DNA from: an uncultured Nitrospirales bacterium
GTDB taxonomy: Bacteria; Nitrospirota; Nitrospiria; Nitrospirales; UBA8639
NCBI GenBank assembly: GCA_958295805.1
Contig: OY282373.1
Location: 1,397,001 to 1,461,000, forward strand
Direction: 5' to 3'
DNA length: 64,000 nucleotides
This document shows, piece by piece, positions 1-64,000 of this stretch. The notes below the pieces were generated by a model. The model searched no databases and was not told the DNA's origin. It saw only the letters and a list, made by a program, of their open reading frames with translations. A program made the position numbers and the translations under genes. Within the stretch, counting starts at the first letter, position 1; the number at the start of each line of letters is the position of its first letter.

Positions 1-592
1 CCACAAAGTGATGAAGGCTGTGAACGGGACTGACGGTATAGCAAATCGTGGCTTCGACGTGTTTATTGCATTGCTGGACCATCTTTATGGCGCCCTGAAT
101 ATTTCGAAAATCATTCAGGGCGTCGAAAATCCGAAACACGTCGATGCCGTGTTCCGCTGATTTGACGATGAATTGTTCGAGCACGTCGTCGGCGTAATGC
201 CGATAGCCGACCAGGTTTTGTCCGCGAAGGAGCATTTGCAAGCGGGTGTTGGGTGCCGCCTGACGAAAGGCTTTTAATCGCTCCCACGGGTCTTCTTTGA
301 GGAATCGCAAACATGCGTCGAACGTGGCACCGCCCCAGACTTCAAGCGACCAGAATCCGACGGTATCCAGTTGTTTTGCGGCCGGAATCAGGTCTTCCGT
401 TCTCATACGTGTGGCCAGGATTGACTGGTGCCCGTCGCGTAACGCCACGTCCGTCAGGTGCAGTTTTCGGCTTTGTGATGCCTCCAACTCAAACGTGTCG
501 GGTCGTTTGGTCGGAGACGGTTTCTTCGTGCGGGCTTTCTTGAATGACGTCGTCTTGATTCGGGGTGATGTGTTTTTTGCCATTTTTGCCAT
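1..592 (-). CDS. pycB: Pyruvate carboxylase subunit B (carboxyltransferase), N-terminal part, runs off window
   Basis: Translating the minus strand from the ATG at 592 gives about 197 codons open to the window edge. After a basic, low-complexity N-terminus (~40 residues rich in K, T and S) comes a carboxyltransferase TIM-barrel start: [19 protein letters not shown], then [32 protein letters not shown] and [13 protein letters not shown]. These match the pyruvate carboxylase / oxaloacetate decarboxylase alpha family, in which this domain moves CO2 from carboxybiotin to pyruvate. The biotin carboxylase gene lies 42 bases upstream on the same strand, so the two probably form a two-subunit enzyme making oxaloacetate. 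An AAGGG-like ribosome site precedes 592; an in-frame ATG at 583 is the alternative start. The C-terminal biotinyl domain, if present, is outside the window. An oxaloacetate decarboxylase or 2-oxoglutarate carboxylase subunit cannot be excluded. Confidence 0.85.
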
Positions 593-634
593 CGTGGTGC
601 CCTTGCGTGAAAACAATCGTTGCCGAATGAGAGG

Positions 635-2053
635 TTACAACCCTTCGTATGCCGCAATCGTTGCGGAGAGGGCGACAACCAGATCTTCTGCTCCCAATTC
701 GTGTTCGTATTCATACAATTCGGGATGCGTGTCCAGGTACGACGTATCAAAGCGTCCCGCTCGAAAGTCGGGTTCCGCCATGATTTTCATCATGAACGGA
801 ATCGTGGTTTTGACGCCTCTGAGCAAAAACTCTTCCAAGGATCGATGGGTTCGCCGGACGGTTTCGTCCCAGGTTCGGCCTTGAACGGTCATTTTGGTCA
901 ACAGCGCGTCGTAATAGGGGGGGACCGTATAGTCTTTATACACCACGCCGTCGATCCGCACCCCAATGCCGCCGGGTGACAGGTACGCCGTGATTTTTCC
1001 CGTAGACGGACGAAACCCATTTTGCGGATCTTCTGCGTTGATGCGACATTGAATGGCATATCCTTGCAGATTGACTTCATGTTGTCCAAACACGAGTGGC
1101 CGTCCCGCGGCAATCCATATCTGACTTTGCACGATGTCGATCGTGGTAATCTGTTCGGTCACCGTATGCTCGACCTGAATCCGGGGATTCATTTCGATGA
1201 AATAGTATTGTCCTTCTTGATCGACCAGGAATTCTATGGTTCCCGCGTTATGAAACTTGGCCGCCCGGGCCAGGGAAATGGCGATTTCTCCCATTTGGGC
1301 CCTGAGTCGTGGGGTCAGGATTAACGAAGGAGCAATTTCGATGATTTTCTGATGCCGCCGCTGGATGGAACAATCGCGTTCGCCCAGATGGACGACGTAG
1401 CCATCCTTGTCCGCAAGCAGTTGAAATTCGACGTGGTGTGGTCGCTCAATGTATTTTTCAATAAACAGGTCGGCGTTTCCAAAAGCCGCGAGTGCTTCCC
1501 GTGCTCCGGATTCCATGGCCTCGTGCAGATCTTCATCGGAATGGACCACGCGAAGCCCGCGCCCGCCCCCGCCTGCGCTGGCTTTGACGATGACCGGATA
1601 TCCGACGGATCGAGAAAATTTCAGTCCTTCTTCCAGAGTTTGGACGGGACCGTCCGTCCCCGGCACCACCGGGACGCCTATCGTTTTCGCTAATTTTCTC
1701 GCTTGCACTTTGTTGCCCAGCAGTTCCAATGCTTCGGGAGTCGGTCCGATAAACGTGATGCCCGTTTCACGACACAAATGAGCGAACTCAGCGTTTTCCG
1801 AAAGAAACCCGTAGCCCGGATGAATGGCATCGGCCCCGACGCGTCTGGCGACGTTGACGATTTGCCTTGCGTCTAAGAAGCCTTCGACCGGACCGGGGCC
1901 GACGAGATACGCTTCATTGGCTTTTTTGACGTAAATCGCCGTGGCGTCGCATTCAGCATAGATCGCGACCGTGGCGATGTTGAGTTCGCGGCAGGCTCGA
2001 ATGATTCGCATGGCGATCTCACCACGATTTGCCACGAGGATTTTATTGAACAT
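635..2053 (-). CDS. pycA: Biotin carboxylase subunit (pyruvate carboxylase subunit A / AccC family)
   Basis: A 472-residue biotin carboxylase of normal length. It opens with FNKILVANRGEIAMRIIRAC, typical of the family. It has the ATP-grasp glycine loop KASAGGGGRGLR (about residues 160-170), HHVEFQLLAD, GERDCSIQRRHQKIIE and the catalytic-site stretch FIEMNPRIQVEHTVTE (about 285-300). The enzyme carboxylates biotin with ATP and bicarbonate. The next gene downstream is a carboxyltransferase rather than accB, which favours a pyruvate carboxylase partner over fatty-acid acetyl-CoA carboxylase. The C-terminus (after ~450) is not strongly conserved. The start at 2053 gives the exact family N-terminus, although no strong ribosome site is visible. 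An AccC role shared with acetyl-CoA carboxylase remains possible. Confidence 0.92.
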   Translation of the reverse strand: MFNKILVANRGEIAMRIIRACRELNIATVAIYAECDATAIYVKKANEAYLVGPGPVEGFLDARQIVNVARRVGADAIHPGYGFLSENAEFAHLCRETGITFIGPTPEALELLGNKVQARKLAKTIGVPVVPGTDGPVQTLEEGLKFSRSVGYPVIVKASAGGGGRGLRVVHSDEDLHEAMESGAREALAAFGNADLFIEKYIERPHHVEFQLLADKDGYVVHLGERDCSIQRRHQKIIEIAPSLILTPRLRAQMGEIAISLARAAKFHNAGTIEFLVDQEGQYYFIEMNPRIQVEHTVTEQITTIDIVQSQIWIAAGRPLVFGQHEVNLQGYAIQCRINAEDPQNGFRPSTGKITAYLSPGGIGVRIDGVVYKDYTVPPYYDALLTKMTVQGRTWDETVRRTHRSLEEFLLRGVKTTIPFMMKIMAEPDFRAGRFDTSYLDTHPELYEYEHELGAEDLVVALSATIAAYEGL

Positions 2054-2235
2054 GGATCACGTGACTCTTGATTGGGAAAAGACCTTGTTGGGGGTCAACG
2101 TGGAACGTCATCCACCTGTATCGACTTGATCCTCGGAAACCAGTCGTCGGAAAGGATAACGGAATCTGTGGAGTGACGGCCTATGTACCATGGAACGTCA
2201 TGGGCCTGTCAAGAGGGGAGGGGCTGGTGAATCAG

Positions 2236-3159
2236 TCAGGGGCCTTCCCCGTTCAGGGGGTAATATTTAATGACCGAGCTGGTTTTGTCCTGAAACAGCC
2301 CGCTGGCGCCGGTTTTAATCGCACGCTGTCCGGCGGGTGAGAGAACGTATTCTAAAAAGGCTTGTACGACGGGAGAGGCATTGGGTCTTATGACAAAGAC
2401 GACGGGACGCCGAAGTGGATACGTGCCGTCAAGGACCGTCTGGTTTTCCGGTTCGATGTCGTCCACGAATAAAAGGGTCACGCCGTACCCGTCTCTGCGT
2501 GCCTGGAGAGCGGGTCCCATTGACACATAGGAAATGGAATAGATGTCGCCGTTGATGGCCTTAAAGGTGGCCTCCTCTTTTTCAACGATTGCTCCCTTGA
2601 TTTCCTTGTGATGCTCAAGGCCCAGGAGTTGTTCAAAGGGCTGACGGATATTCTGGTTCCAGGTTCGATGAATCAGTGAAATTCTGGCCTCCGGTCCGTC
2701 TTCGTAGACCTGCGACCAGTATTTTAATTTGCCCGAAAAAATTTTCGCCAATTCTTCTCGCGTGATGGCTTCAGCCGGGTTGGCAAAATTTGTCACCACC
2801 GCGATGCCGTCCCAAGCGACCGTGGTTGAGGGGAGGTCCTTTTCCGCTTGACCGGTCACGGCAAGGTCGGCCGCACCTTTTCGGACTTCTTCGACGGGCC
2901 TCGCGTTCTGGTGCCAGAAAAAGTCAAGAGTGGTTTTGGGATGTAAGGCTTCAAAGTCTTTGGCTAACGCCTTGACGGCATATCGTTCCGGACCATTGCC
3001 GACAAGTAACGCGGAACCCCTTAACTCTTCGGGTGATCCAATCGCGGGCAATCCGATCAGTAACGCGGTGACGCCCCAGAACAACCGGAATTTCCCTGGT
3101 CGGAGCCGAGGACGTCTCGTCTGCTGCCGATGGTGAGAATTTTTCCGAATCATTCTCAT
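2236..3159 (-). CDS. PstS-like phosphate/anion substrate-binding protein
   Basis: 307 residues. A basic N-terminus with a hydrophobic stretch (LFWGVTALLIGLPAIGSPEE, about residues 27-46) reads as a signal peptide, so the mature protein should be periplasmic. The rest resembles the PBP-like (PstS) family: GSALLVGNGPERYAVKAL, DLAVTGQAEKD, WDGIAVVTNFANPAEAITREELAKIFSGKLKYW and a late FLEYVLSPAGQRAI. The ITREELAKIFSGK segment is a hallmark of phosphate-binding-like proteins. No permease or ATPase gene is adjacent, so it is an orphan binding or sensing protein here. The exact ligand cannot be read from sequence. It is transcribed in the same direction as the carboxylase genes but is separated from them by 182 bases with no recognisable feature. 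Confidence 0.75.
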   Translation of the reverse strand: MRMIRKNSHHRQQTRRPRLRPGKFRLFWGVTALLIGLPAIGSPEELRGSALLVGNGPERYAVKALAKDFEALHPKTTLDFFWHQNARPVEEVRKGAADLAVTGQAEKDLPSTTVAWDGIAVVTNFANPAEAITREELAKIFSGKLKYWSQVYEDGPEARISLIHRTWNQNIRQPFEQLLGLEHHKEIKGAIVEKEEATFKAINGDIYSISYVSMGPALQARRDGYGVTLLFVDDIEPENQTVLDGTYPLRRPVVFVIRPNASPVVQAFLEYVLSPAGQRAIKTGASGLFQDKTSSVIKYYPLNGEGP

Positions 3160-3316
3160 GCGTGCTGTGTGATTATTTCCGGCGTAGCGATGAAAGCGCC
3201 TGATGAGGAGGATCGTCAGGGGGCAGCGATTTGGAAAAGGAACAAGCCGCGAGGCACAAAGGTACGCGCATCAATCCTTTGTCAATCGTACGGGTCATTT
3301 GATGGGTGAATGCAGG

Positions 3317-3634
3317 TTAGTCGCCCGCCGGCGAATTGCCTCCGGAATCCGTGAATTGCGTCGCGTTGGCCTCGCTGGGCGTGGCACGGGCTCCCATGAT
3401 CGGCGGAAGTTTTTTGAATTTATCCATTCTCTCATTATACATGTCGTAGGATTTCATCTCATTAAATCCGGGTTTGTGCTCTCCCTTGATTTGGGAGGCG
3501 AAAGCGGACATGAGTCGATTCACGTTGGTTGTGTGACATTGAGGACAGGCCGTCTCTTTCTGTTTCGCGTTGACGGATTGGAGTAATTCAAAGGTATGGC
3601 TACAGGAATTGCAGGAATATTCATAGACGGGCAT
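3317..3634 (-). CDS. FmdB-family putative regulatory zinc-ribbon protein
   Basis: 105 residues from the ATG at 3634. That ATG gives the family start MPVYEYSCNSCSHTFELLQS and has AAGGGAG upstream; the longer frame from 3646 adds four atypical residues. Two CxxC pairs (CNSC near residue 8 and CPQC near 31) form the zinc ribbon. The C-terminal ~50 residues are polar, low in complexity and variable, as usual in this family. Members are small and of uncertain function; the name comes from a formamidase regulator. A TATAAT-like -10 lies about 50 bases upstream. Confidence 0.85.
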   Translation of the reverse strand: MPVYEYSCNSCSHTFELLQSVNAKQKETACPQCHTTNVNRLMSAFASQIKGEHKPGFNEMKSYDMYNERMDKFKKLPPIMGARATPSEANATQFTDSGGNSPAGD

Positions 3635-3688
3635 GGTTCCGATCACTCCCTTGTTGTTGATTCACTTTGTGAATGGTCGCAATCGTCT

Positions 3689-3694
3689 ATTATA
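3689..3694 (-). promoter_or_regulatory. -10 element for the FmdB gene
   Basis: Read on the minus strand these six bases are TATAAT, about 55 bases upstream of the start at 3634. No good -35 is visible at normal spacing. Assigned by consensus only. Confidence 0.45.
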
Positions 3695-3724
3695 CAGAAT
3701 TAAAAAAGCCGTTGGCCACCACTT

Positions 3725-3742
3725 GACGAAATTAAATTCGTC
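3725..3742. promoter_or_regulatory. Near-perfect 18-bp palindrome between divergent genes
   Basis: GACGAAATTAAATTCGTC is an almost perfect inverted repeat (GACGAA facing TTCGTC with an A/T core). It sits between the FmdB gene (minus) and the small plus-strand gene at 3837. The size and symmetry suit a dimeric regulator site, but no regulator is identified. Confidence 0.4.
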
Positions 3743-3836
3743 GTTGGATGAGCCTTGACGCATTTGACTTTTCTCACTTAGACTTCAAAGGTTTATAACG
3801 TTGCTTATTCACTCCCAACGTGCTGGAGGAACGCAC

Positions 3837-4016
3837 ATGTCAGTGTTAATGAGAACCTATCGGTTGGCAAGCGGGTTACAGCAAGAAGAACGAATTGATG
3901 ATCCCGACCGCATTGAACGGTACATGAAACTGTTCGATCGGGAGGATCTCAAAAAGATTCAAGCCGGGCATCGGGTCAAAATTGAAAAAGATGAATGGCA
4001 ACTTTTAGAAGGCTGA
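3837..4016 (+). CDS. Small hypothetical protein (59 aa)
   Basis: The ATG at 3837 is preceded by GGAGGA at an ideal distance, so it is preferred over the longer frame from 3801. The product begins MSVLMRTYRLASGLQQEERI and is charged and soluble: DDPDRIERYMKLFDREDLKKI followed by a short KIEKDEWQLLEG tail. It has no signal, membrane segment or metal motif. I do not recognise the family. It is followed after 42 bases by another small gene on the same strand, so the two are probably co-transcribed. Confidence 0.6.
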   Translation: MSVLMRTYRLASGLQQEERIDDPDRIERYMKLFDREDLKKIQAGHRVKIEKDEWQLLEG

Positions 4017-4058
4017 ATGGGACGGTTTCTTGACGTTTGGACGCAATAAGGTGAACGC

Positions 4059-4262
4059 ATGATTCTGTGGGTGCATATCCGAAGATCGTTAGGGGAAGCC
4101 GTGTTGCACAGGGAACGGTGCATCGAAGTCCCCTCTACTCCAACGAGGTCTGATTTTTGGGAAGGCGGATGGTTCGAATATCCTGATAAAGAGACGGCAT
4201 TGGAGGCGCTGGAGCAATCTGGAGTGGCGCGTCAGATGAAGTGTCAGCTTTGCAAGCCGTAG
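4059..4262 (+). CDS. Small hypothetical protein with C-terminal CxxC
   Basis: 67 residues starting MILWVHIRRSLGEAVLHRER, with an aromatic patch (SDFWEGGWFEYPDKETAL) and a C-terminal KCQLCKP. The single CxxC at the very end could bind metal in a dimer or take part in thiol chemistry; that is inference. A modest AAGGTGA ribosome-site-like stretch lies about 6 bases upstream. The codon composition resembles its neighbours. Family not recognised. Confidence 0.5.
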   Translation: MILWVHIRRSLGEAVLHRERCIEVPSTPTRSDFWEGGWFEYPDKETALEALEQSGVARQMKCQLCKP

Positions 4263-4347
4263 GCCGTTGGCTTGTTCGTCTTCTGTTTCCACTTGTTGAT
4301 CCCGGCAGGCCGTTGTGGGATGCGGGGTTCACATTGGGCAAACCCAT

Positions 4348-4824
4348 ATGGCACAAAAATTCGGGGGATCTCGATGGGTTAAAGAAGGTTATCTTGATAA
4401 TCGGATACCAGGAGTGGTGGTGGGACACGTGATCTTTGCCGCGGTTGGGCGGATAGAATTTTATCTGAAAGGAGATTTCAAGCCTGATATTGCCGGGCAA
4501 ATTTTTTCCTTTTGTAATACTCAATTTTCTGATGACCCCAACGCCGCTTCACACGTCATGGATTTGGAAAATCCCCAGCTCGGCACCGTCAGTTCGATTT
4601 CCTTTGATCCACATCCGCTCCTTGCCCCACACCCGTACATTGAATGGTTTTCTTTCAAGGGAGAGCATTATCGGATTGAATTGAAGGAAGGTGACGCCAG
4701 ACTGCTTGACCCCGTGGAAGCCTCTCCCTATGAAGCGGACAGCAGGAGAATGCGGGAGGCATATGCCGGCCAACCCATTCATCCGTCGCCTGAACCCCAC
4801 GCATCTGATCAAGAATGGTTCTAG
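4348..4824 (+). CDS. Hypothetical protein (158 aa)
   Basis: An ATG at 4348 gives MAQKFGGSRWVKEGYLDNRI; an upstream in-frame start at 4315 would add eleven residues lacking family-like character. The protein is soluble, with alternating hydrophobic segments (PGVVVGHVIFAAVGRIEFYLKGDF and VSSISFDPHPLLAPHPYIEWFSFKGEHYRIEL) and a disordered proline-rich tail, suggesting a compact beta fold. No catalytic motif is evident and I do not recognise the family. It lies immediately before the hemE promoter on the same strand. Confidence 0.55.
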   Translation: MAQKFGGSRWVKEGYLDNRIPGVVVGHVIFAAVGRIEFYLKGDFKPDIAGQIFSFCNTQFSDDPNAASHVMDLENPQLGTVSSISFDPHPLLAPHPYIEWFSFKGEHYRIELKEGDARLLDPVEASPYEADSRRMREAYAGQPIHPSPEPHASDQEWF

Positions 4825-4989
4825 GCTGTCTTTTCTCCACCCACCTGACCTGAACGTCCCAGGCAAAGTATTTCTCTCCTCTGTCGCATTGAACCGTCGG
4901 TTGTCATTCTCGGAGAGTGTTCTTTCTTTTTCTCACGTCCGCGAGACGTTGCCGCGGAGGTCCAGACGTGTGAAGGTCTTGCTTATTCA

Positions 4990-5019
4990 TTGACAGTGCT
5001 TTCTTTGCCTCCTTACAAT
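4990..5019 (+). promoter_or_regulatory. Sigma-70-type promoter of hemE, predicted to give a near-leaderless mRNA
   Basis: TTGACA at 4990-4995 and TACAAT at 5014-5019 are separated by 18 bases. Transcription would start near 5026, only about four bases before the hemE ATG at 5030. No Shine-Dalgarno sequence lies between the promoter and the start codon. Confidence 0.65.
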
Positions 5020-5029
5020 CCTTCCCCTT

Positions 5030-6058
5030 ATGAGCAACGATCAATTTCTCAAAGCCTGCCGCCGTGAACCCGTGGACCGGACGCCGGTTTGGTTTATGCG
5101 TCAAGCCGGTCGATATATGGAGGAATATCAACGAGTTCGGAAGAATCATGGCATACTGGATATCTGTAAAATCCCGGAGTTGGCCGCAGAGGTGACCCTT
5201 CAGCCCGTTGAACGGTTTCCCCTGGATGCCGCCATCATTTTTGCGGACATCCTTTTGCCGTTGGAGTCGATGGGATTGGATTTGACTTTCCGTGAGAAGG
5301 AGGGACCGGTCATTCTCAATCCGGTCCGGCATGAGGACGACGTCAAGCGGTTACGGACAGTGGATGGAGACGCCTTTCGCTTCTCATTTGACGCCGTGTG
5401 TTTAACCCAAAAACTTTTACGTGGACGTGTCCCCCTGATCGGGTTTGCCGGAGCGCCGTTTACCTTGGCCAGCTATGCCATCGAGGGAGGTGGAACGCGA
5501 AATTATCTCACCACCAAACAGATGATGTTCCGTCGGCCTGAACAGTGGCATGCCTTGCTCAACAAATTAGCAGACGTGGTCACGGTGTATTTACAGAACC
5601 AGATTCGAGCGGGAGCCCAGGCCGTGCAAATTTTTGACAGTTGGGTAGGGTGCCTGTCCCCGGGCGACTATCGGGAATATGCGTTGCCGCACGTGAAATC
5701 GATCATCGATCGCTTACAACCAGAAGAAATCCCGATCATTTATTTTGGAACGGGTACGTCAACGCTCCTGCCTCTCATGCGAAGTGCCGGCAGCGACGTC
5801 TTGGGATTGGATTGGCACGTTGAACTTGATGAAGCGTGGGCGCGGATTGGGTACGACGTCGCCGTCCAAGGAAACCTGGACCCCGTGGCGTTGTTTGCGC
5901 CTCTTCCAGAACTTGAACGCCGTATCAAAGATATTCTGGAAAGAGCAGGGCAGAGAGCTGGCCACGTCTTCAATCTTGGCCATGGGATTCTTCCCCAGAC
6001 CCCCGTCGATCACGTTGCGGCTGCCATTGAGTTTGTCCACAACTATTGTGCCGCGTGA
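5030..6058 (+). CDS. hemE: Uroporphyrinogen decarboxylase
   Basis: 342 residues, normal for HemE, which removes four carboxylates from uroporphyrinogen III to give coproporphyrinogen III in the cytoplasm. The signature RTPVWFMRQAGRYMEEYQ is near residues 18-35 and FPLDAAIIFADILLP near 63-78, with the catalytic Asp in FADIL. IGFAGAPFTLASYAIEGGGTRNY, IFDSWVGCLSPGDYREY and a final VFNLGHGILPQTPVDHV complete the family pattern. The start at 5030 is the only reasonable one and lies just downstream of a strong promoter. hemY follows after 41 bases, so the late haem steps are probably co-transcribed; the coproporphyrinogen oxidase step is not encoded here. Confidence 0.97.
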   Translation: MSNDQFLKACRREPVDRTPVWFMRQAGRYMEEYQRVRKNHGILDICKIPELAAEVTLQPVERFPLDAAIIFADILLPLESMGLDLTFREKEGPVILNPVRHEDDVKRLRTVDGDAFRFSFDAVCLTQKLLRGRVPLIGFAGAPFTLASYAIEGGGTRNYLTTKQMMFRRPEQWHALLNKLADVVTVYLQNQIRAGAQAVQIFDSWVGCLSPGDYREYALPHVKSIIDRLQPEEIPIIYFGTGTSTLLPLMRSAGSDVLGLDWHVELDEAWARIGYDVAVQGNLDPVALFAPLPELERRIKDILERAGQRAGHVFNLGHGILPQTPVDHVAAAIEFVHNYCAA

Positions 6059-6099
6059 ACTTTCCATGGAACGGATTCTCCGAATTCTGGAGATGACTC

Positions 6100-7551
6100 A
6101 TGGCTGCTCCTAAACGAGTCGTGATAGTCGGTGGAGGGATCTCAGGCCTTTCTGCTGCATTTGCGTTAGTGGAACAATCGGAAATCCGTGAAAAACCTCT
6201 TCATTGTACCGTGGTGGAAGGACACACTCATTTTGGCGGAAAAATTGTTACGACTCATACAAATGGATTGGTGGTGGAGGGCGGCCCCGATTCGTTCCTC
6301 ACCAGCAAAACATCAGCCGTTGATCTGTGTGAAAAATTGGGACTGAGTTCACAATTGATCGGTACCAATCGAGAAAACAGCCAGACGTTTACCTACTCGA
6401 AGGGACGATTGTGCGAATTTCCGCAAGGTCTCATTTCGATGGTTCCGACTAAACTGGGCCCCTTGTTTCGTAGTGGGGTGGTGTCTTGGCCAGGCATCGT
6501 CCGCATGGGGGCTGATCTGGTGATCCCTGCTCGACCGGAAACGGAAGGGGAGGAGACCTTGGCAGAGTTTTTCAGCCGACGTCTCGGTTCCGAGGCCTTT
6601 CAACGACTTCTTGAACCCTTAGTCGCCGGGATTTATGCCGGTGACGCGAATGAACTGAGCGTGGCTGCCACGTTTCCTCAGTTCGTCGAGTTGGAACGTC
6701 AACACGGCAGTCTTATTAAAGGGGCATTGGCCATGCAGCGGGCACGAGGACTGAAAAGACCGGGGGCTTCTGCTCGTACCCTGTTCACGACTCTTCAGGG
6801 GGGGGTGGGCGATTTAGTTGCCAGGTTGGTGGAACGGTTGTCGGCGGTTGGCGTCGATTGTCGTCAAGGAGAAAACGTTCGGGTTGTCCGGTTGCCGCTG
6901 AACGTTCATAGAAACCCGTTGTATCAAGTTGAATTGGCGAGTGGAGAAAAATTGAATGCTGAAGCGGTGGTGTTCGCCACGCCGGCGTACGTGTCAGCAG
7001 GATTGTTGCGATCGTTTGACCATGAGACCGCCGTCGTGCTCGACCAGATTCCCTATGCCTCGACGATCACGATTTCAATGGCCTTTGCTGAATCGGACGT
7101 CCACGGCCAGCTTCGTGGTTTTGGATTCGTGGTGCCGCGCGTTGAAAATCGTTCCTTGATCGCCGCCACGTGGTCGTCAAGGAAATGGGCGGGGCGGGCA
7201 CCCGCGGGTCAATGCCTGATTCGGTGTTATCTGGGGGGGCGCGGCCGTGAGCAGTTGCTGGAAAGAAACGACGCCGAATTGACGAATCAGGTCCGTCAGG
7301 AGTTGAAACTGATGGTTGGAATTCACGGGCGGCCTCTCCACGTGGAAGTCCATCGATGGCCTCAAGCTATGCCCCAATACACCTGCGGCCATCGGGAACG
7401 AGTGCAACGCATTCGTCAACGCTTGGCTCAGTATCCGGGATTGTACGTGACGGGGGCCGCGTATGACGGCATAGGCATTCCGGATTGCATTCGCGACGCG
7501 GGAAACACGGTTCAAAAGTTGAGTGCCTATTTATGGGCGCCGGCGTCGTAA
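6100..7551 (+). CDS. hemY: Protoporphyrinogen oxidase (oxygen-dependent, HemY type)
   Basis: 483 residues. The N-terminal dinucleotide-binding motif VVIVGGGISGLSAAFAL (about residues 7-23) binds FAD. It is followed by VVEGGPDSFLTSKTSAVDLC, typical of HemY/PPOX, then LVAGIYAGDANELSVAATFPQ and a C-terminal GLYVTGAAYDGIGIPDCIRDA, the second FAD-contacting region. The enzyme oxidises protoporphyrinogen IX to protoporphyrin IX at the membrane face, normally with oxygen, which points to aerobic or microaerobic life. Its place right after hemE supports the assignment. Confidence 0.95.
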   Translation: MAAPKRVVIVGGGISGLSAAFALVEQSEIREKPLHCTVVEGHTHFGGKIVTTHTNGLVVEGGPDSFLTSKTSAVDLCEKLGLSSQLIGTNRENSQTFTYSKGRLCEFPQGLISMVPTKLGPLFRSGVVSWPGIVRMGADLVIPARPETEGEETLAEFFSRRLGSEAFQRLLEPLVAGIYAGDANELSVAATFPQFVELERQHGSLIKGALAMQRARGLKRPGASARTLFTTLQGGVGDLVARLVERLSAVGVDCRQGENVRVVRLPLNVHRNPLYQVELASGEKLNAEAVVFATPAYVSAGLLRSFDHETAVVLDQIPYASTITISMAFAESDVHGQLRGFGFVVPRVENRSLIAATWSSRKWAGRAPAGQCLIRCYLGGRGREQLLERNDAELTNQVRQELKLMVGIHGRPLHVEVHRWPQAMPQYTCGHRERVQRIRQRLAQYPGLYVTGAAYDGIGIPDCIRDAGNTVQKLSAYLWAPAS

Positions 7552-7579
7552 CCCTTGGTGAGACGAAGAGAAAGGCGTG

Positions 7580-7873
7580 ATGAATTCAGACCCCCAACGT
7601 CTTAGACGGGCTCATCTTCTGGTACAAGGTCGGGTGCAAGGCGTTGGATTTCGGGCGTTTGTGCAATCTCAGGCCGTTCGGCGGGAATTAAAGGGATGGG
7701 TCAAAAACCTTCCGGATGGTCGAGTCGAATCTGAAGCGGAAGGAGATGAAACGTTGGTGAATGAGTTCATTCAGACCGTCAGACGAGGACCGTCGTTGGC
7801 CCGAGTTCAGAACGTTGACCTGGAGTGGATCAACCCGCACGCCCGAGATTCATCCTTTGAGATCATGTATTGA
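7580..7873 (+). CDS. acyP: Acylphosphatase
   Basis: 97 residues from the ATG at 7580 (a GTG directly before it is also in frame); a GAAAGG site lies upstream. The family signatures are complete: HLLVQGRVQGVGFRAFVQSQ, with the substrate-binding Arg in GFR, and LKGWVKNLPDGRVESEAEG, with the catalytic Asn in VKN. The enzyme hydrolyses acyl phosphates such as 1,3-bisphosphoglycerate or acetyl phosphate. It lies in a plus-strand run with hemY upstream and apt downstream, with no obvious functional link. Confidence 0.93.
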   Translation: MNSDPQRLRRAHLLVQGRVQGVGFRAFVQSQAVRRELKGWVKNLPDGRVESEAEGDETLVNEFIQTVRRGPSLARVQNVDLEWINPHARDSSFEIMY

Positions 7874-7947
7874 AGGCGTGGGTGATGGGACAACCATCAA
7901 TGGATCAGTTGAAACGTTCAAACATTCACATCCGAAAGGATTGAGAC

Positions 7948-8463
7948 ATGGATGATCAATCATTAATCCGCAAGATTCCGGATTTTCCCAAACGTGGCAT
8001 TTTGTTTTATGACATTACCACGTTATTGAAAGACCCCGACGCGTATCGACGGACCATTGACAAGCTGACGGAACGCTATAAAGACGAGACGATCAGTAAG
8101 GTCGTCGGCATCGAGTCTCGAGGCTTTATCTTGGGAAGCCCGTTGGCCTACAACCTGAACGCTGGGTTTGTGCCGGTCCGTAAACCAGGCAAGCTTCCTG
8201 CCGACGTGTTCGAGGTCAAATATAAATTGGAATATGGATCAACTTCACTGGCGATTCATCGAGATGCGTTGTCCATCGGGGAACGGGTGTTGGTGGTTGA
8301 TGATCTCTTGGCCACCGGCGGGACCGCCGCTGCCACCGTGCATCTCTTACGCCAACTTGGCGCAGAAATCGTCGGATGTGCCTTTATGATTGAGTTACTG
8401 TCCTTGGAAGGTCGTCAAAAAATTGAGAGATGCGACATTCATTCCTTGATGACGTATCCTTGA
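7948..8463 (+). CDS. apt: Adenine phosphoribosyltransferase
   Basis: 171 residues, full length, with an AAAGGA ribosome site before the ATG. It makes AMP from adenine and PRPP for purine salvage. Diagnostic parts are IRKIPDFPKRGILFYDITTLL, VVGIESRGFILGSPLA, VPVRKPGKLPADV and the PRPP-binding loop VLVVDDLLATGGTAAATV near residues 115-132. A weak A/T-rich inverted repeat (GTTAAAATTAAC) followed by CTTTTT just after the stop may end the transcript. Confidence 0.96.
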   Translation: MDDQSLIRKIPDFPKRGILFYDITTLLKDPDAYRRTIDKLTERYKDETISKVVGIESRGFILGSPLAYNLNAGFVPVRKPGKLPADVFEVKYKLEYGSTSLAIHRDALSIGERVLVVDDLLATGGTAAATVHLLRQLGAEIVGCAFMIELLSLEGRQKIERCDIHSLMTYP

Positions 8464-8466
8464 ACT

Positions 8467-8485
8467 GTTAAAATTAACTCTTTTT
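8467..8485 (+). terminator. Possible weak terminator after apt
   Basis: GTTAAAATTAAC is a short perfect A/T palindrome followed by a T run, immediately after the apt stop. The stem has few G/C pairs, so termination would be weak. Confidence 0.3.
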
Positions 8486-8572
8486 GGTTGTTATCTTTAG
8501 TTCGTCGTGGAATTCACTCAGCAAATCACAAGAAAGACGCGATGACCGTTCCGCTGAAAGGGTATCCGTGAC

Positions 8573-9154
8573 ATGGCAGGGAAATCGAGGAAGAAGACCA
8601 CTTCTGCAGTAGCCAATCGTTCGTCGAAAACTGCGAAGACGAAATCGTCTCCATCCGCCAAAGGCCAGATCAGAAAATCCGCGTCGCATTCGGCAACGAC
8701 GAAAGTCAAGCAAAAAAAGGTCGTTGTCAAAAGGACACTCAAGAAAACATCGGCTCCCAAGAATTCGCTCACCGTGCGAACCAGGACGTTACGAAAAATT
8801 CTGATCGAGAGACGGGGCAAACTCCTGCGAGAGATTCAAGATCAGCTTGGCCAGTCCTTAACGCAAGAACAGCAGCGACGGTTTGAATCGGCCATGGACA
8901 GTGGAGACCAGGCCTTATTGGATTTGGAACGGGAAATGGGAATTTCTCTGCAAGAGAAGCGAAACCGCGAACGTCAAATGATTGATGAGGCCTTGGTGAG
9001 TTTAGAGGAAGGCTCCTACGGCGTTTGCGTCGAGTGTGACGCTGAAATCAGCGAAAAACGATTGGTGGTTATGCCCTTCACGAGACTGTGTGTGGCATGT
9101 CAAGAGAAAATTGAACTGTTTGAAAAAATTGAACGAGGTGAACAACGGGCTTAA
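8573..9154 (+). CDS. DksA/TraR-family zinc-finger protein with long basic N-terminal extension
   Basis: 193 residues. The first ~60 are almost entirely Lys, Ser, Thr and Ala (many KK, SKTAK and KKTS runs) and look disordered and nucleic-acid binding. From about residue 63 a DksA-like helical hairpin begins (RTLRKILIERRGKLLREI), then RQMIDEALVSLEEGSYGVCVECDAEISEKRL. The C4 finger is CVECD..LCVACQEKI. DksA proteins bind RNA polymerase through the secondary channel and modulate initiation with ppGpp. Ordinary DksA is about 150 residues, so the basic extension is the odd part. No acidic DxxDxA tip is seen as in E. coli DksA, so the activity may differ. Confidence 0.85.
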   Translation: MAGKSRKKTTSAVANRSSKTAKTKSSPSAKGQIRKSASHSATTKVKQKKVVVKRTLKKTSAPKNSLTVRTRTLRKILIERRGKLLREIQDQLGQSLTQEQQRRFESAMDSGDQALLDLEREMGISLQEKRNRERQMIDEALVSLEEGSYGVCVECDAEISEKRLVVMPFTRLCVACQEKIELFEKIERGEQRA

Positions 9155-9396
9155 CGAGAAACTGCCGGATTCTTTCTGCTCCCTCTTTTTTTACTCCTCC
9201 TAATGACCCGACTTTCCTCTGCATCCTTTTCCTGATTTGTTGATAATCCACACAACGTGAATTGATCTGGATACCGTGGTGGCTTGTGATTCCGGGTAGG
9301 CGGGACTATGCTGCCGGGAGTAAAAGAGAATTTGTGTATGCGCAAGTTTTTTGATTCATCCATCGTCCGTTTCTCGAAAAGATCGGTTCGTGCGCG

Positions 9397-10098
9397 ATGA
9401 AAGCCGTGGTGTTGGCCAGCGGTGGGCTTGATTCCACCGTGACTGCCGCAATGGCTCGTGAAGAAGGTGCCACGTTGTATCTTCTCACGATCATGTATGG
9501 TCAACGCCATCAGATTGAAATTCAACGAGCGCAGGCAATTGCGACCTGGTTGCAGGCCGCTGAACATAAAATTCTCAAGCTTGCCCTCCATGAATTTGGT
9601 GGCTCGGCCTTAACCGGTCAAGGGGACGTTCCTAAACATCGCTCGAATCAGGAACGGGAGACGGGAATCCCTTCCACCTACGTTCCAGCTCGAAACACCG
9701 TCTTTTTATCGTTGGCCTTAGCGTATGCCGAAGTCGTTGATGCCGACGCGATTTTTATCGGGGCGAACGTGCTTGATTATTCCGGATATCCCGATTGTCG
9801 TCCTGAGTTTTTGCAAACCTTCGAAGCCGCGGCTCGGTTGGGGACGAAACGGGGAGTCAATGGGAAGCCGATCAAGATTCATGCTCCTCTCCTTCTTCTC
9901 AGTAAAGCCGAGATTATACAAAAGGGACAAGCATTGGGAGTTCCCTTTGAGTGTACCCATAGCTGTTATGACCCTCTGGATGACGGTCTGGCTTGTGGTC
10001 GATGTGATAGCTGCGTGATTCGATTGAAAGGGTTTCGCGATGCCGGATGCCAGGATCCAGTACCCTATGCCGCGGATGGCTCAAATCTGTCAACGTGA
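9397..10098 (+). CDS. queC: 7-cyano-7-deazaguanine synthase
   Basis: 233 residues. QueC converts 7-carboxy-7-deazaguanine to preQ0 with ATP and ammonia on the way to queuosine. The N-terminal PP-loop VVLASGGLDSTVTAAMAREEG binds ATP. STYVPARNTVFLSLALAYAEV and NVLDYSGYPDCRPEF are conserved. The zinc site is the C-terminal CTHSCYDPLDDGLACGRCDSC cluster. Upstream (9155-9396) I see no clear preQ1 riboswitch and only a weak ribosome site. No other queuosine genes are in the window. Confidence 0.96.
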   Translation: MKAVVLASGGLDSTVTAAMAREEGATLYLLTIMYGQRHQIEIQRAQAIATWLQAAEHKILKLALHEFGGSALTGQGDVPKHRSNQERETGIPSTYVPARNTVFLSLALAYAEVVDADAIFIGANVLDYSGYPDCRPEFLQTFEAAARLGTKRGVNGKPIKIHAPLLLLSKAEIIQKGQALGVPFECTHSCYDPLDDGLACGRCDSCVIRLKGFRDAGCQDPVPYAADGSNLST

Positions 10099-10213
10099 GT
10101 TCGTGTAACGGGGCAAGTACTCAGGCGCCATGATCCGACGTTCCAGGATGAAAACAACGGCAAGTCTGTTGTTGGTGTGTGGGGCGGGAGCGTTTCTTGT
10201 CAGGTGCTCACCG

Positions 10214-10468
10214 TCAATAACCTGACTCTTCTTGAAGAGTATAGACGAGGTGCGTATCAGTTTGGGCTATGCCTTCAATGGTATGAATTTTGGTAAGGAC
10301 TAACTGTGTCAACGCTTCCTGGTCCGGTACTTCCACTTTGGCAAAAATGTCGGGCTTTCCCCAACAGGCGTCAATCGTTTTAATTTCTTTGATTTCCGTC
10401 AACAGATTCTTGACGTTCGCGGTTTGCCCAGGCAGAACGTTGATAAGCACATAAGCATTTTCTGACAT
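10214..10468 (-). CDS. Stand-alone Lrp/AsnC ligand-binding (RAM) domain protein
   Basis: 84 residues from the ATG at 10468, which has AAGGGAG upstream; the longer frame from 10573 is not supported. The sequence MSENAYVLINVLPGQTANVKNLL.., AKVEVPDQEALTQLVLTKIHTIEGIAQTDTHLVY is the RAM/AsnC C-terminal fold without the DNA-binding half. Such proteins form multimers that bind small ligands, often amino acids, and may act on other regulators. It is divergent from the XRE-type regulator downstream, across a 388-base gap. Confidence 0.85.
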   Translation of the reverse strand: MSENAYVLINVLPGQTANVKNLLTEIKEIKTIDACWGKPDIFAKVEVPDQEALTQLVLTKIHTIEGIAQTDTHLVYTLQEESGY

Positions 10469-10856
10469 GTGACAGACTCCCTTTTCCAAAATCTTGAACT
10501 CTACCTCCGGAGAGTCTCCAACGTAACGCAACCGGTCTCTCCAAATCAAGAAGAAGACCCGGAATCCTTTCATAAGAAGTGGGTCTTCTCCTGTCCTGAG
10601 TGGTCATGACGATTTTCCGTCTGTGCAACGTCTTGTGCCGTTCGGAAAACATCTAATCTTTCCTGCAAAGTTTTCCGGAGATTCATGCCTGAATCCAGTT
10701 CGGTCCCGATTGCCGGAAGAATGTTTACAACGGTCCTCGTTTGCAGAGCCTCGAAGTTATTGCCGATGAACTTTTTACTTGAAAGTTTTGTTAAAACGAC
10801 ATAAAGTAAAACAAACACGTCATGTTGAAAATCGACGTTGCTCAGGATCATTCTTG
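10469..10856. other. Divergent intergenic region, 388 bp
   Basis: No gene is visible. The right half is A/T-rich and includes a short inverted repeat GTTTTGTTAAAAC (around 10787) followed by a related AAAACAAAC. These could be binding sites for the regulator encoded at 10857, but this is only a suggestion. The left half has the ribosome site of the Lrp-like gene and nothing else recognisable. Confidence 0.4.
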
Positions 10857-12014
10857 GTGACCAAGTTTCAAACATCAATCACGAATTGTTTGCGGGAACT
10901 GCGGATTGCGGCCGGCATGTCACAAGGTGATCTGGCCAAGAACGTCGGAATTACCAGGCAGGCGTTGTACGCCATGGAAAAGAACCAATACCTCCCTGGA
11001 ACGGAATTGGCGTTACAACTGGCACGGGTCTTACAAACTTCGGTTGAGGATCTGTTTTCTTTAGACAACGGCTACGAAATTATTGAAGCCGAGTTGCTCG
11101 CCGGTCGTCGAGACGCGGTGCAGGGGGCCAGGGTCAAGCTGGCGACGATAGGTAAGCGGATGATAGCGAAACCCGTGGCGGATTTAGGAGACGTTCTCAA
11201 TTACACGATTGCTGCCGATGGCTTGATGCTGGGGACAAAATCTGGGCGAAGCCGCATGACGGACGCCACGCGTGCGGTCTACGTGCAACTGTTACAAAAT
11301 CGGAAGGACGTCGAAAAACAGATCGTGGTGGCGGGATGTGATCCCGCCATGTATCTGATGGGAGAACACGTCCGTCGGCAAGAGGGGCGCGCCTCGGTCG
11401 TGGGTTGGACCATGGGAAGTCTTGCCGCGTTGTATGCCTTAAAGCGGGGAGAAGTTCACGTCGCAGGCATTCATATGATGGACTACCGTTCGGGAGATTA
11501 TAACTCTCCGTTTCTGAAACGATATTTAAAGGGGCAAAACCTGACGGTGATCCGTTTTGCCGCGTGGCAGGAAGGCTTGTTGTTAAGACGGGGCAATCCC
11601 AAAAAAATTCAGAACGTTGACGCATTATCCAAGTCAAATATCCGGATCATCAATCGAGAAAAAGGATCGGGTTCTCGACTGCTGTTGGATTATTTGCTTT
11701 CTCGCCACCGGATTCCACGTGAAATCGTGAGGGGATATGGAACAACGGCATTCTCGCAGATTGTTCTCGGCAGAACGATTGCGGAAGGGAAGGCTGACGT
11801 TGGAATTGGTGCACAGGCCGTGGCTCAGCTCTATGATCTTGATTTTATTCCACTGCAAGAGGAACGGTATGATTTTGTCATCCCAACCAAATATCTCCAT
11901 TCACATCCCAGTATGAACATGTTCCTGGATACCTTGGTGACTCGCGGATTCCGACGAGAAATTGAGGCGTTGGGCGGATATGACACCAAAGACATTGGAA
12001 AAATCATTGAATAA
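10857..12014 (+). CDS. XRE-family regulator fused to a PBP-like (COG1910) domain, probable molybdate/oxyanion regulator
   Basis: 385 residues from the GTG at 10857 (AGGA upstream); the frame stays open to 10779, but the leader is not HTH-like. Residues ~8-62 are an XRE helix-turn-helix (LRELRIAAGMSQGDLAKNVGITRQALYAMEKNQYLPGTELALQLARVL). The remainder is a type-2 periplasmic-binding-protein fold of the PBP-like family: VVAGCDPAMYLMGEHVRR, HMMDYRSGDYNSPFLKRYL, INREKGSGSRLLLDYLL and KADVGIGAQAVAQLY. Homologues of this architecture are often annotated as molybdate-related regulators. Its position 263 bases upstream of modABC on the same strand supports such a role. The ligand is inferred from context. 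Confidence 0.85.
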   Translation: MTKFQTSITNCLRELRIAAGMSQGDLAKNVGITRQALYAMEKNQYLPGTELALQLARVLQTSVEDLFSLDNGYEIIEAELLAGRRDAVQGARVKLATIGKRMIAKPVADLGDVLNYTIAADGLMLGTKSGRSRMTDATRAVYVQLLQNRKDVEKQIVVAGCDPAMYLMGEHVRRQEGRASVVGWTMGSLAALYALKRGEVHVAGIHMMDYRSGDYNSPFLKRYLKGQNLTVIRFAAWQEGLLLRRGNPKKIQNVDALSKSNIRIINREKGSGSRLLLDYLLSRHRIPREIVRGYGTTAFSQIVLGRTIAEGKADVGIGAQAVAQLYDLDFIPLQEERYDFVIPTKYLHSHPSMNMFLDTLVTRGFRREIEALGGYDTKDIGKIIE

Positions 12015-12177
12015 AGACGGGTCCCTCTCAACGCCAATGAAGCCTTCACGACTCTTTTCTGAATCGCAGTCCTGCAAAATGCAATCCATTTACTGATTGA
12101 TCTCAGACGTACCGCTTGAACGTTTATGTCAAACGTCAAACCATCAGAATAGTCGATAATAGAAAGGTAAATAAAAA

Positions 12178-12206
12178 TTGATAAAGAATAAATTATATAT
12201 TACTAT
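12178..12206 (+). promoter_or_regulatory. Putative promoter of modABC
   Basis: TTGATA (12178-12183) and TACTAT (12201-12206) are 17 bases apart in a very A/T-rich stretch. The spacer holds AATTATATAT, which could overlap a regulator site. The modA start is about 70 bases downstream. Confidence 0.45.
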
Positions 12207-12277
12207 TTGTTTCTCTCTTTTTAATGCCGAGGTCGTCAGTTTGACGAAATTCGGAATATAAAAACGGAGAGCATGTC

Positions 12278-13039
12278 GTGGTCGCCAACGTTTCTGGTTT
12301 TCTACTCATTCTTTTTTTTCAAATGTTCTCAGCCGTGGCCGTTGCGGAAGAGGTTCGAGTTGCAGTTGCGACTAATTTTTTGGCCACCGCTAAAGAGATC
12401 ATCACCCATTTTGAGCAAGACACGGCACACGTGGTTGTCGTCAGTTCGGGATCAAGCGGAAAGCTCTACGTCCAGATCAAAAATGGTGCGCCTTTCGACG
12501 TGTTTTTTTCCGCCGACGTCGATCGTCCGGCGTTACTGGAAGAAGAAGGATTTGCGGTTCGAGGCAGTCGGTTTACCTATGCCGTGGGACGCCTGACCTT
12601 GTGGAGTGCTGATTCTGACCTGATTGACAAAAATGGAAAAACCGTACTGTCGGATGGCACCTTTGAACATCTGGCTATCGCCAATCCTAAAACCGCCCCG
12701 TATGGCACGGCTGCTCAACGCACGCTCCAAGCGTTAGGGCTTTGGGGGCACGTGAAGGATCGCCTCGTCCAAGGGGAAAATATTGGTCAGACCTTTCAAT
12801 TCGTTTTCTCAACAAATGCCGAACTGGGATTTGTCGCTCTTTCTCAAGTTCTGGATGGCAAAATCAATGGTGCGGGGAGTCGCTGGGACGTGGCGGAGGG
12901 ACTGCATAACCCACTGCGTCAACAAGCGGTGCTGTTGGTGAATGGTCAAGGCAATGACGCTGCACGTGCCTTCTTGTCCTACGTCAAAGGACCGAAAGCT
13001 CTGAACGTCATTCAACGGTTTGGATATGGAGTCGAATAA
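12278..13039 (+). CDS. modA: Molybdate ABC transporter substrate-binding protein
   Basis: 253 residues from a GTG at 12278 with GGAGAG upstream. A signal peptide (VANVSGFLLILFFQMFSAVAVAEE) precedes VRVAVATNFLATAKEIITHFEQDT, the usual ModA start. Conserved parts are VSSGSSGKLYVQIKNGAPFDVFFSADVDRPALLEEEG, IANPKTAPYGTAAQ and the C-terminal ARAFLSYVKGPKALNVIQRFGYG. It binds molybdate or tungstate in the periplasm and passes it to ModBC. modB starts 21 bases after the stop. Confidence 0.95.
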   Translation: MVANVSGFLLILFFQMFSAVAVAEEVRVAVATNFLATAKEIITHFEQDTAHVVVVSSGSSGKLYVQIKNGAPFDVFFSADVDRPALLEEEGFAVRGSRFTYAVGRLTLWSADSDLIDKNGKTVLSDGTFEHLAIANPKTAPYGTAAQRTLQALGLWGHVKDRLVQGENIGQTFQFVFSTNAELGFVALSQVLDGKINGAGSRWDVAEGLHNPLRQQAVLLVNGQGNDAARAFLSYVKGPKALNVIQRFGYGVE

Positions 13040-13060
13040 CCGAAAGCAGAAAGGAGGGAG

Positions 13061-13744
13061 ATGAGTTTCCCTGAAATGGATTGGGGCCCCGTATGGTTGA
13101 CCATGCAATTAGCAGGGGTGACGGTTGTCGTGTTGCTCCTGGTCGGCACTCCCTTGGCGTGGTGGCTCGCCTTCACGACGTCTCGGTTCAGGACGTTGGT
13201 TGAGGCGGTTGTGGCTTTGCCCATCGTGCTTCCGCCAACGGTCCTGGGGTTTTATCTGCTGGTTGCGCTCGGGCCTCATGGATTGGTTGGTGGCCCATGG
13301 AAGCAACTGACGGGAGCGCCGCTTTCCTTTACCTTTACGGGGTTGGTCATCGCCTCGACGTTCTATTCGTTGCCCTTTGTGGTTCAACCCCTGCACGGAT
13401 CTTTCGAATCCGTTGGGAAAAAACCGTTGGAAGCGGCCTGGACGCTGGGAGCCTCACGGTTTGATGCTTTTCTGACCGTGGCTTCGCCCATGGCCATACG
13501 GGGATTTCTGAGTGCCGTCGTCTTGGGGTTTGCCCATACTCTTGGTGAGTTCGGGGTCGTGCTGATGGTGGGGGGGAACATCCCGGGCGTGACCAAAGTT
13601 CTCTCGATTGCGATCTACGATCACGTTGAATCGCTTGAATATACGCAGGCTCACTTTCTTTCCGTGTTTCTTCTGGCATTCAGTTTTCTGATTCTTACGA
13701 TCGTCTACGCGATCAATCGACGACTGCCCGTTCACGTCTCATGA
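13061..13744 (+). CDS. modB: Molybdate ABC transporter permease
   Basis: 227 residues with about five hydrophobic helices. AAAGGAGGGAG lies directly before the ATG. The permease signature for the ATPase contact is GKKPLEAAWTLGASRFDAFLTVASPMAIRG (about residues 112-141), the EAA loop. FAHTLGEFGVVLMVGGNIPGVTKVLSIAIYDHVE is typical of ModB. It forms the inner-membrane channel for molybdate. Its stop overlaps the modC start in an ATGA arrangement, indicating translational coupling. Confidence 0.96.
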   Translation: MSFPEMDWGPVWLTMQLAGVTVVVLLLVGTPLAWWLAFTTSRFRTLVEAVVALPIVLPPTVLGFYLLVALGPHGLVGGPWKQLTGAPLSFTFTGLVIASTFYSLPFVVQPLHGSFESVGKKPLEAAWTLGASRFDAFLTVASPMAIRGFLSAVVLGFAHTLGEFGVVLMVGGNIPGVTKVLSIAIYDHVESLEYTQAHFLSVFLLAFSFLILTIVYAINRRLPVHVS

Positions 13745-14826
13745 GCGCCCTGACGGCACAATTCGACGTGCAGTACGCCACGTTTCATCTGCACGCGGCG
13801 GTTGATATTCCCTTGCAGGGAGTCACTGCGATTTTCGGTCCGTCCGGGTGCGGAAAAACGACGTTTCTTCGTTGCATGGCCGGCCTTGAACGGTCTTCTC
13901 GAGGCGTCATCCGTTTTGGCGATGTCGTGTGGCAGGATGAAGCGCGAAGAATCTTTCTGCCAGTCGTGAAGCGACCCATCGGGTACGTCTTTCAGGAGCC
14001 GCGATTGTTTCCACACCTGTCGGTTCGAGCCAATCTGGCATATGGGTTCAGGCGGATTCCACGGAAACAACGACGATTGTCGTTTGAACGGATCGTGGAG
14101 ATTCTGGATCTTCACAACCTGCTTAACCGCCGACCGCATCATCTTTCGGGCGGAGAACAGCAGCGAGTCGCGATCGGGCGCGCGTTGTTGACGAGTCCGG
14201 CGTTGCTGCTCATGGACGAACCGTTGAGTTCACTGGATATGACGCGCAAAAATGAAATTCTGCCCTTCCTTCAACGGCTCAATCAAGATTTGCACGTGCC
14301 GGTTCTCTACGTCAGCCACGATCTCAACGAGATTTTACAACTGGCCGACCACGTGGTCGTCATCAAAGAAGGGACCATCGTGGCCACGGGTACGATTCAG
14401 GACGTCTTCGCCCGGTTGGATCTGCCGGGTCTAGTCGAACCGAACGTGGTCGGTGCCGTCCTGGAAACGACGGTTGCCGCTCAGGAGCCACAATTTGGCT
14501 TGACTCGGGTTGAATTTTCAGGGCGATCGCTTTTTATTCCCCAACAGGCTCTTCCCATCGGCACCTCGTTGCGAGTCCAAATTCTGGCTCGTGACGTCAG
14601 CCTCGTCGTTGGGGTTCCGGCAGCTCAAAGCAGCGTGCTCAATGCGTTGGAAGCGAGGGTCATTGAAATCGGGGAGTCCCGAAGCGATCCGTATACCGTA
14701 AAAGTCAAACTCGACGTCGGTTGCCCGCTGTTAGCCATGATTACCAGAAAATCCTTACATCAACTGAAGTTACACCCGGGCCAAAAAGTTCACGCTCACT
14801 TCAAAGCCGTGGCGTTGCGTGGGTAG
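13741..14826 (+). CDS. modC: Molybdate ABC transporter ATP-binding protein
   Basis: 361 residues: Walker A FGPSGCGKTTFLRCMAGLER, ABC signature HLSGGEQQRVAIGRALL, Walker B ALLLMDEPLSSLD and switch His in LYVSHDLNEIL. The C-terminal third contains the molybdate-binding (MOP/TOBE) domain: SSVLNALEARVIEIGESR..VKVKLDVGCPLLAMITRKSLHQLKL. This domain separates ModC from general ABC ATPases. It is translationally coupled to modB. No molybdenum-cofactor synthesis genes follow directly, although MoaD/MoeB-like genes occur 3 kb away in another operon. Confidence 0.96.
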   Translation: MSALTAQFDVQYATFHLHAAVDIPLQGVTAIFGPSGCGKTTFLRCMAGLERSSRGVIRFGDVVWQDEARRIFLPVVKRPIGYVFQEPRLFPHLSVRANLAYGFRRIPRKQRRLSFERIVEILDLHNLLNRRPHHLSGGEQQRVAIGRALLTSPALLLMDEPLSSLDMTRKNEILPFLQRLNQDLHVPVLYVSHDLNEILQLADHVVVIKEGTIVATGTIQDVFARLDLPGLVEPNVVGAVLETTVAAQEPQFGLTRVEFSGRSLFIPQQALPIGTSLRVQILARDVSLVVGVPAAQSSVLNALEARVIEIGESRSDPYTVKVKLDVGCPLLAMITRKSLHQLKLHPGQKVHAHFKAVALRG

Positions 14827-14947
14827 GTAGAACGGCAAATCGATGATCGAACGTGTTTGTTCCGGTTGCCTCAGCCTTGATCGAAGCCGAACGTGTGCGC
14901 ATTCCTTTGCGCTGGAAAATTGGCATGGAATTTTCTGGGTATTGGTT

Positions 14948-14953
14948 TATAAT
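14948..14953 (+). promoter_or_regulatory. -10 element upstream of the outer-membrane protein gene
   Basis: A perfect TATAAT lies 68 bases before the ATG at 15022. No convincing -35 occurs at 16-18 bases; TTGGCA lies 22 bases upstream, too far for a standard promoter. Confidence 0.4.
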
Positions 14954-15021
14954 ACGCACCCTGGGCAGTTACAGGAAGTAGTGATCGGTCATCCATTAAT
15001 CTATTCAGGAGAAACGACTCA

Positions 15022-15918
15022 ATGAAATTCTCAACGGTATGGTTGTTCACTGTCGGTGCAATGGTGATGGTTTTTTCTTTGTTGAGCCATGCGAGTGCGG
15101 AGACGGAACGGTCCGGGTGGTACATTGGCGGAGGAATTGGGGTCAATTGGGCTGACGATATGAAGCAGGTAGGCTGGAATCGGGATACATACTGCTATCC
15201 TGATTCCTGTGATAATCCTGGGCGGAGTCAAGACATCATGGGAGTGTCCATCCCGGGCTACCGCTGGAGTTACGACCTTGACATGGGGATCGGCAGCGCG
15301 TTTGAAATTGCGGTTGGCCGTGCATTCAATCGTTGGCGCCTGGAAATTTCTGCCGCACAACGGAAAAACGACATTGACCAGCAGTTCACCGGTATCACGT
15401 ATTTGGATGGGAGACCGACGTCAACGTATTCCACATCTAAAAACATCAGAGCTGAGTCCAATAGCATGGCCAGGATTGACGATCTCACGACGCGCACGCT
15501 GTCGTTGAACGCGTACTATGATTTCCTGGATACGTTACCGAGGATCACTCCGTACCTGGGAGTTGGGTTGGGCGTGGCGTTCGTCAAGGTATCCGGAGTG
15601 TATTTTTCCAGTGATTATAAGGATATGTCCAACCCTCCGCGGGGGGACCTATCGCGTTACAACAGTCGCAAGAATACCGACGAATCTGATACGGTCCTTG
15701 TCGGAAATCTTTACGCCGGCACCGATTACAGTCTGACCGACGAGACCTTGTTGGGTTTGAAGTTCACCTATTCCATTATGGACGACATCGAAGACACGGG
15801 AGGCTACAGTTATCATCCGGTTCATCAAGCTAATCCTGCCTTCACCAGCCAAGAAAGTTTCAGCGGTCCACGTCAGTGGTCAGTGATGGTGACGGTGAAA
15901 TACCTATTCGGTGACTGA
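15022..15918 (+). CDS. Outer-membrane beta-barrel protein
   Basis: 298 residues with a classical signal peptide (KFSTVWLFTVGAMVMVFSLLSHASAE) and an AGGAGA ribosome site. The mature part begins SGWYIGGGIGVNWADD and alternates aromatic and glycine residues. LGVGLGVAFVKVSG, LYAGTDYSLTDETLLGLKFTYS and MVTVKYLFGD resemble the OmpA-like/OprF-type barrel ('porin family') folds. The N-terminal part carries two Cys (YCYPDSCDNPG) that may form a disulfide loop. Specific function unknown. The last codons overlap the 3' end of the convergent gene by 15 bases. Confidence 0.8.
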   Translation: MKFSTVWLFTVGAMVMVFSLLSHASAETERSGWYIGGGIGVNWADDMKQVGWNRDTYCYPDSCDNPGRSQDIMGVSIPGYRWSYDLDMGIGSAFEIAVGRAFNRWRLEISAAQRKNDIDQQFTGITYLDGRPTSTYSTSKNIRAESNSMARIDDLTTRTLSLNAYYDFLDTLPRITPYLGVGLGVAFVKVSGVYFSSDYKDMSNPPRGDLSRYNSRKNTDESDTVLVGNLYAGTDYSLTDETLLGLKFTYSIMDDIEDTGGYSYHPVHQANPAFTSQESFSGPRQWSVMVTVKYLFGD

Positions 15919-16293
15919 CGAACCCTTTTTCTTTTTCCCTACGCATTGCGTGCCGTCAAAGACGCGGCAGGCTGACTCGCCGCTGGCCAATTTCCAGGAC
16001 TTGATGATCGGGGGATTGGGCTTTCCCTGAAATTCGACGACGATATCGATCAATCCGCCGACGGGGAGTTTTGAGATGTGGGGCATCGCCGCCTCGCTGG
16101 CTTTGATCCACAGAATGCCGCTTCCGCTGTTAATCAGAATAAAGCCTCGATCGGGAACGACGCGGATCACGGGGCTATAAAAACTTCCTTCCTTTCCCGG
16201 TTCATCGGTAAACGCCAAGCTGAGCGTCGTCGTGGATGCGAAAAGCGGTATGAGCAAGGAAAGCATGAGGACAAAAAGGCGAGAGAAAAGCAT
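15904..16293 (-). CDS. Secreted hypothetical protein
   Basis: 129 residues from the ATG at 16293, which has AAGGAG seven bases upstream; the earlier GTG would sit too close to that site. A signal peptide (MLFSRLFVLMLSLLIPLFASTTTLSLA) is followed by a short domain (YSPVIRVVPDRGFILINSGSGILWIKA..LPVGGLIDIVVEF) that looks like a small beta barrel, reminiscent of OB or SH3 folds. Two Cys (ACRVFDGTQC) are near the C-terminus, before a lysine-rich end. Family not recognised. Its 3' end overlaps the convergent barrel gene. Confidence 0.6.
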   Translation of the reverse strand: MLFSRLFVLMLSLLIPLFASTTTLSLAFTDEPGKEGSFYSPVIRVVPDRGFILINSGSGILWIKASEAAMPHISKLPVGGLIDIVVEFQGKPNPPIIKSWKLASGESACRVFDGTQCVGKKKKGSSVTE

Positions 16294-16375
16294 GGTCACG
16301 CTCCTTGGTAAAGGAAAGAATAAATTTTCGGCATTATGGCAACTTAGAAAATGGATGTCCAGAAAGTCCGTGAAT

Positions 16376-16897
16376 TCAAACCGGCAATGATCGGCGTTGG
16401 ACGGGAATTTCCGTGGCTTGAGACTCTTGAATCCGATAGGCGCGGATGACGGGACGTTCTTTATCTTCGAGAGAGATGATGACGTGGTAGGGTTCAGGAA
16501 TATTGAGTCGTTCGCGGTAGTTTTCGAATTCCATGGCGATGGTCACGTCGGTGAGTGAGGGACGAGCCGGACTGAACGTATGGGAATGATAAAAGGCCTT
16601 GAGCGTCATGCCTTTTTGACGAATGTCTTTTTGAGCCAGTGACATTTCTTGGGCATCCATTTGAAAAGCCACGTCTGCACGTTCTTCCGGCGTAAGATTT
16701 TTGAGGTCTGAAAGTTTTGCCTGGTCGAAGTGGGCCAGGTCGGCCTCATCGTGCATCCGAGCCAAAATGTTGGTAATCCGATACTGCATGGTGACGTGGT
16801 CGTCCGTGCCGGCTAAAATCCCGCAGCACTCGTGAGGGTCGAGAGCCCGAGCGTGCTCAATCATGTCCTGCCAGATGTCGGACGGGATTGAAAGCAT
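16376..16897 (-). CDS. JAMM/Mov34-family metalloprotease (sulfur-carrier processing)
   Basis: 173 residues. The zinc-site motif is complete: Glu in DPHECCGILAG near residue 21, then HSHTFSPARPSLTD, which fits HxHx7SxxD exactly. Bacterial JAMM proteins of this size include Mec+ and QbsD, which cut next to the C-terminal glycines of ThiS/MoaD-like carriers, releasing an attached amino acid or trimming a tail. As the last gene of an operon with two such carriers, it probably processes one or both. The start lies five bases downstream of the preceding stop, so it is co-transcribed. No signal peptide is present; it acts in the cytoplasm. Confidence 0.92.
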   Translation of the reverse strand: MLSIPSDIWQDMIEHARALDPHECCGILAGTDDHVTMQYRITNILARMHDEADLAHFDQAKLSDLKNLTPEERADVAFQMDAQEMSLAQKDIRQKGMTLKAFYHSHTFSPARPSLTDVTIAMEFENYRERLNIPEPYHVIISLEDKERPVIRAYRIQESQATEIPVQRRSLPV

Positions 16898-16902
16898 GGC
16901 GT

Positions 16903-17703
16903 TCAGATGCTACACGAGACGTGATGTTCTTCAAGCGCCGTAATTGTGGGGTGGTCACTGCACAAGGGACACTGGGGATCTTTGGGTCGGCCGACTTTGC
17001 GAAACTTCATTTCCAAGGCGTCGTAGATCAGGAGGGAGTTGGCGAGCGTGTCGCCCAGATCTAAAATTTCCTTCACGGCTTCATTGGCTTGAAGCACGCC
17101 GATTGTTCCCGCCAGTACCCCCAACACCCCGGCTTCTTGACAATTAGGCACCAGTCCCGCGGGCGGGGGTTCAGGATAGAGACAACGATAGCAAGGATAC
17201 CCTTCGTGCGGTTTAATGGTCGTGAGTTGCCCTTCAAACCGAAAAATACTTCCTGAGATCAAGGTTTTCCCCGCGAAGAAGCAGGCATCGTTCACCAGAA
17301 ACCGGGTGCCGAAGTTGTCTGACCCATCAAGGACCAGATCGTAGTCCGTCAGGAGTTTCATGATGTTCTCGGCACTGATGGGTTCCTGGTACGTCTTGAC
17401 GTGAACGTCGGGATTCAAGGCTTCCAGCAACCGACGGCCGGATTCGACTTTGGGCATCCCCACGTGCGACGTGGTGTGGAGCACCTGCCGTTGCAGATTT
17501 GACAGATCGACGACGTCTCCGTCAATCAAGCCGATGGTGCCGATTCCCGCGGCGGCCAAATACAGCGCGATCGGAGAACCCAAGCCACCCGCACCGACGA
17601 TCAGGACGTTCGCGTCGTTCAGTTTTTTCTGGCCTTTTCCGCCGACTTCTTCAAGGATGATTTGTCGGCTGTATCGCTGTATTTGCTCTTCGGTAAACTC
17701 CAT
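16903..17703 (-). CDS. E1-like adenylyltransferase/sulfurtransferase (MoeB/ThiF family), copy 1
   Basis: 266 residues: EEQIQRYSRQIILEEVGGKGQKKL, nucleotide loop VLIVGAGGLGSPIALYLAAAGIG, then DGDVVDLSNLQRQVLH and DLVLDGSDNFGTRFLVNDAC. Two CxxC pairs (CYRC and CPLC) bind zinc, and VPNCQEAGVLG carries the conserved Cys. These enzymes adenylate the C-terminal Gly of a ThiS/MoaD-like carrier so that it can take sulfur. It is closely similar to the second copy at 19499. It sits between the NIL gene and the JAMM gene and probably serves the MoaD-like carrier encoded 250 bases upstream. Without biochemistry, MoeB, ThiF and CysO-activating roles cannot be told apart. Confidence 0.93.
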   Translation of the reverse strand: MEFTEEQIQRYSRQIILEEVGGKGQKKLNDANVLIVGAGGLGSPIALYLAAAGIGTIGLIDGDVVDLSNLQRQVLHTTSHVGMPKVESGRRLLEALNPDVHVKTYQEPISAENIMKLLTDYDLVLDGSDNFGTRFLVNDACFFAGKTLISGSIFRFEGQLTTIKPHEGYPCYRCLYPEPPPAGLVPNCQEAGVLGVLAGTIGVLQANEAVKEILDLGDTLANSLLIYDALEMKFRKVGRPKDPQCPLCSDHPTITALEEHHVSCSI

Positions 17704-17715
17704 GTCCGGTTGCCT

Positions 17716-17955
17716 TTATTCCACCACGTTTAATTCAATCGGATCGACGAGGACGCCTTTATGACGTAAGCCTTCAATCGCCCGTTCAATTTCTTCGGTT
17801 TCCCCAGAAAGCTCAATGTCCATCCAGCCCGTGGTTTCGCGCACGTCGGCGCGCCTGATGCTCGTGACCACCTGATATTCATGCCCGATTTCGTAAATAA
17901 TAGGCTCCGGAATCTTTTCCTCAGGAAATCGAATGTGAAATCGCAGTTTAGCCAT
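17716..17955 (-). CDS. NIL-domain protein
   Basis: 79 residues from the ATG at 17955, which overlaps the stop of the MoaD-like gene; the longer frame from 17994 is not needed. The sequence MAKLRFHIRFPEEKIPEPII..IRRADVRETTGWMDIELSGETEEIERAIEGLRHKGVLVDPI is the NIL (ferredoxin-like) domain otherwise found at the C-terminus of methionine ABC transporter ATPases. Stand-alone forms are seen next to sulfur-carrier and homocysteine genes. It may sense or bind a sulfur amino acid; that is inferred from context. Confidence 0.85.
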   Translation of the reverse strand: MAKLRFHIRFPEEKIPEPIIYEIGHEYQVVTSIRRADVRETTGWMDIELSGETEEIERAIEGLRHKGVLVDPIELNVVE

Positions 17956-18229
17956 GGGTTCCACCGGCAATGGCAGGCACGATGGACACTTCATCGCCGT
18001 CTTTGACGGGTGTGTCTTTGCCCGTCAGGAATCGAATGTCTTCTTCATTCAGGTAGACGTTGATAAAGCGGCGAATCTCTCCCCGTTCATCACAGACGCG
18101 ATCTTTGAATCCGGGATGCGCGGCATTCAATTGGTCAATCAATTCTCCTATGGTCGTGCCTTTTCCTTCTACCTCACTCTTGCCTTCGGTCATCGGGCGG
18201 AGAGGAGTCGGTATCCTGACCGTAATCAT
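17948..18229 (-). CDS. MoaD/ThiS-like sulfur-carrier protein with C-terminal extension
   Basis: 93 residues with the ubiquitin-like fold: MITVRIPTPLRPMTEGKSEV, TIGELIDQLNAAHPGFKDRV, RRFINVYLNEEDIRFL and KDGDEVSIVPAIAGG. The diglycine is not terminal: THG follows it, so the tail must be removed before thiocarboxylation if this carrier is used in the normal way. The tail is encoded by the bases that also form the start of the NIL gene. The gene also overlaps the stop of the threonine synthase-like gene by 4 bases (ATGA). That tight coupling suggests the pair act together, the PLP enzyme using the thiocarboxylate as sulfur donor. Confidence 0.9.
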   Translation of the reverse strand: MITVRIPTPLRPMTEGKSEVEGKGTTIGELIDQLNAAHPGFKDRVCDERGEIRRFINVYLNEEDIRFLTGKDTPVKDGDEVSIVPAIAGGTHG

Positions 18230-19464
18230 GAAGCCCCCCGTTGTCCAAACGTTTGTTCAAATTTGACGAGACTCGGTGGAATCCGGTAGGGCCGACCGAC
18301 CGAATTCATCACGGCCTCTTGTGTTTTTAATCCGTTCCCCGTGATGTACGCCACGGTCACCTCATGTTTCTTGATTACGCCCTGTTTGGCAAGCTTGCGC
18401 AACACGCCGATGGTCACGCCTCCTGCGGTTTCCGCAAAGATGCCTTCCGTCTGGGCCAACAGGTTGATTCCTTCGATGACTTCGTCGTCGGTGACGGATT
18501 CCATGGCGCCTCCGCTTTCCGCTGCCGTCTTCAACGCATAGTATCCATCCGCCGGGTTTCCAATGGCCAGGGATTTCGCAATGGTGTCGGGCTTGACGGG
18601 TTGAAAAAAGTCTCGACCATTTTTGAAGGCCGTGGCAATCGGGGAGCAGCCTTCGGCCTGTGCGCCGTTTACCTTGGTGCTCACCTCTTTGAGCAGGCCG
18701 ATTTTTTTGAATTCGTTGAGGCCTTTCCAGATTTTCGTCAACAGTGACCCCGAGGCCATCGGTACCACGACGTGATCCGGTGCCCGCCAGCCTAATTGTT
18801 CCGCGACTTCAAAGGCTAACGTTTTCGAACCTTCCGCGTAATAGGGACGGATGTTTACGTTCACAAAGGCCCAACGGCGTTCACCGGCAATCTCGCTACA
18901 CAAGCGGTTGACGTCGTCATACGTGCCTTCGATTTCCACGACTTTCGGACGAAAAATCAAGTTGCCCAGGACTTTGGCCGCTTCAAGATCACCGGGAATA
19001 AAGACGTAACACTGCATGCCGGCTTGCGCCGCATGGGCGGCCACGGAGTTGGCAAGATTGCCGGTGGAGGCACAGGCTGCGGTTTCGTACCCTAATTCGC
19101 GGGCGCGAGTGAGGGCGACGGCCACCACGCGATCCTTAAACGACAGCGTTGGATGATTCACGCAGTCATTTTTGACGTAGAGGTTGTCCAGTCCTAAATA
19201 AGCCCCCAGATTTCTGGCATGAATCAGGGGCGTCATCCCCGCGTGGAGTCCGACCGTCGGATGGCCTTCAATCGGAAGTAATTCTTTGTACCGCCACAGT
19301 GATTTGGGGCCGGTTTCCACGGACGTGCGTGACATCTTTTCCTTGATGTCGTCGTAATTATATTTGACTTCGAGCGGGCCGAAACAGAGTTCGCAGACGT
19401 GAACGGCTTCGGTGGAATATTCCTTGCCGCATTCCCGGCACATGAGGGCTTGCATCTTGGCCAT
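18226..19464 (-). CDS. thrC: Threonine synthase-like PLP enzyme with N-terminal zinc ribbon
   Basis: 412 residues. A short zinc ribbon (CRECGKEY..CELCFGP) is followed by the PLP fold: GMTPLIHARNLGAYLGLDNLYVKNDCVNHPTLSFKDRVV, with the PLP-binding Lys in SFKDR, ACASTGNLANSVAAHAAQAG for the phosphate loop, and GGVTIGVLRKL late. Threonine synthase normally converts O-phosphohomoserine to threonine. Overlap with a MoaD-like gene, plus E1, JAMM and NIL genes in the operon, raises the alternative that it transfers sulfur to O-phosphohomoserine or O-phosphoserine to make homocysteine or cysteine. Sequence alone does not decide; the family match is firm. Confidence 0.88.
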   Translation of the reverse strand: MAKMQALMCRECGKEYSTEAVHVCELCFGPLEVKYNYDDIKEKMSRTSVETGPKSLWRYKELLPIEGHPTVGLHAGMTPLIHARNLGAYLGLDNLYVKNDCVNHPTLSFKDRVVAVALTRARELGYETAACASTGNLANSVAAHAAQAGMQCYVFIPGDLEAAKVLGNLIFRPKVVEIEGTYDDVNRLCSEIAGERRWAFVNVNIRPYYAEGSKTLAFEVAEQLGWRAPDHVVVPMASGSLLTKIWKGLNEFKKIGLLKEVSTKVNGAQAEGCSPIATAFKNGRDFFQPVKPDTIAKSLAIGNPADGYYALKTAAESGGAMESVTDDEVIEGINLLAQTEGIFAETAGGVTIGVLRKLAKQGVIKKHEVTVAYITGNGLKTQEAVMNSVGRPYRIPPSLVKFEQTFGQRGAS

Positions 19465-19498
19465 GGTTCAGCCTTTTTCCGGCACTCGATCAAGGAAT

Positions 19499-20326
19499 TC
19501 AGGATACGCCGACGGCCTTGGGCGTTTGAAGTTGGCACGCCTCTTGTTCGTGCTCGAACAATCCGGTGATGTCGGGATGATTTCCGCACAGGGCGCACTT
19601 GGGATTTCGTTTCGTCCGTATTTCACGAAATGCCGTGTTTCGCGCATCGAAGTCGAGAATCCTGTTCGTGAGAGGATGACCGATCCCCAAGATCAGCTTC
19701 AGGGCTTCCGTGGCTTGAATCGTGCCGATGATCCCGGCTACCACTCCGATGATGCCGGCCTCTTGGCAACTGGGAACGAGCCCGGGCGGCGGAGGCTCCT
19801 TGAAAACACATCGATAGCAGGCCGATTGTCTGGGAAGAATCGAGAACACCCGGCCTTCGAAACGGAGAATGCCGCCGTGGACGAGCGGCTTGTCCGCGAA
19901 ATAGCAGGCATCGTTGATGAGAAACTTTGAGGGGAAATTATCCACCCCGTCGATGACCACGTCGTAGGGCGTGATCAAGTCCAAGGCGTTCCGGGCGTTG
20001 AATCGATCTTCGTAGGTTTCGACGTGGACGTGGGGATTGAGCAGGTGAATTTTTTCTTGAGCGGATTGGACTTTCGACCGTCCAACGTCAGGCGTGTGGT
20101 GAAGCACTTGCCGTTGGAGATTGGAGCGATCAACGACGTCGCCGTCAATCAACCCAATGGTTCCGACTCCCGCCGCGGCCAAATATAACGCGACCGGAGA
20201 CCCCAATCCTCCTGCGCCCACGATAAATACTTTGGCCTGGGCAATTTTCTTTTGCCCTTTCCCGCCGACCTCGGGAAGCAGGATGTGTCGGCTATATCGA
20301 ATAATTTGTTCTTCAGAGAAACTCAT
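19499..20326 (-). CDS. E1-like adenylyltransferase/sulfurtransferase (MoeB/ThiF family), copy 2
   Basis: 275 residues from the ATG at 20326 (MSFSEEQIIRYSRHILLPEV), which aligns with copy 1; the longer frame from 20386 runs into cysK. The same landmarks appear: VFIVGAGGLGSPVALYLAAAGVG, DGDVVDRSNLQRQVLHH, VIDGVDNFPSKFLINDAC, VPSCQEAGIIG and zinc pairs CYRC and CALC. The C-terminal ~20 residues (FEHEQEACQLQTPKAVGVS) extend beyond copy 1. It starts 10 bases after cysK and so belongs with the ThiS-like carrier and cysK, as copy 1 goes with the MoaD-like carrier. The two copies look like an old in-operon duplication. Confidence 0.93.
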   Translation of the reverse strand: MSFSEEQIIRYSRHILLPEVGGKGQKKIAQAKVFIVGAGGLGSPVALYLAAAGVGTIGLIDGDVVDRSNLQRQVLHHTPDVGRSKVQSAQEKIHLLNPHVHVETYEDRFNARNALDLITPYDVVIDGVDNFPSKFLINDACYFADKPLVHGGILRFEGRVFSILPRQSACYRCVFKEPPPPGLVPSCQEAGIIGVVAGIIGTIQATEALKLILGIGHPLTNRILDFDARNTAFREIRTKRNPKCALCGNHPDITGLFEHEQEACQLQTPKAVGVS

Positions 20327-20336
20327 GACCGCTCTG

Positions 20337-21266
20337 CTAAATGTTAAAGTATTTTTCGATGCTGAGATACCGTTCACCCGTGTCACACAGCACGGTGACC
20401 ACGTTCTGGTCGGAATTCAGGTCTTGCGCAACGAGCTGGGCGGCAAAGACGTTGGCGCCGGCGGAAATCCCGACGAGCAATCCCTCTTTTTTCGCCAGGA
20501 CTTTCGTGGTTTGATAGGCTTGGTCGTCGGTCACTCGAATAATATCATCAATGACGGCACGATTCAGCACCGTTGGGACAAAACCTGCTCCGATTCCTTG
20601 AATTTTATGCGGCCCCGGTTCTCCTCCGGAAAGGACGGGCGACCCGGCGGGTTCCACGGCGACGATTTTGGTAGACGGTGCGCGTTCCTTCAACACTTCT
20701 CCACATCCCGTAATGGTGCCGCCGGTGCCTACGGCTGCCACAAACGCGTCAATGTTGCCGTCCAACGCCTCCCAGATCTCAACCGCGGTGGTGGTCCGGT
20801 GTATCGCGGGATTCGCCGGATTCGAAAACTGGTCAGGCATAAAGTAGTCAGGGTTTTGAGCAACGATGCTCTGGGCTTCTTTAATGGACCCCTTCATGCC
20901 TTCCCAGGCCGGGGTCAAGATCAATTGCGCGCCATAGGAAGACAAGAGGCTTGCCCGTTCGAGACTCATGCTTTCCGGCATGACCAGAATCAGTTTATAG
21001 CCGCGAACGGCTGCAATCAACGCCAGCCCGATGCCGGTATTGCCGCTCGTCGGTTCAACAATGGTTCCCCCGGGTTTGAGTGTGCCCGTGCGTTCTGCCT
21101 CGTTGATCATGTTGAGGCAGATCCGATCTTTCACGCTGCCGCCGGGGTTGGCAAGCTCCACTTTTCCGAAGATGGTGGCCCCGCCTTCCGGGGACAGGCG
21201 ATTCAATCGGACGAGAGGGGTGTTGCCAATACCCTCGGTCACGTTGGATAAACGGGCGGTGGTCAC
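20337..21266 (-). CDS. cysK: Cysteine synthase (O-acetylserine sulfhydrylase family)
   Basis: 309 residues from a GTG at 21266 that overlaps the carrier's TGA. Signatures: IGNTPLVRLNRLSPEGGATIFGKVELANPGGSVKDR (PLP Lys in SVKDR), TSGNTGIGLALIAAVRGY, MPESMSLERASLLSSYGAQLILTP, GTGGTITGCGEVLKE and LVGISAGANVFAA. It makes cysteine from O-acetylserine and sulfide, or from a carrier thiocarboxylate as CysM does with CysO in mycobacteria. Direct coupling to a ThiS-like carrier and an E1 supports the latter route; that is inference. Confidence 0.95.
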   Translation of the reverse strand: MTTARLSNVTEGIGNTPLVRLNRLSPEGGATIFGKVELANPGGSVKDRICLNMINEAERTGTLKPGGTIVEPTSGNTGIGLALIAAVRGYKLILVMPESMSLERASLLSSYGAQLILTPAWEGMKGSIKEAQSIVAQNPDYFMPDQFSNPANPAIHRTTTAVEIWEALDGNIDAFVAAVGTGGTITGCGEVLKERAPSTKIVAVEPAGSPVLSGGEPGPHKIQGIGAGFVPTVLNRAVIDDIIRVTDDQAYQTTKVLAKKEGLLVGISAGANVFAAQLVAQDLNSDQNVVTVLCDTGERYLSIEKYFNI

Positions 21267-21463
21267 GCCCCGCCACCCATGTAGAAGAGGAATTCCAGCG
21301 CGTCGCCTTCCTGGACGTTTGTGGATGCCAGTTGGTCTCGTTCAACAATGTGTGTGTTCAGTTCGACGGCAACCATGTGCGGATCAATATCTTTATGTTT
21401 CAACACGTCCATGATGGTGTCGGCCTGAAGTTCTTCGGGTTTACCATTAATGGTGATTTGCAT
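21263..21463 (-). CDS. thiS: ThiS-like sulfur-carrier protein ending GGGA
   Basis: 66 residues: MQITINGKPEELQADTIMDVLKHKDIDPHMVAVELNTHIVERDQLASTNVQEGDALEF, then LFYMGGGA. The fold and NG..VAVELN pattern are ThiS. The C-terminus has three glycines and an added Ala rather than a bare GG, and the Ala codon overlaps the GTG start of cysK. It is the first gene of the eight-gene operon. A thiamine role is possible, but no thiG or thiH is nearby; context points to cysteine synthesis. A ribosome site GGGGAGAA lies just upstream. Confidence 0.9.
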   Translation of the reverse strand: MQITINGKPEELQADTIMDVLKHKDIDPHMVAVELNTHIVERDQLASTNVQEGDALEFLFYMGGGA

Positions 21464-21554
21464 TCGGTTCTCCCCGGAAAGAGACGTGACTGGAAGTAAT
21501 AAACGGTAACAAACTCATCGTGACCGCGTCAAGAAATGGTGAAATTACAAGGAG

Positions 21555-22283
21555 TTATGAGATAAGTTGAGGCACCAGGTCTTTGGCACGGCCCTGGATG
21601 GCCACGTCAACAAGATCGGAACGTGGCGTGGGATCGAGATTCAATTCCGCCACAAACGCGCCATGGTCTTTGGCCACCGGCCCAAAAGAGGCGGCCGGGT
21701 ACACCACACCGGACGTTCCGATAATCAACAGCACCTCGCACGTTCGCAGCGCCTCAAAACTCTTTTGCAGGTCCTCAGGGTCCAGCGATTCTCCAAACCA
21801 GACAATGTGGGGACGGAGCAGTCCCCGGCAGGTTGAGCATTCCGGCAAGATGGCGATCGGCACGTCGCGGTTGACCGTGACTTGTCCACATTGCGTACAC
21901 CGCACCTTCCAGATGTTGCCGTGAATTTCCGATAACCGTTGAGTCCCTGCTGAAGGATGGAGGTCATCCACGTTTTGAGTAATGAGCCAGAAATTGTCCA
22001 CGCGTCGTTCCAATTCAACGAGAGTAAGATGGGCCGGATTCGGTTTCTTGGTAGCGAGCAGTTCGCGGCGCCAATTGTACCATTCCCAGACCAGGTGGGG
22101 ATTGCGAGCAAACGCTTCAGGAGAGGCTAATTCTTCAGGACGAAAATTATTCCACAACCCCTCAGCCCCACGAAACGTCGGCACCCCACTATCCGCAGAA
22201 ATCCCGGCTCCCGTCAGAACCGTGAGGGCCGTAGTCGTGGCAAGCTTTTCCTTCAATTCCCGAATTGCGGATGAGGATGTCAT
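21555..22283 (-). CDS. cobB: NAD-dependent protein deacylase (sirtuin, class III)
   Basis: 242 residues from the ATG at 22283; earlier in-frame starts overlap the neighbouring gene. The NAD site TVLTGAGISADSGVPTFRG and LITQNVDDLHPSAG with the catalytic His in SEIHGNIWKVRC are intact. Two CxxC pairs (CTQC, CSTC) bind the structural zinc. EWYNWRREL contains the YxxR motif that in SIRT5/CobB recognises succinyl- and malonyl-lysine, so desuccinylase activity is expected alongside deacetylation. IIGTSGVVYPAAS completes the Rossmann fold. Confidence 0.94.
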   Translation of the reverse strand: MTSSSAIRELKEKLATTTALTVLTGAGISADSGVPTFRGAEGLWNNFRPEELASPEAFARNPHLVWEWYNWRRELLATKKPNPAHLTLVELERRVDNFWLITQNVDDLHPSAGTQRLSEIHGNIWKVRCTQCGQVTVNRDVPIAILPECSTCRGLLRPHIVWFGESLDPEDLQKSFEALRTCEVLLIIGTSGVVYPAASFGPVAKDHGAFVAELNLDPTPRSDLVDVAIQGRAKDLVPQLIS

Positions 22284-22311
22284 GTTTGTCAACGATGTGA
22301 CTAATTGGATG

Positions 22312-23151
22312 TTATTTCGCCAAGTCAAAATCGATGGAGACGTGTTCACTGGGCGTGACGGTCACGCGTTGTTTTTTCATCCCGAGCACCGGGTGCCACA
22401 CTACGAGGTCGTAGTCGCCCGGTGGGACTTGATCGATAGAAAAGTTTCCCGATTCATCTGAAACGGCGTAATAGGGGGTCTTGACCACGTACAGCCAATT
22501 TTCCATGAAGTCGTGACGGTCACAGGTCAAGACCACGGCACGAGGGTGGTGCAGTTTTTTCGAGGGAAAGACTTTTTCCGTCTGACTTTCGGGTCGAAGG
22601 CTTTGCGTGTGGACGGTTCTCAGAATTTTTGCTTTCCGGTCTTTTGAGGCATACGTATGGAGCGTGTGCTTGATGGAATCGTGATTCGTGAACTGGACGG
22701 CTTCATCGGCCATGATGACGCCGGTGAACGGGCCGAAGCTGCATTTTTTCAGTTGAACGCCCATGTTCAACGTGTTTCCACCGGCGTACTGAAACGTTCC
22801 TTGCCCCTGGTCCGTGGCCGTCTTTCGATGTGAAGCAAAAGGCTTGCCTTTTTCCACGCCTTCAAGGGCAATGACGGCGCCTTTCAACGTGCCCTGATGC
22901 ACTTCGACCTTGTTGAGCACGCGCTCTGCTCCACAGACTTCAGGTCCGTTCCTGACTTCAAAACGTCTTTGGGCGTGGGGGATGATGCCCGTCAAGGCCA
23001 CCTTCCCCGTAATGGTTGCCCCGTTCCTGACTTCCATCACTTCATAGGCAAACCCCACGCTCGTGAACGGCAACAACACAACGAAGGCAAACGAAATCAT
23101 CCTGACCGTGCGTCTCCACGTGAGTGTTCTCTTTGTTGTCAAGTTTTCCAT
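22312..23151 (-). CDS. Secreted cupredoxin-like / carboxypeptidase-regulatory-like domain protein
   Basis: 279 residues from the ATG at 23151 with GAGGA upstream. A basic N-terminus and MISFAFVVLLPFTSVGFAYE form a signal peptide. The middle resembles a cupredoxin-like domain: VQFTNHDSIKHTLHTYASK and VVLTCDRHDFMENWLYVVKTPYY place His, Cys and His as in copper-site families. The C-terminus, GNFSIDQVPPGDYDLVVWHPVLGMKKQRVTV, is a carboxypeptidase regulatory-like beta-sandwich. Envelope or periplasmic metal handling is plausible but unproven. It follows the barrel gene by a few bases in the same direction, suggesting a pair. Confidence 0.7.
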   Translation of the reverse strand: MENLTTKRTLTWRRTVRMISFAFVVLLPFTSVGFAYEVMEVRNGATITGKVALTGIIPHAQRRFEVRNGPEVCGAERVLNKVEVHQGTLKGAVIALEGVEKGKPFASHRKTATDQGQGTFQYAGGNTLNMGVQLKKCSFGPFTGVIMADEAVQFTNHDSIKHTLHTYASKDRKAKILRTVHTQSLRPESQTEKVFPSKKLHHPRAVVLTCDRHDFMENWLYVVKTPYYAVSDESGNFSIDQVPPGDYDLVVWHPVLGMKKQRVTVTPSEHVSIDFDLAK

Positions 23152-23184
23152 TGGATTCCTCAATGCCATCGCAGGCGTCATCTT

Positions 23185-24333
23185 CTAATAGAGAGCCTGC
23201 CATCCAAACGTGACGATCGAATCGGTTTCAAGCTGCCCGTCCAAGTACTGGTAGATCGGCATTCCGCCTTCCATTGCAAGCCGATTTTCCAGACCCAGAA
23301 AATCCGGGAACAGGACGTTGACGCCGAACAACACGTCCAGGCGTTGGCCGCTCAGCAGTTCAGGGAATGCCGTTTGAACAAGTCTCATGTTATTCCTGGG
23401 GTGTCTCTGTCGAATGTTCGGGTCTAGTCCGTCATAGGCGTTCCAGTGATTCCAACTCAGCCGTACTGATCCGCTCAGCAAATTTTTGATGACTTCACAG
23501 GCGCCAAGGGCGTTGACCGTATAGGCGTTGCCTTTGGAAAAACCATTGGAATTTCTACCTATCCGCAGGGTGCCGATGGCTTGGAGGCCCCATGAGGCTC
23601 GACCCATTTCTCCTCCATACGTCATTCCGGGATACAAATCGAAGGTCCCTGAGCCAAGGTGCATGGGATAGGGCAATCGGCTGTTTGGCCCCAAGGGGGT
23701 CCGATCCGTTGGTTCAATGTCTCCCGTCGGCACACTGATTGCAACATTCAAATGGAAACGATGGGCTCCGATGCTTGGGGCTTCAACGGCCCAGAGACGC
23801 CACAAAGACCCGAACCGGATATCGCCGATGCCTTTGGAACGAGTCGTGAATGTGCCGCCCATTCTCGTTCTATGATTCATGCTGGTGGTGAGGTACGGCA
23901 CCATGGCCGTGAGGGTGACGGTCTCATTCCATCCATACATGAATCCGAACATGTGCATCAGCATTCGCATGGATTCCGGCACCACGATGTATCCGGACGG
24001 TGCCGGACGTCTTGGCATGACCACGCCGGCATCGGAAACGTTATTCGTCCCATACCGGGTCCCTTCCATGAACATGTGCGTGAACCGATAGGAGAACATG
24101 ACTTCCCCCGGCTCATGGGTGTGCTCTCCCATCATGCCGATGGGACCATGAGCATTCGGCTTATCATCGGTGTAAAAATTGCCGGTCGTCAGTTTTTCTC
24201 CTTTTTTCTCCAAGCTCTCAGCCAGGGATTCCTCAATGCCATCAAACATGCCGTCTAATAAGGCAGCCTGAACTTTTTGGGGGACTGCCCATACGATGCT
24301 GAATACAAGAAACAGCAGGACGATTTTGTTCAT
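23185..24333 (-). CDS. Outer-membrane transporter-like protein, Met/His-rich
   Basis: 382 residues with a signal peptide (NKIVLLFLVFSIVWAVPQKVQA). The mature N-terminus is rich in Met and His (GPIGMMGEHTHEPGEVMFSYRFTHMFMEG.. and SMRMLMHMFGFMYG). The remainder is a beta-barrel rich in aromatic strands, like the 'phenol MetA degradation / transporter' outer-membrane families, ending in LY. Met- and His-rich faces are common in copper-handling proteins. With the cupredoxin-like protein downstream and the His-rich protein upstream it forms a likely copper-related cluster. Transported substrate unknown. Confidence 0.72.
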   Translation of the reverse strand: MNKIVLLFLVFSIVWAVPQKVQAALLDGMFDGIEESLAESLEKKGEKLTTGNFYTDDKPNAHGPIGMMGEHTHEPGEVMFSYRFTHMFMEGTRYGTNNVSDAGVVMPRRPAPSGYIVVPESMRMLMHMFGFMYGWNETVTLTAMVPYLTTSMNHRTRMGGTFTTRSKGIGDIRFGSLWRLWAVEAPSIGAHRFHLNVAISVPTGDIEPTDRTPLGPNSRLPYPMHLGSGTFDLYPGMTYGGEMGRASWGLQAIGTLRIGRNSNGFSKGNAYTVNALGACEVIKNLLSGSVRLSWNHWNAYDGLDPNIRQRHPRNNMRLVQTAFPELLSGQRLDVLFGVNVLFPDFLGLENRLAMEGGMPIYQYLDGQLETDSIVTFGWQALY

Positions 24334-24372
24334 ATTCGAAATTCCTCTCGCAGCCAGCTAAAGGTCATCCCT

Positions 24373-24434
24373 TCTCTGTCATCCTTCGACAGGCCCTTCG
24401 AGGCTCAGGGCAGGCGCTTCGCTCAGAATGACAG
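24373..24434. repeat. Dispersed REP-like palindrome, copy 1
   Basis: The stretch runs from TGTCATCCTTCGACAGG to CGCTTCGCTCAGAATGACA. The end word (TCAGAATGACA, or its complement TGTCATTCTGA) and the internal CCTTCGAGGCTCAGGGCAGG recur at about 33.6-33.75 and 48.48-48.61 kb; a single end occurs near 25.07 kb. Intergenic placement and imperfect symmetry suit a REP/MITE-type element. Confidence 0.7.
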
Positions 24435-24507
24435 TTTGTACTCAGATTGGCAGTTTGTGACCGGAATGCCATTTTGCAACCAGGGTGCCATTTTGCAACT
24501 GGGATTG
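24432..24507. repeat. Four degenerate 19-bp tandem repeats
   Basis: Four consecutive 19-mers: 24432-24450, 24451-24469, 24470-24488 and 24489-24507. All fit CA, then G or T, then TTTG, and then a variable half ending near TG or GG; one is CAGTTTGTGACCGGAATGC. They begin at the end of the REP-like element. They could be protein-binding iterons or the product of slippage from the element end. Confidence 0.7.
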
Positions 24508-24656
24508 ACGCTTTCGGGATGATGTTTTGTAAGGGTCTCTCCAGAGAAGGTGCCAATTCTTTTGTTTACCTGGAAGGCAGATAGTCCTTCCATCGAAGGA
24601 ATTGGTCCCTTTGCGGAAAGAGACGGTTATTTCTCAGTTGAAAAAGACTTGAGAAA

Positions 24657-24956
24657 CTAGAAAACGGGAGGGCCGCGAGAAAAGCGAAACGTCGGAACGA
24701 TCAGCGTGATTGGTCGAACATTGGAGGTTTCTAAGACGTGTACAATGTTGATCTGTGAATCAAGAACGGGTTCGGCGGCATGGACCACGTGCCCCGTTGC
24801 GCACATAAGGGAGCAGAGAATATTCGAATGGGTGGCCGCATTGTGGTGGACGTGATGAAGAGAATGAGAGGCCGCCTGGCTGGAGACAATCCCGCTCACG
24901 ACCACGAAACAGGTCAGAACCCCAAGAATGAGACATGTGCGTGACAGACGAGTCAT
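24657..24956 (-). CDS. Small secreted His/Cys-containing protein
   Basis: 99 residues with a signal peptide (TRLSRTCLILGVLTCFVVVSGIVSSQAA). The mature start is SHSLHHVHHNAATHSNILCSLMCATGHVVHA, with seven His and two Cys in about 30 residues, a likely metal site. The C-terminus is plain (VRPITLIVPTFRFSRGPPVF). Similar short His/Cys proteins accompany copper genes, and the Met-rich barrel gene lies next along on the same strand. Family not certain. Confidence 0.65.
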   Translation of the reverse strand: MTRLSRTCLILGVLTCFVVVSGIVSSQAASHSLHHVHHNAATHSNILCSLMCATGHVVHAAEPVLDSQINIVHVLETSNVRPITLIVPTFRFSRGPPVF

Positions 24957-25061
24957 AACACGGGTTGCCTTGGGCGGAGCATAGGAAACCCGCTTCCGCG
25001 TGTCAAGAAATAACGTGCGATTTCTCTATCTGACTAGACAACTCTCCCGTTTGTGATTGAG

Positions 25062-25140
25062 ATTCTTCACTTCGCTCAGAATGACAGGAGGGGGAAGAAT
25101 GACATGTGGGGGCAAATGGCAGGTGGGGCAGTATGACGGG
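25062..25140. repeat. REP-like end (copy 2) followed by 17-18-bp degenerate tandem repeats
   Basis: GATTCTTCACTTCGCTCAG and then AATGACA mark one end of the dispersed element. It is followed by repeated variants of GAATGACA plus a G-rich half (AATGACAGGAGGGGGAAG, AATGACATGTGGGGGCA, AATGGCAGGTGGGGCA, then ATGACGGGGG). The period is 17-18 bases. Only one end of the palindrome is present. Confidence 0.6.
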
Positions 25141-25217
25141 GGCTGTTAGGCTGTTAAATGGCGTTGGCTCTTTCCGTTTCTTTTACGTTCATCGCTGCTT
25201 GTCATTTTCGAAGATGG

Positions 25218-25982
25218 TTAGATTTCGCGGAGGAGTTGCTCAAGCAGGGCGTGATACGCGCGGATGCGGTTGACGTACTGAACGGGTTCCCATCCTCGGG
25301 CATAGCCGTATCGCAGGGTCTGGTAGTATTCCTTTTTGGACAAGAGCGGCAGAACCGTTTTGAGGTCATTCCAGGCATTGGGGTTTTTCCCCATCCGGCG
25401 AGCCAGCTTTTGAGCGTCTTTGATGTGTCCCATTCCTACGTTATAAGCTGCGAGTGCGATCCAGGTTCTGTCCGGTTTTCGGATGGAACGTGGAAGTTGT
25501 TTCTCCAGTATTCGAAAGTATCGCGCTCCCCCTTCGATGCTTTTGTTTGGATCCAATCGGTTCTGAATGCCCAGGGAAGCGGCGGTGTTGCGCGTCAGCA
25601 TCATGATGCCTCGAACTCCGGTCGGACTGACGGCGTATGGATCCCAGCGAGACTCCTGATAGGCTTGCGCGGCCAGTAACGTCCAGGAAATCTCATAGGC
25701 CCGAGCCACTCCTTGAAATTGGCGTCGATATTGCGTCAATCGTGTGTCAATGTGATGAGACAAGCGTTGCACCTCCCACCACGGAAGGTCGGACTTCGCC
25801 AAGGGTTGTACCCGTGGGGCAGCCTGGGGTGGGGCTGGCTTGGGAATGGGGGCATCCTGCCAGACCACCGTGAGAAGGAGAAGAATCACTCCGCAAGCGG
25901 TCACGTCTCTCCCCGCGCTATAGAGGGTCGCAAGGAGAGCCCCGATTTTCTTCGCGTGGAATTTTGGCAACGAGGGAATCAT
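25218..25982 (-). CDS. Membrane-anchored lytic transglycosylase (SLT domain, MltF C-terminal-like)
   Basis: 254 residues from the ATG at 25982; the frame continues to a TTG at 26066. A hydrophobic segment (DVTACGVILLLLTVVWQ) near residue 30 anchors or exports it. The SLT domain follows: ISWTLLAAQAYQESRWDPYAVSPTGVRGIMMLTRNTAASLGI, with the catalytic Glu in QESRW, then WIALAAYNVGMGHIKDA. SLT enzymes cleave peptidoglycan between MurNAc and GlcNAc, leaving 1,6-anhydro ends. Unlike full MltF there is no N-terminal binding-protein domain; only ~90 residues precede the lysozyme fold. It is divergent from ndk. Confidence 0.9.
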   Translation of the reverse strand: MIPSLPKFHAKKIGALLATLYSAGRDVTACGVILLLLTVVWQDAPIPKPAPPQAAPRVQPLAKSDLPWWEVQRLSHHIDTRLTQYRRQFQGVARAYEISWTLLAAQAYQESRWDPYAVSPTGVRGIMMLTRNTAASLGIQNRLDPNKSIEGGARYFRILEKQLPRSIRKPDRTWIALAAYNVGMGHIKDAQKLARRMGKNPNAWNDLKTVLPLLSKKEYYQTLRYGYARGWEPVQYVNRIRAYHALLEQLLREI

Positions 25983-26250
25983 GTTTGCCGATTTTCTGGT
26001 TTGGGCAGGGGAAGACAGCTTCCAGAAACGTTTTTTATCATCGCACGAATCACCTGCTGATCGCAAGAAAAATTTCCGCGTTGGCCGTCTTCAATCGGGT
26101 GAGATGAAAGGATCGGTCAGCACGGAACAAACAAAAAATATTGGTCTGACGCTGGGGTTGTGCTAAAACAGGAACGATTTTGCTCTGAGAAGCACAAGAC
26201 CCCAAAAATCAACGGTGTTCAGTTCAACGATGAAGAAAGGATGACGAAGG

Positions 26251-26673
26251 ATGGTGGAAAGAACGTTAGCCATTATTAAACCTGATGCCGTGAAAAAACG
26301 GGTCATTGGCAAGATTATTCAACGATATGAAGACGCCGGTCTTATCCCCATTGCGATGAAAATGATGAGGATGTCGAAAGCCGTTGCCGAAGGGTTTTAT
26401 GCCGTGCATCAGGAACGTCCGTTTTTCCATGATTTGACCACGTCTATGTCTTCAGGACCTTCCGTCGTACTCGTCCTGGAGGGCGAGCACGCGATCAGAG
26501 CGAACAGGGAACTCATGGGTGCGACTGACCCGCAAAAGGCTGAACCGGGAACCATTCGAGCGGCACATGGCGCCTCGATTGAGGCCAATGCGGTTCATGG
26601 ATCGGATTCTCCCGAAACGGCCGACTTCGAGATACGCTATTTTTTTCCGGAAATAGAATCGACAGCGCGCTAG
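26251..26673 (+). CDS. ndk: Nucleoside diphosphate kinase
   Basis: 140 residues with the usual start [20 protein letters not shown]. The catalytic His lies in [11 protein letters not shown], with [27 protein letters not shown] and [12 protein letters not shown] matching the family. The enzyme balances nucleoside triphosphates by a phospho-His mechanism. GAAAGGA is upstream. It precedes a lipoprotein gene by 72 bases on the same strand. Confidence 0.96.
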
Positions 26674-26745
26674 GAAAAGGCTTCTGATCGATCTGAAAGA
26701 AGGTGACGTCCGATTCCGGGATTCTCCATTCGGTGTTCTCACCAC

Positions 26746-28176
26746 ATGTCGTCTTTTCGATTGTGTGTCGTGCTTCTGTCCTGTGTCCTTCCGTTGACCG
26801 GGTGTTTCCGATCCGTTGGGCCTGACCTGGACCTGCGGGAATTACGGAACCACGTTGAGCAGCGCGTGTTGGACGAGGCGAAACGTGCGTTTCTTCAGGC
26901 CGACTATCCCGACGCCATACGACTCCTGCATCGGTTTGTGCAGAATCATCCTCAATCGTCTCGCGTCATGGAAGCACGGTGGTGGTTGGCGCGTTCGTAC
27001 CAGGAGGCGGGGCATCTCTCTTCTGCGGCGGAACATTTTCGCTCGTTGGTCCACGCGCAGACGCGGAATCAATATCAGGCTGAAGCTCGGTCGCGCCTTT
27101 CCCAGATTGAAGACGTCGTAAGAGGAACGACGAAGAGTGAAGCCAGCAAAGGGATACTGGTCTCGCTTGAATCCGTGCAAACCCCGACCGGTCCGGCGTT
27201 GATGAGTGCAGCCAACCGTGAAATCAACGGATCGATGGTGCTCCTGAACGTGCCGTGCGGCGTTGAGGAGAATGGAGCACGTAAGACGAACCCCTTCTCT
27301 TTCAAATCTCTGGCAACCACGGTTCAGGATATGAGTGCCAGGGGGATGGCCGTGTACCTTGGCGTGACGCTTCGGTGTCTGGGGCGTTTCGCTGAGGGAC
27401 AACCGGGTGTGACGGAATTCTGGAAAGACTGGAAATACGTCCCTCAATCGGGAATCGTGCAGCAGTCACCCTATTTTTCATTGAACGTTCCGGGGTACAG
27501 AGAATTTCTTGTGGAGTGGCTCTCCCAATTTCACAACCTTCCGCTGAGGGGATTGGTCATTCGACATGAAGTACCCGTAGGAATGTATGAGGGCGTGCAT
27601 CCCTTGGCCCTCAAGTCCTTTCAGCGAGCATTCAACGTGGATTTTGATCCCGTTCGAGTATTCAGCAAACGTCGGCCAGTATCCACGACCACGTCCCGTG
27701 CCGTGCTCCCTGCCGTGTTTTGGAAATGGGCGGGGTGGAAGGCCAGGGAACGACTTCGTCTGTTCCAGAACGTGGTTGAGGCCGTGCGCGGTCGTCTCCC
27801 TCACGTACAGTTTGGAATAGAGATTCAACTCCAAAGCGTAGCGGACCCCGTGCGTGGGCTGGTTCATTTCGCTGAAGACTGGATTGACGTGACCCACGGT
27901 GCGTTTGACCTGTTTGTCACCGATCTGAAGGGAGCGCGTGCCTCTGCGACCCATGCCGCCTCTCGAGGTTCATCGGCGTCCGGTTCGGAGGGATGGGACG
28001 TGTCTCTCATTGAACGGATGGTGCGGCAACTCGGGCGTCCTGAAAAAATCTGGACCCTTCTGCCGCGCCCGTCACCCCGAACGCTTCGACAATCCGATAG
28101 GCTTCCCGAGGGCGTCGGCCGCGTCTATGACGCTCACGCGATTCCTGTCAACCCAAAGCCAAGATGTCCCCTTTGA
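26746..28176 (+). CDS. Lipoprotein with TPR-like repeats and a PgaB-like C-terminal domain; 3' end altered by an insertion sequence
   Basis: 476 residues as read. A lipoprotein signal with lipobox LTGC (residues ~17-20) gives an outer- or inner-membrane anchor. Residues ~45-125 resemble TPR repeats (AKRAFLQADYPDAIRLLHRFVQNHP, ARWWLARSYQEAGHLSSAAEHFRSLV). From ~150 a TIM-barrel-like domain resembling the PgaB C-terminal/GHL13 family is suggested (VLLNVPCG, LRGLVIRHEV, FGIEIQLQSV); this is tentative. The insertion sequence after 28146 places nine foreign codons (VNPKPRCPL) before a new stop. In the uninterrupted allele the TGA now at 29986 would follow directly, so the function is probably kept. 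Confidence 0.65.
   Translation: MSSFRLCVVLLSCVLPLTGCFRSVGPDLDLRELRNHVEQRVLDEAKRAFLQADYPDAIRLLHRFVQNHPQSSRVMEARWWLARSYQEAGHLSSAAEHFRSLVHAQTRNQYQAEARSRLSQIEDVVRGTTKSEASKGILVSLESVQTPTGPALMSAANREINGSMVLLNVPCGVEENGARKTNPFSFKSLATTVQDMSARGMAVYLGVTLRCLGRFAEGQPGVTEFWKDWKYVPQSGIVQQSPYFSLNVPGYREFLVEWLSQFHNLPLRGLVIRHEVPVGMYEGVHPLALKSFQRAFNVDFDPVRVFSKRRPVSTTTSRAVLPAVFWKWAGWKARERLRLFQNVVEAVRGRLPHVQFGIEIQLQSVADPVRGLVHFAEDWIDVTHGAFDLFVTDLKGARASATHAASRGSSASGSEGWDVSLIERMVRQLGRPEKIWTLLPRPSPRTLRQSDRLPEGVGRVYDAHAIPVNPKPRCPL
28130..28146. repeat. Left 17-bp target-site duplication
   Basis: ACGCTCACGCGATTCCT is identical to the sequence at 29969-29985 on the other side of the element. Confidence 0.9.
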
Positions 28177-28589
28177 GCAAAGCGAAGATGTCCCCTTGGG
28201 AGGTTTTGGAATGGGAGGTTGGTGCTCCAAGGGCGTCGGGGGGTGGCCTGTGGACAACCCCGTCGCCGCCTCCCCCCGACCGCCGGTTGCCCACAGGCTT
28301 CACGCGCTCGCGCGAAGGGGGGCAGGAACGGTCAAGACAAGACAGGGGGAGGGTGTCGAGGAGATACCCCTGGAAGGGGCCCGGTTCGGCTTGGGCCGGG
28401 TGATGATCGCTGCGGTGAGTGGCTGGAGGCTGACCCACCCCCAGGGGGCTGTGGATGATCAGGCGCAGGGCCATGGGCGGGTTTGAGGCAGCGCAGAGTT
28501 GCAACCGCTCACGCGGTTGCCGTCCCCCTCCCTTGGCTGCGGCGCCGGAAGCCCCTGAGGCCAACCCTTCCGCTCCGAGGGGCGGGGGG
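28147..28589. other. Non-coding left arm of the insertion sequence, 443 bp
   Basis: Between the transposase stop and the left end the sequence is G/C-rich with several G runs. Short open frames on both strands have no family resemblance, so I do not call a passenger gene. It includes the subterminal repeat copies at about 28155-28200. Confidence 0.6.
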
Positions 28590-29897
28590 TTAGCGGGGGG
28601 GGTGCGAGACAGGAGAGGAGGGGGGGTGTCTCCAGCGGTTCCAGGGGTGGTCTGGGGAGGGTTTGTACTTGGGGCGTTTGCGTTGGAGCCCACGGGCGGT
28701 GTCGACGGTTCGGTGGAGGCTCTTCTCGTCGTCCACCGGGATGGGAGTTGGGCCTTGGGCGAGGATGCGGTAGTCGAGGGTCTGGCCCTGACATAACAGG
28801 GTGACGCGACCGTCGAAGTCCTCGCACACGGTGACGGGGCTTGAGCGCAGGCGGTAGCCCCTGCCTTGGTTCAAGACTTGGTATTCCCTGTTGCGGTATC
28901 TCAGGGTGAGGTTGCGGCTCAGCTTGCGGGTGGAGTGGCAGCTCACGATGAGGTCGAGGGAATCGGGGTCGTGCAGCACTGGGCGGTGGGCGTCGTGGGG
29001 GTTGTGGGGCGGGCGGGCGAAGCGGCGGTTGTGGTCAGCCATGTACTTGGGCACGAAGGCATTGGCCTCGTTGATGGAGTGGATGCCGCAAAGGCGCAAC
29101 TCCTTGACCAAGCGGTCCTGGAGGGTCTCGTTGGCCCGTTCCACCCGGCCCTTGGCCTGGGGGGTGTTGGCGTGGATGGGTTGGATGTCCAGGGTTTGAA
29201 GCGCCCGGGTGAACTGAGTCCGTTCGCCCTCGCGGTCCTGTTGAGTGACCCGGAAGATGCTGTGCTTGTCCGAATAGATGGCCACCGGACGACCGTACTG
29301 GTCCAGATACCCGCGCAGGGTCCTCATGTAGGCTTCGGTGGTCTCGGCCTCGACGAAACGCAGGGCCATGAGCCGGCTGGTGGCGTCGTTGATGAACACG
29401 ATCAGGGTGCACGACGGCCCCCGCTCCTCGAACCATCGGTGCGGCGAGCCGTCGATCTGCACCAACTCGCCCACGGCCTGTCGCCGGGGACGGCTGTGAT
29501 GCACCCGCATCCCCCGGCGCTTCTTCGACCGCCACAGCCCCGCTGCCGCCATCCACTTGCGCAAGGTCTCCACCGACACCCGGTAGCCATGCACCTCCCA
29601 CAGCTTCTCCCAGGCCAGGGTCGGTGAAAAATCTTCGTAGCGCTCCCGCACCACCGCCAAGATCTCTGCCCGAACCTCCGGCGCTATCGCGTTGCTCGCC
29701 TTGCGCCCCCGATGCCCCGAAATCAGCCCCTTCGCCCCCAACTCCCGGTAGCGCCGCACCAGCCGCTTCACTTGCCGCACACTCAGCCTCAACCGCTCCC
29801 CCGCTTCCCGTTGCACCAGCCGCTTCCCCACGACCTCCCGGATCACTTCCAGCCGGTCCACCTCGCGCATGGTCATCCCCTCTTCTGGCTTCGCCAT
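28590..29897 (-). CDS. DDE transposase, ISNCY family
   Basis: 435 residues. The N-terminus is a helix-turn-helix (REVVGKRLVQREAGERLRLSVRQVKRLVRRYRELG) followed by a second DNA-binding segment (SPTLAWEKLWEVHGYRVSVETLRKWM). The rve-like catalytic core has Asp in GELVQIDGSPHRWFEERG, Asp in VAIYSDKHSIFRVT and Glu in GRVERANETLQDRLVKELR, a standard DDE set. A C-terminal beta domain (YRNREYQVLNQGRGYRLRSSPVTVCEDFDG) matches ISNCY/ISTde1-type transposases. AAGGGGG precedes the ATG. No frameshift or stop is visible, so it looks active. Composition is richer in G/C than the neighbours, as expected for a recent arrival. Confidence 0.92.
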   Translation of the reverse strand: MAKPEEGMTMREVDRLEVIREVVGKRLVQREAGERLRLSVRQVKRLVRRYRELGAKGLISGHRGRKASNAIAPEVRAEILAVVRERYEDFSPTLAWEKLWEVHGYRVSVETLRKWMAAAGLWRSKKRRGMRVHHSRPRRQAVGELVQIDGSPHRWFEERGPSCTLIVFINDATSRLMALRFVEAETTEAYMRTLRGYLDQYGRPVAIYSDKHSIFRVTQQDREGERTQFTRALQTLDIQPIHANTPQAKGRVERANETLQDRLVKELRLCGIHSINEANAFVPKYMADHNRRFARPPHNPHDAHRPVLHDPDSLDLIVSCHSTRKLSRNLTLRYRNREYQVLNQGRGYRLRSSPVTVCEDFDGRVTLLCQGQTLDYRILAQGPTPIPVDDEKSLHRTVDTARGLQRKRPKYKPSPDHPWNRWRHPPSSPVSHPPR

Positions 29898-29968
29898 CCC
29901 TTGTCCCCCTTCCTCAAAGGGGACATCTTAGCTTTGCTCATTAGGGGACATTATCGCTTTGCTCTAAC

Positions 29969-29985
29969 ACGCTCACGCGATTCCT
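29969..29985. repeat. Right 17-bp target-site duplication
   Basis: ACGCTCACGCGATTCCT, identical to 28130-28146. The next three bases are TGA, the original stop of the interrupted lipoprotein gene. Confidence 0.9.
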
Positions 29986-30055
29986 TGACAAACACCACCC
30001 CCTGCGTTAAGAACGGTGTTCCGTCGCTCTCTGCCGGTGCAGGAAGGAGTTGGTG

Positions 30056-30439
30056 GTGGTTCCCGAAGATTTACGGTATCACAACGAACATGAGTGGGTG
30101 CGCGTAGAAGGGCAACGGGCCACCTTGGGGATCAGCGACTTTGCTCAGGAGGCCTTGGGTGACGTCGTGTTTGTGGATTTGCCCAAAGTCGAGACCGAAG
30201 TAAGCGTGAACCAGGAAATTGGAGAGGTGGAATCCACTAAAGCCACGTCCAGCCTCTATTCGCCGGTCAGTGGAACAATCGTCGAAGTGAACGCCGCATT
30301 ACAGGATCATCCGGAATATCTGAATCACGATCCCTATGGGAAGGGATGGATCGTGGTTGTTGAATTAGCCGATCCCGCCGACGTTGACGCCTTGATGACG
30401 TCTTCGCAGTACGAGGAATTTCTTTCCTCACAACGTTAA
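30056..30439 (+). CDS. gcvH: Glycine cleavage system H protein
   Basis: 127 residues from a GTG at 30056, which sits seven bases after AGGAAGGAG and gives the family start MVPEDLRYHNEHEWVRVEG. Frames from 30050 or 30053 add one or two residues. The lipoylated Lys is in GEVESTKATSSLYSPVSG near residue 61. GISDFAQEALGDVVFVDLP and the C-terminal YGKGWIVVVELADP fit. It carries the aminomethyl group between P, T and L proteins. gcvP and gcvT are not adjacent; the next gene is a lipoamide dehydrogenase. The stop TAA shares its last base with the next ATG. Confidence 0.95.
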   Translation: MVPEDLRYHNEHEWVRVEGQRATLGISDFAQEALGDVVFVDLPKVETEVSVNQEIGEVESTKATSSLYSPVSGTIVEVNAALQDHPEYLNHDPYGKGWIVVVELADPADVDALMTSSQYEEFLSSQR

Positions 30440-31842
30440 TGCCCTCACCGAAACATATTGTCATTCTTGGTGCTGGTCCCGGTGGATACGTCGCGGCGAT
30501 TCGAGCGGCACAACGGGGGAGCAACGTGACGGTGATTGAGAACCAGGCTTTAGGCGGCGTATGCCTCAACTGGGGGTGTATCCCCAGCAAAGCCCTGCTG
30601 TCGGTCGTTGAACTGGGAGAAAAACTCAAGAAAGCCGAGGACCTGGGCTTGCAGCTCTCAACGCCTCCCGTGTACGTGCCGGCGCAGATGGTGGCGCGCA
30701 AGAATCGAATCGTGAACGGGCTGGTGAAGGGCATTGCCGCGTTGTTCAAACGTTGGGGCGTGAGGCACGTCCACGGCACCGGCCGGCTGGTGAACGACCG
30801 GACGGTCCGAGTCTCTCTGGCCGATGGTGGTGAAACGTCGATCCAGGCCGACGACGTCATTATTGCCACGGGGTCGTCGCCACCGGATATTCCGATGTTT
30901 CCCGTGGATGGACGGACCATTATGACGAGCAAGGAGGCTCTGGAGATTCGCCGGATACCTGAACGATTGCTCATTATCGGTGGTGGAGTCGAAGGTTGCG
31001 AATTGGCTTCCCTCTATGCGGCGTTGGGGTCCAACGTGATTATTGTGGAAATGATGTCGCGTTTGTTGCCGTGTGAGGATGAAGAGATTTCGGGTTTCCT
31101 TGAACGTGAACTGAACAAACGCAACGTGCAAAGTCTGCTCGGCACTTCCGTGACACAAATCAACAAGACGAACGTCGCCGTCACCGTCGATCTGGACACT
31201 GGAGAATCGCTCACGTGTGACGCGATTGTCGTCTCGGTGGGGCGGCGCTGTAATACTCGGGCAATCGGATTGGAGGAGGTGGGCGTTCAGCTTGGGAATA
31301 AAGGAGAGATTGTCGTCAACGAGTTCCTTCAAACCAACGTGCCCGGGGTGTATGCCGTCGGCGACGTCGTGGGCAAGGCCATGTTGGCCCACGTAGCTTC
31401 GGCACAAGGCAAGGTCGCGGTGGAAAACATTGTTGGAAAGACGAAAGCCATCAACTATGACGTTGTGCCGGCCGGCATCTTTACGTTGCCGGAGATTGGG
31501 CGGGTAGGGTTGACGGAACGGCAAATCCGTGACCAAGGGATTTCTCCCAAGATCGGTCGGTTTCGATACGCCGGGCTGGGAAAGGCTCACGCCGTCGGGG
31601 ATCCCGTGGGGTTGGTGAAGATTCTGGCCGATCCCGAAACCGATCGCGTGCTGGGTGCGCACGTCGTCGGAACGCACGCTGCGGATTTGATTCACGAAGC
31701 GGCTTTCGCCATGCAGGTGAAGGCAACGGCCACACGGATGGCCGAGATGATTCATGCGCATCCCACACACGCCGAAGCGTTGATGGAAGCAGCCGAAGAC
31801 GTTGAGGGTTTGGCCATTCATCTGGCCAGGAAACGAACGTGA
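30439..31842 (+). CDS. lpdA: Dihydrolipoyl dehydrogenase
   Basis: 467 residues. The N-terminal FAD motif IVILGAGPGGYVAAIRAAQRG and the redox disulfide in GGVCLNWGCIPSKALL (about residues 36-51) are intact. The NAD motif LLIIGGGVEGCELASLYAALGSNVIIVE follows near 175. GVYAVGDVVGKAMLAHVASAQG and a late IHAHPTHAEALMEA hold the FAD site and the catalytic His-Glu pair. The enzyme re-oxidises lipoyl groups with NAD+. One-base overlap with gcvH indicates that the two serve glycine cleavage or another lipoyl complex. Confidence 0.97.
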   Translation: MPSPKHIVILGAGPGGYVAAIRAAQRGSNVTVIENQALGGVCLNWGCIPSKALLSVVELGEKLKKAEDLGLQLSTPPVYVPAQMVARKNRIVNGLVKGIAALFKRWGVRHVHGTGRLVNDRTVRVSLADGGETSIQADDVIIATGSSPPDIPMFPVDGRTIMTSKEALEIRRIPERLLIIGGGVEGCELASLYAALGSNVIIVEMMSRLLPCEDEEISGFLERELNKRNVQSLLGTSVTQINKTNVAVTVDLDTGESLTCDAIVVSVGRRCNTRAIGLEEVGVQLGNKGEIVVNEFLQTNVPGVYAVGDVVGKAMLAHVASAQGKVAVENIVGKTKAINYDVVPAGIFTLPEIGRVGLTERQIRDQGISPKIGRFRYAGLGKAHAVGDPVGLVKILADPETDRVLGAHVVGTHAADLIHEAAFAMQVKATATRMAEMIHAHPTHAEALMEAAEDVEGLAIHLARKRT

Positions 31843-31855
31843 TCGAGGAGACGTG

Positions 31856-32284
31856 GTGACGCACCGTTCATCGTTACAATCATTCTTACAATCATTCGGC
31901 GTCAAGCTGTTCCTCCTCGGCGGAACGCTGGGGTGCCTGGTTGTTGCGGATTTGCTCCCAAATCCTTCTCAGTCGCCTCATTTCGGCGAATCGGCGATAC
32001 GGCAAACCGATGCCGACCCGTTGGTGGAGCGTCCGGACAACGTGCCCGACAACGCCGCAACCAACGTTCAGGTGGATCTGAATCAGAGTTCGGTAGAGGA
32101 GTTGCAAGCCTTACCCGGGATTGGTCCGGTTTTAGCTGAACGCATACGTCAATATCGACGGGACAAGGGGAACTTTACGTCCATTGAAGAGATTACGAAA
32201 GTGCGGGGGATCGGCGCGAAACGGTTTGCACGGCTTCGGCCGTACATTGCCGTTCGCCGGCAAGGAGTATCCCCCAACGGCTGA
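31856..32284 (+). CDS. comEA: ComEA-like helix-hairpin-helix protein
   Basis: 142 residues from a GTG at 31856 with GAGGAG upstream; the longer frame from 31802 overlaps lpdA. A membrane segment (VKLFLLGGTLGCLVVADLL) near residue 20 is followed by a polar linker. Then come two helix-hairpin-helix motifs: VDLNQSSVEELQALPGIGPVLAERIRQYRRDKG and IEEITKVRGIGAKRFARLRPYI. ComEA-type proteins bind double-stranded DNA in the periplasm during uptake. No other competence genes are present, so a general DNA-binding role is possible. Confidence 0.85.
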   Translation: MTHRSSLQSFLQSFGVKLFLLGGTLGCLVVADLLPNPSQSPHFGESAIRQTDADPLVERPDNVPDNAATNVQVDLNQSSVEELQALPGIGPVLAERIRQYRRDKGNFTSIEEITKVRGIGAKRFARLRPYIAVRRQGVSPNG

Positions 32285-32320
32285 AACGGGTTTTGCACGT
32301 AAAGTTTGCAGAGACGAGCC

Positions 32321-33550
32321 ATGCTCAGTGCCAAGCAGGAATTGACGCGACAACTTGACTTCATCACTCGCGGTGCGGTTGAGATCATTCAGCGGCAAGA
32401 ACTTGAAGAACGGATTGTGGCTTCGCTGAAAGAAGGAAGGCCTCTGCGGATCAAGGCCGGCTTTGACCCGACGTCCCCTGATCTGCACCTCGGGCACATC
32501 GTTCTGATCCAGAAGCTGCGGCAGTTTCAAGAGCTTGGGCACGAGGTGATCTTTTTGATCGGAGACTTTACCGGCATGATCGGTGATCCAAGCGGCGTCT
32601 CGGAAACGCGCAAAGCCCTGACGCGGGAAGAAGTCTCAGCCAATGCCAAGACCTACGAACGGCAGATTTTCAAAACCTTGGATCCTGAGAACACGCGCAT
32701 TGAATTCAACAGCCGTTGGATGCAGGACATGCGCGCTCAGGACGTGATTGAACTGTGTGCCCGTTACAGCGTGGCGCGGATGTTGGAGCGGGATGATTTT
32801 TCCAAGCGGTATCGTGAGCAGAAACCCGTCGGCATCCATGAATTTTTGTATCCGTTGGTGCAGGGCTACGATTCCGTCGCGCTCAAGGCCGACGTGGAAC
32901 TTGGCGGGACCGACCAGAAGTTTAATCTGCTCGTGGGACGCGACCTTCAACGGGACTGGGGACAGAGCCCGCAAGTGGTTATGACCCTGCCGCTGCTGGA
33001 AGGAACGGACGGCGTGCGAAAAATGAGTAAAAGTTTCGGCAATGCCATCGCGCTCGAAGATGCGCCGTCGGATATGTTCGGTAAGATCATGTCAATCAGC
33101 GATGGCCTCATGTATCGGTACTATGAGTTGCTGACCTCTGATGATCTTGTCGCCGTGAAGCAACGCCATCCCATGGATGCCAAACTTGCCTTGGCGGAAA
33201 CGTTGGTGTCCCGGTATCACGGGATAGAGGCCGGGCAACGGGCCAAGGATGACTTTCAACGGAAGTTCCGTCATCGTGAGTTTCCCGAAAATCCCGATGC
33301 CACGGTCGTGTTGGGCGCAGCGGATTTTGTCGATCCGGCAAATCCTTCGATGTCATTGGTGGAACTTCTGATGCGGACGGGGTTGGTGCCGAGTAAAGCC
33401 GAAGCGCGACGATTGATTGCACAAGGGGCCATTCTCATCAATCAAGAGCGTCATCAACGGACCGACGCCGTGCTGCCGTTGAGATCGAATGAGTCGTATC
33501 AACTGAAAATCGGTAAACGAAAATACGCGCTGGTCAAAGTGAAAACGTAA
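32321..33550 (+). CDS. tyrS: Tyrosyl-tRNA synthetase
   Basis: 409 residues from the ATG at 32321; the TTG at 32306 would add five residues. The class I signatures are HLGH (in [20 protein letters not shown]) and KMSKS ([15 protein letters not shown]). [16 protein letters not shown] is the tyrosine/ATP site. The C-terminus ([27 protein letters not shown]) is the S4 RNA-binding domain. It charges tRNA-Tyr. It is the last gene before a repeat-bearing gap. Confidence 0.97.
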
Positions 33551-33584
33551 ACGGCACCCTCCCCTTTGTAAAGACCTTTGCAAA

Positions 33585-33770
33585 CTGTCAGTCCGAACGA
33601 AAGATGTCAATCCGAATGAAAATGTCACTCTGAGCGAAGCGAAGAATCTAAGAAATCTCTCATGGACAAGCATGCCCGGGAGATTCTTCCCTTCGAGGCA
33701 CTTCGAGGCTCAGGGGAACCCCAGGGCAGGCGTCGCTTCGCTCCTCAGAACACGTCCTGAGCCTGCCGTT
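33585..33770. repeat. Dispersed REP-like palindrome, copy 3, with attached 18-20-bp tandem variants
   Basis: Three successive variants, TGTCAGTCCGAACGAAAGA, TGTCAATCCGAATGAAAA and TGTCACTCTGAGCGAAGCG, form a tandem array; the third is also the left end of the palindrome. The palindrome continues through AAGAATCTAAGAAATCTCTC, an opposed GGAGATTCTTCCCTTCGAGG and CAGGCGTCGCTTCGCTCC. The right end is diverged (CTCAGAACACG rather than TCAGAATGACA). Confidence 0.65.
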
Positions 33771-33801
33771 GCTCCTCCGCTCCTCCCATACACGCCCATC
33801 C

Positions 33802-33831
33802 TTGACTCGTATTTCGGGCACTGCCTAGAAT
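33802..33831 (+). promoter_or_regulatory. Promoter of tRNA-Gly
   Basis: TTGACT (33802-33807) and TAGAAT (33826-33831) are 18 bases apart, about 26 bases before the tRNA 5' end. Confidence 0.6.
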
Positions 33832-33856
33832 ACAATTCTTCCATCCATCATCGTGA

Positions 33857-33931
33857 GCGGGTGTAGCGCAGTGGTAGCGCATCGGCTTCCCAAGCCGTTG
33901 GTCGGGGGTTCGAATCCCCTCACCCGCTCCA
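33857..33931 (+). tRNA. tRNA-Gly, anticodon CCC
   Basis: 75 bases folding as a full cloverleaf: acceptor GCGGGTG with CACCCGC, D arm GCGC/GCGC, anticodon stem around loop TTCCCAA (anticodon CCC), variable TGGTC, T arm with TTCGAAT, discriminator T and encoded CCA. The first anticodon-stem pair appears to be T-T, a mild irregularity. CCC decodes GGG glycine codons. Confidence 0.95.
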
Positions 33932-34018
33932 ATCCTTCCTGCACAAAGTCGTAGACTATTAACAACGAAAAAAGAGAAACACTTGCGGGTCACGTCGATG
34001 GATACGCAAACTACCAGG

Positions 34019-36001
34019 ATGAGAATTACCATGTCTGCGACGTTTTTTGTTGGTCTTGTCGTGGCGCTGGTTGGTCTATCTGCCTGCCAACGGGAAGAAA
34101 GCCCGCCGCTTGCACCGCCACCGCCTGAGGTGAAAGTGATGACCGTTACTGCAAAAACCATACCCGACGACGAAGAATTTATTGGTCAGACCGAGTCGTT
34201 CCAGCCGATTGAGGTTCGGTCGCAGGTGACGGGAATTATCAAGAAAGTCTTTTTTACCGAAGGCCGTGACGTGCGTAAAGGCGACAGGCTCTATCGTATC
34301 GATCCCGTTCCGTTCAGGGCGTCGGTCATTAGTGCCAAAGGTCAAGTTGGTCAGGCTCTGGCTCGATTGGCGCGGGCTCGTGCGGAGTTGGCGCGCGTCA
34401 AGCCGTTGCTCGCTGAACAGGCGGTCAGCCGGAAAGACGTCGATAATGCAATTGCAGAAAAATTTTCGGCGAAATCCGCGCTGGTCACGGCAAAGGGCAA
34501 TTTGGAGAAAGCAACGTTCGATTTACGAAATACGCTCATTGTCGTGCCAGTGGCGGGACGACTCGGACGGAGTCGATTGTATGAAGGACAGTTGGTGTCG
34601 GCTCAAACCGATCTTCTCACGAAGATCCATCAAATGGATCCCATCTACGTCACCGTCAACGTGCCGGAGATTCACATTCTTCGGCGGCGCCAGGATCTGG
34701 CGGCACGTCGCGTGGAATTGCCGAATCTGTTTCAACTGAAAGGGATCATGACCATGGCTGACGGCACGATCTATCCCCACGAAGGCACGTTGGATTTTGC
34801 CTTGGTGGAAAATAACGACCTGAAACAAGCCGTGGCGGCCATTGAAGAATTTGAGGCGAGGCTTTCCGAGGCACGAACCGGGTTCATCCCGCAAATAGAA
34901 GCCAATGCCAAGTTTCCGGCCCTGGGCCGAACCGCTGGCGGATTTCGCGTGGATGGGGTGCCCGGTGACGCCAGCTATTCCTTACGAGGCAACCTGGCCT
35001 GGGAACTTGACGTGTGGGGCCGTCTTCGTCGATCAACGGAAACATCGCGTGCCGAACTGCTGGCCAGAGAAGAAAACCGGCGAGCGGTGGTCCTTCGACT
35101 GGTCAGCGGAGTGGCGCAAGCCTATTTCGATCTGTTGCAATTCGACATGCAAGTGGATATCGCGAAACGCACGCTCCAATCTTGGGAAGAATCAGTCAGA
35201 ATCGCCGAAGCCCGCCTCCGCGGCGGGATAACCGCCAGGTTGGACGCCGACCAGTTTGAAGCTGAGCGGGCGAATGCCGCTGCACGAGTGGCTCGATTTA
35301 CGCGCATGATGATTCAGAAGGAAAATGAGTTGAGTGTGTTGTTGGGAAAAAATCCAACGAATATCCAACGGGGCAAATCGTTGACGGAACAGGTGATGCC
35401 GCCTGACGTTCCGGCCGGATTGCCTTCGGAGCTGCTTCAGCGACGGCCGGACGTGTTGCAGGCGGAGCACGTATTGGCCGCGGCCACGGCCAGAATCGGG
35501 GTGGCAAAAGCGGCGCGATTTCCAAAAGTGACGCTGACGGGGATTCTTGGAGTGGCCAGCCCACGTTTATCGAACCTGTTGACCTCCGAAGGGACGTTCG
35601 GCAACTCAGGTTTTGACGTAGCCGGGCCGCTGCTCAACGCGAACGCCCTGGGCTTTCAGCAAGACGCGGCCGAGGCCCGGGCGCGGCAAAGCCTTGCGCA
35701 ATACCAACAAACGATCCTTGTTGCGTTCAAAGAAGTGGAGGATGCGTTAGTGGCCGTTCACACCGCACGAAAACAGCGTCACGCTCAAATAGAACAAGTT
35801 GAGGCGTTACGTTCAGCGTTACGACTGGCCAATTTACGGTACCGTGGAGGCGTCACGAATTATCTTGACGTACTCATTGCCAAACGGAGTCTGTTCGACG
35901 CGGAGTTGGCGCTCACGGAGACGCATCGTCTGCACCTGGTTTCGGTCGTTCAACTGTACAAAGCGTTAGGCGGCGGGTGGTCGGATAATTCTTCGGCGTA
36001 G
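34019..36001 (+). CDS. Fusion of an RND efflux adaptor (MFP) with a TolC/NodT-type outer-membrane factor
   Basis: About 660 residues; starts at 33983, 34019 or 34031 are all possible, and each keeps the lipobox LSAC. Residues to ~262 are an adaptor protein: VMTVTAKTIPDDEEFIGQTESFQPIEVRSQVTGIIKKVFFTEGRDVRKGDRLYRID (lipoyl and barrel halves), a helical hairpin (ARLARARAELARVKPLLAEQAVSRKDVDNA) and YVTVNVPEIHIL. At about 34800-34815 it switches in mid-domain (GTLDFALVE then NNDLKQAVAAIEEFEARLSEARTGFIPQIEAN) to an outer-membrane factor: LAWELDVWGRLRRSTETSRAEL, VVLRLVSGVAQAYFDLLQFDMQ, ELLQRRPDVLQAEHVLAAATARIGVAKAARFPKVTLTG. The adaptor's C-terminal part, the whole RND pump and the factor's start are missing. 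It may be a real in-frame deletion or an assembly collapse. Confidence 0.9.
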   Translation: MRITMSATFFVGLVVALVGLSACQREESPPLAPPPPEVKVMTVTAKTIPDDEEFIGQTESFQPIEVRSQVTGIIKKVFFTEGRDVRKGDRLYRIDPVPFRASVISAKGQVGQALARLARARAELARVKPLLAEQAVSRKDVDNAIAEKFSAKSALVTAKGNLEKATFDLRNTLIVVPVAGRLGRSRLYEGQLVSAQTDLLTKIHQMDPIYVTVNVPEIHILRRRQDLAARRVELPNLFQLKGIMTMADGTIYPHEGTLDFALVENNDLKQAVAAIEEFEARLSEARTGFIPQIEANAKFPALGRTAGGFRVDGVPGDASYSLRGNLAWELDVWGRLRRSTETSRAELLAREENRRAVVLRLVSGVAQAYFDLLQFDMQVDIAKRTLQSWEESVRIAEARLRGGITARLDADQFEAERANAAARVARFTRMMIQKENELSVLLGKNPTNIQRGKSLTEQVMPPDVPAGLPSELLQRRPDVLQAEHVLAAATARIGVAKAARFPKVTLTGILGVASPRLSNLLTSEGTFGNSGFDVAGPLLNANALGFQQDAAEARARQSLAQYQQTILVAFKEVEDALVAVHTARKQRHAQIEQVEALRSALRLANLRYRGGVTNYLDVLIAKRSLFDAELALTETHRLHLVSVVQLYKALGGGWSDNSSA

Positions 36002-36090
36002 AAACGCGACGTCAGTGGAAAGAGGAACCCGGGAACGGAAACGCCGGAGTCGGAGTCACCCTTACGCAATGAGACGGGAAGTGAGGGGAG

Positions 36091-36276
36091 TCAGGCGTGG
36101 CCGACTTGTCCATCGTGATTGTCGGGGGAGAGGCCGGAGGCATACTCACAGGGTGCAGTGCCGCCGAATTCTTGAGACATGAGCGTGCCGATGACTTGCT
36201 GGAGGCGGTGATTGACTTCTTCTTCAGAAACATGATCGGGCACTTGAATGTTAAAGACGATCTGGACGTTTTTCAT
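36091..36276 (-). CDS. Small hypothetical protein (61 aa)
   Basis: From the ATG at 36276 the product begins MKNVQIVFNIQVPDHVSEEEVNHRLQQVIG, an amphipathic alpha/beta pattern like small regulators, then TLMSQEFGGTAPCEYASGL and a polar tail. AGGAAGG lies about 12 bases upstream, rather far. The opposite strand is also open. Tentative. Confidence 0.4.
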   Translation of the reverse strand: MKNVQIVFNIQVPDHVSEEEVNHRLQQVIGTLMSQEFGGTAPCEYASGLSPDNHDGQVGHA

Positions 36277-36483
36277 GGACGTGCGGATTCCTTCCTCAGT
36301 GTGTGCAGTGACGATTTCCGATGTCAAACATCTTTCTTCTGGAATTTGTACACTTCTTCATTTCAGTTTGCAATGTTGACGCGGGTGGGATACTTCGTGC
36401 TTCTGACTTCCGAAGGCGGGCCGTCTGCTTTTTGCCGACGCGTGTGTTGCTCGCCGGCAGTATCCTGGTATACGTTTCAGCAA

Positions 36484-36669
36484 ATGGCTCTGTGTTCGTT
36501 CTGTCGTAAGTCTATTGAGTGGGATGACAATCCCTATCGTCCGTTCTGCTCGGAACGATGTCAACTGGTTGACCTTGGAGCCTGGTTCGGCACTGATTAT
36601 CGTATTCCCGACGATTCCACGCAGTCCACGTTCATTCCAGTGGAAGAATTACCAACACAAGACGGCTGA
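36484..36669 (+). CDS. yacG: DNA gyrase inhibitor YacG-family zinc protein
   Basis: 61 residues from the ATG at 36484: MALCSFCRKSIEWDDNPYRPFCSERCQLVDLGAWFGTDYRIP. The zinc ligands are in CSFC and CSERC, and VDLGAWFGTDYRIP is the family signature. The E. coli homologue binds GyrB and inhibits gyrase. The longer open frame upstream to 36097 has no YacG resemblance. A membrane protein gene follows after 26 bases. Confidence 0.88.
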   Translation: MALCSFCRKSIEWDDNPYRPFCSERCQLVDLGAWFGTDYRIPDDSTQSTFIPVEELPTQDG

Positions 36670-36695
36670 CGCCGTCTGGTTGATCCGGTCGTCTC

Positions 36696-37238
36696 ATGGG
36701 AAAAGTTATTACGGCTAAGCGCAAAGAGAATGAGGTGCAACTCGCCGAAAACTACATCCGTACCTATATTTTGTTCCCCTCAGGCCTGTTGGGTTTGTTG
36801 GCCATGGTCATCGGAATTCTGGCGCTGGTGTATCAATTATTCGTCGAGACCTATGATGAATGGACCTTTATCACGAGTTCCGGTCTGATGGCGGCCGGTA
36901 TTGTCCTGGGGTGGGGGCAGACCCGCTATCACCGGTATCTTTTTCACAAATTTCCCGAATTTTGGGCGGGCCGTATGAGAACCTCCAGTGCCCGCGGAAC
37001 GCAACGTCTGAAAAAAGTTTCGGCGGAAGTCAAGCTTCGTCACGCCGGTCGAAGCCTGGTTCCCGTGGCCTACGTGTTGGGGATCATGGGTCTGATCGGG
37101 CTGTCGGCGTGGAGTTTCAGTTCAGGGTCCCTGGACTACATGGCGGCCTTTGCCCTGCCGTGGGCGGGATTCTTCTGGGGCAAGCTGTTCACCTGGAGAC
37201 GGGTCATCCCTCCGTCGGGGCCGGGGAGTAAGAAATGA
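36696..37238 (+). CDS. Integral membrane protein of unknown function
   Basis: 180 residues with about four hydrophobic helices: YILFPSGLLGLLAMVIGILALVYQ, ITSSGLMAAGIVLGWGQTRYH, LVPVAYVLGIMGLIGLSAWSF and YMAAFALPWAGFFWGKLF. The loop between helices 2 and 3 is basic (RMRTSSARGTQRLKKVSAEVKLRHAGR), so it is probably cytoplasmic. No catalytic motif is recognised. It follows yacG closely on the same strand. Confidence 0.6.
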   Translation: MGKVITAKRKENEVQLAENYIRTYILFPSGLLGLLAMVIGILALVYQLFVETYDEWTFITSSGLMAAGIVLGWGQTRYHRYLFHKFPEFWAGRMRTSSARGTQRLKKVSAEVKLRHAGRSLVPVAYVLGIMGLIGLSAWSFSSGSLDYMAAFALPWAGFFWGKLFTWRRVIPPSGPGSKK

Positions 37239-37280
37239 CAAGGCCATTTGACTTGACCCAACTTCTCGATTGTACCTCGT

Positions 37281-37619
37281 CTACTCCTTCATCTCTTTGA
37301 TCCGCTGCCATCGCAAATCATTCGGTGACTGTTCAATCTTGTTTTGTTCCGTCTTGGACAGCGTGCTGAAGAAGTCGAGTCCCGTCAATTTCTCAATCTC
37401 ATCCACGCTCACGATCCGATTTTCTAGTCCTGACGTAACTGGCCTCACCGATTCGTCGTGCTCGAACAGAAACGCGACGGGCTCGTGGTCGTGGTTGGAA
37501 ATGACAATTTTGAAAAATAAGTGCGGGACGTGAATGTCCGACGCCGGCCCAATTTTTTTGACGTTTCCGTCGGTGAACACGGGGCCGGCGATCAGATGAA
37601 AACCGAATGATACGCTTGA
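37281..37619 (-). pseudogene. C-terminal remnant of a DNA/RNA non-specific endonuclease (NUC1-like)
   Basis: Reading upstream of the annotated start recovers SFGFHLIAGPVFTDGNVKKIGP, then FFKIVISNHDHEPVAFLFEHDE and ENRIVSVDEIEKLTGLDFFSTLSKTEQNKIE. These match the C-terminal third of the non-specific endonuclease family. A stop lies just upstream (37620-37622), and the catalytic DRGH-containing N-terminal part is absent. It therefore looks like a truncated gene cut off by the neighbouring island. Confidence 0.75.
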
Positions 37620-37634
37620 CTAGCCAAGCCTCCG

Positions 37635-37799
37635 TCACTTCGGTTTGACGCAGATCGACGGGTCTGGTTGCTTGACGGCGGAGAAGATGGCGCGGGCGGC
37701 CTTCTCCGGTGTGGCGTCAAGCTTGATGATGCGGGTTTCGGGACGGCCACGTTTGCGGGTGACGGCCTTCGGATCGCCCTTCTTCTGTGCCTTGCTCAT
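37635..37799 (-). CDS. Small basic KRGRPE-motif protein (54 aa)
   Basis: 54 residues too short for many gene callers: MSKAQKKGDPKAVTRKRGRP, then ETRIIKLDATPEKAARAIFSAVKQPDPSICVKPK. The KRGRPE segment resembles an AT-hook, suggesting DNA contact. Its ATG overlaps the stop of the HNH gene (TCATG on the plus strand), so it is translationally coupled to it. Similar short proteins occur in phage-like gene sets in my recollection; no function is assigned. Confidence 0.7.
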   Translation of the reverse strand: MSKAQKKGDPKAVTRKRGRPETRIIKLDATPEKAARAIFSAVKQPDPSICVKPK

Positions 37800-38446
37800 G
37801 GTTCAATGTCTCCAAAGTAGCGATTCAGGAAGTCGTAAACTTGACGCTTTTGCTCCTCTGACGACGACTGGACGATCGCGACGACGTTCAGCCAGCCGGT
37901 CTCGTCGTCCCAGTAGTTCTTCTTCATGACCTGGTGACGGCCACACAGTGGTTGCCACTTTGTTGGGTCTTTGGGGTCTATCTCAGCATGAAGGGCATGA
38001 GGCGTCTTGTGGTCCGGTGTGAGGCAAACCGTTCCGCCTCCTACCGGGTCGATATCTCCCTTACGGAGACCGCACGTTATTCCACCTTCGGACCATGCGC
38101 AACGATAACCATGTTCTTCTAGCACTCGATTCCATGTGGCGGCATTTGGCCGGGTTCGGCGAGAGGCCGTACTGCGTTGTTCGGCATCGGGCATCATGTA
38201 TTCGCTGGCCCGTAAGTCGCCACGGTTTCGCCATGAGAGTATCGTATATCCCTTGTCCGTCCGAAGCTCGGACAGTCGCTGGTGCCAGTTCTCCGGCACG
38301 CGGCCCGTCTTTGGGTCCGTGGCGACCTCGATCAACTGCTCCCTCGTCACGACCTTAGCCAAATTGTCGAGAAAGAATGCTTCGATGCGTGCGCTGATCG
38401 ACCGCTGGTTGTACGGTCCCTTGATGACCGCGTTCCTATCGTCCAT
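37796..38446 (-). CDS. HNH endonuclease-like protein, probable restriction enzyme partner
   Basis: 216 residues. The N-terminal ~80 resemble a winged-helix domain (SARIEAFFLDNLAKVVTREQLIEVATDPKTGRVPENWHQRLSELRTDKGY). The second half is an HNH-type zinc module: HGYRCAWSEGGITCGLRKGD and CLTPDHKTPHALHAE, then PLCGRHQVMKKNYWDDETG. It overlaps the DNA methyltransferase gene by 11 bases on the same strand. A type II restriction pair is therefore the most likely reading, though cognate specificity cannot be read. A phage-type HNH nuclease is the alternative. Confidence 0.75.
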   Translation of the reverse strand: MDDRNAVIKGPYNQRSISARIEAFFLDNLAKVVTREQLIEVATDPKTGRVPENWHQRLSELRTDKGYTILSWRNRGDLRASEYMMPDAEQRSTASRRTRPNAATWNRVLEEHGYRCAWSEGGITCGLRKGDIDPVGGGTVCLTPDHKTPHALHAEIDPKDPTKWQPLCGRHQVMKKNYWDDETGWLNVVAIVQSSSEEQKRQVYDFLNRYFGDIEP

Positions 38447-39239
38447 GGCGGATGTGATGCTTTGCGAATCGATTGCGCGTCATGGTCAGATATTCCGGTG
38501 AGATGTCACAGAGAATCCCATTGCGATTCAGCCGTAGACAAGCCTCGCCCGTCGTCCCGGAGCCGCACATGGGGTCCAACACGGTATCGTCCTCCTTCGT
38601 TGTCATCAGCAAGAGCGGCTCGATGACGGACAGCGGTTTTTGCGCGGGGTGTCCCGTCTGTTCATCCCGACCAACGAACCCGATATTCAAAGGGGCTTCT
38701 AGGACTGAAGGCGGCCCCGGCACAAACCGCATTTTCCCGGACTGCCATCGTTCAAGCTGTTCATCGTTCAGAAAATGCTCCGGGTAAGTCGGCGCATCCT
38801 TGACGCTCAGATGGAGGCAAGCGTTTTGGGAGGACCTCCAGCCGCGGATCACGGAGGGGCAGTTCTTGTAGAACCACGTGAGCCATGAGACCAGCCCGAA
38901 TCCATTAGGTATGTTGACAATCTGGCGGGCAAGAATTTCAGGGAACCCCCACACAAAAACGTGACGTGATACCCGACATGCCGACTGGATTACCTCTGCC
39001 AGCCAGTCGTCATAGTCCTCACGTTCTCCCCCAAGACCCTTGTTGTACCAAGGGTCGATAATGACGGTAGTGACCTTCGGTACAGACGACAGCGTGTCAA
39101 GAACGTCGGCAGGTGCAAGGACTTCAACGTTGGCGCGTGTACAGTCGTCACGCGAGATACCGCCCTTCACGACGCGCTTCTTTGTTTTGCGCGTACCGGC
39201 CCATGGCAATTCAGCCTCCGGTGCCTCGGCTTTCGCCAT
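38436..39239 (-). CDS. Site-specific DNA methyltransferase (beta-class order)
   Basis: 267 residues from the ATG at 39239. The catalytic motif is IIDPWYNKG (a DPPY-type variant, residues ~60-68), and the SAM-binding motif comes later: DTVLDPMCGSGTTGEACLRLNRNGILCDIS (~220-250). Motif IV before motif I is the beta-class order used by many N6-adenine or N4-cytosine enzymes. HPAQKPLSVIEPLLL precedes motif I as usual. DPWY rather than DPPY/SPPY is unusual but occurs. It leads a three-gene overlapping set with the HNH protein and the small basic protein. Confidence 0.88.
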   Translation of the reverse strand: MAKAEAPEAELPWAGTRKTKKRVVKGGISRDDCTRANVEVLAPADVLDTLSSVPKVTTVIIDPWYNKGLGGEREDYDDWLAEVIQSACRVSRHVFVWGFPEILARQIVNIPNGFGLVSWLTWFYKNCPSVIRGWRSSQNACLHLSVKDAPTYPEHFLNDEQLERWQSGKMRFVPGPPSVLEAPLNIGFVGRDEQTGHPAQKPLSVIEPLLLMTTKEDDTVLDPMCGSGTTGEACLRLNRNGILCDISPEYLTMTRNRFAKHHIRHGR

Positions 39240-39259
39240 GTCGCACACTCCCTTCCTAG

Positions 39260-39440
39260 TTAGAAGACGTCGTTCCCAGCCGCCGGTAACGGCGCGGCGG
39301 CGGACGCTATCAGGTCCACGTACTTAAGCCGCCGACCGACGAAGTCCCGTGCGAGCACGGACATCTGTTCCAACGTGTCCATGTCGCGGACGTTGTGGCG
39401 TCCCGCGAACTCCTGGATGGAGCGGTTCAGATCACTCCTA
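39260..39440 (-). pseudogene. 3' remnant of an unidentified accessory gene
   Basis: Minus-strand translation ending at TAA (39260-39262) gives LNRSIQEFAGRHNVRDMDTLEQMSVLARDFVGRRLKYVDLIASAAAPLPAAGNDVF. The frame stays open into the lpxD end without an ATG, so the 5' part is missing. It resembles C-termini I associate with phage or integrative-element genes but cannot name. It marks the right edge of the methyltransferase island. Confidence 0.5.
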
Positions 39441-39489
39441 ACAAGACTTTTCCACGGAAGATGCTGAAAAGACGAGTTCCCACGTCCTT

Positions 39490-40566
39490 CTATCCTTTCC
39501 GACTCTTACGGGTTTTTGATTGTTTTGTTCCGGCTTCAAGCTCGGCCAGCCGTTTTTCCAGCCTTGTCACTTGTTGAGAGAGTTCCGGGAGGCGATGCAC
39601 GAGGGCATAGGTGCGCAACGTGATTTCGTGGCGTCGTGCGGGCCACCCGGACACCACGGCATCGGGTTCCACGTTCTTCAGAATCCCCGATCCTGCTGCA
39701 ATCTTCACGCGATCCCCAACCGTGAGGTGATCGATCACGCCGGCTTGTCCTCCGATCATGACGTGTGTTCCGACTGACGTACTGCCCGCGATTCCGACCT
39801 GAGCCACGACGACGGTATGTTCTCCTATGGTCACGTTGTGCGCGATTTGAACCTGGTTGTCGATTTTGGAGCCTTGCTTGACGTGGGTGCGTCCGAACGT
39901 GGCCCGATCAATGGTCACGTTGGCGCCGATTTCCACGTCATCGTCGATGACCACGATTCCCCGTTGTGGAATTTTACGGTGGCGGGCTTCGTGTTGGATG
40001 TACCCGAACCCGTCGCTCCCAATGACGGTTCCGGCGTGGATAATCACGCGATTCCCGATCCGGCACGCGTCCAGCACGCTCACGTGTGGATACAAGACGG
40101 CGTCGTCGCCGATGGTGACATCGTTCCCTATCACGACTCCCGGATAAATCGTGACGCGATTGCCGATTTTCGTACGATGACCGAGCGCGACGAATGGGCC
40201 GATGGAGACGTCCGTGCCTAATGACACGTCCGTGCCCGTCGCGATGTTTTTCGCGATCCCCGTGGGGCGCGTTTTCTCCGTGAAAAAATGATGGATCAAC
40301 TCGACAAACGCAACGTGGGGTTGGGGCGAGATGAGTTGGGCCACGTTCAAAGCCGGATAGAATTTCGAAACGATCAGCGCCGACGCGCGCGATTGTCCGG
40401 CGGCGTCCACCAATCGATCGTTGGAGAGAAAGGCCAGATCGCCCGGTTTTGCGTCTTCCAGACTATTGACCCCCGTGATGCGAACGTCCGGTGAGCCATG
40501 AATGTGTGCATCAATGGCGTGGGCCAGTTCAGCAAGTGAGTACCCGTCGGCGATGGGGCGAGTCAT
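39490..40566 (-). CDS. lpxD: UDP-3-O-acyl-glucosamine N-acyltransferase
   Basis: 358 residues. The N-terminal uridine-binding domain (ADGYSLAELAHAIDAHIHGSPDVRITGVNSLEDAKPGDLAFLSN) is followed by a long left-handed beta helix of hexapeptide repeats (IGPFVALGHRTKIGNRVTIYPGVVIGNDVTIGDDAVLYPHV). The catalytic His region is KIDNQVQIAHNVTIGEHTVV. A helical tail (LPELSQQVTRLEKRLAELEAG) ends in a basic stretch. LpxD adds the second acyl chain in lipid A synthesis. It overlaps the ACP gene by four bases. Confidence 0.96.
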   Translation of the reverse strand: MTRPIADGYSLAELAHAIDAHIHGSPDVRITGVNSLEDAKPGDLAFLSNDRLVDAAGQSRASALIVSKFYPALNVAQLISPQPHVAFVELIHHFFTEKTRPTGIAKNIATGTDVSLGTDVSIGPFVALGHRTKIGNRVTIYPGVVIGNDVTIGDDAVLYPHVSVLDACRIGNRVIIHAGTVIGSDGFGYIQHEARHRKIPQRGIVVIDDDVEIGANVTIDRATFGRTHVKQGSKIDNQVQIAHNVTIGEHTVVVAQVGIAGSTSVGTHVMIGGQAGVIDHLTVGDRVKIAAGSGILKNVEPDAVVSGWPARRHEITLRTYALVHRLPELSQQVTRLEKRLAELEAGTKQSKTRKSRKG

Positions 40567-40925
40567 AGCTTTTTGGTTTTAGCGGTGGTCTTTGGTGAGG
40601 CCGCACGTTTCTTGTTTTGCGCCGTGGATCTGTGACCCTTGATCTGAGGCGCGGACGAAGGCACTTCCGCCCGTGCCGCGGCAGGCACTCGTGCTTCAAC
40701 GTAGGCAATCACGTCCGCCAACGTTTGCAGGCCCGGGAGGTCATCATTAGGAATTTCAAGGTCGAAAGCTTTTTCCAGATCGTAGAGCAACTCAAACGTT
40801 CTGAGAGAATCCAGACCCAGATCATCACGAAGGTGCTGGTCAGGCTTGATCGTTGAACCATCCCGTTCCAGTGACGCGGCCAGGACGTTTTTAATCTGTT
40901 CACCAATCGACGACGACGCCTTCAC
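40563..40925 (-). CDS. Acyl carrier protein with basic C-terminal tail
   Basis: 120 residues. The phosphopantetheine Ser lies in DDLGLDSLRTFELLYDLEKAFDLEIPNDD (about residues 34-62) and the helical fold ends at ADVIAYVEARV. A tail of ~40 residues, rich in Lys, Ala and Thr (HRSTAQNKKRAASPKTTAKTKKL), is not found in housekeeping AcpP. ATGA overlap with lpxD suggests this ACP serves the acyltransferase or the ketosynthase next door. The 107-base gap to the ketosynthase holds short direct repeats (GTGCGGAC, GCCGGGTCA). Confidence 0.88.
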   Translation of the reverse strand: MKASSSIGEQIKNVLAASLERDGSTIKPDQHLRDDLGLDSLRTFELLYDLEKAFDLEIPNDDLPGLQTLADVIAYVEARVPAAARAEVPSSAPQIKGHRSTAQNKKRAASPKTTAKTKKL

Positions 40926-41032
40926 GCGAGTGTTCCTTTCACTGCCGTGTTCCCTTGCTCGCCTGCCCGTGCGGACGTGCGGACGTGCAGCCGGGTCAGC
41001 CGAGTCAGCCGGGTCTTTCCTGCTCGGGATAA

Positions 41033-42292
41033 TTACCGTGAGCCCGAACGCTTAAATACCAAAACCCCATTGTTGCTGCCAAATCCAAACGCATTGGTCA
41101 AGGCGACGTTCACGCGACCTTCCTGAGTTTTCGGAGATATTCCAGCCAACCGGCATTCAGGGTCAGGGTCTTCATAATTGAGGGTCGGATGGATCAGGTT
41201 CGTGTGCATGGCCATGAGCGTGGTCACGGCACCAATCGCACCCGCGGCGCCCAGGGTGTGCCCGATCAGGGATTTGGTTGCATTGACGAAAAGCTTATCG
41301 GCGCGGCGCTTAAAGACCTGACGGAGCCCGCGAACCTCCACTTCGTCGCCGACCATGGTGGACGTCGCGTGAGCGTTCACGTAGTCGACTTGGGCCGGTC
41401 GCAGGTTGGCTTCCTGTAACGCGAGACGGATCGTCGTGGCGATGTCCGTTCCGTCTTCCCGGGGGACCACCATGTGATACGCCTCGCTGGTGGAGGCGTA
41501 GCCGGCGACTTCGGCGTAAATCCTGGCGCGTCGGCGTTTTGCGTGTGGCAGGCTTTCCAGAATCAGAGCTCCTGCGCCTTCGCCCATGACGAAGCCGTCG
41601 CGTCCGCGGTCGAACGGCCGGGAAGCGCGGGTGGGGGCGTCGTTATATTTGCTGGAGAGCGCGCGAAGCGAGCAAAAACCGGCAAAGACCAATGGGGTGA
41701 GGCTGGCGTCCGCGCCCACGGCCACAACCACGTCGGCCTGGCCTGAACGAATGGTATGGAAGGCTTGCCCGATTGCATGGATGCTTGAGGAGCACGCCGT
41801 GGAGATGGTCAGGTTCGGCCCTTTCATCCCAAAGGCCAACGCAATAATCCCCGAGGCCGAATTCAGGGTGATGGCGGGGATGAAATTGGGATGAACGCGG
41901 CTGGGCTTGCGTGTTTCATACAGGTGAGAAATTTCTCGTTCTCCCATCAGCATCCCCCCCATGCCGGCACCCACGATCACCCCGACCCGGTGGGGGGCTT
42001 CTTTCTCCATGAGGATTCCGGCATCGGTGAGGGCCTCCTTGGCCGCGACTAATCCCAGTTGGGCATAGCGATCCACTCGATCGGTGAGAGGGCCTTCGAC
42101 GTAGTCTTGAGGATTGAAGTTCAGGATTTGTCCGGCAATGCGTGAGCGATAGGTCTCGGCCGGCGGGTCGGCCCATGACTGAAGTCTTGTCACGCCGGAT
42201 CGCCCCTCAACGGCATGGTTCCAGAACGTCCCGAGGCCGATGCCAATGGGGCTGACGATGCCGAGACCGGTCACGACGACGGTGGGTTTCAT
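41033..42292 (-). CDS. Beta-ketoacyl-ACP synthase, FabF-like
   Basis: 419 residues. The catalytic triad is complete: Cys in LTISTACSSSIHAIGQAF (about residue 168), His in VNAHATSTMVGDEVE (~308) and His in KSLIGHTLGAAGAIG (~345). VVVTGLGIVSPIGIGLGTFW opens as in FabF/KAS II. It elongates acyl-ACP. It lies between lptG and a dedicated ACP, so it may make a special acyl chain for the outer membrane rather than act as the housekeeping synthase; that is inference. Confidence 0.92.
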   Translation of the reverse strand: MKPTVVVTGLGIVSPIGIGLGTFWNHAVEGRSGVTRLQSWADPPAETYRSRIAGQILNFNPQDYVEGPLTDRVDRYAQLGLVAAKEALTDAGILMEKEAPHRVGVIVGAGMGGMLMGEREISHLYETRKPSRVHPNFIPAITLNSASGIIALAFGMKGPNLTISTACSSSIHAIGQAFHTIRSGQADVVVAVGADASLTPLVFAGFCSLRALSSKYNDAPTRASRPFDRGRDGFVMGEGAGALILESLPHAKRRRARIYAEVAGYASTSEAYHMVVPREDGTDIATTIRLALQEANLRPAQVDYVNAHATSTMVGDEVEVRGLRQVFKRRADKLFVNATKSLIGHTLGAAGAIGAVTTLMAMHTNLIHPTLNYEDPDPECRLAGISPKTQEGRVNVALTNAFGFGSNNGVLVFKRSGSR

Positions 42293-42350
42293 GGATGAGT
42301 GTCTATTCCTGAGTATCGATGGTGGATTGACCCATCAGCAAGGCTCTCGT

Positions 42351-43442
42351 CTAGTAGCGCACTCTGAGGAACAGGTTCAGTCCCACGATGAGAAACATGA
42401 AACAGGCAATCCAGCCTGCCATGACCGGGAGTAAGGCGCCACTCCTGCCTAATGCGATGCCAATGGAATGCGTGGTCCAGAACAGAAAACTGATGGCCAA
42501 TGCTTGTCCGATCCCCTTGGCAATGCTTGTGTGTCGCGTGCCCGTTCTGAGCAGTCCGATCGAGACCCCGAGAATGGTCATGACCAACGTGACGAACGCA
42601 AAGGCCACCCGTGCCCAATAATCCGTGAGAAACCTGGTGGTACTGAGGCCTTTTTGCCGTAGGCGCGTGACGTGGGACGTGAGTTGCTCCAGCGTCATGT
42701 ATTCGGGTTCCAGAGACATCCACGCCTGCAAGTCTTTCGGTTTGAGAGACAGGTCAAAGGGCAACGTGGGACGTTGAGTCATCGTGACCCGTCCCTTCGG
42801 TTCGATCGACCGTTGAGCGACGTCGTGGAAAGCCCAGCGGCCGTCGTGGAATTCGGCACGTGCGGCCGTGAGCAATTCCGCCAAGTGGAAGTGGTTGTCA
42901 AGCTGGTAGAGCGTGACCGCGTGCAGTTGAGTGCCGTCGGGATCAATGCGCTGGACGTGCATAATCGAATGGTCCTGAATGTGCAGCCACAGATTTTCAG
43001 CGGTAAACGACAACGGTTGCGGTTGTTTCTGGATGTCAACGGTTTTAATGTATTCCGCCTTGGCGTTGGCCAAGGGCATGACCACGGCCGCAAATCCAAA
43101 CAGGATGGTGGTGGCAAAGGCGGCGACCGCGAGAAACGGCATGGTAACGTGAATGATGCTGACCCCACAACTTCGCATCGCCGTGATTTCATGGTTTTTA
43201 TTCAACAGACCGACGGCGAGTAATGAGGCCATCAATGAGGCAAACGGGACGAGCTTAAAGGAAATATCCGGTATCTTGAAGAAAAAATACATCAACATGG
43301 TGACCAGTTCTGCGTCATAGCGGAGGAATTTCCGCAGTTTCTCAAAAAAATCGACCACGAGGTAGATGGTCGTCAGCCCGGCGAGACACATCGTCAGGAT
43401 TTTCAGGTAGTGTCGCAGGATGTACCAGAACAGAATGTTCAC
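42351..43442 (-). CDS. lptG: LPS export permease LptG
   Basis: 363 residues from a GTG at 43442 (VNILFWYILRHYLKILTMCL); the longer frame is out of register with the family. Six membrane helices are visible in two sets: YILRHYLKILTMCLAGLTTIYL and MYFFFKIPDISFKLVPFASLMASLL early, ARVAFAFVTLVMTILGVSIGLL and GWIACFMFLIVGLNLFL late. A periplasmic beta-jellyroll domain (ENLWLHIQDHSIMHVQRID..) lies between. With LptF it forms the inner-membrane part of the Lpt bridge. Its start overlaps the lptF stop (GTGA). Confidence 0.9.
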   Translation of the reverse strand: MNILFWYILRHYLKILTMCLAGLTTIYLVVDFFEKLRKFLRYDAELVTMLMYFFFKIPDISFKLVPFASLMASLLAVGLLNKNHEITAMRSCGVSIIHVTMPFLAVAAFATTILFGFAAVVMPLANAKAEYIKTVDIQKQPQPLSFTAENLWLHIQDHSIMHVQRIDPDGTQLHAVTLYQLDNHFHLAELLTAARAEFHDGRWAFHDVAQRSIEPKGRVTMTQRPTLPFDLSLKPKDLQAWMSLEPEYMTLEQLTSHVTRLRQKGLSTTRFLTDYWARVAFAFVTLVMTILGVSIGLLRTGTRHTSIAKGIGQALAISFLFWTTHSIGIALGRSGALLPVMAGWIACFMFLIVGLNLFLRVRY

Positions 43443-43443
43443 G

Positions 43444-44532
43444 TCAGCGCCGACTCGCTCGATAAAAGAGGATCCCCGTGATGAGAAGCAGGAGCACGTT
43501 GGGGAGCCAGGCCCCGGCAAAGGGGTGCAGGATCAAGGCCGTCACGGAGAATTCCCCCAACACGTTGAGCAGATAATACCCCACCATGATGAGAATGCCT
43601 AAAGCAAACGAGCCCAGCCGTCCGGTTCGTTTCGACACAATGCCGACGGGAACGCCTAAGATGCCCAGGATGAGCGTGGCCACGGGAAACCCGAGGTCTT
43701 TGTAGTATTCCATGAGACGACGGAGCATCCCGCTGTCTCGCCACCCGGAGCGTTCCAAGCCGGCCATAATCGTACGGTAGTCGGGGCGTTCAGGTTTGTG
43801 GGGAATATTGAACGTCGAGGAGAGATCCATTTTGATGTCGTAGACGGCAAATTCGACCTGGTGATGCTGCGCCACGTTTTCAGGGATTTGGTGAATGGTG
43901 CCTTCAAACAACCGAATGCCGAATTGTTTTCGTCTGGGATCTTGCAGCAATTGGAAAGATTTGGCCGTGATGATTAAGGGTTTGGTCGGGTCACGCTGAT
44001 CCGAGATGAGGATGCCCTCGGCCCGCTTGCTTCCCACTCGTGGTTCAGGAACGTAAATCATCATACCGTCCACGGGTTCGTTGAAGACGCCGTGCTCCAA
44101 GGCCAAGCTTATCTGGTCTTGAATCAGGCTGATGGCGAGCTTCTTGAGGGAGATGGAAGACCAGGGTTGTCCCCATTGGGACAGGCCTAACGTTGCCAGG
44201 AAGATCAGACATGAAAAGACAACAACCGGCACCGTGATTCTGAGCAAGCTGAGCCCGGCTGATTGCATGGCCGTCAGTTCCTTGTCAAAGGAAAATCGAT
44301 TGAACGCGGTGATGGAGGAAATCAGACAGGCAATGGGGAGCGTCAACACCAGAAAAGAAGGCATGAGATGGATGATGATTGTTAAGATGGCCGAAAGACC
44401 GACGCCTTTTGCCACCAACAACTCAATCAGCCGCAGCATCTCTTTGGTCATAATCATAAAACACAGGACGCTGAGACTGATGCAGAAGGGAACGAGAAGT
44501 TCTTTGAACAGGTAACGATCAAGAATAGTCAT
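43444..44532 (-). CDS. lptF: LPS export permease LptF
   Basis: 362 residues from the ATG at 44532, which begins TILDRYLFKELLVPFCISLS, the classic LptF N-terminus; extension to 44571 adds thirteen atypical residues. Helices include LSVLCFMIMTKEMLRLIELLVAKG and LTIIIHLMPSFLVLTLPIACLISSI; the C-terminal pair is GSFALGILIMVGYYLLNVL and FAGAWLPNVLLLLITGILF. The periplasmic domain holds HGVFNEPVDGMMIYVPEP. It is the first gene of the run lptF-lptG-ketosynthase-ACP-lpxD. Confidence 0.92.
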   Translation of the reverse strand: MTILDRYLFKELLVPFCISLSVLCFMIMTKEMLRLIELLVAKGVGLSAILTIIIHLMPSFLVLTLPIACLISSITAFNRFSFDKELTAMQSAGLSLLRITVPVVVFSCLIFLATLGLSQWGQPWSSISLKKLAISLIQDQISLALEHGVFNEPVDGMMIYVPEPRVGSKRAEGILISDQRDPTKPLIITAKSFQLLQDPRRKQFGIRLFEGTIHQIPENVAQHHQVEFAVYDIKMDLSSTFNIPHKPERPDYRTIMAGLERSGWRDSGMLRRLMEYYKDLGFPVATLILGILGVPVGIVSKRTGRLGSFALGILIMVGYYLLNVLGEFSVTALILHPFAGAWLPNVLLLLITGILFYRASRR

Positions 44533-44602
44533 GGCGGAACGGGTCCGGACGGGTTTATATTGACAGAGCACCGGAGCTATGGTACACGCTGACCGCTCAC
44601 CT

Positions 44603-44608
44603 ATTATA
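44603..44608 (-). promoter_or_regulatory. -10 element for the lptF operon
   Basis: ATTATA on the plus strand reads TATAAT toward lptF, about 70 bases before its start. No clear -35. The rest of the 216-base divergent gap to kdsC has no other feature I can name. Confidence 0.4.
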
Positions 44609-44748
44609 GAGGACGCCGTTCCCAGTTCCCAGAGTTTCCGTGCCGTTTCTTATTGGTTTCCCGTCCATGGGTGAGCCCGTCCACCCCATTTCGACTGATG
44701 GAGCGTTTCCGTTGCCGTGACGTGGTTTTCTGACAAACGAGATTCATC

Positions 44749-45297
44749 GTGAACGCACGGTCAGAACGAACGCGTGGGCGCCTTCGTCAAGCCTCCCACG
44801 TTCGGCAACTCAAAAAAATTCGGCTCTTCGCGACCGACGTTGATGGCGTGTTGACCGACGGTGGGATGTCCTATTCAGACTCGGGAGACCAGATCAAAAC
44901 GTTCAACGTGTGGGATGGGCTTGGGTTGGCACTGTTAAAGAACGCGGGCATTGTGACCGCGTTCATCACCATGGATCAAACCCCGTTGGTGTCTCTCCGC
45001 GCGGCCAGACTCGGGATTTCAGAAGTTCACCAAGGGGTGAGCGATAAACTGTCGGTCTTGAAGGCACTCTCCTTGAAATACGACCTTGGGTTCGAGGAAA
45101 TCGCGTACATGGGGGATGACGTGAATGACGTGCCGGCTCTTCAGGCCGTCGGGTTCTCAGCCACCCCCGCGAATGGGCGCGACCCGGTTCGGAAAAGGGT
45201 CCGGTACGTGTGCAAAGCCAACGGCGGCGAGGGCGCGGTTCGTGAAGTCGCGGATATGATTCTGGCCGCGCAGGGCGTCGCATTGTCCACGGATTGA
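44749..45297 (+). CDS. kdsC: KdsC-like 3-deoxy-manno-octulosonate-8-phosphate phosphatase
   Basis: 182 residues from a GTG at 44749. HAD motif I is LFATDVDGVLTDGG, with YSDSGDQIKTFNVWDGLGLALL typical of KdsC. Motif IV is YMGDDVNDVPAL and the tail GGEGAVREVADMILAAQG. The enzyme removes phosphate from Kdo-8-P before activation for LPS core. Motif II reads FITMDQTPLV where most homologues have ITGR, so the loop differs and substrate preference might too. manC follows after three bases. Confidence 0.9.
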   Translation: MNARSERTRGRLRQASHVRQLKKIRLFATDVDGVLTDGGMSYSDSGDQIKTFNVWDGLGLALLKNAGIVTAFITMDQTPLVSLRAARLGISEVHQGVSDKLSVLKALSLKYDLGFEEIAYMGDDVNDVPALQAVGFSATPANGRDPVRKRVRYVCKANGGEGAVREVADMILAAQGVALSTD

Positions 45298-45300
45298 GTC

Positions 45301-46782
45301 GTGCGTCCCTCTTCAAACGTCAAACGCATGAAACCCTCCCACTTCTATCCCGTCATTCTTGCCGGCGGAAGCGGAACCCGATTCTGGCCATTGAGTCGAG
45401 AACGGTTTCCGAAACATCTGCTGCCCCTCATTGGAGAAGAAACGCTGCTCCAGCAGACGGTCCGCCGTGCGTCGAAGGTGGGACCCATCGATCACGTCCG
45501 CATCGTGACCACCGCCGTTCAGGCCGAAGCCGTCAGGTTACAATTATGGGAATGGAAAGATGAATTAGCCGATCATGTTCTACTCGAACCCGAAGGCCGG
45601 AATACCGCTCCGGCCGTCGGCTTGGCGGCGCTTCGGTTGCTGCGTCGCGACCCCGAGGCCACCATGCTGGTGCTCCCTGCCGACCACGTCGTCAAGGGTG
45701 AGGCACAATTCAAGCGGGCCGTGGCGTTGGGTTATCGACTGGCCCAACAAGGCCACGTGGTCACGTTCGGGGTGCATCCCACCAGAGCCGAAACCGGATA
45801 CGGCTATATTCGACCGAATACACGATGCTGCTTGGGAACGTCAGGGAAACTTGGCGGATATACGATCGCGCGATTCGTGGAAAAACCCGATCAAAAAACG
45901 GTTCGGCGCTACGTACAATCCGGCAAATATTTGTGGAACAGCGGCATGTTCGTGTGGCGTGCCGACGTCCTGATTGAAGAATGTGCTCGTCATCAGCCCA
46001 AGCTTTTGAAAGGTCTTCAGGCTATAGACGGGATGATCGAAGCAGGGCAACCGGACGCGAAATTAGCCCGTCGCTATAAACAACTGGAATCGCTCTCCAT
46101 CGATTATGGCGTGATGGAACGATCGACTCGTGCCGCCGTGGTCCCCGTTGATTTTTCGTGGTCGGACGTAGGGAGCTGGGGAAATCTGGAAGAAGTCATT
46201 CCTGGAAATGAGCATGGAAACGTGGTACGAGGAAACGTGATTGAGGTGGATAGCGAAAAATCCGTGTTGTTTGGGAGCAAGCGATTGGTGGGGTGTATCG
46301 GGCTTTCCGGGATGCTGGTGGTGGACACGACGGATGCCACTCTGATCTGCCCCAAATCGCGCGCCCAAGACGTTAAAGCGTTGGTTGAGATTTTTCGGAA
46401 ACAAAGGATTCCCGAGCGTCTCGAACACGCGACGGTTCATCGCCCGTGGGGTTGGTATACCGTGCTCGAAGAAGGGAAAGACTACAAGGTGAAACGCATC
46501 AGCGTCTTACCTGGTCAGCGGTTGTCGCTTCAAATGCACCACCGACGGAGTGAACATTGGGTGGTGATTGCAGGGACGGCTCGTGTGACCCGTGGCAAGA
46601 AAATTTTCCGGTTGAGTCTCGGGGAGAGTACGATGATTCCAGAACAAACCAAACACCGATTGGAAAATCCCGGCAAGGTGCCCCTTGAAATCATCGAGGT
46701 CCAACGCGGCACATACGTCGGAGAAGACGATATTATCCGGTATGCCGATGAGTATGGACGAAACAGAAACCCTTCGCCGTAA
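45301..46782 (+). CDS. manC: Mannose-1-phosphate guanylyltransferase / mannose-6-phosphate isomerase
   Basis: 493 residues from a GTG at 45301, or 484 from the ATG at 45328. The nucleotidyltransferase motif VILAGGSGTRFWPLSRERFPKHLL is near the N-terminus, with LEPEGRNTAPAVGLAAL and FVEKPDQKTVRRYVQSGKYLWNSGMFVWRADVL following. The cupin-fold isomerase domain starts near residue 375: HRPWGWYTVLEEGKDYKVKRISVLPGQRLSLQMHHRRSEHWVV, then GESTMIPEQTKHRLENPG. It makes GDP-mannose and probably interconverts mannose- and fructose-6-phosphate. It is paired with the phosphomannomutase gene downstream. Confidence 0.95.
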   Translation: MRPSSNVKRMKPSHFYPVILAGGSGTRFWPLSRERFPKHLLPLIGEETLLQQTVRRASKVGPIDHVRIVTTAVQAEAVRLQLWEWKDELADHVLLEPEGRNTAPAVGLAALRLLRRDPEATMLVLPADHVVKGEAQFKRAVALGYRLAQQGHVVTFGVHPTRAETGYGYIRPNTRCCLGTSGKLGGYTIARFVEKPDQKTVRRYVQSGKYLWNSGMFVWRADVLIEECARHQPKLLKGLQAIDGMIEAGQPDAKLARRYKQLESLSIDYGVMERSTRAAVVPVDFSWSDVGSWGNLEEVIPGNEHGNVVRGNVIEVDSEKSVLFGSKRLVGCIGLSGMLVVDTTDATLICPKSRAQDVKALVEIFRKQRIPERLEHATVHRPWGWYTVLEEGKDYKVKRISVLPGQRLSLQMHHRRSEHWVVIAGTARVTRGKKIFRLSLGESTMIPEQTKHRLENPGKVPLEIIEVQRGTYVGEDDIIRYADEYGRNRNPSP

Positions 46783-46805
46783 CTTCTTTTCTTGAGGATT
46801 CGTTC

Positions 46806-48203
46806 ATGAGCATTTTTCGTGAGTATGACGTTCGCGGCATCGTTGGAACGGATTTAACCATGGAGATGGCCGAATCCATCGGCAAGGCGTTCGGCACCAC
46901 GGCCCAAACGCGTGGGTGTCGGACGGTGGCCGTGGGACGGGATGGACGCTTGACCTCTCCGGACCTTCGGGACCGATTGATTGCCGGCGTGACGGCCACC
47001 GGGGTCAACGTCGTGGATATTGGGATCTGTCCCACGCCCGTATTATATTTTGCGCTGTTTGAATTGCCCGTTGACGGCGGCGTGATGATTACCGGGAGCC
47101 ATAATGCAGCCGAATACAATGGCTTCAAACTGTGCCTAGGCAAAGCGGCCTTATATGGTGAAGAAATTCAGAACATCAAACGCGTCATTGACGCCGGGGA
47201 CTATGCGTCCGGATCAGGGACGGTGTCGCGGGCGTCGGTCATCCCTCAATATCTGCGTTTTCTGAAAGAAAACTGCGCCGGAGTGACCGGAAAGACCATC
47301 CACGTCGTCATCGATTGTGGAAACGGTGCGGCAAGTATGGTGGCGAAAAACGCCTTAGAGCAATTAGGCTGTCGCGTGACGGGCTTATACGATGAGCTTG
47401 ACGGCCGTTTCCCCAACCATCACCCTGATCCCACGGTGGTCGAAAACCTTCAACCGCTGATCCGGGCCGTCAAGGACAATCAGGCAGACGTAGGGATCGG
47501 GTACGACGGTGACGCCGACCGGATCGGGGCGATTGATGAAACGGGCACGATTATATGGGGCGACCGCCTCATGATGATTTTTGCCAGAGATATGTTGAAG
47601 GACAAGCCCGGTTCCACCTTCGTGTCGGAGGTGAAAGCCTCCCAACTTCTCTACGACGACATTCAAAAACGTGGGGGCAAGGCGATCATGTGGAAAGCAG
47701 GGCATTCGCTGCTCAGAGCCAAAATGAAAGAAGAAAACGCCGTCTTGGCCGGAGAAATGTCCGGGCACATGTTTTTCGCCGACCGGTATTTTGGATATGA
47801 TGACGCGATGTATGCGTCCTGTCGCCTGGTGGAAATCCTGTCGAAAACCCGAGAGCCGCTCTCTGCTCTTCTCGCTGATTTGCCCGTTGTCGAGTCGACG
47901 CCGGAGATTCGCGTTGAATGCGCCGACGACGTAAAATTCCGATTAGTCGAAGCAGTACGGAATCGTGTGCTTGAGTTAGCGAAGCAACCGGACGCGAGCA
48001 ACCCGAACCTTACAATTCGAGAAGTCATCACCATTGACGGAGTGCGCGTCCGCTTCGACGACGGCTGGGGACTCATTCGCGCCTCAAATACACAACCGGC
48101 CTTAGTCCTTCGCTTCGAAGCCACCTCAATCAAACGACTACAAACCCTCCGCCTCTATCTAGAAAAAGAACTCAAAACCTGCCATGAAACCCTGAAAAAA
48201 TAA
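46806..48203 (+). CDS. manB: Phosphomannomutase / phosphoglucomutase
   Basis: 465 residues. The active-site Ser lies in GGVMITGSHNAAEYNGFKLCLG (about residues 91-112). The metal loop is GIGYDGDADRIGAIDE, the sugar loop is VLAGEMSGHMFFADRYFGYDD, and the phosphate-binding C-terminus is GWGLIRASNTQPALVLRFEA. It converts mannose-6-P to mannose-1-P (and often glucose phosphates) for manC. TGSHN replaces the commoner TASHN. GAGGA is upstream of the ATG. This is the last recognisable gene before the repeat zone. Confidence 0.96.
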   Translation: MSIFREYDVRGIVGTDLTMEMAESIGKAFGTTAQTRGCRTVAVGRDGRLTSPDLRDRLIAGVTATGVNVVDIGICPTPVLYFALFELPVDGGVMITGSHNAAEYNGFKLCLGKAALYGEEIQNIKRVIDAGDYASGSGTVSRASVIPQYLRFLKENCAGVTGKTIHVVIDCGNGAASMVAKNALEQLGCRVTGLYDELDGRFPNHHPDPTVVENLQPLIRAVKDNQADVGIGYDGDADRIGAIDETGTIIWGDRLMMIFARDMLKDKPGSTFVSEVKASQLLYDDIQKRGGKAIMWKAGHSLLRAKMKEENAVLAGEMSGHMFFADRYFGYDDAMYASCRLVEILSKTREPLSALLADLPVVESTPEIRVECADDVKFRLVEAVRNRVLELAKQPDASNPNLTIREVITIDGVRVRFDDGWGLIRASNTQPALVLRFEATSIKRLQTLRLYLEKELKTCHETLKK

Positions 48204-48259
48204 CCCCCCTCATTCCCCCTCCCCCCCCGTCATGCCCATGCCCATGAGAATCCAGGTAG

Positions 48260-48278
48260 CGGCGCATCTCATGCGCCG
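48260..48278. repeat. Hairpin CGGCGCAT-CTC-ATGCGCCG
   Basis: Perfect 8-bp arms around CTC, the same design and loop as the GGCGCCAT-CTC-ATGGCGCC hairpins inside the downstream tandem array. Confidence 0.7.
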
Positions 48279-48293
48279 TCCCCCTCACCCCAG

Positions 48294-48316
48294 CCCTCTC
48301 CCGCAAGGGGAGAGGG
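48294..48316. terminator. Strong hairpin after manB (dispersed palindrome, possible terminator)
   Basis: CCCTCTCCC, a GCAA loop and GGGGAGAGGG form a stable stem. This palindrome type is widespread in bacterial intergenic regions. No T run follows, so intrinsic termination is uncertain. Confidence 0.5.
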
Positions 48317-48330
48317 AGTACTCCCCCGCC

Positions 48331-48385
48331 GTCATTCCCGCGAAACCTGTCCCCGACATTTGTTATCGGGGAGCGGGAATCCAGA
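48331..48385. repeat. Dispersed intergenic palindrome (GTCATTCCCGCG ... GCGGGAATCCAG type)
   Basis: The arms GTCATTCCCGCG and GAGCGGGAATCCAG face each other, with an inner CCCCGA/TCGGGG pair. It resembles palindromes common between bacterial genes. Confidence 0.6.
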
Positions 48386-48470
48386 GATGATGCCATGCAC
48401 GTTCATGGCGTGTCCTCCGTCATCCCGCCCTCCTCCGCCCTTCCGCCCTCCGCCGTCATTCTCCCCTCCC

Positions 48471-48650
48471 ATTGTCATTCTGAGCGAAGCGAAGAATCTG
48501 CTTCGTTACAGGAATAGCGAGACCCTTCGGTGGAAGGAAAAAGCAGATCCTTCCCTTCGAGGCCCTTCGAGGCTAAGGGCAAGCTCAGGGCAGGCCCTTC
48601 ACTCAGAATGACAGAAAAGGTCAGAATAACAGACAAAGTCAGAATGAATC
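48471..48650. repeat. Dispersed REP-like palindrome, copy 4, with attached 18-bp tandem array
   Basis: It starts TGTCATTCTGAGCGAAGCGA and ends CCCTTCACTCAGAATGACAG, with internal AGAATCTGCTTCG opposed by AAAAAGCAGATCCTTCCC. Its end word continues as TCAGAATGACAGAAAAGG, TCAGAATAACAGACAAAG and TCAGAATGAATCCCGG: three 18-bp steps. Confidence 0.75.
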
Positions 48651-49375
48651 CCGGCCCCGCGGCCGCAGAGTCGTCCATGTGTAGGGCGCCATCTCATGGC
48701 GCCGCCGCGCCTGCCGAACCAGCCCGATCCCGCGGAGGCGGGGGGGGGCGTCCGAGCGACAATGTTGCCCGCCTGGTGTTTGCCTATCCCGGCCCCGCAG
48801 CCGCCGGGTCGTCCGTGTGTAGGGCGCCATCTCATGGCGCTTCCGACCCCCTGCCGAGCCGGCCCGGTTCCGCGGAGGCGGGGGGTCGTCCGAGCGGCAA
48901 CGTTGCCCGCCTGGTCTCTGCCTATCCCGTCCCCGCAGCCGCCGGGTTGTCCGTGTGTAGGGCGCCATCTCATGGCGCCTCCGATCCCCTGCCGAGCCGG
49001 CCCGGTCCCGCGGAGGCGGGGGGGCGTCCAGGCGGCAATGTTACCCTCCTGGTGTTTGCCTATCCCGTCCCCGCAGCCGCCGGGTCGTCCGTGTGTAGGG
49101 CGCCATCTCATGGCGCCTCCGACCCCCTGCCGAGCCGGCCCGGCCCCGCGGATGCGCGCAAGGTCGTCCGAGCGGCAACGTTACCCGCCTGGTGTTTGCC
49201 TATCCCGTCCCCGCAGCCGCCGGGTCGTCCGTGTGTAGGGCGCCATCTCATGGCGCCTCCGACCCCCTGCCGAGCCGGCCCGGCCCCGCGGATGCGGGGG
49301 GGTCGTCCGAGCGGCAACGTTACCCGCCTGGTGTTTGCCTATCCCGGTCCCGCGGCCGCAAGGTCGGCCGGGCGT
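48640..49375. repeat. GC-rich tandem array, about five units of ~138 bp
   Basis: The landmark GTAGGGCGCCATCTCATGGC starts at 48681, 48819, 48957, 49095 and 49235, giving periods of 138, 138, 138 and 140. Each unit has a perfect GGCGCCAT-CTC-ATGGCGCC hairpin (first at 48685-48703), a CCGAGCCGGCCCGG block, a GTCCGAGCGGCAACGTT block (the third unit varies) and TTTGCCTATCCC near the end. A sixth partial unit decays near 49375. The 140-base step breaks any frame, so it is non-coding. Confidence 0.88.
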
Positions 49376-49614
49376 TGCGCCATGGGAACGTAGTCGATGG
49401 CAGGGCGGCCGGGAGACAACTGTCGCGGCCTCCCGATTTGACCGGAAGGCATTAAAAATCGTGACGTTTTTTCTTGCAACGTGCATGAGGATGTTGAGAT
49501 ACTTAAAAGAATGTCCGGGATCCGTGAGATCATGAGAAAACTTCTCGATAGATGAGAGAAGAGAAACCAATCCCGAGGAATCCTTTGACCGTCGTCGCGA
49601 GGAAAGTGGCAAGC

Positions 49615-49794
49615 ATGGCAAAGGCGGACCCGCGCTCCGCGAAAAACAGCAGCAGTGCCGTGAAGGCCGCGGCCTTCCTGGGCCTCGCCCTCCTGGCGGC
49701 CGCGCCGGACGCGGCGGCGCATATCGGCGGCAGCGCACTCCACAACCTTACCCACCCGCACCACCTGAACAATCCGCGCATCATCACTTCCTGA
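49615..49794 (+). CDS. 5' fragment of the giant Calx-beta protein gene: signal peptide, then premature stop
   Basis: 59 residues. From the ATG at 49615 (CGAGGAA upstream) a Sec signal peptide reads MAKADPRSAKNSSSAVKAAA, FLGLALLAAAPDAAA, with likely cleavage before HIGGSALHNLTHPHHLNNP. The frame then reads RIITS and stops at TGA (49792-49794). The stop is created by a 26-bp tandem duplication at 49765-49816. Deleting one copy joins the signal peptide directly to RIITSPASGDTYLPGETITV and the rest of the giant frame. An upstream ATG at 49552 has no ribosome site. Confidence 0.8.
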   Translation: MAKADPRSAKNSSSAVKAAAFLGLALLAAAPDAAAHIGGSALHNLTHPHHLNNPRIITS

Positions 49795-49816
49795 ACAATC
49801 CGCGCATCATCACTTC
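49765..49816. repeat. Perfect 26-bp tandem duplication causing a frameshift
   Basis: 49765-49790 and 49791-49816 are identical. Each begins CTGAACAATCCGCG and ends CATCACTTC. Since 26 is not a multiple of three, the duplication moves the signal-peptide frame into a TGA and puts the downstream frame out of register. Confidence 0.95.
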
Positions 49817-52800
49817 CCCCGCGTCCGGCGACACCTACTTGCCGGGCGAAACCATCACGGTGTATGTCCCGTGGGGCCGGACCCTGAGCGGCACCTGTAT
49901 CCAGATCCACACCGTCGGCACCGTCGAGCTCGAGATGACGGTCGGCGGCGTCACGCGCACGCTCACCGGGCGTTACCAGAACCGGCGAAACCGCTACGGA
50001 AGCGGCTTTGACGGCACGTGGCTCTATTTCGACTATGTCGTGCAGAAGGGCGACCGCGACACCGACGGCGTGAGCCTCGGCGAGGACGCGCTGAGCTCCC
50101 CCGGCACCACCGGGAGCAGCATCAGGGGTGTGGCCTGCGGCGATTTCGTCGGGAGGTCGTTCGAACTGTCAACGGACTTGCACGGCCTCAGCAACCAGTC
50201 CGGCCACAAGGTGGACACGCCGGCGCCGTCCTTCTCCGGGGTGTTGGCTCCGGCCGTCGTCTTCTACGCGGGCGCGTCGGTGAACTACCGGCTGCCGGCG
50301 TTGGCGAACGCGGCCGACGCGCACAACGTCACCTATTCGGTGACGTCGGCGCGGTCGCTGCCGACGGGCTATACGCTGGACGCGCCCACGGCGACGATCG
50401 CGGGGTCGTATGCCTCCGCGTTGGCGCGGGAGAACTACACGCTGCGGGCGACCGACAGCTTCGGCCGCACGGCGGACCTGATCTTCACCCTGGAGGTGAG
50501 CGACGGCGCGGGGATCGAGTCGATCGCGATCACGTCGAACCCCGGCGCGGACAAGACCTACGGCAAGGTCGCGCCGTTCGGGACCAACGACACCATCACC
50601 GTGAGGGTGGACCTCACGCACCGGCTCACGCTCGTCCAGTCGAGCGTGTGCCTGAACATTCGGATCGGGAGCAACACCCGCCGGGTGTGCAACCCCTCCT
50701 ATTCCACCTCGGACTCCAGCCGCTGGGACAAGCTCGATTTCAGCTACGCGGTGCAGGCGGGCGACTGGGACGGCGACGGCATCTCCTTCCCGAACAACCC
50801 GATGGGCGCCGGCAAGATCGGCGGCCTCCGTTTCCGCCTCCTCGGCGGCGGCGGTGACAACCGGGTGACCCTGAACTTCGGGCCGACGCCGGCCGACCCG
50901 AACCACAAGGTGCGCGGGGAGCAGACCCTGCCGAGCTTCGGCTCGACGGCGACCCCCTCCTATAGCTGGGTGAAGGGCAACGCGGTGTCGCAGGCGCTGC
51001 CGGCGGTGCCGGCGGCGACGGACGGCGACGGCGGCGTGATTTACAGCATCGAGGGGAACCTGCCCGCCGGCCTGAGCTTCGCCGCGGCGACGCGAACCAT
51101 TTCCGGTACGCCCACCACGGCGCAAGGGGCGACGAACTACAAGCTGGTGGCGACGGACGCGGACGGCGACAAGGCGGAGCTGCGCTTCTCCATCGAGATC
51201 GAGGAGATCGCGGTCTCCATCTCCTCGCCGAGCGCGACGGAAGGCGCGGCGGGCACGACGGCGACCCTGGAATACGACGTGACCCTGAACCGGGCGCCGG
51301 GGCGGCAAGTGACGGTGAACTACGCCGCGGCCGCGGACCCGGGCACGGCGACCTCCGGGACCGACTACACGGCCATCACGGGCGGGACGCTGACCTTCGC
51401 CGCGTCAGAGACGAGCCAGACCTTCGACGTGACGGTGACAGGGGACGCGCTGGACGAACCGAACGAGACGGTGCGGATCGCGCTGAGCAACCCCTCCGGG
51501 GCGGTGCTGGGGAGCGCGTCGACCGGGGTGGGGACGATCACGGACGACGACCCGACGCCGACGCTGGCGCTGGCCCTGTCGGCCTCGACCATCGACGAGA
51601 GCGGCGCGGGCAATGCGACCACGGTGACGGCAAGCCTGAGCGGCGGGACCTCGGGCGAGGAGATCGTGGTGACGGTGACGGCGACGGGCGGGACCGCGGC
51701 GGCGGGCGACTTCAGTCTGTCGAGCGACAAGACCCTGACCATCGCGGCCGGGGCGACGACGAGTTCGGGCACGGTGACGGTGACGGCGGAGCACGACACG
51801 ACGGACGAGCCGGCCGAGACCGCGACGGTGGGCGGGACGGTGGCCGGCGGGCACAGTCTGGTGGCGGCGCCCGCGGCCCTGACGCTCACCATCGTGGACG
51901 ACGACGACGCGCCGGGGGTGGCGCTGGCGGTATCGCCGGCGTCGGTCTCGGAGAACGGCGGGGTCTCCACGGTGACGGCGACGCTGACGAACCCGTCGAG
52001 CGCGGCGACGACGGTGACGGTGACGGCGGCGGCGGTCACGGGCTTCTACACGGTGGGGTCGGACGCGAGCATCGTCATCGCGGCGGGCGAGACGGCGAAC
52101 GCCGCGGACACGGCGTTGATCGTGGCGGTGAACGACGACGTGCACCAGGGGACGGCCGGGCGTTCGACGACGGTGACGGGCACGGCGGCGAACGCCCAGG
52201 CCGCCGCCAATTCGGAGACCGTGACGGTGACCGGGGCGGCGCTGACGCTGACGGACGACGAGGATCTGCCGGAGGTGACGCTGGTCCTGTCACCGGCGTC
52301 GATCTCGGAGAGTAGCGGGGTCTCGACGGTGCAGGCGACGCTGTCGGTGGTGTCGAGCGCGGCGGTGACGGTGACGGTGACGGCGGCGGCGGGCACGGGG
52401 GCGATTGCCGCGGACTTCAGCCTGTCGAGCAACAGGACGCTGACGATCGCGGCGGGGAATACGACGAGCGGGATCGCGGTGCCGTGGGTGACGGTGACGG
52501 CGAACGGGAACACGGTGGATTCGCCGGACAAGCAGGTGACGGTCTCGGGGACGGCTTCGGGCGCCAACGGGGTGGCGGCGCCGTCGGACGTGACGCTGAC
52601 ACTGACCGACGACGAGGATCCGCCCACCGTGGCGCTGGTCCTGTCGCCGACGTCGATCTCGGAGAGTAGCGGGGTCTCGACGGTGACGGCGACGCTGTCG
52701 GGGGTGTCGAGCGAGGCGGTGACGGTGACGGTGTCGGCGACGGGCGTGACCGCGGCGGCGGGCGATTTCAGCCTGTCGAGCGCGGATACGCTGACGATCG

Positions 52801-55800
52801 CGTCGGGTTCGACGACGAGTTCGGGCGCGGTGACGGTGACGGCGAACGGGAACACGGTGGATTCGCCGGACAAGACGGTGACGGTCTCGGGGACGGCGGC
52901 GGGCGGCAACAGCGTGGCGAACCCGTCGGACGTGACGCTGACCTTGACCGACGACGAGACGCTGCCGACGGTGACGCTGGCCCTGTCGTCGTCGTCGATT
53001 TCCGAGGGCAGCGGCGTGACCACGGTGACGGCGGCGCTGTCGGGGGTGTCGAGCGCGGCGGTGACGCTCACGGTGTCGGCCTCGCCGGGGTCGGGGACCG
53101 ACTTCACGCTGAGCACGGCGAACACGTTGACCATCGCCGCGGGTTCGACCGCGAGCACGGGGGCGGTGACGCTCACGGCGGTGAACAACGACGCCCAGGC
53201 GCCGGACAAGACGGTGACGGTCTCGGGCGCGGCGTCAGGCGGCAACGGCGTGTCGGCCCCGGCGGGCCTGACGTTGACGATCACGGACGACGACGCGGCG
53301 CCGAGGGTGTTGCTTGCGTTGTCTTCGTCGTCGATCGCGGAGAACGGCGGCGAATCGATGGTGTCGGCGACGCTCTCGCATCCGTCGAGCGCGGTGACGA
53401 CGGTGACGGTGACGGCGGTGACGGGCTTCTACACGGTGGGGTCGGACGCGACCATCGTGATCGAGGCGGGCGAGACGGCGAACCCGTTCGGCGTGAACAC
53501 GGTGACCGTGACGGCGGTGAACGACGACGTGCACCAGGGCAGCGGCGGGCGTTCGACGACGGTGACGGGCACGGCCGTGAACAGCCAGGGGGTGGGGGAA
53601 GTGACCCTGCTCGGGGCGACGCCGCTGACGCTGGAGGACGACGAGGCGTTGCCGACGTTGGCGCTGGCGCTGTCGGAGCCGGACCCGACGAATCCGGAGA
53701 CCATCTTCGAGAGCTGGTCGGGCGCGAGCATGGTGACGGCAACGCTGTCGAGCGCGTCGAGCGCGGCGGTGACGCTGACGGTGAGGGCGACGGGCGTGAC
53801 CGCGGCGGCCGGCGACTTCACGCTGTCGAGCGCGACGACGCTGACCATCGCGGCCGGGGCGACGACGAGCACCGGCACGGTGACGGTGGCGCCGGTGGAC
53901 GATACGACGGACGAGGCGGACGAGACGGTGACGGTCTCGGCGACGGTCTCGGGCGGCAACGGTGTCGCGGCGCCGTCGAGCGTGACGCTGACGATCCGGG
54001 ACGACGACGCGGCGCCTGGGGTGACGCTGTCGTTGTCGCCGTCGTCGATCTCCGAGAACAGGGGCGAATCGACGGTGACGGCGACGCTCACGCACCCGTC
54101 GAGCGCGGCGACGACGGTGACGGTGACGGCGGTCTCGGGGGGCTTCTACACGGTGGGGTCGGACGCGACGATCGTGATCGCGGCGGGCGAGACGGCGAAC
54201 GCCGCGGACACGGCGACGGTGGCCGCGGTGGACGACGACGTGCACCAGGGGACGGCCGGTCGTTCGACGACGGTGACGGGCACGGCCGCGAACGCCCAGG
54301 CCGCGGCCAATTCGGAGACCGTAACGGTGACCGGGGCGGCGCTGACGCTGACCGACGACGAGGATGTGCCGGAGGTGGCGCTGGTCCTGTCGTCTTCGTC
54401 GATCTCGGAGACGGGCGGCGTGGCGACGGTGACGGCGACGCTGAACGGCACGTCGAGCGAGGCTGTGACGGTGACGGTGGACGCGGCGCCGGGCACGGGG
54501 GCGGTTGCCGGCGACTTCAGTCTGTCGAGCACGGACACGCTGACGATCGCGGCGGGTTCGACGACGAGTACGGGCGCGGTGACGGTGACGGCGAACGGGA
54601 ACGCGGCGGATTCGCCGGACAAGTCGGTGACGGTTTCCGGCACGGCGGCGGGCGGCAACAGCGTGGCGAACCCGTCGAGCGTGACGCTGACGCTGACCGA
54701 CGACGACCCGACGCCGACGCTGTCGCTGTCGCTGTCGGCCTCGACCATCGACGAGAGCGGCGCGGGCAACGCGACGACGGTGACGGCGAGCCTGAGCGGG
54801 GGGATTTCGGGCGAGGCGATCACGGTGACGGTGTCGACGTCGCCGTTGTCGGGGACCGACTTCACGCTGAGCACGGCGAACACGCTGACCATCGCGGCCG
54901 GGGCGACGGCGAGCACCGGCACGGTGACGGTGACGGCGGAGGACGACACGACGGACGAGGCGGACGAGACGGTGACGGTCTCGGGGACGGTGGCCGGCGG
55001 GCACGGTCTGGTGGTGGCGCCGTCGGACGTGACGCTGACGATCACGGACGACGACGCGCTGCCGACGCTGTCGCTGTCGCTGTCGGCCTCGACCATCGAC
55101 GAGAGCGGTTCGGGCAACGTGGCGACGGTGACGGCGGCGCTCTCGCACCCGTCGGGCGAGGCGGTGACGGTCACGGTTTCGGCCTCGCCGGGGGCGGGGA
55201 CGGATTTCACGCTGACGGGAACGACGCTGACGATCGCGGCGGGCTCGACGGCGAGCGCGGGCGCGGTGACGGTCACGGCGGCGAACGACACGACGGATGC
55301 GCCGGACAAGTCGGTGACAGTTTCGGCGACGGTGAGCGGCGACAGCGGGGTGGCGGCGCCGGCCGACGCGACCCTGACCATCGCCGACGACGACGCGGCG
55401 CCGGGGGTGACGCTGTCGCTGCCGTATCCGTCGATCCCGGAGAGCAACGGTTCGACGTCGGTGTCGGCGACGCTGTCGCATCCGTCGAGCGCGGCGACGA
55501 CGGTGACGGTGTCGGCGGTCACGGGCTTCTACACGGTGGGGTCGGACGCGACGATCGTCATCGCGGCGGGCGAGACGGCGAACGCCACGGACACGGTGAG
55601 GATCGCCGCGGTGGACGACGACGTGCACCAGGGGACGGCCAATCGTTCGACGACGGTGACGGGTACGGCCGCGAACGCCCAGGCCGCCGCCAATTCGGAG
55701 ACCGTGACGGTGACCGGGGCGGCGCTGACGCTGACGGACAACGAGGCGCTGCCGGTGGCGACGCTGGTCCTGTCGCCCGCGTCGATCTCGGAGACGGGCG

Positions 55801-58800
55801 GCGTGACGACGGTGACGGCGACGCTGTCGGTCAAGTCCAGCGCGGCGGTGACGGTGACGGTGGGCGCGGCGGCGGGGACGAACGCGGCGGCGGGCGACTT
55901 CAGCCTGTCGAGCGCGAAGACGCTGACCATCGCGGCGGCGGCGACGGCGAGCACGGGCGCGGTGACGGTGACGGCGAACGGGAACGCGGCGGACTCGCCG
56001 GACAAGTCGGTGACGGTTTCCGGCGCGGCTTCGGGCGGCAACGGCGTGGCGAACCCGTCGAGCGTGACGCTGACGCTGGAGGACGACGACGCGGCGCCGG
56101 GGGTGACGCTGGCGTTGTCGTCGTCGTCGATTTCGGAGAACGGCGGCTCGACGACGGTGAGCGCGACGCTGACGCACCCGTCGAGCGCGGCGACGACGGT
56201 GACGCTGGCGCCGGTGACGGGCTTCTACACGGTGGGGTCGGACGCGACCATCGTGATTGCCGCGGGCGAGACGGCGAACGCCACGGACACGGTGGCGGTC
56301 GCGGCGGCGGACAACACGAAGGACGAGCCGGACCGGACGGTGACGGTGACGGCGACGCCGACCAACGACCAGGGTACGGGGAGCGTGACCGGGGCCACGC
56401 TGACGCTGGAGGACGACGACGCGGCGCCGGGGGTGACGCTGTCGGTCTCGCCGGCGTCGATTGCGGAGAACGGCGGGGTGGCGACGGTGTCGGCGACGCT
56501 GACGCATCCGTCGAGCGCGGCGACGACGGTGACGGTGATGGCGGCGTTGGGCTTCTACACGGTGGGGTCGGACGCGACCATCGTGATCGCGGCGGGCGAG
56601 ACGGCGAACGCCGCGGACACGGCGCTGGTCACGGCGGGAGACAACGCGAAGGACGAGCCGGACCGGACGACGACGGTGACGGCGACGGCCGCCAACGACC
56701 AGGGGACGGCGGGGAGCGTGACCGGGGCGGCGCTGACGCTGACGGACGACGAGGCGTTGCCCATCGTGACGCTGGTCCTGTCGCCGGCGTCGATCTCGGA
56801 GACGGGCGGCGTGGCGACGGTGACGGCGACGCTGTCGGTCAGGTCGAGCGAGGCTGTGACGGTGACGGTGGACGCGGCGCCGGGCACGGGGGCGGTTGCC
56901 GGCGACTTCAGTCTGTCAAGCACGGACACGCTGACCATCGCGGCGGGGGATACGACGAGTTCGGGCGCGGTGACGGTGACGGCGAACGGGAACGCGGTGG
57001 ATGCGCCGGACAAGAGCGTGACGGTTTCGGGGACGGCTTCGGGCGGCAACGGGGTGGCGGCGCCGTCGGACGTGACGTTGACGCTGACCGACGCCGACCC
57101 GACGCCGACGCTGGCGCTGTCGCTGTCGGCCTCGACCATCGCCGAGAGCGGCGCGGGCAATGCGACGACGGTGACGGCGAGCCTGAGCGGGGGGATTTCG
57201 GGCGAGGCGATCACGGTGACGGTGTCGACGTCGCCGTTGTCGGGGACCGACTTCACGCTGAGCACGGCGAACACGCTGACCATCGCGGCCGGGGCGACGG
57301 CGAGCACCGGCACGGTGACGGTGACGGCGGAGGACGACACGACGGACGAGGCGGACGAGACGGTGACGGTCTCGGGGACGGTGGCCGGCGGGCACGGTCT
57401 GGTGGCGACACCGTCGGACGTGACGCTGACGATCACGGACGCCGACGCGCTGCCGACGCTGTCGCTGGCCCTGTCTTCGTCGTCGATTTCCGAGGGTAGC
57501 GGCGTGACCACGGTGACGGCGGCGCTCTCCGGCGCATCCGGCGAAGCGGTGACGGTCACGGTGTCGGCGGCGCCGTTGTCGGGCGCGACGGTGGCCGACT
57601 ACGCGCTGAGCACGAACAAGGCGCTGGTCATCGCGGCGGGCTCGACCGCGAGCACGGGGACGGTGACGCTCACGGCGGTGAACAACAACGTCCAGGCGGC
57701 GAACAAGACGGTGACGGTCTCGGGCGCGGCGTCGGGAGGCAACGGGGTGGCGGCCCCGGCGGGCCTGACGTTGACCATTACCGACAACGACGACTCCACC
57801 CTGCCGACCGGGAGCGGGACGACGTGGCGCAGCACCGATTCCCGGGCCACAAATTGGCAGGTCAACACCGCGTCGCTGCTCGGCAAGACGACTGCACAGC
57901 CGATCTCGATAACCCCGCAAATCCTGGGCGGGAGTCACATCCTGGTGTGCGCCCGAAGAACGGTAGACCATACGGCGAGTGATCGTGCGCTCGTCAGTCT
58001 GCCGGTCGGGCGCGACAACTGCAGGCAGCCCGTCTCCATGGGGACGTTGCTGACGATGATTACGCTGACGCCGGCGGAGATCGGCAACGACGGCGTGGTC
58101 ATCATCATTGCTGCCGGTACAGGTAATAACTTCGGGCGCTACCTCTATGCCAAGTGGGTGCCCATCGTCGCGCTGCCCAAGGCGACGCTCTCGTTGTCTT
58201 CGTCGTCGATCTCGGAGAACGGCGGGGTCTCCACGGTGACGGCGACGCTGGACAAGGCGGCGAGCGCGGCGACGACCCTCACGGTGTCGGCGGCGGCGGT
58301 GGCCCCGGCGGCGGCGGGCGACTTCAACCTGTCGAGCGCGAATACGCTCACCATCGCGTCGGGTTCGACGACGAGCACCGGGACGGTGACGATTACGGCG
58401 GTGAACAACAACGTGGATGCGCCGGACAAGACCGTCACGGTCTCGGCAACGGCGAGCGGCGACGTGAAGGCGCCGCCCGCCGCGACGCTGACCGTCACGG
58501 ACGACGACGTGGGGATGACCGTGGTCGAGAGCGGCGGTTCGACCGCGACCACGGAGGCGGGTGGCACGGACACGTTCACGGTGCGCCTGACGGCCAACCC
58601 GAGCCAGACTGTGTCTGTGCTGGTTACCAGCCAGGACACCTCCGAATGCGAGGTGTCGGCGGACGGCGGCGCGACGTATGGCGTCTCCGGGACCGTCGCC
58701 ATGGTGCCCACCGGCGGCGACGCCTCGGCGGTCGCGGCGAGCCTGTGGAATTCGCCGCATACGGTGACGGTGCGGGGCAAGGACGACGATGTCGACGACG

Positions 58801-61800
58801 GCAACCAGATTTGCCGGGTGACGGTGGACCCGGGCGAGACCGGCGCCGGTACCCTGCCGTATAACCGTGTGAGTACCCAGACCGTGTCGGTGCCCAACGA
58901 GGACGACGACGTCGCCGGGCTGACGGTGAGCGCGGTGACGGGGCAGGCGACGGAGGCGGGCGGGACGGCGACCTTCACGGCGAAGCTGGCGACGCGGCCG
59001 ACGGCGGCGGTGACGGTGACGGTGACGAGCGGGGACGCGAGCGAGGGCACGGTGTCGCCGTCGTCGCTGACCTTCGCGCCGGGCACCTGGAACACGGCGC
59101 GGACGGTGACGGTGACCGGCGTCGACGACGACGTCGACGACGGCGACGTGACTTGGAACGTCATCTTGAATCCCGACAGCGGGCCGGCGGGAGACGCCCG
59201 CTACCGCGCTGTCGGCGACTCCACCGTCAGGGTGAGCACCACGGACGACGACACCGCGGGCGTGACCGTCACCCCCACCGCCCTGACCGTGACCGAGCAA
59301 GACACCGCCGGCGCGACGTTCACCGTGGTCCTGGACTCCGAGCCCCCCTCCGGGACGACGACGGTCGGTCTCAGTCGCTCCGACGCCGAGATCGCTCTGA
59401 ACGGCGCCCTCGCGTACCCGTACACCCTCTCGTTCGACCCGACGAACTGGAGCACGGCGCAGACGGTGACCGTCACGGCCTCCGCGGACAGCGACATCCA
59501 GAACGACACCAAAGAGATCAGGTACACGGTGGCCGGCTATGCGGGCGGGGTGACGAACGAGGTCGCGGTGACGGTCACGGTCGACGACGACGACATACCG
59601 GTCGTGTCGCTGTCGCTGTCGGAGTCGTCGATCTCGGAGAACGGCGGGGTGGCCACGGTGACCGCGGCGCTGGATCGGAGGGCCACCGAGGCGACGACGG
59701 TCACGGTATCGGCGGCGGCCGTGGCCCCGGCGAGGTCGGACGACTTCAACCTGTCGAGCGCGACGACGCTCATCATCCCGGCGGGTTCGACGACGAGCAC
59801 GGGAACCGTGACGATCACGCCGGTCGATAATGCGACCGACGCGCCGGACAAGTCGGTGACGGTCTCGGCCACGGCGTCGGGCGGCAACGGGGCGACGCCG
59901 CCGTCGAGCCTGACGCTGGCGATCGAGGACGACGAGAGGCTGCCGGAGGTGGCGCTGGCCCTGTCGGAGCCGGACGCGACGAAGCCGGACACCATCAACG
60001 AGAGCGGGCCGGGCAACGCGAGCACGGTGACGGCGACGCTGTCGGGCGCATCGAGCCAGGCGGTGACGGTGACGGTGTCGGCGACGGGCCTGACCGCGGA
60101 GGCCGGCGACTTCAGCCTGTCGAGCGCGACGACGCTGACCATCTCGGCGGGGCAGACGACGAGCACCGGCACGGTGACGATCACGGCGACGGACGACGTG
60201 ACGGACGAGCCGGACGAGACGGTGACGGTCTCGTGGACGGTCGAGGGCGGCAACGGTGTCGCGGCGCCGGTGAGCCAGACGCTGACGATCACGGACGACG
60301 ACGCTACGCCCACCGTGACGCTGGCGTTGTCGTCGACGTCGATTTTGGAGACGGGCGGGGTCTCCACGGTGACGGCGACGCTGTCGGGGGCGTCGAGCGA
60401 AGCGGTGACGGTGACGGTGTCGGCGACGGGCGTGACCGCGGCGGCGGGCGACGACTTCGCGCTGTCGAGCGCGACGACGCTGACGATCGCGGCGGGGGAT
60501 ACGACGAGCACGGGCGCGGTGACGGTGACGGCGGTGGGCGACACGACGGACGAGCCGGACGAGACGGTGTCGGTGTCGTGGACGGTCTCGGGCGGCAACG
60601 GTGTCGCGGCGCCGGTGAGCCAGACGCTGACGATCACGGACGACGACGCGACGCCCATCGTGACGCTGGCGCTGTCGTCGTCGTCGATTTTGGAGAGTAG
60701 CGGGGTCTCGACGGTGACGGCGACGCTGTCGGGGACGTCGAGCGAGGAGGTGACGGTGACGGTGTCGGCGACGGGCGTGACCGCGGCGGCGGGCGACGAC
60801 TTCGCGCTGTCGAGCGCGACGACGCTGACGATCGCGGCGGGGTCGACGACGAGTTCGGGGACGGTGACGGTGTCGGCGGTGGGCGACACGACGGACGAGC
60901 CGGACGAGACGGTGACGGTCTCGTGGACGGTCTCGGGCGGCAACGGGGTGGTGGCGCCGGTGAGCCAGACGCTGACGATCACGGACGACGACGCGACGCC
61001 CACCGTGGCGCTGGCGCTGTCGCCGCCGTCGATTTTGGAGAGTAGCGGGGTCTCGACAGTGACGGCGACGCTGTCGGGGACGTCAAGCGAGGCGGTGACG
61101 GTGACGGTGTCGGCGACGGGCCTGACCGCGTCGGCCGACGACTTCACGCTGTCGGACGACAAGACGCTGACCATCGCGGCCGGGGTGACGACGAGCACCG
61201 GCACGGTGACGGTGACGGCGCCGGACGACGTGACGGCCGAGGCGGACGAGACGGTGACGGTCTCGGGCACGGTCTCGGGCGGCAACAACGTCGCGCCGCC
61301 GTCGAGCGTGACGCTGACGATCGAGGACGACGAAGCGCTGCCGACGGTGACGCTGGTCCTGTCGCCGACGTCGATCGGGGAGGACGGCGGGATCTCCACG
61401 GTGACGGCGACGCTGTCGGGGGTGTCGAGCGAGGCGGTGACGGTGACGGTGGGCGCGACGGCGGGCACGGGCGCGGTCGCCACCGACTTCAGCCTGTCAA
61501 GCGCGACGACGCTGACCATCGCGTCGGGTTCGACGACCAGCGACGGCGCGGTGACGGTGACGGCGAACGACAACGACGTGGACGTGGCCGACAAGTCGGT
61601 GACCGTCTCGGGCACGGTCTCGGGCGGCAACAGTGTCGCGGCGCCGTCGGACGCGACGCTGACGCTGACGGACGACGACACCGCGGGCGTGACCTTCAAC
61701 CCCACCGCCCTGACCGTGACCGAGGAAGGCAGCAGCAAGACGTTCACCGTGGTCCTGAACTCCGAGCCACCCCCCGGGGGGATGACGACGACGACATGGG

Positions 61801-64000
61801 TCGGCTTGAATGCCGACATCGACAAGATCGATCTGAACACCGCCCTCAGGTACCCGTACAACCTCTCGTTCACGCCGTCGAACTGGAACACGGCGAAGAC
61901 GGTGACCGTCACGGCCAAAGGGGACAGCGACCTCCTGGACGAGACCGAGGAGGTCAGATACGCGGTGGCCAACTATGGGGTCGGGAACGTGGCGGACACG
62001 CCGTCGACGCACCTGCTCGCGGTGACGATCACGGTCATCGACGACGACAAGCCGGTCGTGTCGCTGTCGCTGTCGGCGTCGTCGATTTCGGAGAACGGCG
62101 GGGTGGCCACGGTGACCGCGACGCTGGACAAGGCGGCGACCGAGGCGACGACGGTCACGGTGTCAGCGGCGGCGGTGTCCCCGGCGGTGTCGGGCGACTT
62201 CGGCCTGTCAAGCGCGACGACGCTGACGATCGCGATGGGTTCGACGACGAGCACCGGCACCGTGACGGTCACGGCGGCCAATAACGCGACCGACGCGCCG
62301 GACAAGTCGGTGACGGTCTCGGCCACGGTCGCGGGCGGCGACGGGGCGGCGGTTCCGTCCGACGCGACGCTGACCATCACCGACGACGACGCGGCGCCCG
62401 GGGTGACGCTGACGCTGTCGCCGTCGTCGATTTCGGAGAACGGCGGCGAATCGACGGTGACGGCGACGCTGTCGCATCCGTCGAGCGCGGCGACGACGGT
62501 GACGGTGACGGCGGTCTCGAACTTCTACACGGTGGGTTCGGACACGACCATCGAGATCGCGGCGGGCGAGACGGCGAACGCCGCGGACACGGTGCTGGTC
62601 ACGGCGGCGAACGACGACGAGCACCAGGGGGCGGCCGGGCGTTCGACGACGGTGACGGGCACGGCCACGAACGCCCAGGCCACCGCCGAAGGGGAGACCG
62701 TGGGCGTGACCGGGGCGCCGCTGACGCTGACCGACGATGAGATGCTGCCTGAGGTCACGCTGGCCCTGTCGTCGACGTCGATCACGGAGAGCGGCGGCGT
62801 CTCCACGGTGACGGCGACGCTGTCGGGCACGTCAAGCGAAGCGGTGACGGTGACGGTGGGAGCCGCGCCCGGCACGGGGGCGGAGGCCGCCGACTTCACG
62901 CTGTCCGGCACGACGACGCTGACGATCGCGGCGGGGGACACGACGAGTTCAGGCGCGGTGACGGTGACGGCGAACGACAACGCGGTGGATGCGCCGGACA
63001 AGTCGGTGACGGTCTCGGGGACGGTCTCGGGCGGCAACAACGTCGCGGCGCCGTCGGACGTGACGCTGACGCTGACCGACGACGAGGACACGCCGATGGT
63101 GGCGCTGGTCCTGTCGTCGTCGTCGATCTCGGAGAACGGTGGTGAATCGACGGTGACGGCGACGCTGTCGGGCGTGTCGAGCGAGGCGGTGACGGTGACG
63201 GTGGGCGCGGCGCCGGGCACGGGGGCGGTTGCCGGCGACTTCAGTCTGTCGAGCACGGACACGCTGACGATCGCGTCGGGGGATACGACGAGCACCGGCA
63301 CGGTGACGGTGACGGCGATAGACGACGCGACGGACGAGGCGAACGAGACGGTGTCGGTCTCGGGGACGGTCTCGGGCGGCCACGGTGTCGCGCCGCCGTC
63401 GGACGTGACGCTGACGATCACCGACGACGACCCCGCGCCGATGCTCTCCATCGACTCGCCGAGCGTGACCGAGGGCGACAGCGGCTCGACGGACTTGACC
63501 TTCACGGCGACCCTGAGCGCCGCCTCCGGACGCGAGGTGACGGTGCAGTATGCGGACGCGGGCACGGGGACGGCGACGTCCGGGACGGACTACACGGCGC
63601 TCACCGCCGGCACGCTGACCTTCGCCGCGGGGACGACCAGCCAGACCTTCGACGTGGCGGTGACGGGCGACGTTCTGGACGAAGCGAACGAGACGGTGAA
63701 CGTGCGGCTGAAGGATCCGATGAACGCGGCGGTCTCGACCACGGCGGGTACCGGCACGGGGACGATCACGGACAACGACCCGACGCCGAAGCTGACGATC
63801 GGCCCTTCGCCGAGCGTGACGGAGGGCAACAGTGGCTCGACGGCGCTGACCTATACGGTGACCCTGAGCGCCGCCTCCGGACGCGAGGTGACGGTGCAGT
63901 ATGCGGACGCGGGCACGGGGACGGCCACGTCCGGGACGGACTACACGGCCATCACCAGCGGCACGCTGACCTTCGCGGTGGGGACGACCAGGCAGACCTT
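49791..64000 (+). CDS. Giant secreted Ig/Calx-beta repeat protein (adhesin-like), open to window edge
   Basis: The plus-strand frame from 49791 is open to 64000 wherever I translated it, about 4,736 codons with no end. Order: an N-terminal region with two glycine/aspartate-rich domains and He_PIG-type Ig folds (YSIEGNLPAGLSFAAATRTI, to ~51190); tens of Calx-beta-like units of ~100 residues (ATVTATLSG.., TLTIAAGATTSSGTVTVTA.., TDDDDAPGVALAVSPASVSE) to ~57800; an unrelated insert; then more Calx-beta units and a related type. Calx-beta domains bind Ca2+ through Asp-rich loops and are common in large surface adhesins. G+C is about two thirds against about one half upstream. As read it lacks a start in frame; the first ATG is near 49935. 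Confidence 0.88.
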   Translation, partial: MNNPRIITSPASGDTYLPGETITVYVPWGRTLSGTCIQIHTVGTVELEMTVGGVTRTLTGRYQNRRNRYGSGFDGTWLYFDYVVQKGDRDTDGVSLGEDALSSPGTTGSSIRGVACGDFVGRSFELSTDLHGLSNQSGHKVDTPAPSFSGVLAPAVVFYAGASVNYRLPALANAADAHNVTYSVTSARSLPTGYTLDAPTATIAGSYASALARENYTLRATDSFGRTADLIFTLEVSDGAGIESIAITSNPGADKTYGKVAPFGTNDTITVRVDLTHRLTLVQSSVCLNIRIGSNTRRVCNPSYSTSDSSRWDKLDFSYAVQAGDWDGDGISFPNNPMGAGKIGGLRFRLLGGGGDNRVTLNFGPTPADPNHKVRGEQTLPSFGSTATPSYSWVKGNAVSQALPAVPAATDGDGGVIYSIEGNLPAGLSFAAATRTISGTPTTAQGATNYKLVATDADGDKAELRFSIEIEEIAVSISSPSATEGAAGTTATLEYDVTLNRAPGRQVTVNYAAAADPGTATSGTDYTAITGGTLTFAASETSQTFDVTVTGDALDEPNETVRIALSNPSGAVLGSASTGVGTITDDDPTPTLALALSASTIDESGAGNATTVTASLSGGTSGEEIVVTVTATGGTAAAGDFSLSSDKTLTIAAGATTSSGTVTVTAEHDTTDEPAETATVGGTVAGGHSLVAAPAALTLTIVDDDDAPGVALAVSPASVSENGGVSTVTATLTNPSSAATTVTVTAAAVTGFYTVGSDASIVIAAGETANAADTALIVAVNDDVHQGTAGRSTTVTGTAANAQAAANSETVTVTGAALTLTDDEDLPEVTLVLSPASISESSGVSTVQATLSVVSSAAVTVTVTAAAGTGAIAADFSLSSNRTLTIAAGNTTSGIAVPWVTVTANGNTVDSPDKQVTVSGTASGANGVAAPSDVTLTLTDDEDPPTVALVLSPTSISESSGVSTVTATLSGVSSEAVTVTVSATGVTAAAGDFSLSSADTLTIASGSTTSSGAVTVTANGNTVDSPDKTVTVSGTAAGGNSVANPSDVTLTLTDDETLPTVTLALSSSSISEGSGVTTVTAALSGVSSAAVTLTVSASPGSGTDFTLSTANTLTIAAGSTASTGAVTLTAVNNDAQAPDKTVTVSGAASGGNGVSAPAGLTLTITDDDAAPRVLLALSSSSIAENGGESMVSATLSHPSSAVTTVTVTAVTGFYTVGSDATIVIEAGETANPFGVNTVTVTAVNDDVHQGSGGRSTTVTGTAVNSQGVGEVTLLGATPLTLEDDEALPTLALALSEPDPTNPETIFESWSGASMVTATLSSASSAAVTLTVRATGVTAAAGDFTLSSATTLTIAAGATTSTGTVTVAPVDDTTDEADETVTVSATVSGGNGVAAPSSVTLTIRDDDAAPGVTLSLSPSSISENRGESTVTATLTHPSSAATTVTVTAVSGGFYTVGSDATIVIAAGETANAADTATVAAVDDDVHQGTAGRSTTVTGTAANAQAAANSETVTVTGAALTLTDDEDVPEVALVLSSSSISETGGVATVTATLNGTSSEAVTVTVDAAPGTGAVAGDFSLSSTDTLTIAAGSTTSTGAVTVTANGNAADSPDKSVTVSGTAAGGNSVANPSSVTLTLTDDDPTPTLSLSLSASTIDESGAGNATTVTASLSGGISGEAITVTVSTSPLSGTDFTLSTANTLTIAAGATASTGTVTVTAEDDTTDEADETVTVSGTVAGGHGLVVAPSDVTLTITDDDALPTLSLSLSASTIDESGSGNVATVTAALSHPSGEAVTVTVSASPGAGTDFTLTGTTLTIAAGSTASAGAVTVTAANDTTDAPDKSVTVSATVSGDSGVAAPADATLTIADDDAAPGVTLSLPYPSIPESNGSTSVSATLSHPSSAATTVTVSAVTGFYTVGSDATIVIAAGETANATDTVRIAAVDDDVHQGTANRSTTVTGTAANAQAAANSETVTVTGAALTLTDNEALPVATLVLSPASISETGGVTTVTATLSVKSSAAVTVTVGAAAGTNAAAGDFSLSSAKTLTIAAAATASTGAVTVTANGNAADSPDKSVTVSGAASGGNGVANPSSVTLTLEDDDAAPGVTLALSSSSISENGGSTTVSATLTHPSSAATTVTLAPVTGFYTVGSDATIVIAAGETANATDTVAVAAADNTKDEPDRTVTVTATPTNDQGTGSVTGATLTLEDDDAAPGVTLSVSPASIAENGGVATVSATLTHPSSAATTVTVMAALGFYTVGSDATIVIAAGETANAADTALVTAGDNAKDEPDRTTTVTATAANDQGTAGSVTGAALTLTDDEALPIVTLVLSPASISETGGVATVTATLSVRSSEAVTVTVDAAPGTGAVAGDFSLSSTDTLTIAAGDTTSSGAVTVTANGNAVDAPDKSVTVSGTASGGNGVAAPSDVTLTLTDADPTPTLALSLSASTIAESGAGNATTVTASLSGGISGEAITVTVSTSPLSGTDFTLSTANTLTIAAGATASTGTVTVTAEDDTTDEADETVTVSGTVAGGHGLVATPSDVTLTITDADALPTLSLALSSSSISEGSGVTTVTAALSGASGEAVTVTVSAAPLSGATVADYALSTNKALVIAAGSTASTGTVTLTAVNNNVQAANKTVTVSGAASGGNGVAAPAGLTLTITDNDDSTLPTGSGTTWRSTDSRATNWQVNTASLLGKTTAQPISITPQILGGSHILVCARRTVDHTASDRALVSLPVGRDNCRQPVSMGTLLTMITLTPAEIGNDGVVIIIAAGTGNNFGRYLYAKWVPIVALPKATLSLSSSSISENGGVSTVTATLDKAASAATTLTVSAAAVAPAAAGDFNLSSANTLTIASGSTTSTGTVTITAVNNNVDAPDKTVTVSATASGDVKAPPAATLTVTDDDVGMTVVESGGSTATTEAGGTDTFTVRLTANPSQTVSVLVTSQDTSECEVSADGGATYGVSGTVAMVPTGGDASAVAASLWNSPHTVTVRGKDDDVDDGNQICRVTVDPGETGAGTLPYNRVSTQTVSVPNEDDDVAGLTVSAVTGQATEAGGTATFTAKLATRPTAAVTVTVTSGDASEGTVSPSSLTFAPGTWNTARTVTVTGVDDDVDDGDVTWNVILNPDSGPAGDARYRAVGDSTVRVSTTDDDTAGVTVTPTALTVTEQDTAGATFTVVLDSEPPSGTTTVGLSRSDAEIALNGALAYPYTLSFDPTNWSTAQTVTVTASADSDIQNDTKEIRYTVAGYAGGVTNEVAVTVTVDDDDIPVVSLSLSESSISENGGVATVTAALDRRATEATTVTVSAAAVAPARSDDFNLSSATTLIIPAGSTTSTGTVTITPVDNATDAPDKSVTVSATASGGNGATPPSSLTLAIEDDERLPEVALALSEPDATKPDTINESGPGNASTVTATLSGASSQAVTVTVSATGLTAEAGDFSLSSATTLTISAGQTTSTGTVTITATDDVTDEPDETVTVSWTVEGGNGVAAPVSQTLTITDDDATPTVTLALSSTSILETGGVSTVTATLSGASSEAVTVTVSATGVTAAAGDDFALSSATTLTIAAGDTTSTGAVTVTAVGDTTDEPDETVSVSWTVSGGNGVAAPVSQTLTITDDDATPIVTLALSSSSILESSGVSTVTATLSGTSSEEVTVTVSATGVTAAAGDDFALSSATTLTIAAGSTTSSGTVTVSAVGDTTDEPDETVTVSWTVSGGNGVVAPVSQTLTITDDDATPTVALALSPPSILESSGVSTVTATLSGTSSEAVTVTVSATGLTASADDFTLSDDKTLTIAAGVTTSTGTVTVTAPDDVTAEADETVTVSGTVSGGNNVAPPSSVTLTIEDDEALPTVTLVLSPTSIGEDGGISTVTATLSGVSSEAVTVTVGATAGTGAVATDFSLSSATTLTIASGSTTSDGAVTVTANDNDVDVADKSVTVSGTVSGGNSVAAPSDATLTLTDDDTAGVTFNPTALTVTEEGSSKTFTVVLNSEPPPGGMTTTTWVGLNADIDKIDLNTALRYPYNLSFTPSNWNTAKTVTVTAKGDSDLLDETEEVRYAVANYGVGNVADTPSTHLLAVTITVIDDDKPVVSLSLSASSISENGGVATVTATLDKAATEATTVTVSAAAVSPAVSGDFGLSSATTLTIAMGSTTSTGTVTVTAANNATDAPDKSVTVSATVAGGDGAAVPSDATLTITDDDAAPGVTLTLSPSSISENGGESTVTATLSHPSSAATTVTVTAVSNFYTVGSDTTIEIAAGETANAADTVLVTAANDDEHQGAAGRSTTVTGTATNAQATAEGETVGVTGAPLTLTDDEMLPEVTLALSSTSITESGGVSTVTATLSGTSSEAVTVTVGAAPGTGAEAADFTLSGTTTLTIAAGDTTSSGAVTVTANDNAVDAPDKSVTVSGTVSGGNNVAAPSDVTLTLTDDEDTPMVALVLSSSSISENGGESTVTATLSGVSSEAVTVTVGAAPGTGAVAGDFSLSSTDTLTIASGDTTSTGTVTVTAIDDATDEANETVSVSGTVSGGHGVAPPSDVTLTITDDDPAPMLSIDSPSVTEGDSGSTDLTFTATLSAASGREVTVQYADAGTGTATSGTDYTALTAGTLTFAAGTTSQTFDVAVTGDVLDEANETVNVRLKDPMNAAVSTTAGTGTGTITDNDPTPKLTIGPSPSVTEGNSGSTALTYTVTLSAASGREVTVQYADAGTGTATSGTDYTAITSGTLTFAVGTTRQT
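49817..51190 (+). other. N-terminal Ig-like region of the giant protein
   Basis: It begins SPASGDTYLPGETITVYVPW and contains two copies of a fold with TCIQIHTVGTVELEMTVGG..DFDYVVQKGD-like strands (repeated as VCLNIRIGSNTRRVCNPS..LDFSYAVQAGDWDGDGI). Each is followed by a putative-Ig segment (VTSARSLPTGYTLDAPTATIAG and VIYSIEGNLPAGLSFAAATR). The two ~200-residue halves look like a duplication. Cys pairs in each half may be disulfides. Confidence 0.65.
52044..62590 (+). repeat. Near-identical Calx-beta subunit, seven dispersed copies
   Basis: The DNA word TTCTACACGGTGGG starts at about 52044, 53427, 54144, 55527, 56223, 56553 and 62523. It opens a unit read as FYTVGSDATIVIAAGETANA, then AADT or ATDT. 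Several copies continue into DDVHQGTAGRSTTVTGTAAN. The strong nucleotide match across 10 kb suggests recent exchange or amplification among units. Confidence 0.85.
57800..58170 (+). other. Non-repeat insert module inside the giant protein
   Basis: About 120 residues unlike the Calx-beta units: LPTGSGTTWRSTDSRATNWQ, VNTASLLGKTTAQPISI, ILGGSHILVCARRTVDHTAS and VGRDNCRQPVSMGTLLTMIT, ending NNFGRYLYAKWVPIVALPKA. It has Trp and Cys, rare elsewhere in the array, and less biased codons. It may be a binding domain displayed on the stalk. Confidence 0.6.

What the first reader, a model, noticed from the sequence alone, without database searches (positions are those of the whole stretch)
34019..36001. 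Adaptor-outer membrane factor fusion with the RND pump missing
One open frame carries an MFP lipoprotein up to ~residue 262 and then, in mid-domain, a NodT/TolC-like factor. In normal operons the adaptor C-terminus, a pump gene of ~3 kb and the factor's signal peptide lie between. Either a ~4-kb in-frame deletion made a chimeric protein with an adaptor hairpin on the factor's periplasmic N-terminus, or assembly collapsed.
Basis: partly seen in the sequence, partly recalled or inferred. Interest (0 to 1): 0.65.

Follow-up and report, generated by a model that had tools for sequence, protein, structure and literature searches.

The report
Efflux operon remnant: in-frame deletion fusion
A 3.8-kb in-frame deletion in a Nitrospira-like bacterium removed a multidrug pump gene and joined the start of its adaptor gene to most of its outer-membrane channel gene; this is most likely a decaying leftover of an efflux operon that its relatives keep or have lost completely, not a new machine.

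Summary
A single open frame (34019-36001, 660 aa) holds a MexA/AcrA-type adaptor lipoprotein to residue 261 and then a NodT/OprM-type outer membrane factor lacking its first ~65 residues. Seven congeneric genomes have adaptor, AcrB-type pump and outer membrane factor at the same site (after tRNA-Gly-CCC). Alignment to them puts the junction at 34799-34801, a 3-bp GCC present at both intact breakpoints; the missing stretch is 3810-3813 bp, a multiple of three. The genome is one 2.90-Mb contig, the breakpoints share no long repeat, and no relic of this pump remains elsewhere, so a real deletion is much likelier than assembly collapse. The fusion was seen in no other Nitrospirota genome searched. 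Six congeners lack the operon, apparently by several independent losses, so it is dispensable and the fusion is probably one more step of loss. Selection is ambiguous: the adaptor half shows doubled dN/dS on this branch (0.21 against 0.11), the factor half does not (0.16 against 0.15), and the frame has no stop. A recent deletion explains this; retention of the factor half for a surviving pump is a possible but unproven alternative. Interest is low.

The parts
33857..33931 (+). tRNA-Gly (CCC) directly upstream; shared anchor of the locus in the congeners
   Evidence: ARAGORN (relatives); blastn synteny
34019..36001 (+). fusion open reading frame, 660 aa plus stop (open upstream to TTG 33983)
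   Evidence: single uninterrupted match, no stops
34019..34087 (+). adaptor's signal peptide and lipobox LSAC with Cys23; the only export signal the fusion has
   Evidence: read directly from the translation; aligned to congeners' adaptors
34019..34801 (+). adaptor-derived part, residues 1-261: lipoyl halves, hairpin and part of the beta-barrel; membrane-proximal domain missing
34307..34528 (+). adaptor alpha-hairpin (residues 97-170), tip sequence RVKPLLAEQAVS kept
   Evidence: only well-predicted part of the adaptor half (block pLDDT 61-86); sequence
34799..34801 (+). deletion junction: GCC shared by both intact breakpoints (Ala261)
   Evidence: alignments to intact operons
34802..36001 (+). 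outer membrane factor-derived part (NodT/OprM type) without signal peptide, lipid-anchored Cys and N-terminal segment
35003..35023 (+). ELDVWGR, counterpart of the OprM ELDLFGR motif, intact
   Evidence: sequence; importance of the motif in PMC4790312
35966..35980 (+). LGGGW, C-terminal factor motif, intact
   Evidence: sequence; PMC4790312

Best explanation
The open frame is the remnant of an ordinary HAE-1 type RND efflux operon (adaptor, AcrB-like pump, NodT-type outer membrane factor). An illegitimate deletion of about 3.81 kb, at a 3-bp GCC microhomology, took out the adaptor C-terminus, the whole pump and the factor's first ~65 codons, and happened to keep frame (one chance in three). 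The fused gene keeps the operon's upstream region and the adaptor's lipoprotein signal, so it may still be made. Without the pump and the adaptor's pump-binding end it cannot work as a tripartite pump, and it is most likely a recent step in the loss of an operon that this genus loses repeatedly. Shown: operon origin, same site, junction, size, absence of the pump from the genome, recurrent absence in relatives. Inferred: that the fused product is dispensable and that the deletion is recent.
For: Same-site intact operons in seven congeners, with flanking genes in order. Junction and length from alignment, 3810-3813 bp, no long repeats at the breakpoints. The lost pump is gone from the complete genome: the best match is a 47%-identical paralogue in its own complete operon. 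Six congeners lack the operon. At five of their sites the tRNA and flanking genes are present with no tblastn trace of the three proteins; in the tree operon-less genomes are nested among operon-bearing ones. No match covering both halves in 395 Nitrospirota genomes. dN/dS of the adaptor half is raised on this branch: 0.213 (95% interval about 0.14-0.32) against 0.106, 2dlnL 7.9. Controls tyrS, 36696 ORF and lpxD show no significant rise.
Against: The frame is free of stops and frameshifts over 660 codons, and the factor half shows no rise in dN/dS (0.159, interval about 0.11-0.23, against 0.146). If neutral for 5% of this branch, about 1.7 stops would be expected (P of none about 0.2); at 12%, about 4 (P about 0.02). 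Decay must therefore be recent, or something keeps the frame open. No expression data.
Confidence: 0.78

Rival explanations
1. Retained factor: the deletion turned the adaptor's first 261 residues into a new lipidated N-terminal extension, and the factor half is still exported, forms a trimeric channel and serves another pump of the cell, so only that half is under selection.
For: Open frame; unchanged constraint on the factor half while the adaptor half is relaxed; motifs ELDVWGR and LGGGW intact; the adaptor signal peptide supplies export. PMC4790312 reports that OprM's N-terminal portion is an addition relative to TolC and that the deletion 29-36 had almost no effect.
Against: The three remaining RND loci each have a factor-like gene of their own, so no pump obviously needs it. 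The intervals for the two halves overlap, so one recent neutral period fits both. The fused adaptor attaches near the equatorial domain and could disturb folding. Found in one genome only.
Confidence: 0.13
2. Assembly artefact: the true chromosome has an intact adaptor-pump-factor operon and the assembler lost about 3.8 kb.
For: Reads and coverage are not available; the fusion occurs in one assembly only.
Against: Single 2.90-Mb contig with 99.85% completeness; no repeat at the breakpoints longer than 8-9 bp within 150 bp; intact flanks; the in-frame junction and the relaxed adaptor half are not expected of an artefact.
Confidence: 0.06
3. Selected chimera with a new job: adaptor hairpins tethered to the factor gate or plug its channel, or dock on a foreign pump, giving a two-component outlet.
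For: Hairpin and its tip sequence RVKPLLAEQAVS are kept, and the hairpin is predicted with moderate to high confidence.
Against: The adaptor half is the one with raised dN/dS. The membrane-proximal, pump-recognising part is gone (PMC4446572). Tip-to-tip docking needs the adaptor far below the equatorial domain to which it is now tied (PMC4790312 for the docking mode). No relatives share it.
Confidence: 0.03

Closest known systems
MexAB-OprM / AcrAB-TolC type HAE-1 RND tripartite efflux operons
   Same: Adaptor, pump and NodT-type factor in this order are the intact state in seven congeners; both halves of the fusion belong to these families
   Different: Pump gene, adaptor membrane-proximal end and factor N-terminus are deleted; two subunits are in one frame
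Natural fused dimeric adaptors (DSY0927) and two-adaptor pumps (TriABC), reviewed in PMC4446572
   Same: Efflux subunits joined, or doubled, in natural systems
   Different: Those join or pair adaptors with each other and keep the pump; here an incomplete adaptor is joined to an outer membrane factor
Alpha-proteobacterial outer membrane auxiliary proteins that carry an MFP helical domain (PMC2850547)
   Same: Adaptor helical region in an outer membrane export protein
   Different: Different outer membrane protein family, a conserved ancient exchange in many species; here a one-genome end-to-end fusion by deletion

Membership tests
RND periplasmic adaptor (MFP, TIGR01730) | Lipoprotein signal, lipoyl/hairpin/beta-barrel core matching the family model | tested here: met
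   136 bits against cutoff 94.9, but only profile 1-214 of 322; lipobox LSAC read directly
RND periplasmic adaptor (MFP, TIGR01730) | Complete beta-barrel and membrane-proximal domain at the C-terminus | tested here: not met
   Ends at mature MexA residue 225 of 360; congeners' adaptors go on for about 130-150 more residues
Outer membrane factor, NodT family (TIGR01845) | Family core with both repeats | tested here: met
   307.8 bits against cutoff 210, profile 66-460; PF02321 1e-42
Outer membrane factor, NodT family (TIGR01845) | Own signal peptide, lipidated Cys and N-terminal segment | tested here: not met
   Profile positions 1-65 absent; OprM mature 1-53 absent; present in congeners
Tripartite RND efflux system | Pump gene in the operon or its close copy elsewhere in the genome | tested here: not met
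   No copy; best is a 47%-identical paralogue in another complete operon
Functional gene fusion | Shared by diverged lineages and kept by selection after the fusion | tested here: not met
   Only one genome of 395 Nitrospirota listed a match covering both halves; selection on the fused state cannot be separated from recency
Functional gene fusion | Expressed, exported, folded protein | not testable with these tools
   Structure model too weak (mean pLDDT 47); no expression data

The most novel reading that the evidence does not exclude
The fusion is a working outer membrane channel that carries a truncated adaptor as its lipid-anchored periplasmic N-terminus and serves other pumps: a natural adaptor-factor fusion with only the factor half under selection.
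Probability: 0.12. Interest if true: 0.5.

Novelty: new member of a known kind. Interest (0 to 1): 0.17.

Why it matters
As a deletion remnant it is a clean snapshot of how a bacterial efflux operon is lost: seven congeners keep the operon, six have lost it at the same site, and this one has lost only the middle. It also warns annotators that an open frame with two good domain hits need not be a designed fusion. If the protein proved functional it would be a natural adaptor-channel fusion, which I did not find described in the papers searched, and a test of how much of an outer membrane factor's N-terminus is dispensable.

Tried and rejected
Structure prediction of the fusion (A2, 29 rows) and of an intact factor (A3, 12 rows) gave mean pLDDT 47 and 49; the permitted alignments were too shallow, so docking and fold searches were not attempted. 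Plasmid tblastn hits covering both halves looked like possible fusions; the two opened are separate genes in the order factor, adaptor, pump, and the rest were not opened. Long 'open frame' values for some relatives are stop-to-stop lengths, not fusions. The idea that an orphan pump needs the fused factor was weakened: the other RND loci each have a factor-like gene nearby.

Full report
What is there. The frame at 34019-36001 encodes 660 aa and a stop; it stays open upstream to a TTG at 33983. Residues 1-261 are a MexA/AcrA-type adaptor lipoprotein with lipobox LSAC. Residues 262-660 are a NodT/OprM-type outer membrane factor that begins at about profile position 66. Against solved structures, the adaptor part stops at mature MexA residue 225 of 360, inside the beta-barrel and before the membrane-proximal domain, and the factor part starts at mature OprM residue 54.

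The intact state and the junction. The window lies in a single-contig genome of 2,904,372 bases, 99.85% complete. The nearest named relatives are Nitrospira and Nitrospirales. Of 13 congeneric genomes held, seven carry the operon as separate genes: adaptor 407-417 aa, pump 1054-1059 aa, factor about 464-490 aa; in G004 the operon is split over two contigs and its pump was not read. They are at the same place where contigs allow it to be seen: tRNA-Gly(CCC) upstream, and the 36696 ORF, lpxD and further genes downstream in order. Aligning both halves to the congeners puts the junction at 34799-34801. The adaptor side reads ...GATTTTGCC/GGG..., the factor side ...AACGTC/GCCTTGG..., the fusion ...GATTTTGCCTTGG.... 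GCC is shared. The deleted length is 3810 bp against L053 and 3813 bp against the others once one base of BLAST end-trimming in L054 and L055 is allowed for; both are multiples of three. Within 150 bp of the breakpoints the longest shared word is 8-9 bp and not at the junction. This fits an illegitimate deletion at a microhomology and gives an assembler no repeat to collapse.

The pump is gone. A search of the whole genome with a congener's pump finds only paralogues (47, 29 and 23% identity) at loci with their own adaptor and a factor-like gene. Nothing suggests that the deleted piece moved elsewhere.

How rare, and where in the tree. In a draw of 395 Nitrospirota genomes no other listed match covered both halves. 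Six congeners lack the operon. In five of them tyrS, the tRNA and the downstream ORF are present around the empty site with no tblastn trace of the three proteins; in the sixth (G001) the site is cut by contig ends, but no operon was found in the genome. In a tree of tyrS plus the 36696 ORF, operon-less genomes G005/G012, G001 and G010 sit among operon-bearing ones, and G000 branches near the base of the genus (some nodes weakly supported). If the operon was present in the genus ancestor, it has been lost several times, and the fusion is a partial loss.

Selection. I fitted codon models with one or two dN/dS values on the eight operon-bearing or fused genomes. On the G000 branch the adaptor half has 0.213 against 0.106 elsewhere (2dlnL 7.9); the factor half has 0.159 against 0.146. 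Controls are flat or not significant: tyrS 0.096/0.081, 36696 ORF 0.087/0.075, lpxD 0.265/0.188 with 2dlnL 2.5 on six genomes. Profile intervals are about 0.14-0.32 for the adaptor and 0.11-0.23 for the factor. Four other terminal branches tested as foreground for the adaptor showed no gain of comparable size. If the gene had been neutral for a fraction f of the branch, the adaptor implies f of roughly 4-24% and the factor 0-10%. The absence of stops allows f up to roughly 5-8% (P of no stop 0.19 and 0.07; lower if indels are counted at an assumed rate). One recent neutral period of about 4-5% fits all three. So does selection on the factor half alone. The branch is long and synonymous sites are near saturation, so this is indicative only.

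Mechanism. From established knowledge of these pumps, the adaptor's C-terminal membrane-proximal part recognises the pump (Elkins and Nikaido 2003, cited in PMC4446572), and adaptor domains are built from both N- and C-terminal elements, so cutting at residue 261 leaves an incomplete barrel. The factor loses its signal peptide, lipid anchor and N-terminal segment but gains the adaptor's signal peptide. OprM's extra N-terminal portion is absent from TolC, and the deletion 29-36 had almost no effect on function (PMC4790312), so a folded factor core is conceivable. The motifs ELDVWGR and LGGGW are intact. Without a cognate pump the chimera cannot be a tripartite efflux system. My best reading is a recent remnant (0.78); a retained factor is possible (0.13); assembly artefact 0.06; a chimera with a new job 0.03.

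Verdict. It is ordinary operon decay with an accidental open frame, worth recording but of low interest unless expression or further strains show that the fused protein is kept.

Noticed in passing
37796-39248: Two adjacent minus-strand genes between the 36696 ORF and lpxD: a DNA methyltransferase (PF01555, 38436-39248) and a 216-aa gene with no Pfam hit that looks by eye like a restriction endonuclease partner. In congeners such as L053 the flanking genes lie about 90 bp apart, so this looks like an inserted restriction-modification pair.
   Followed up: partly
28590-29897: Transposase-like gene with helix-turn-helix domains (HTH_32, HTH_28) about 4 kb upstream of the fusion; no sign that it took part in the deletion.
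   Followed up: partly
L053:140-2155: Some congeners (also G010 at its empty site) have between the tRNA side and the operon a gene for a 671-711 aa NDH-2-like oxidoreductase with cyclic-nucleotide-binding and CBS domains; it is absent at this site in the window.
   Followed up: no
33802-33831: Promoter-like TTGACT-18-TAGAAT just upstream of the tRNA-Gly, in a stretch conserved in congeners (85-88% identity); it may drive the tRNA and read into the operon. Not above chance by the scan alone.
   Followed up: no
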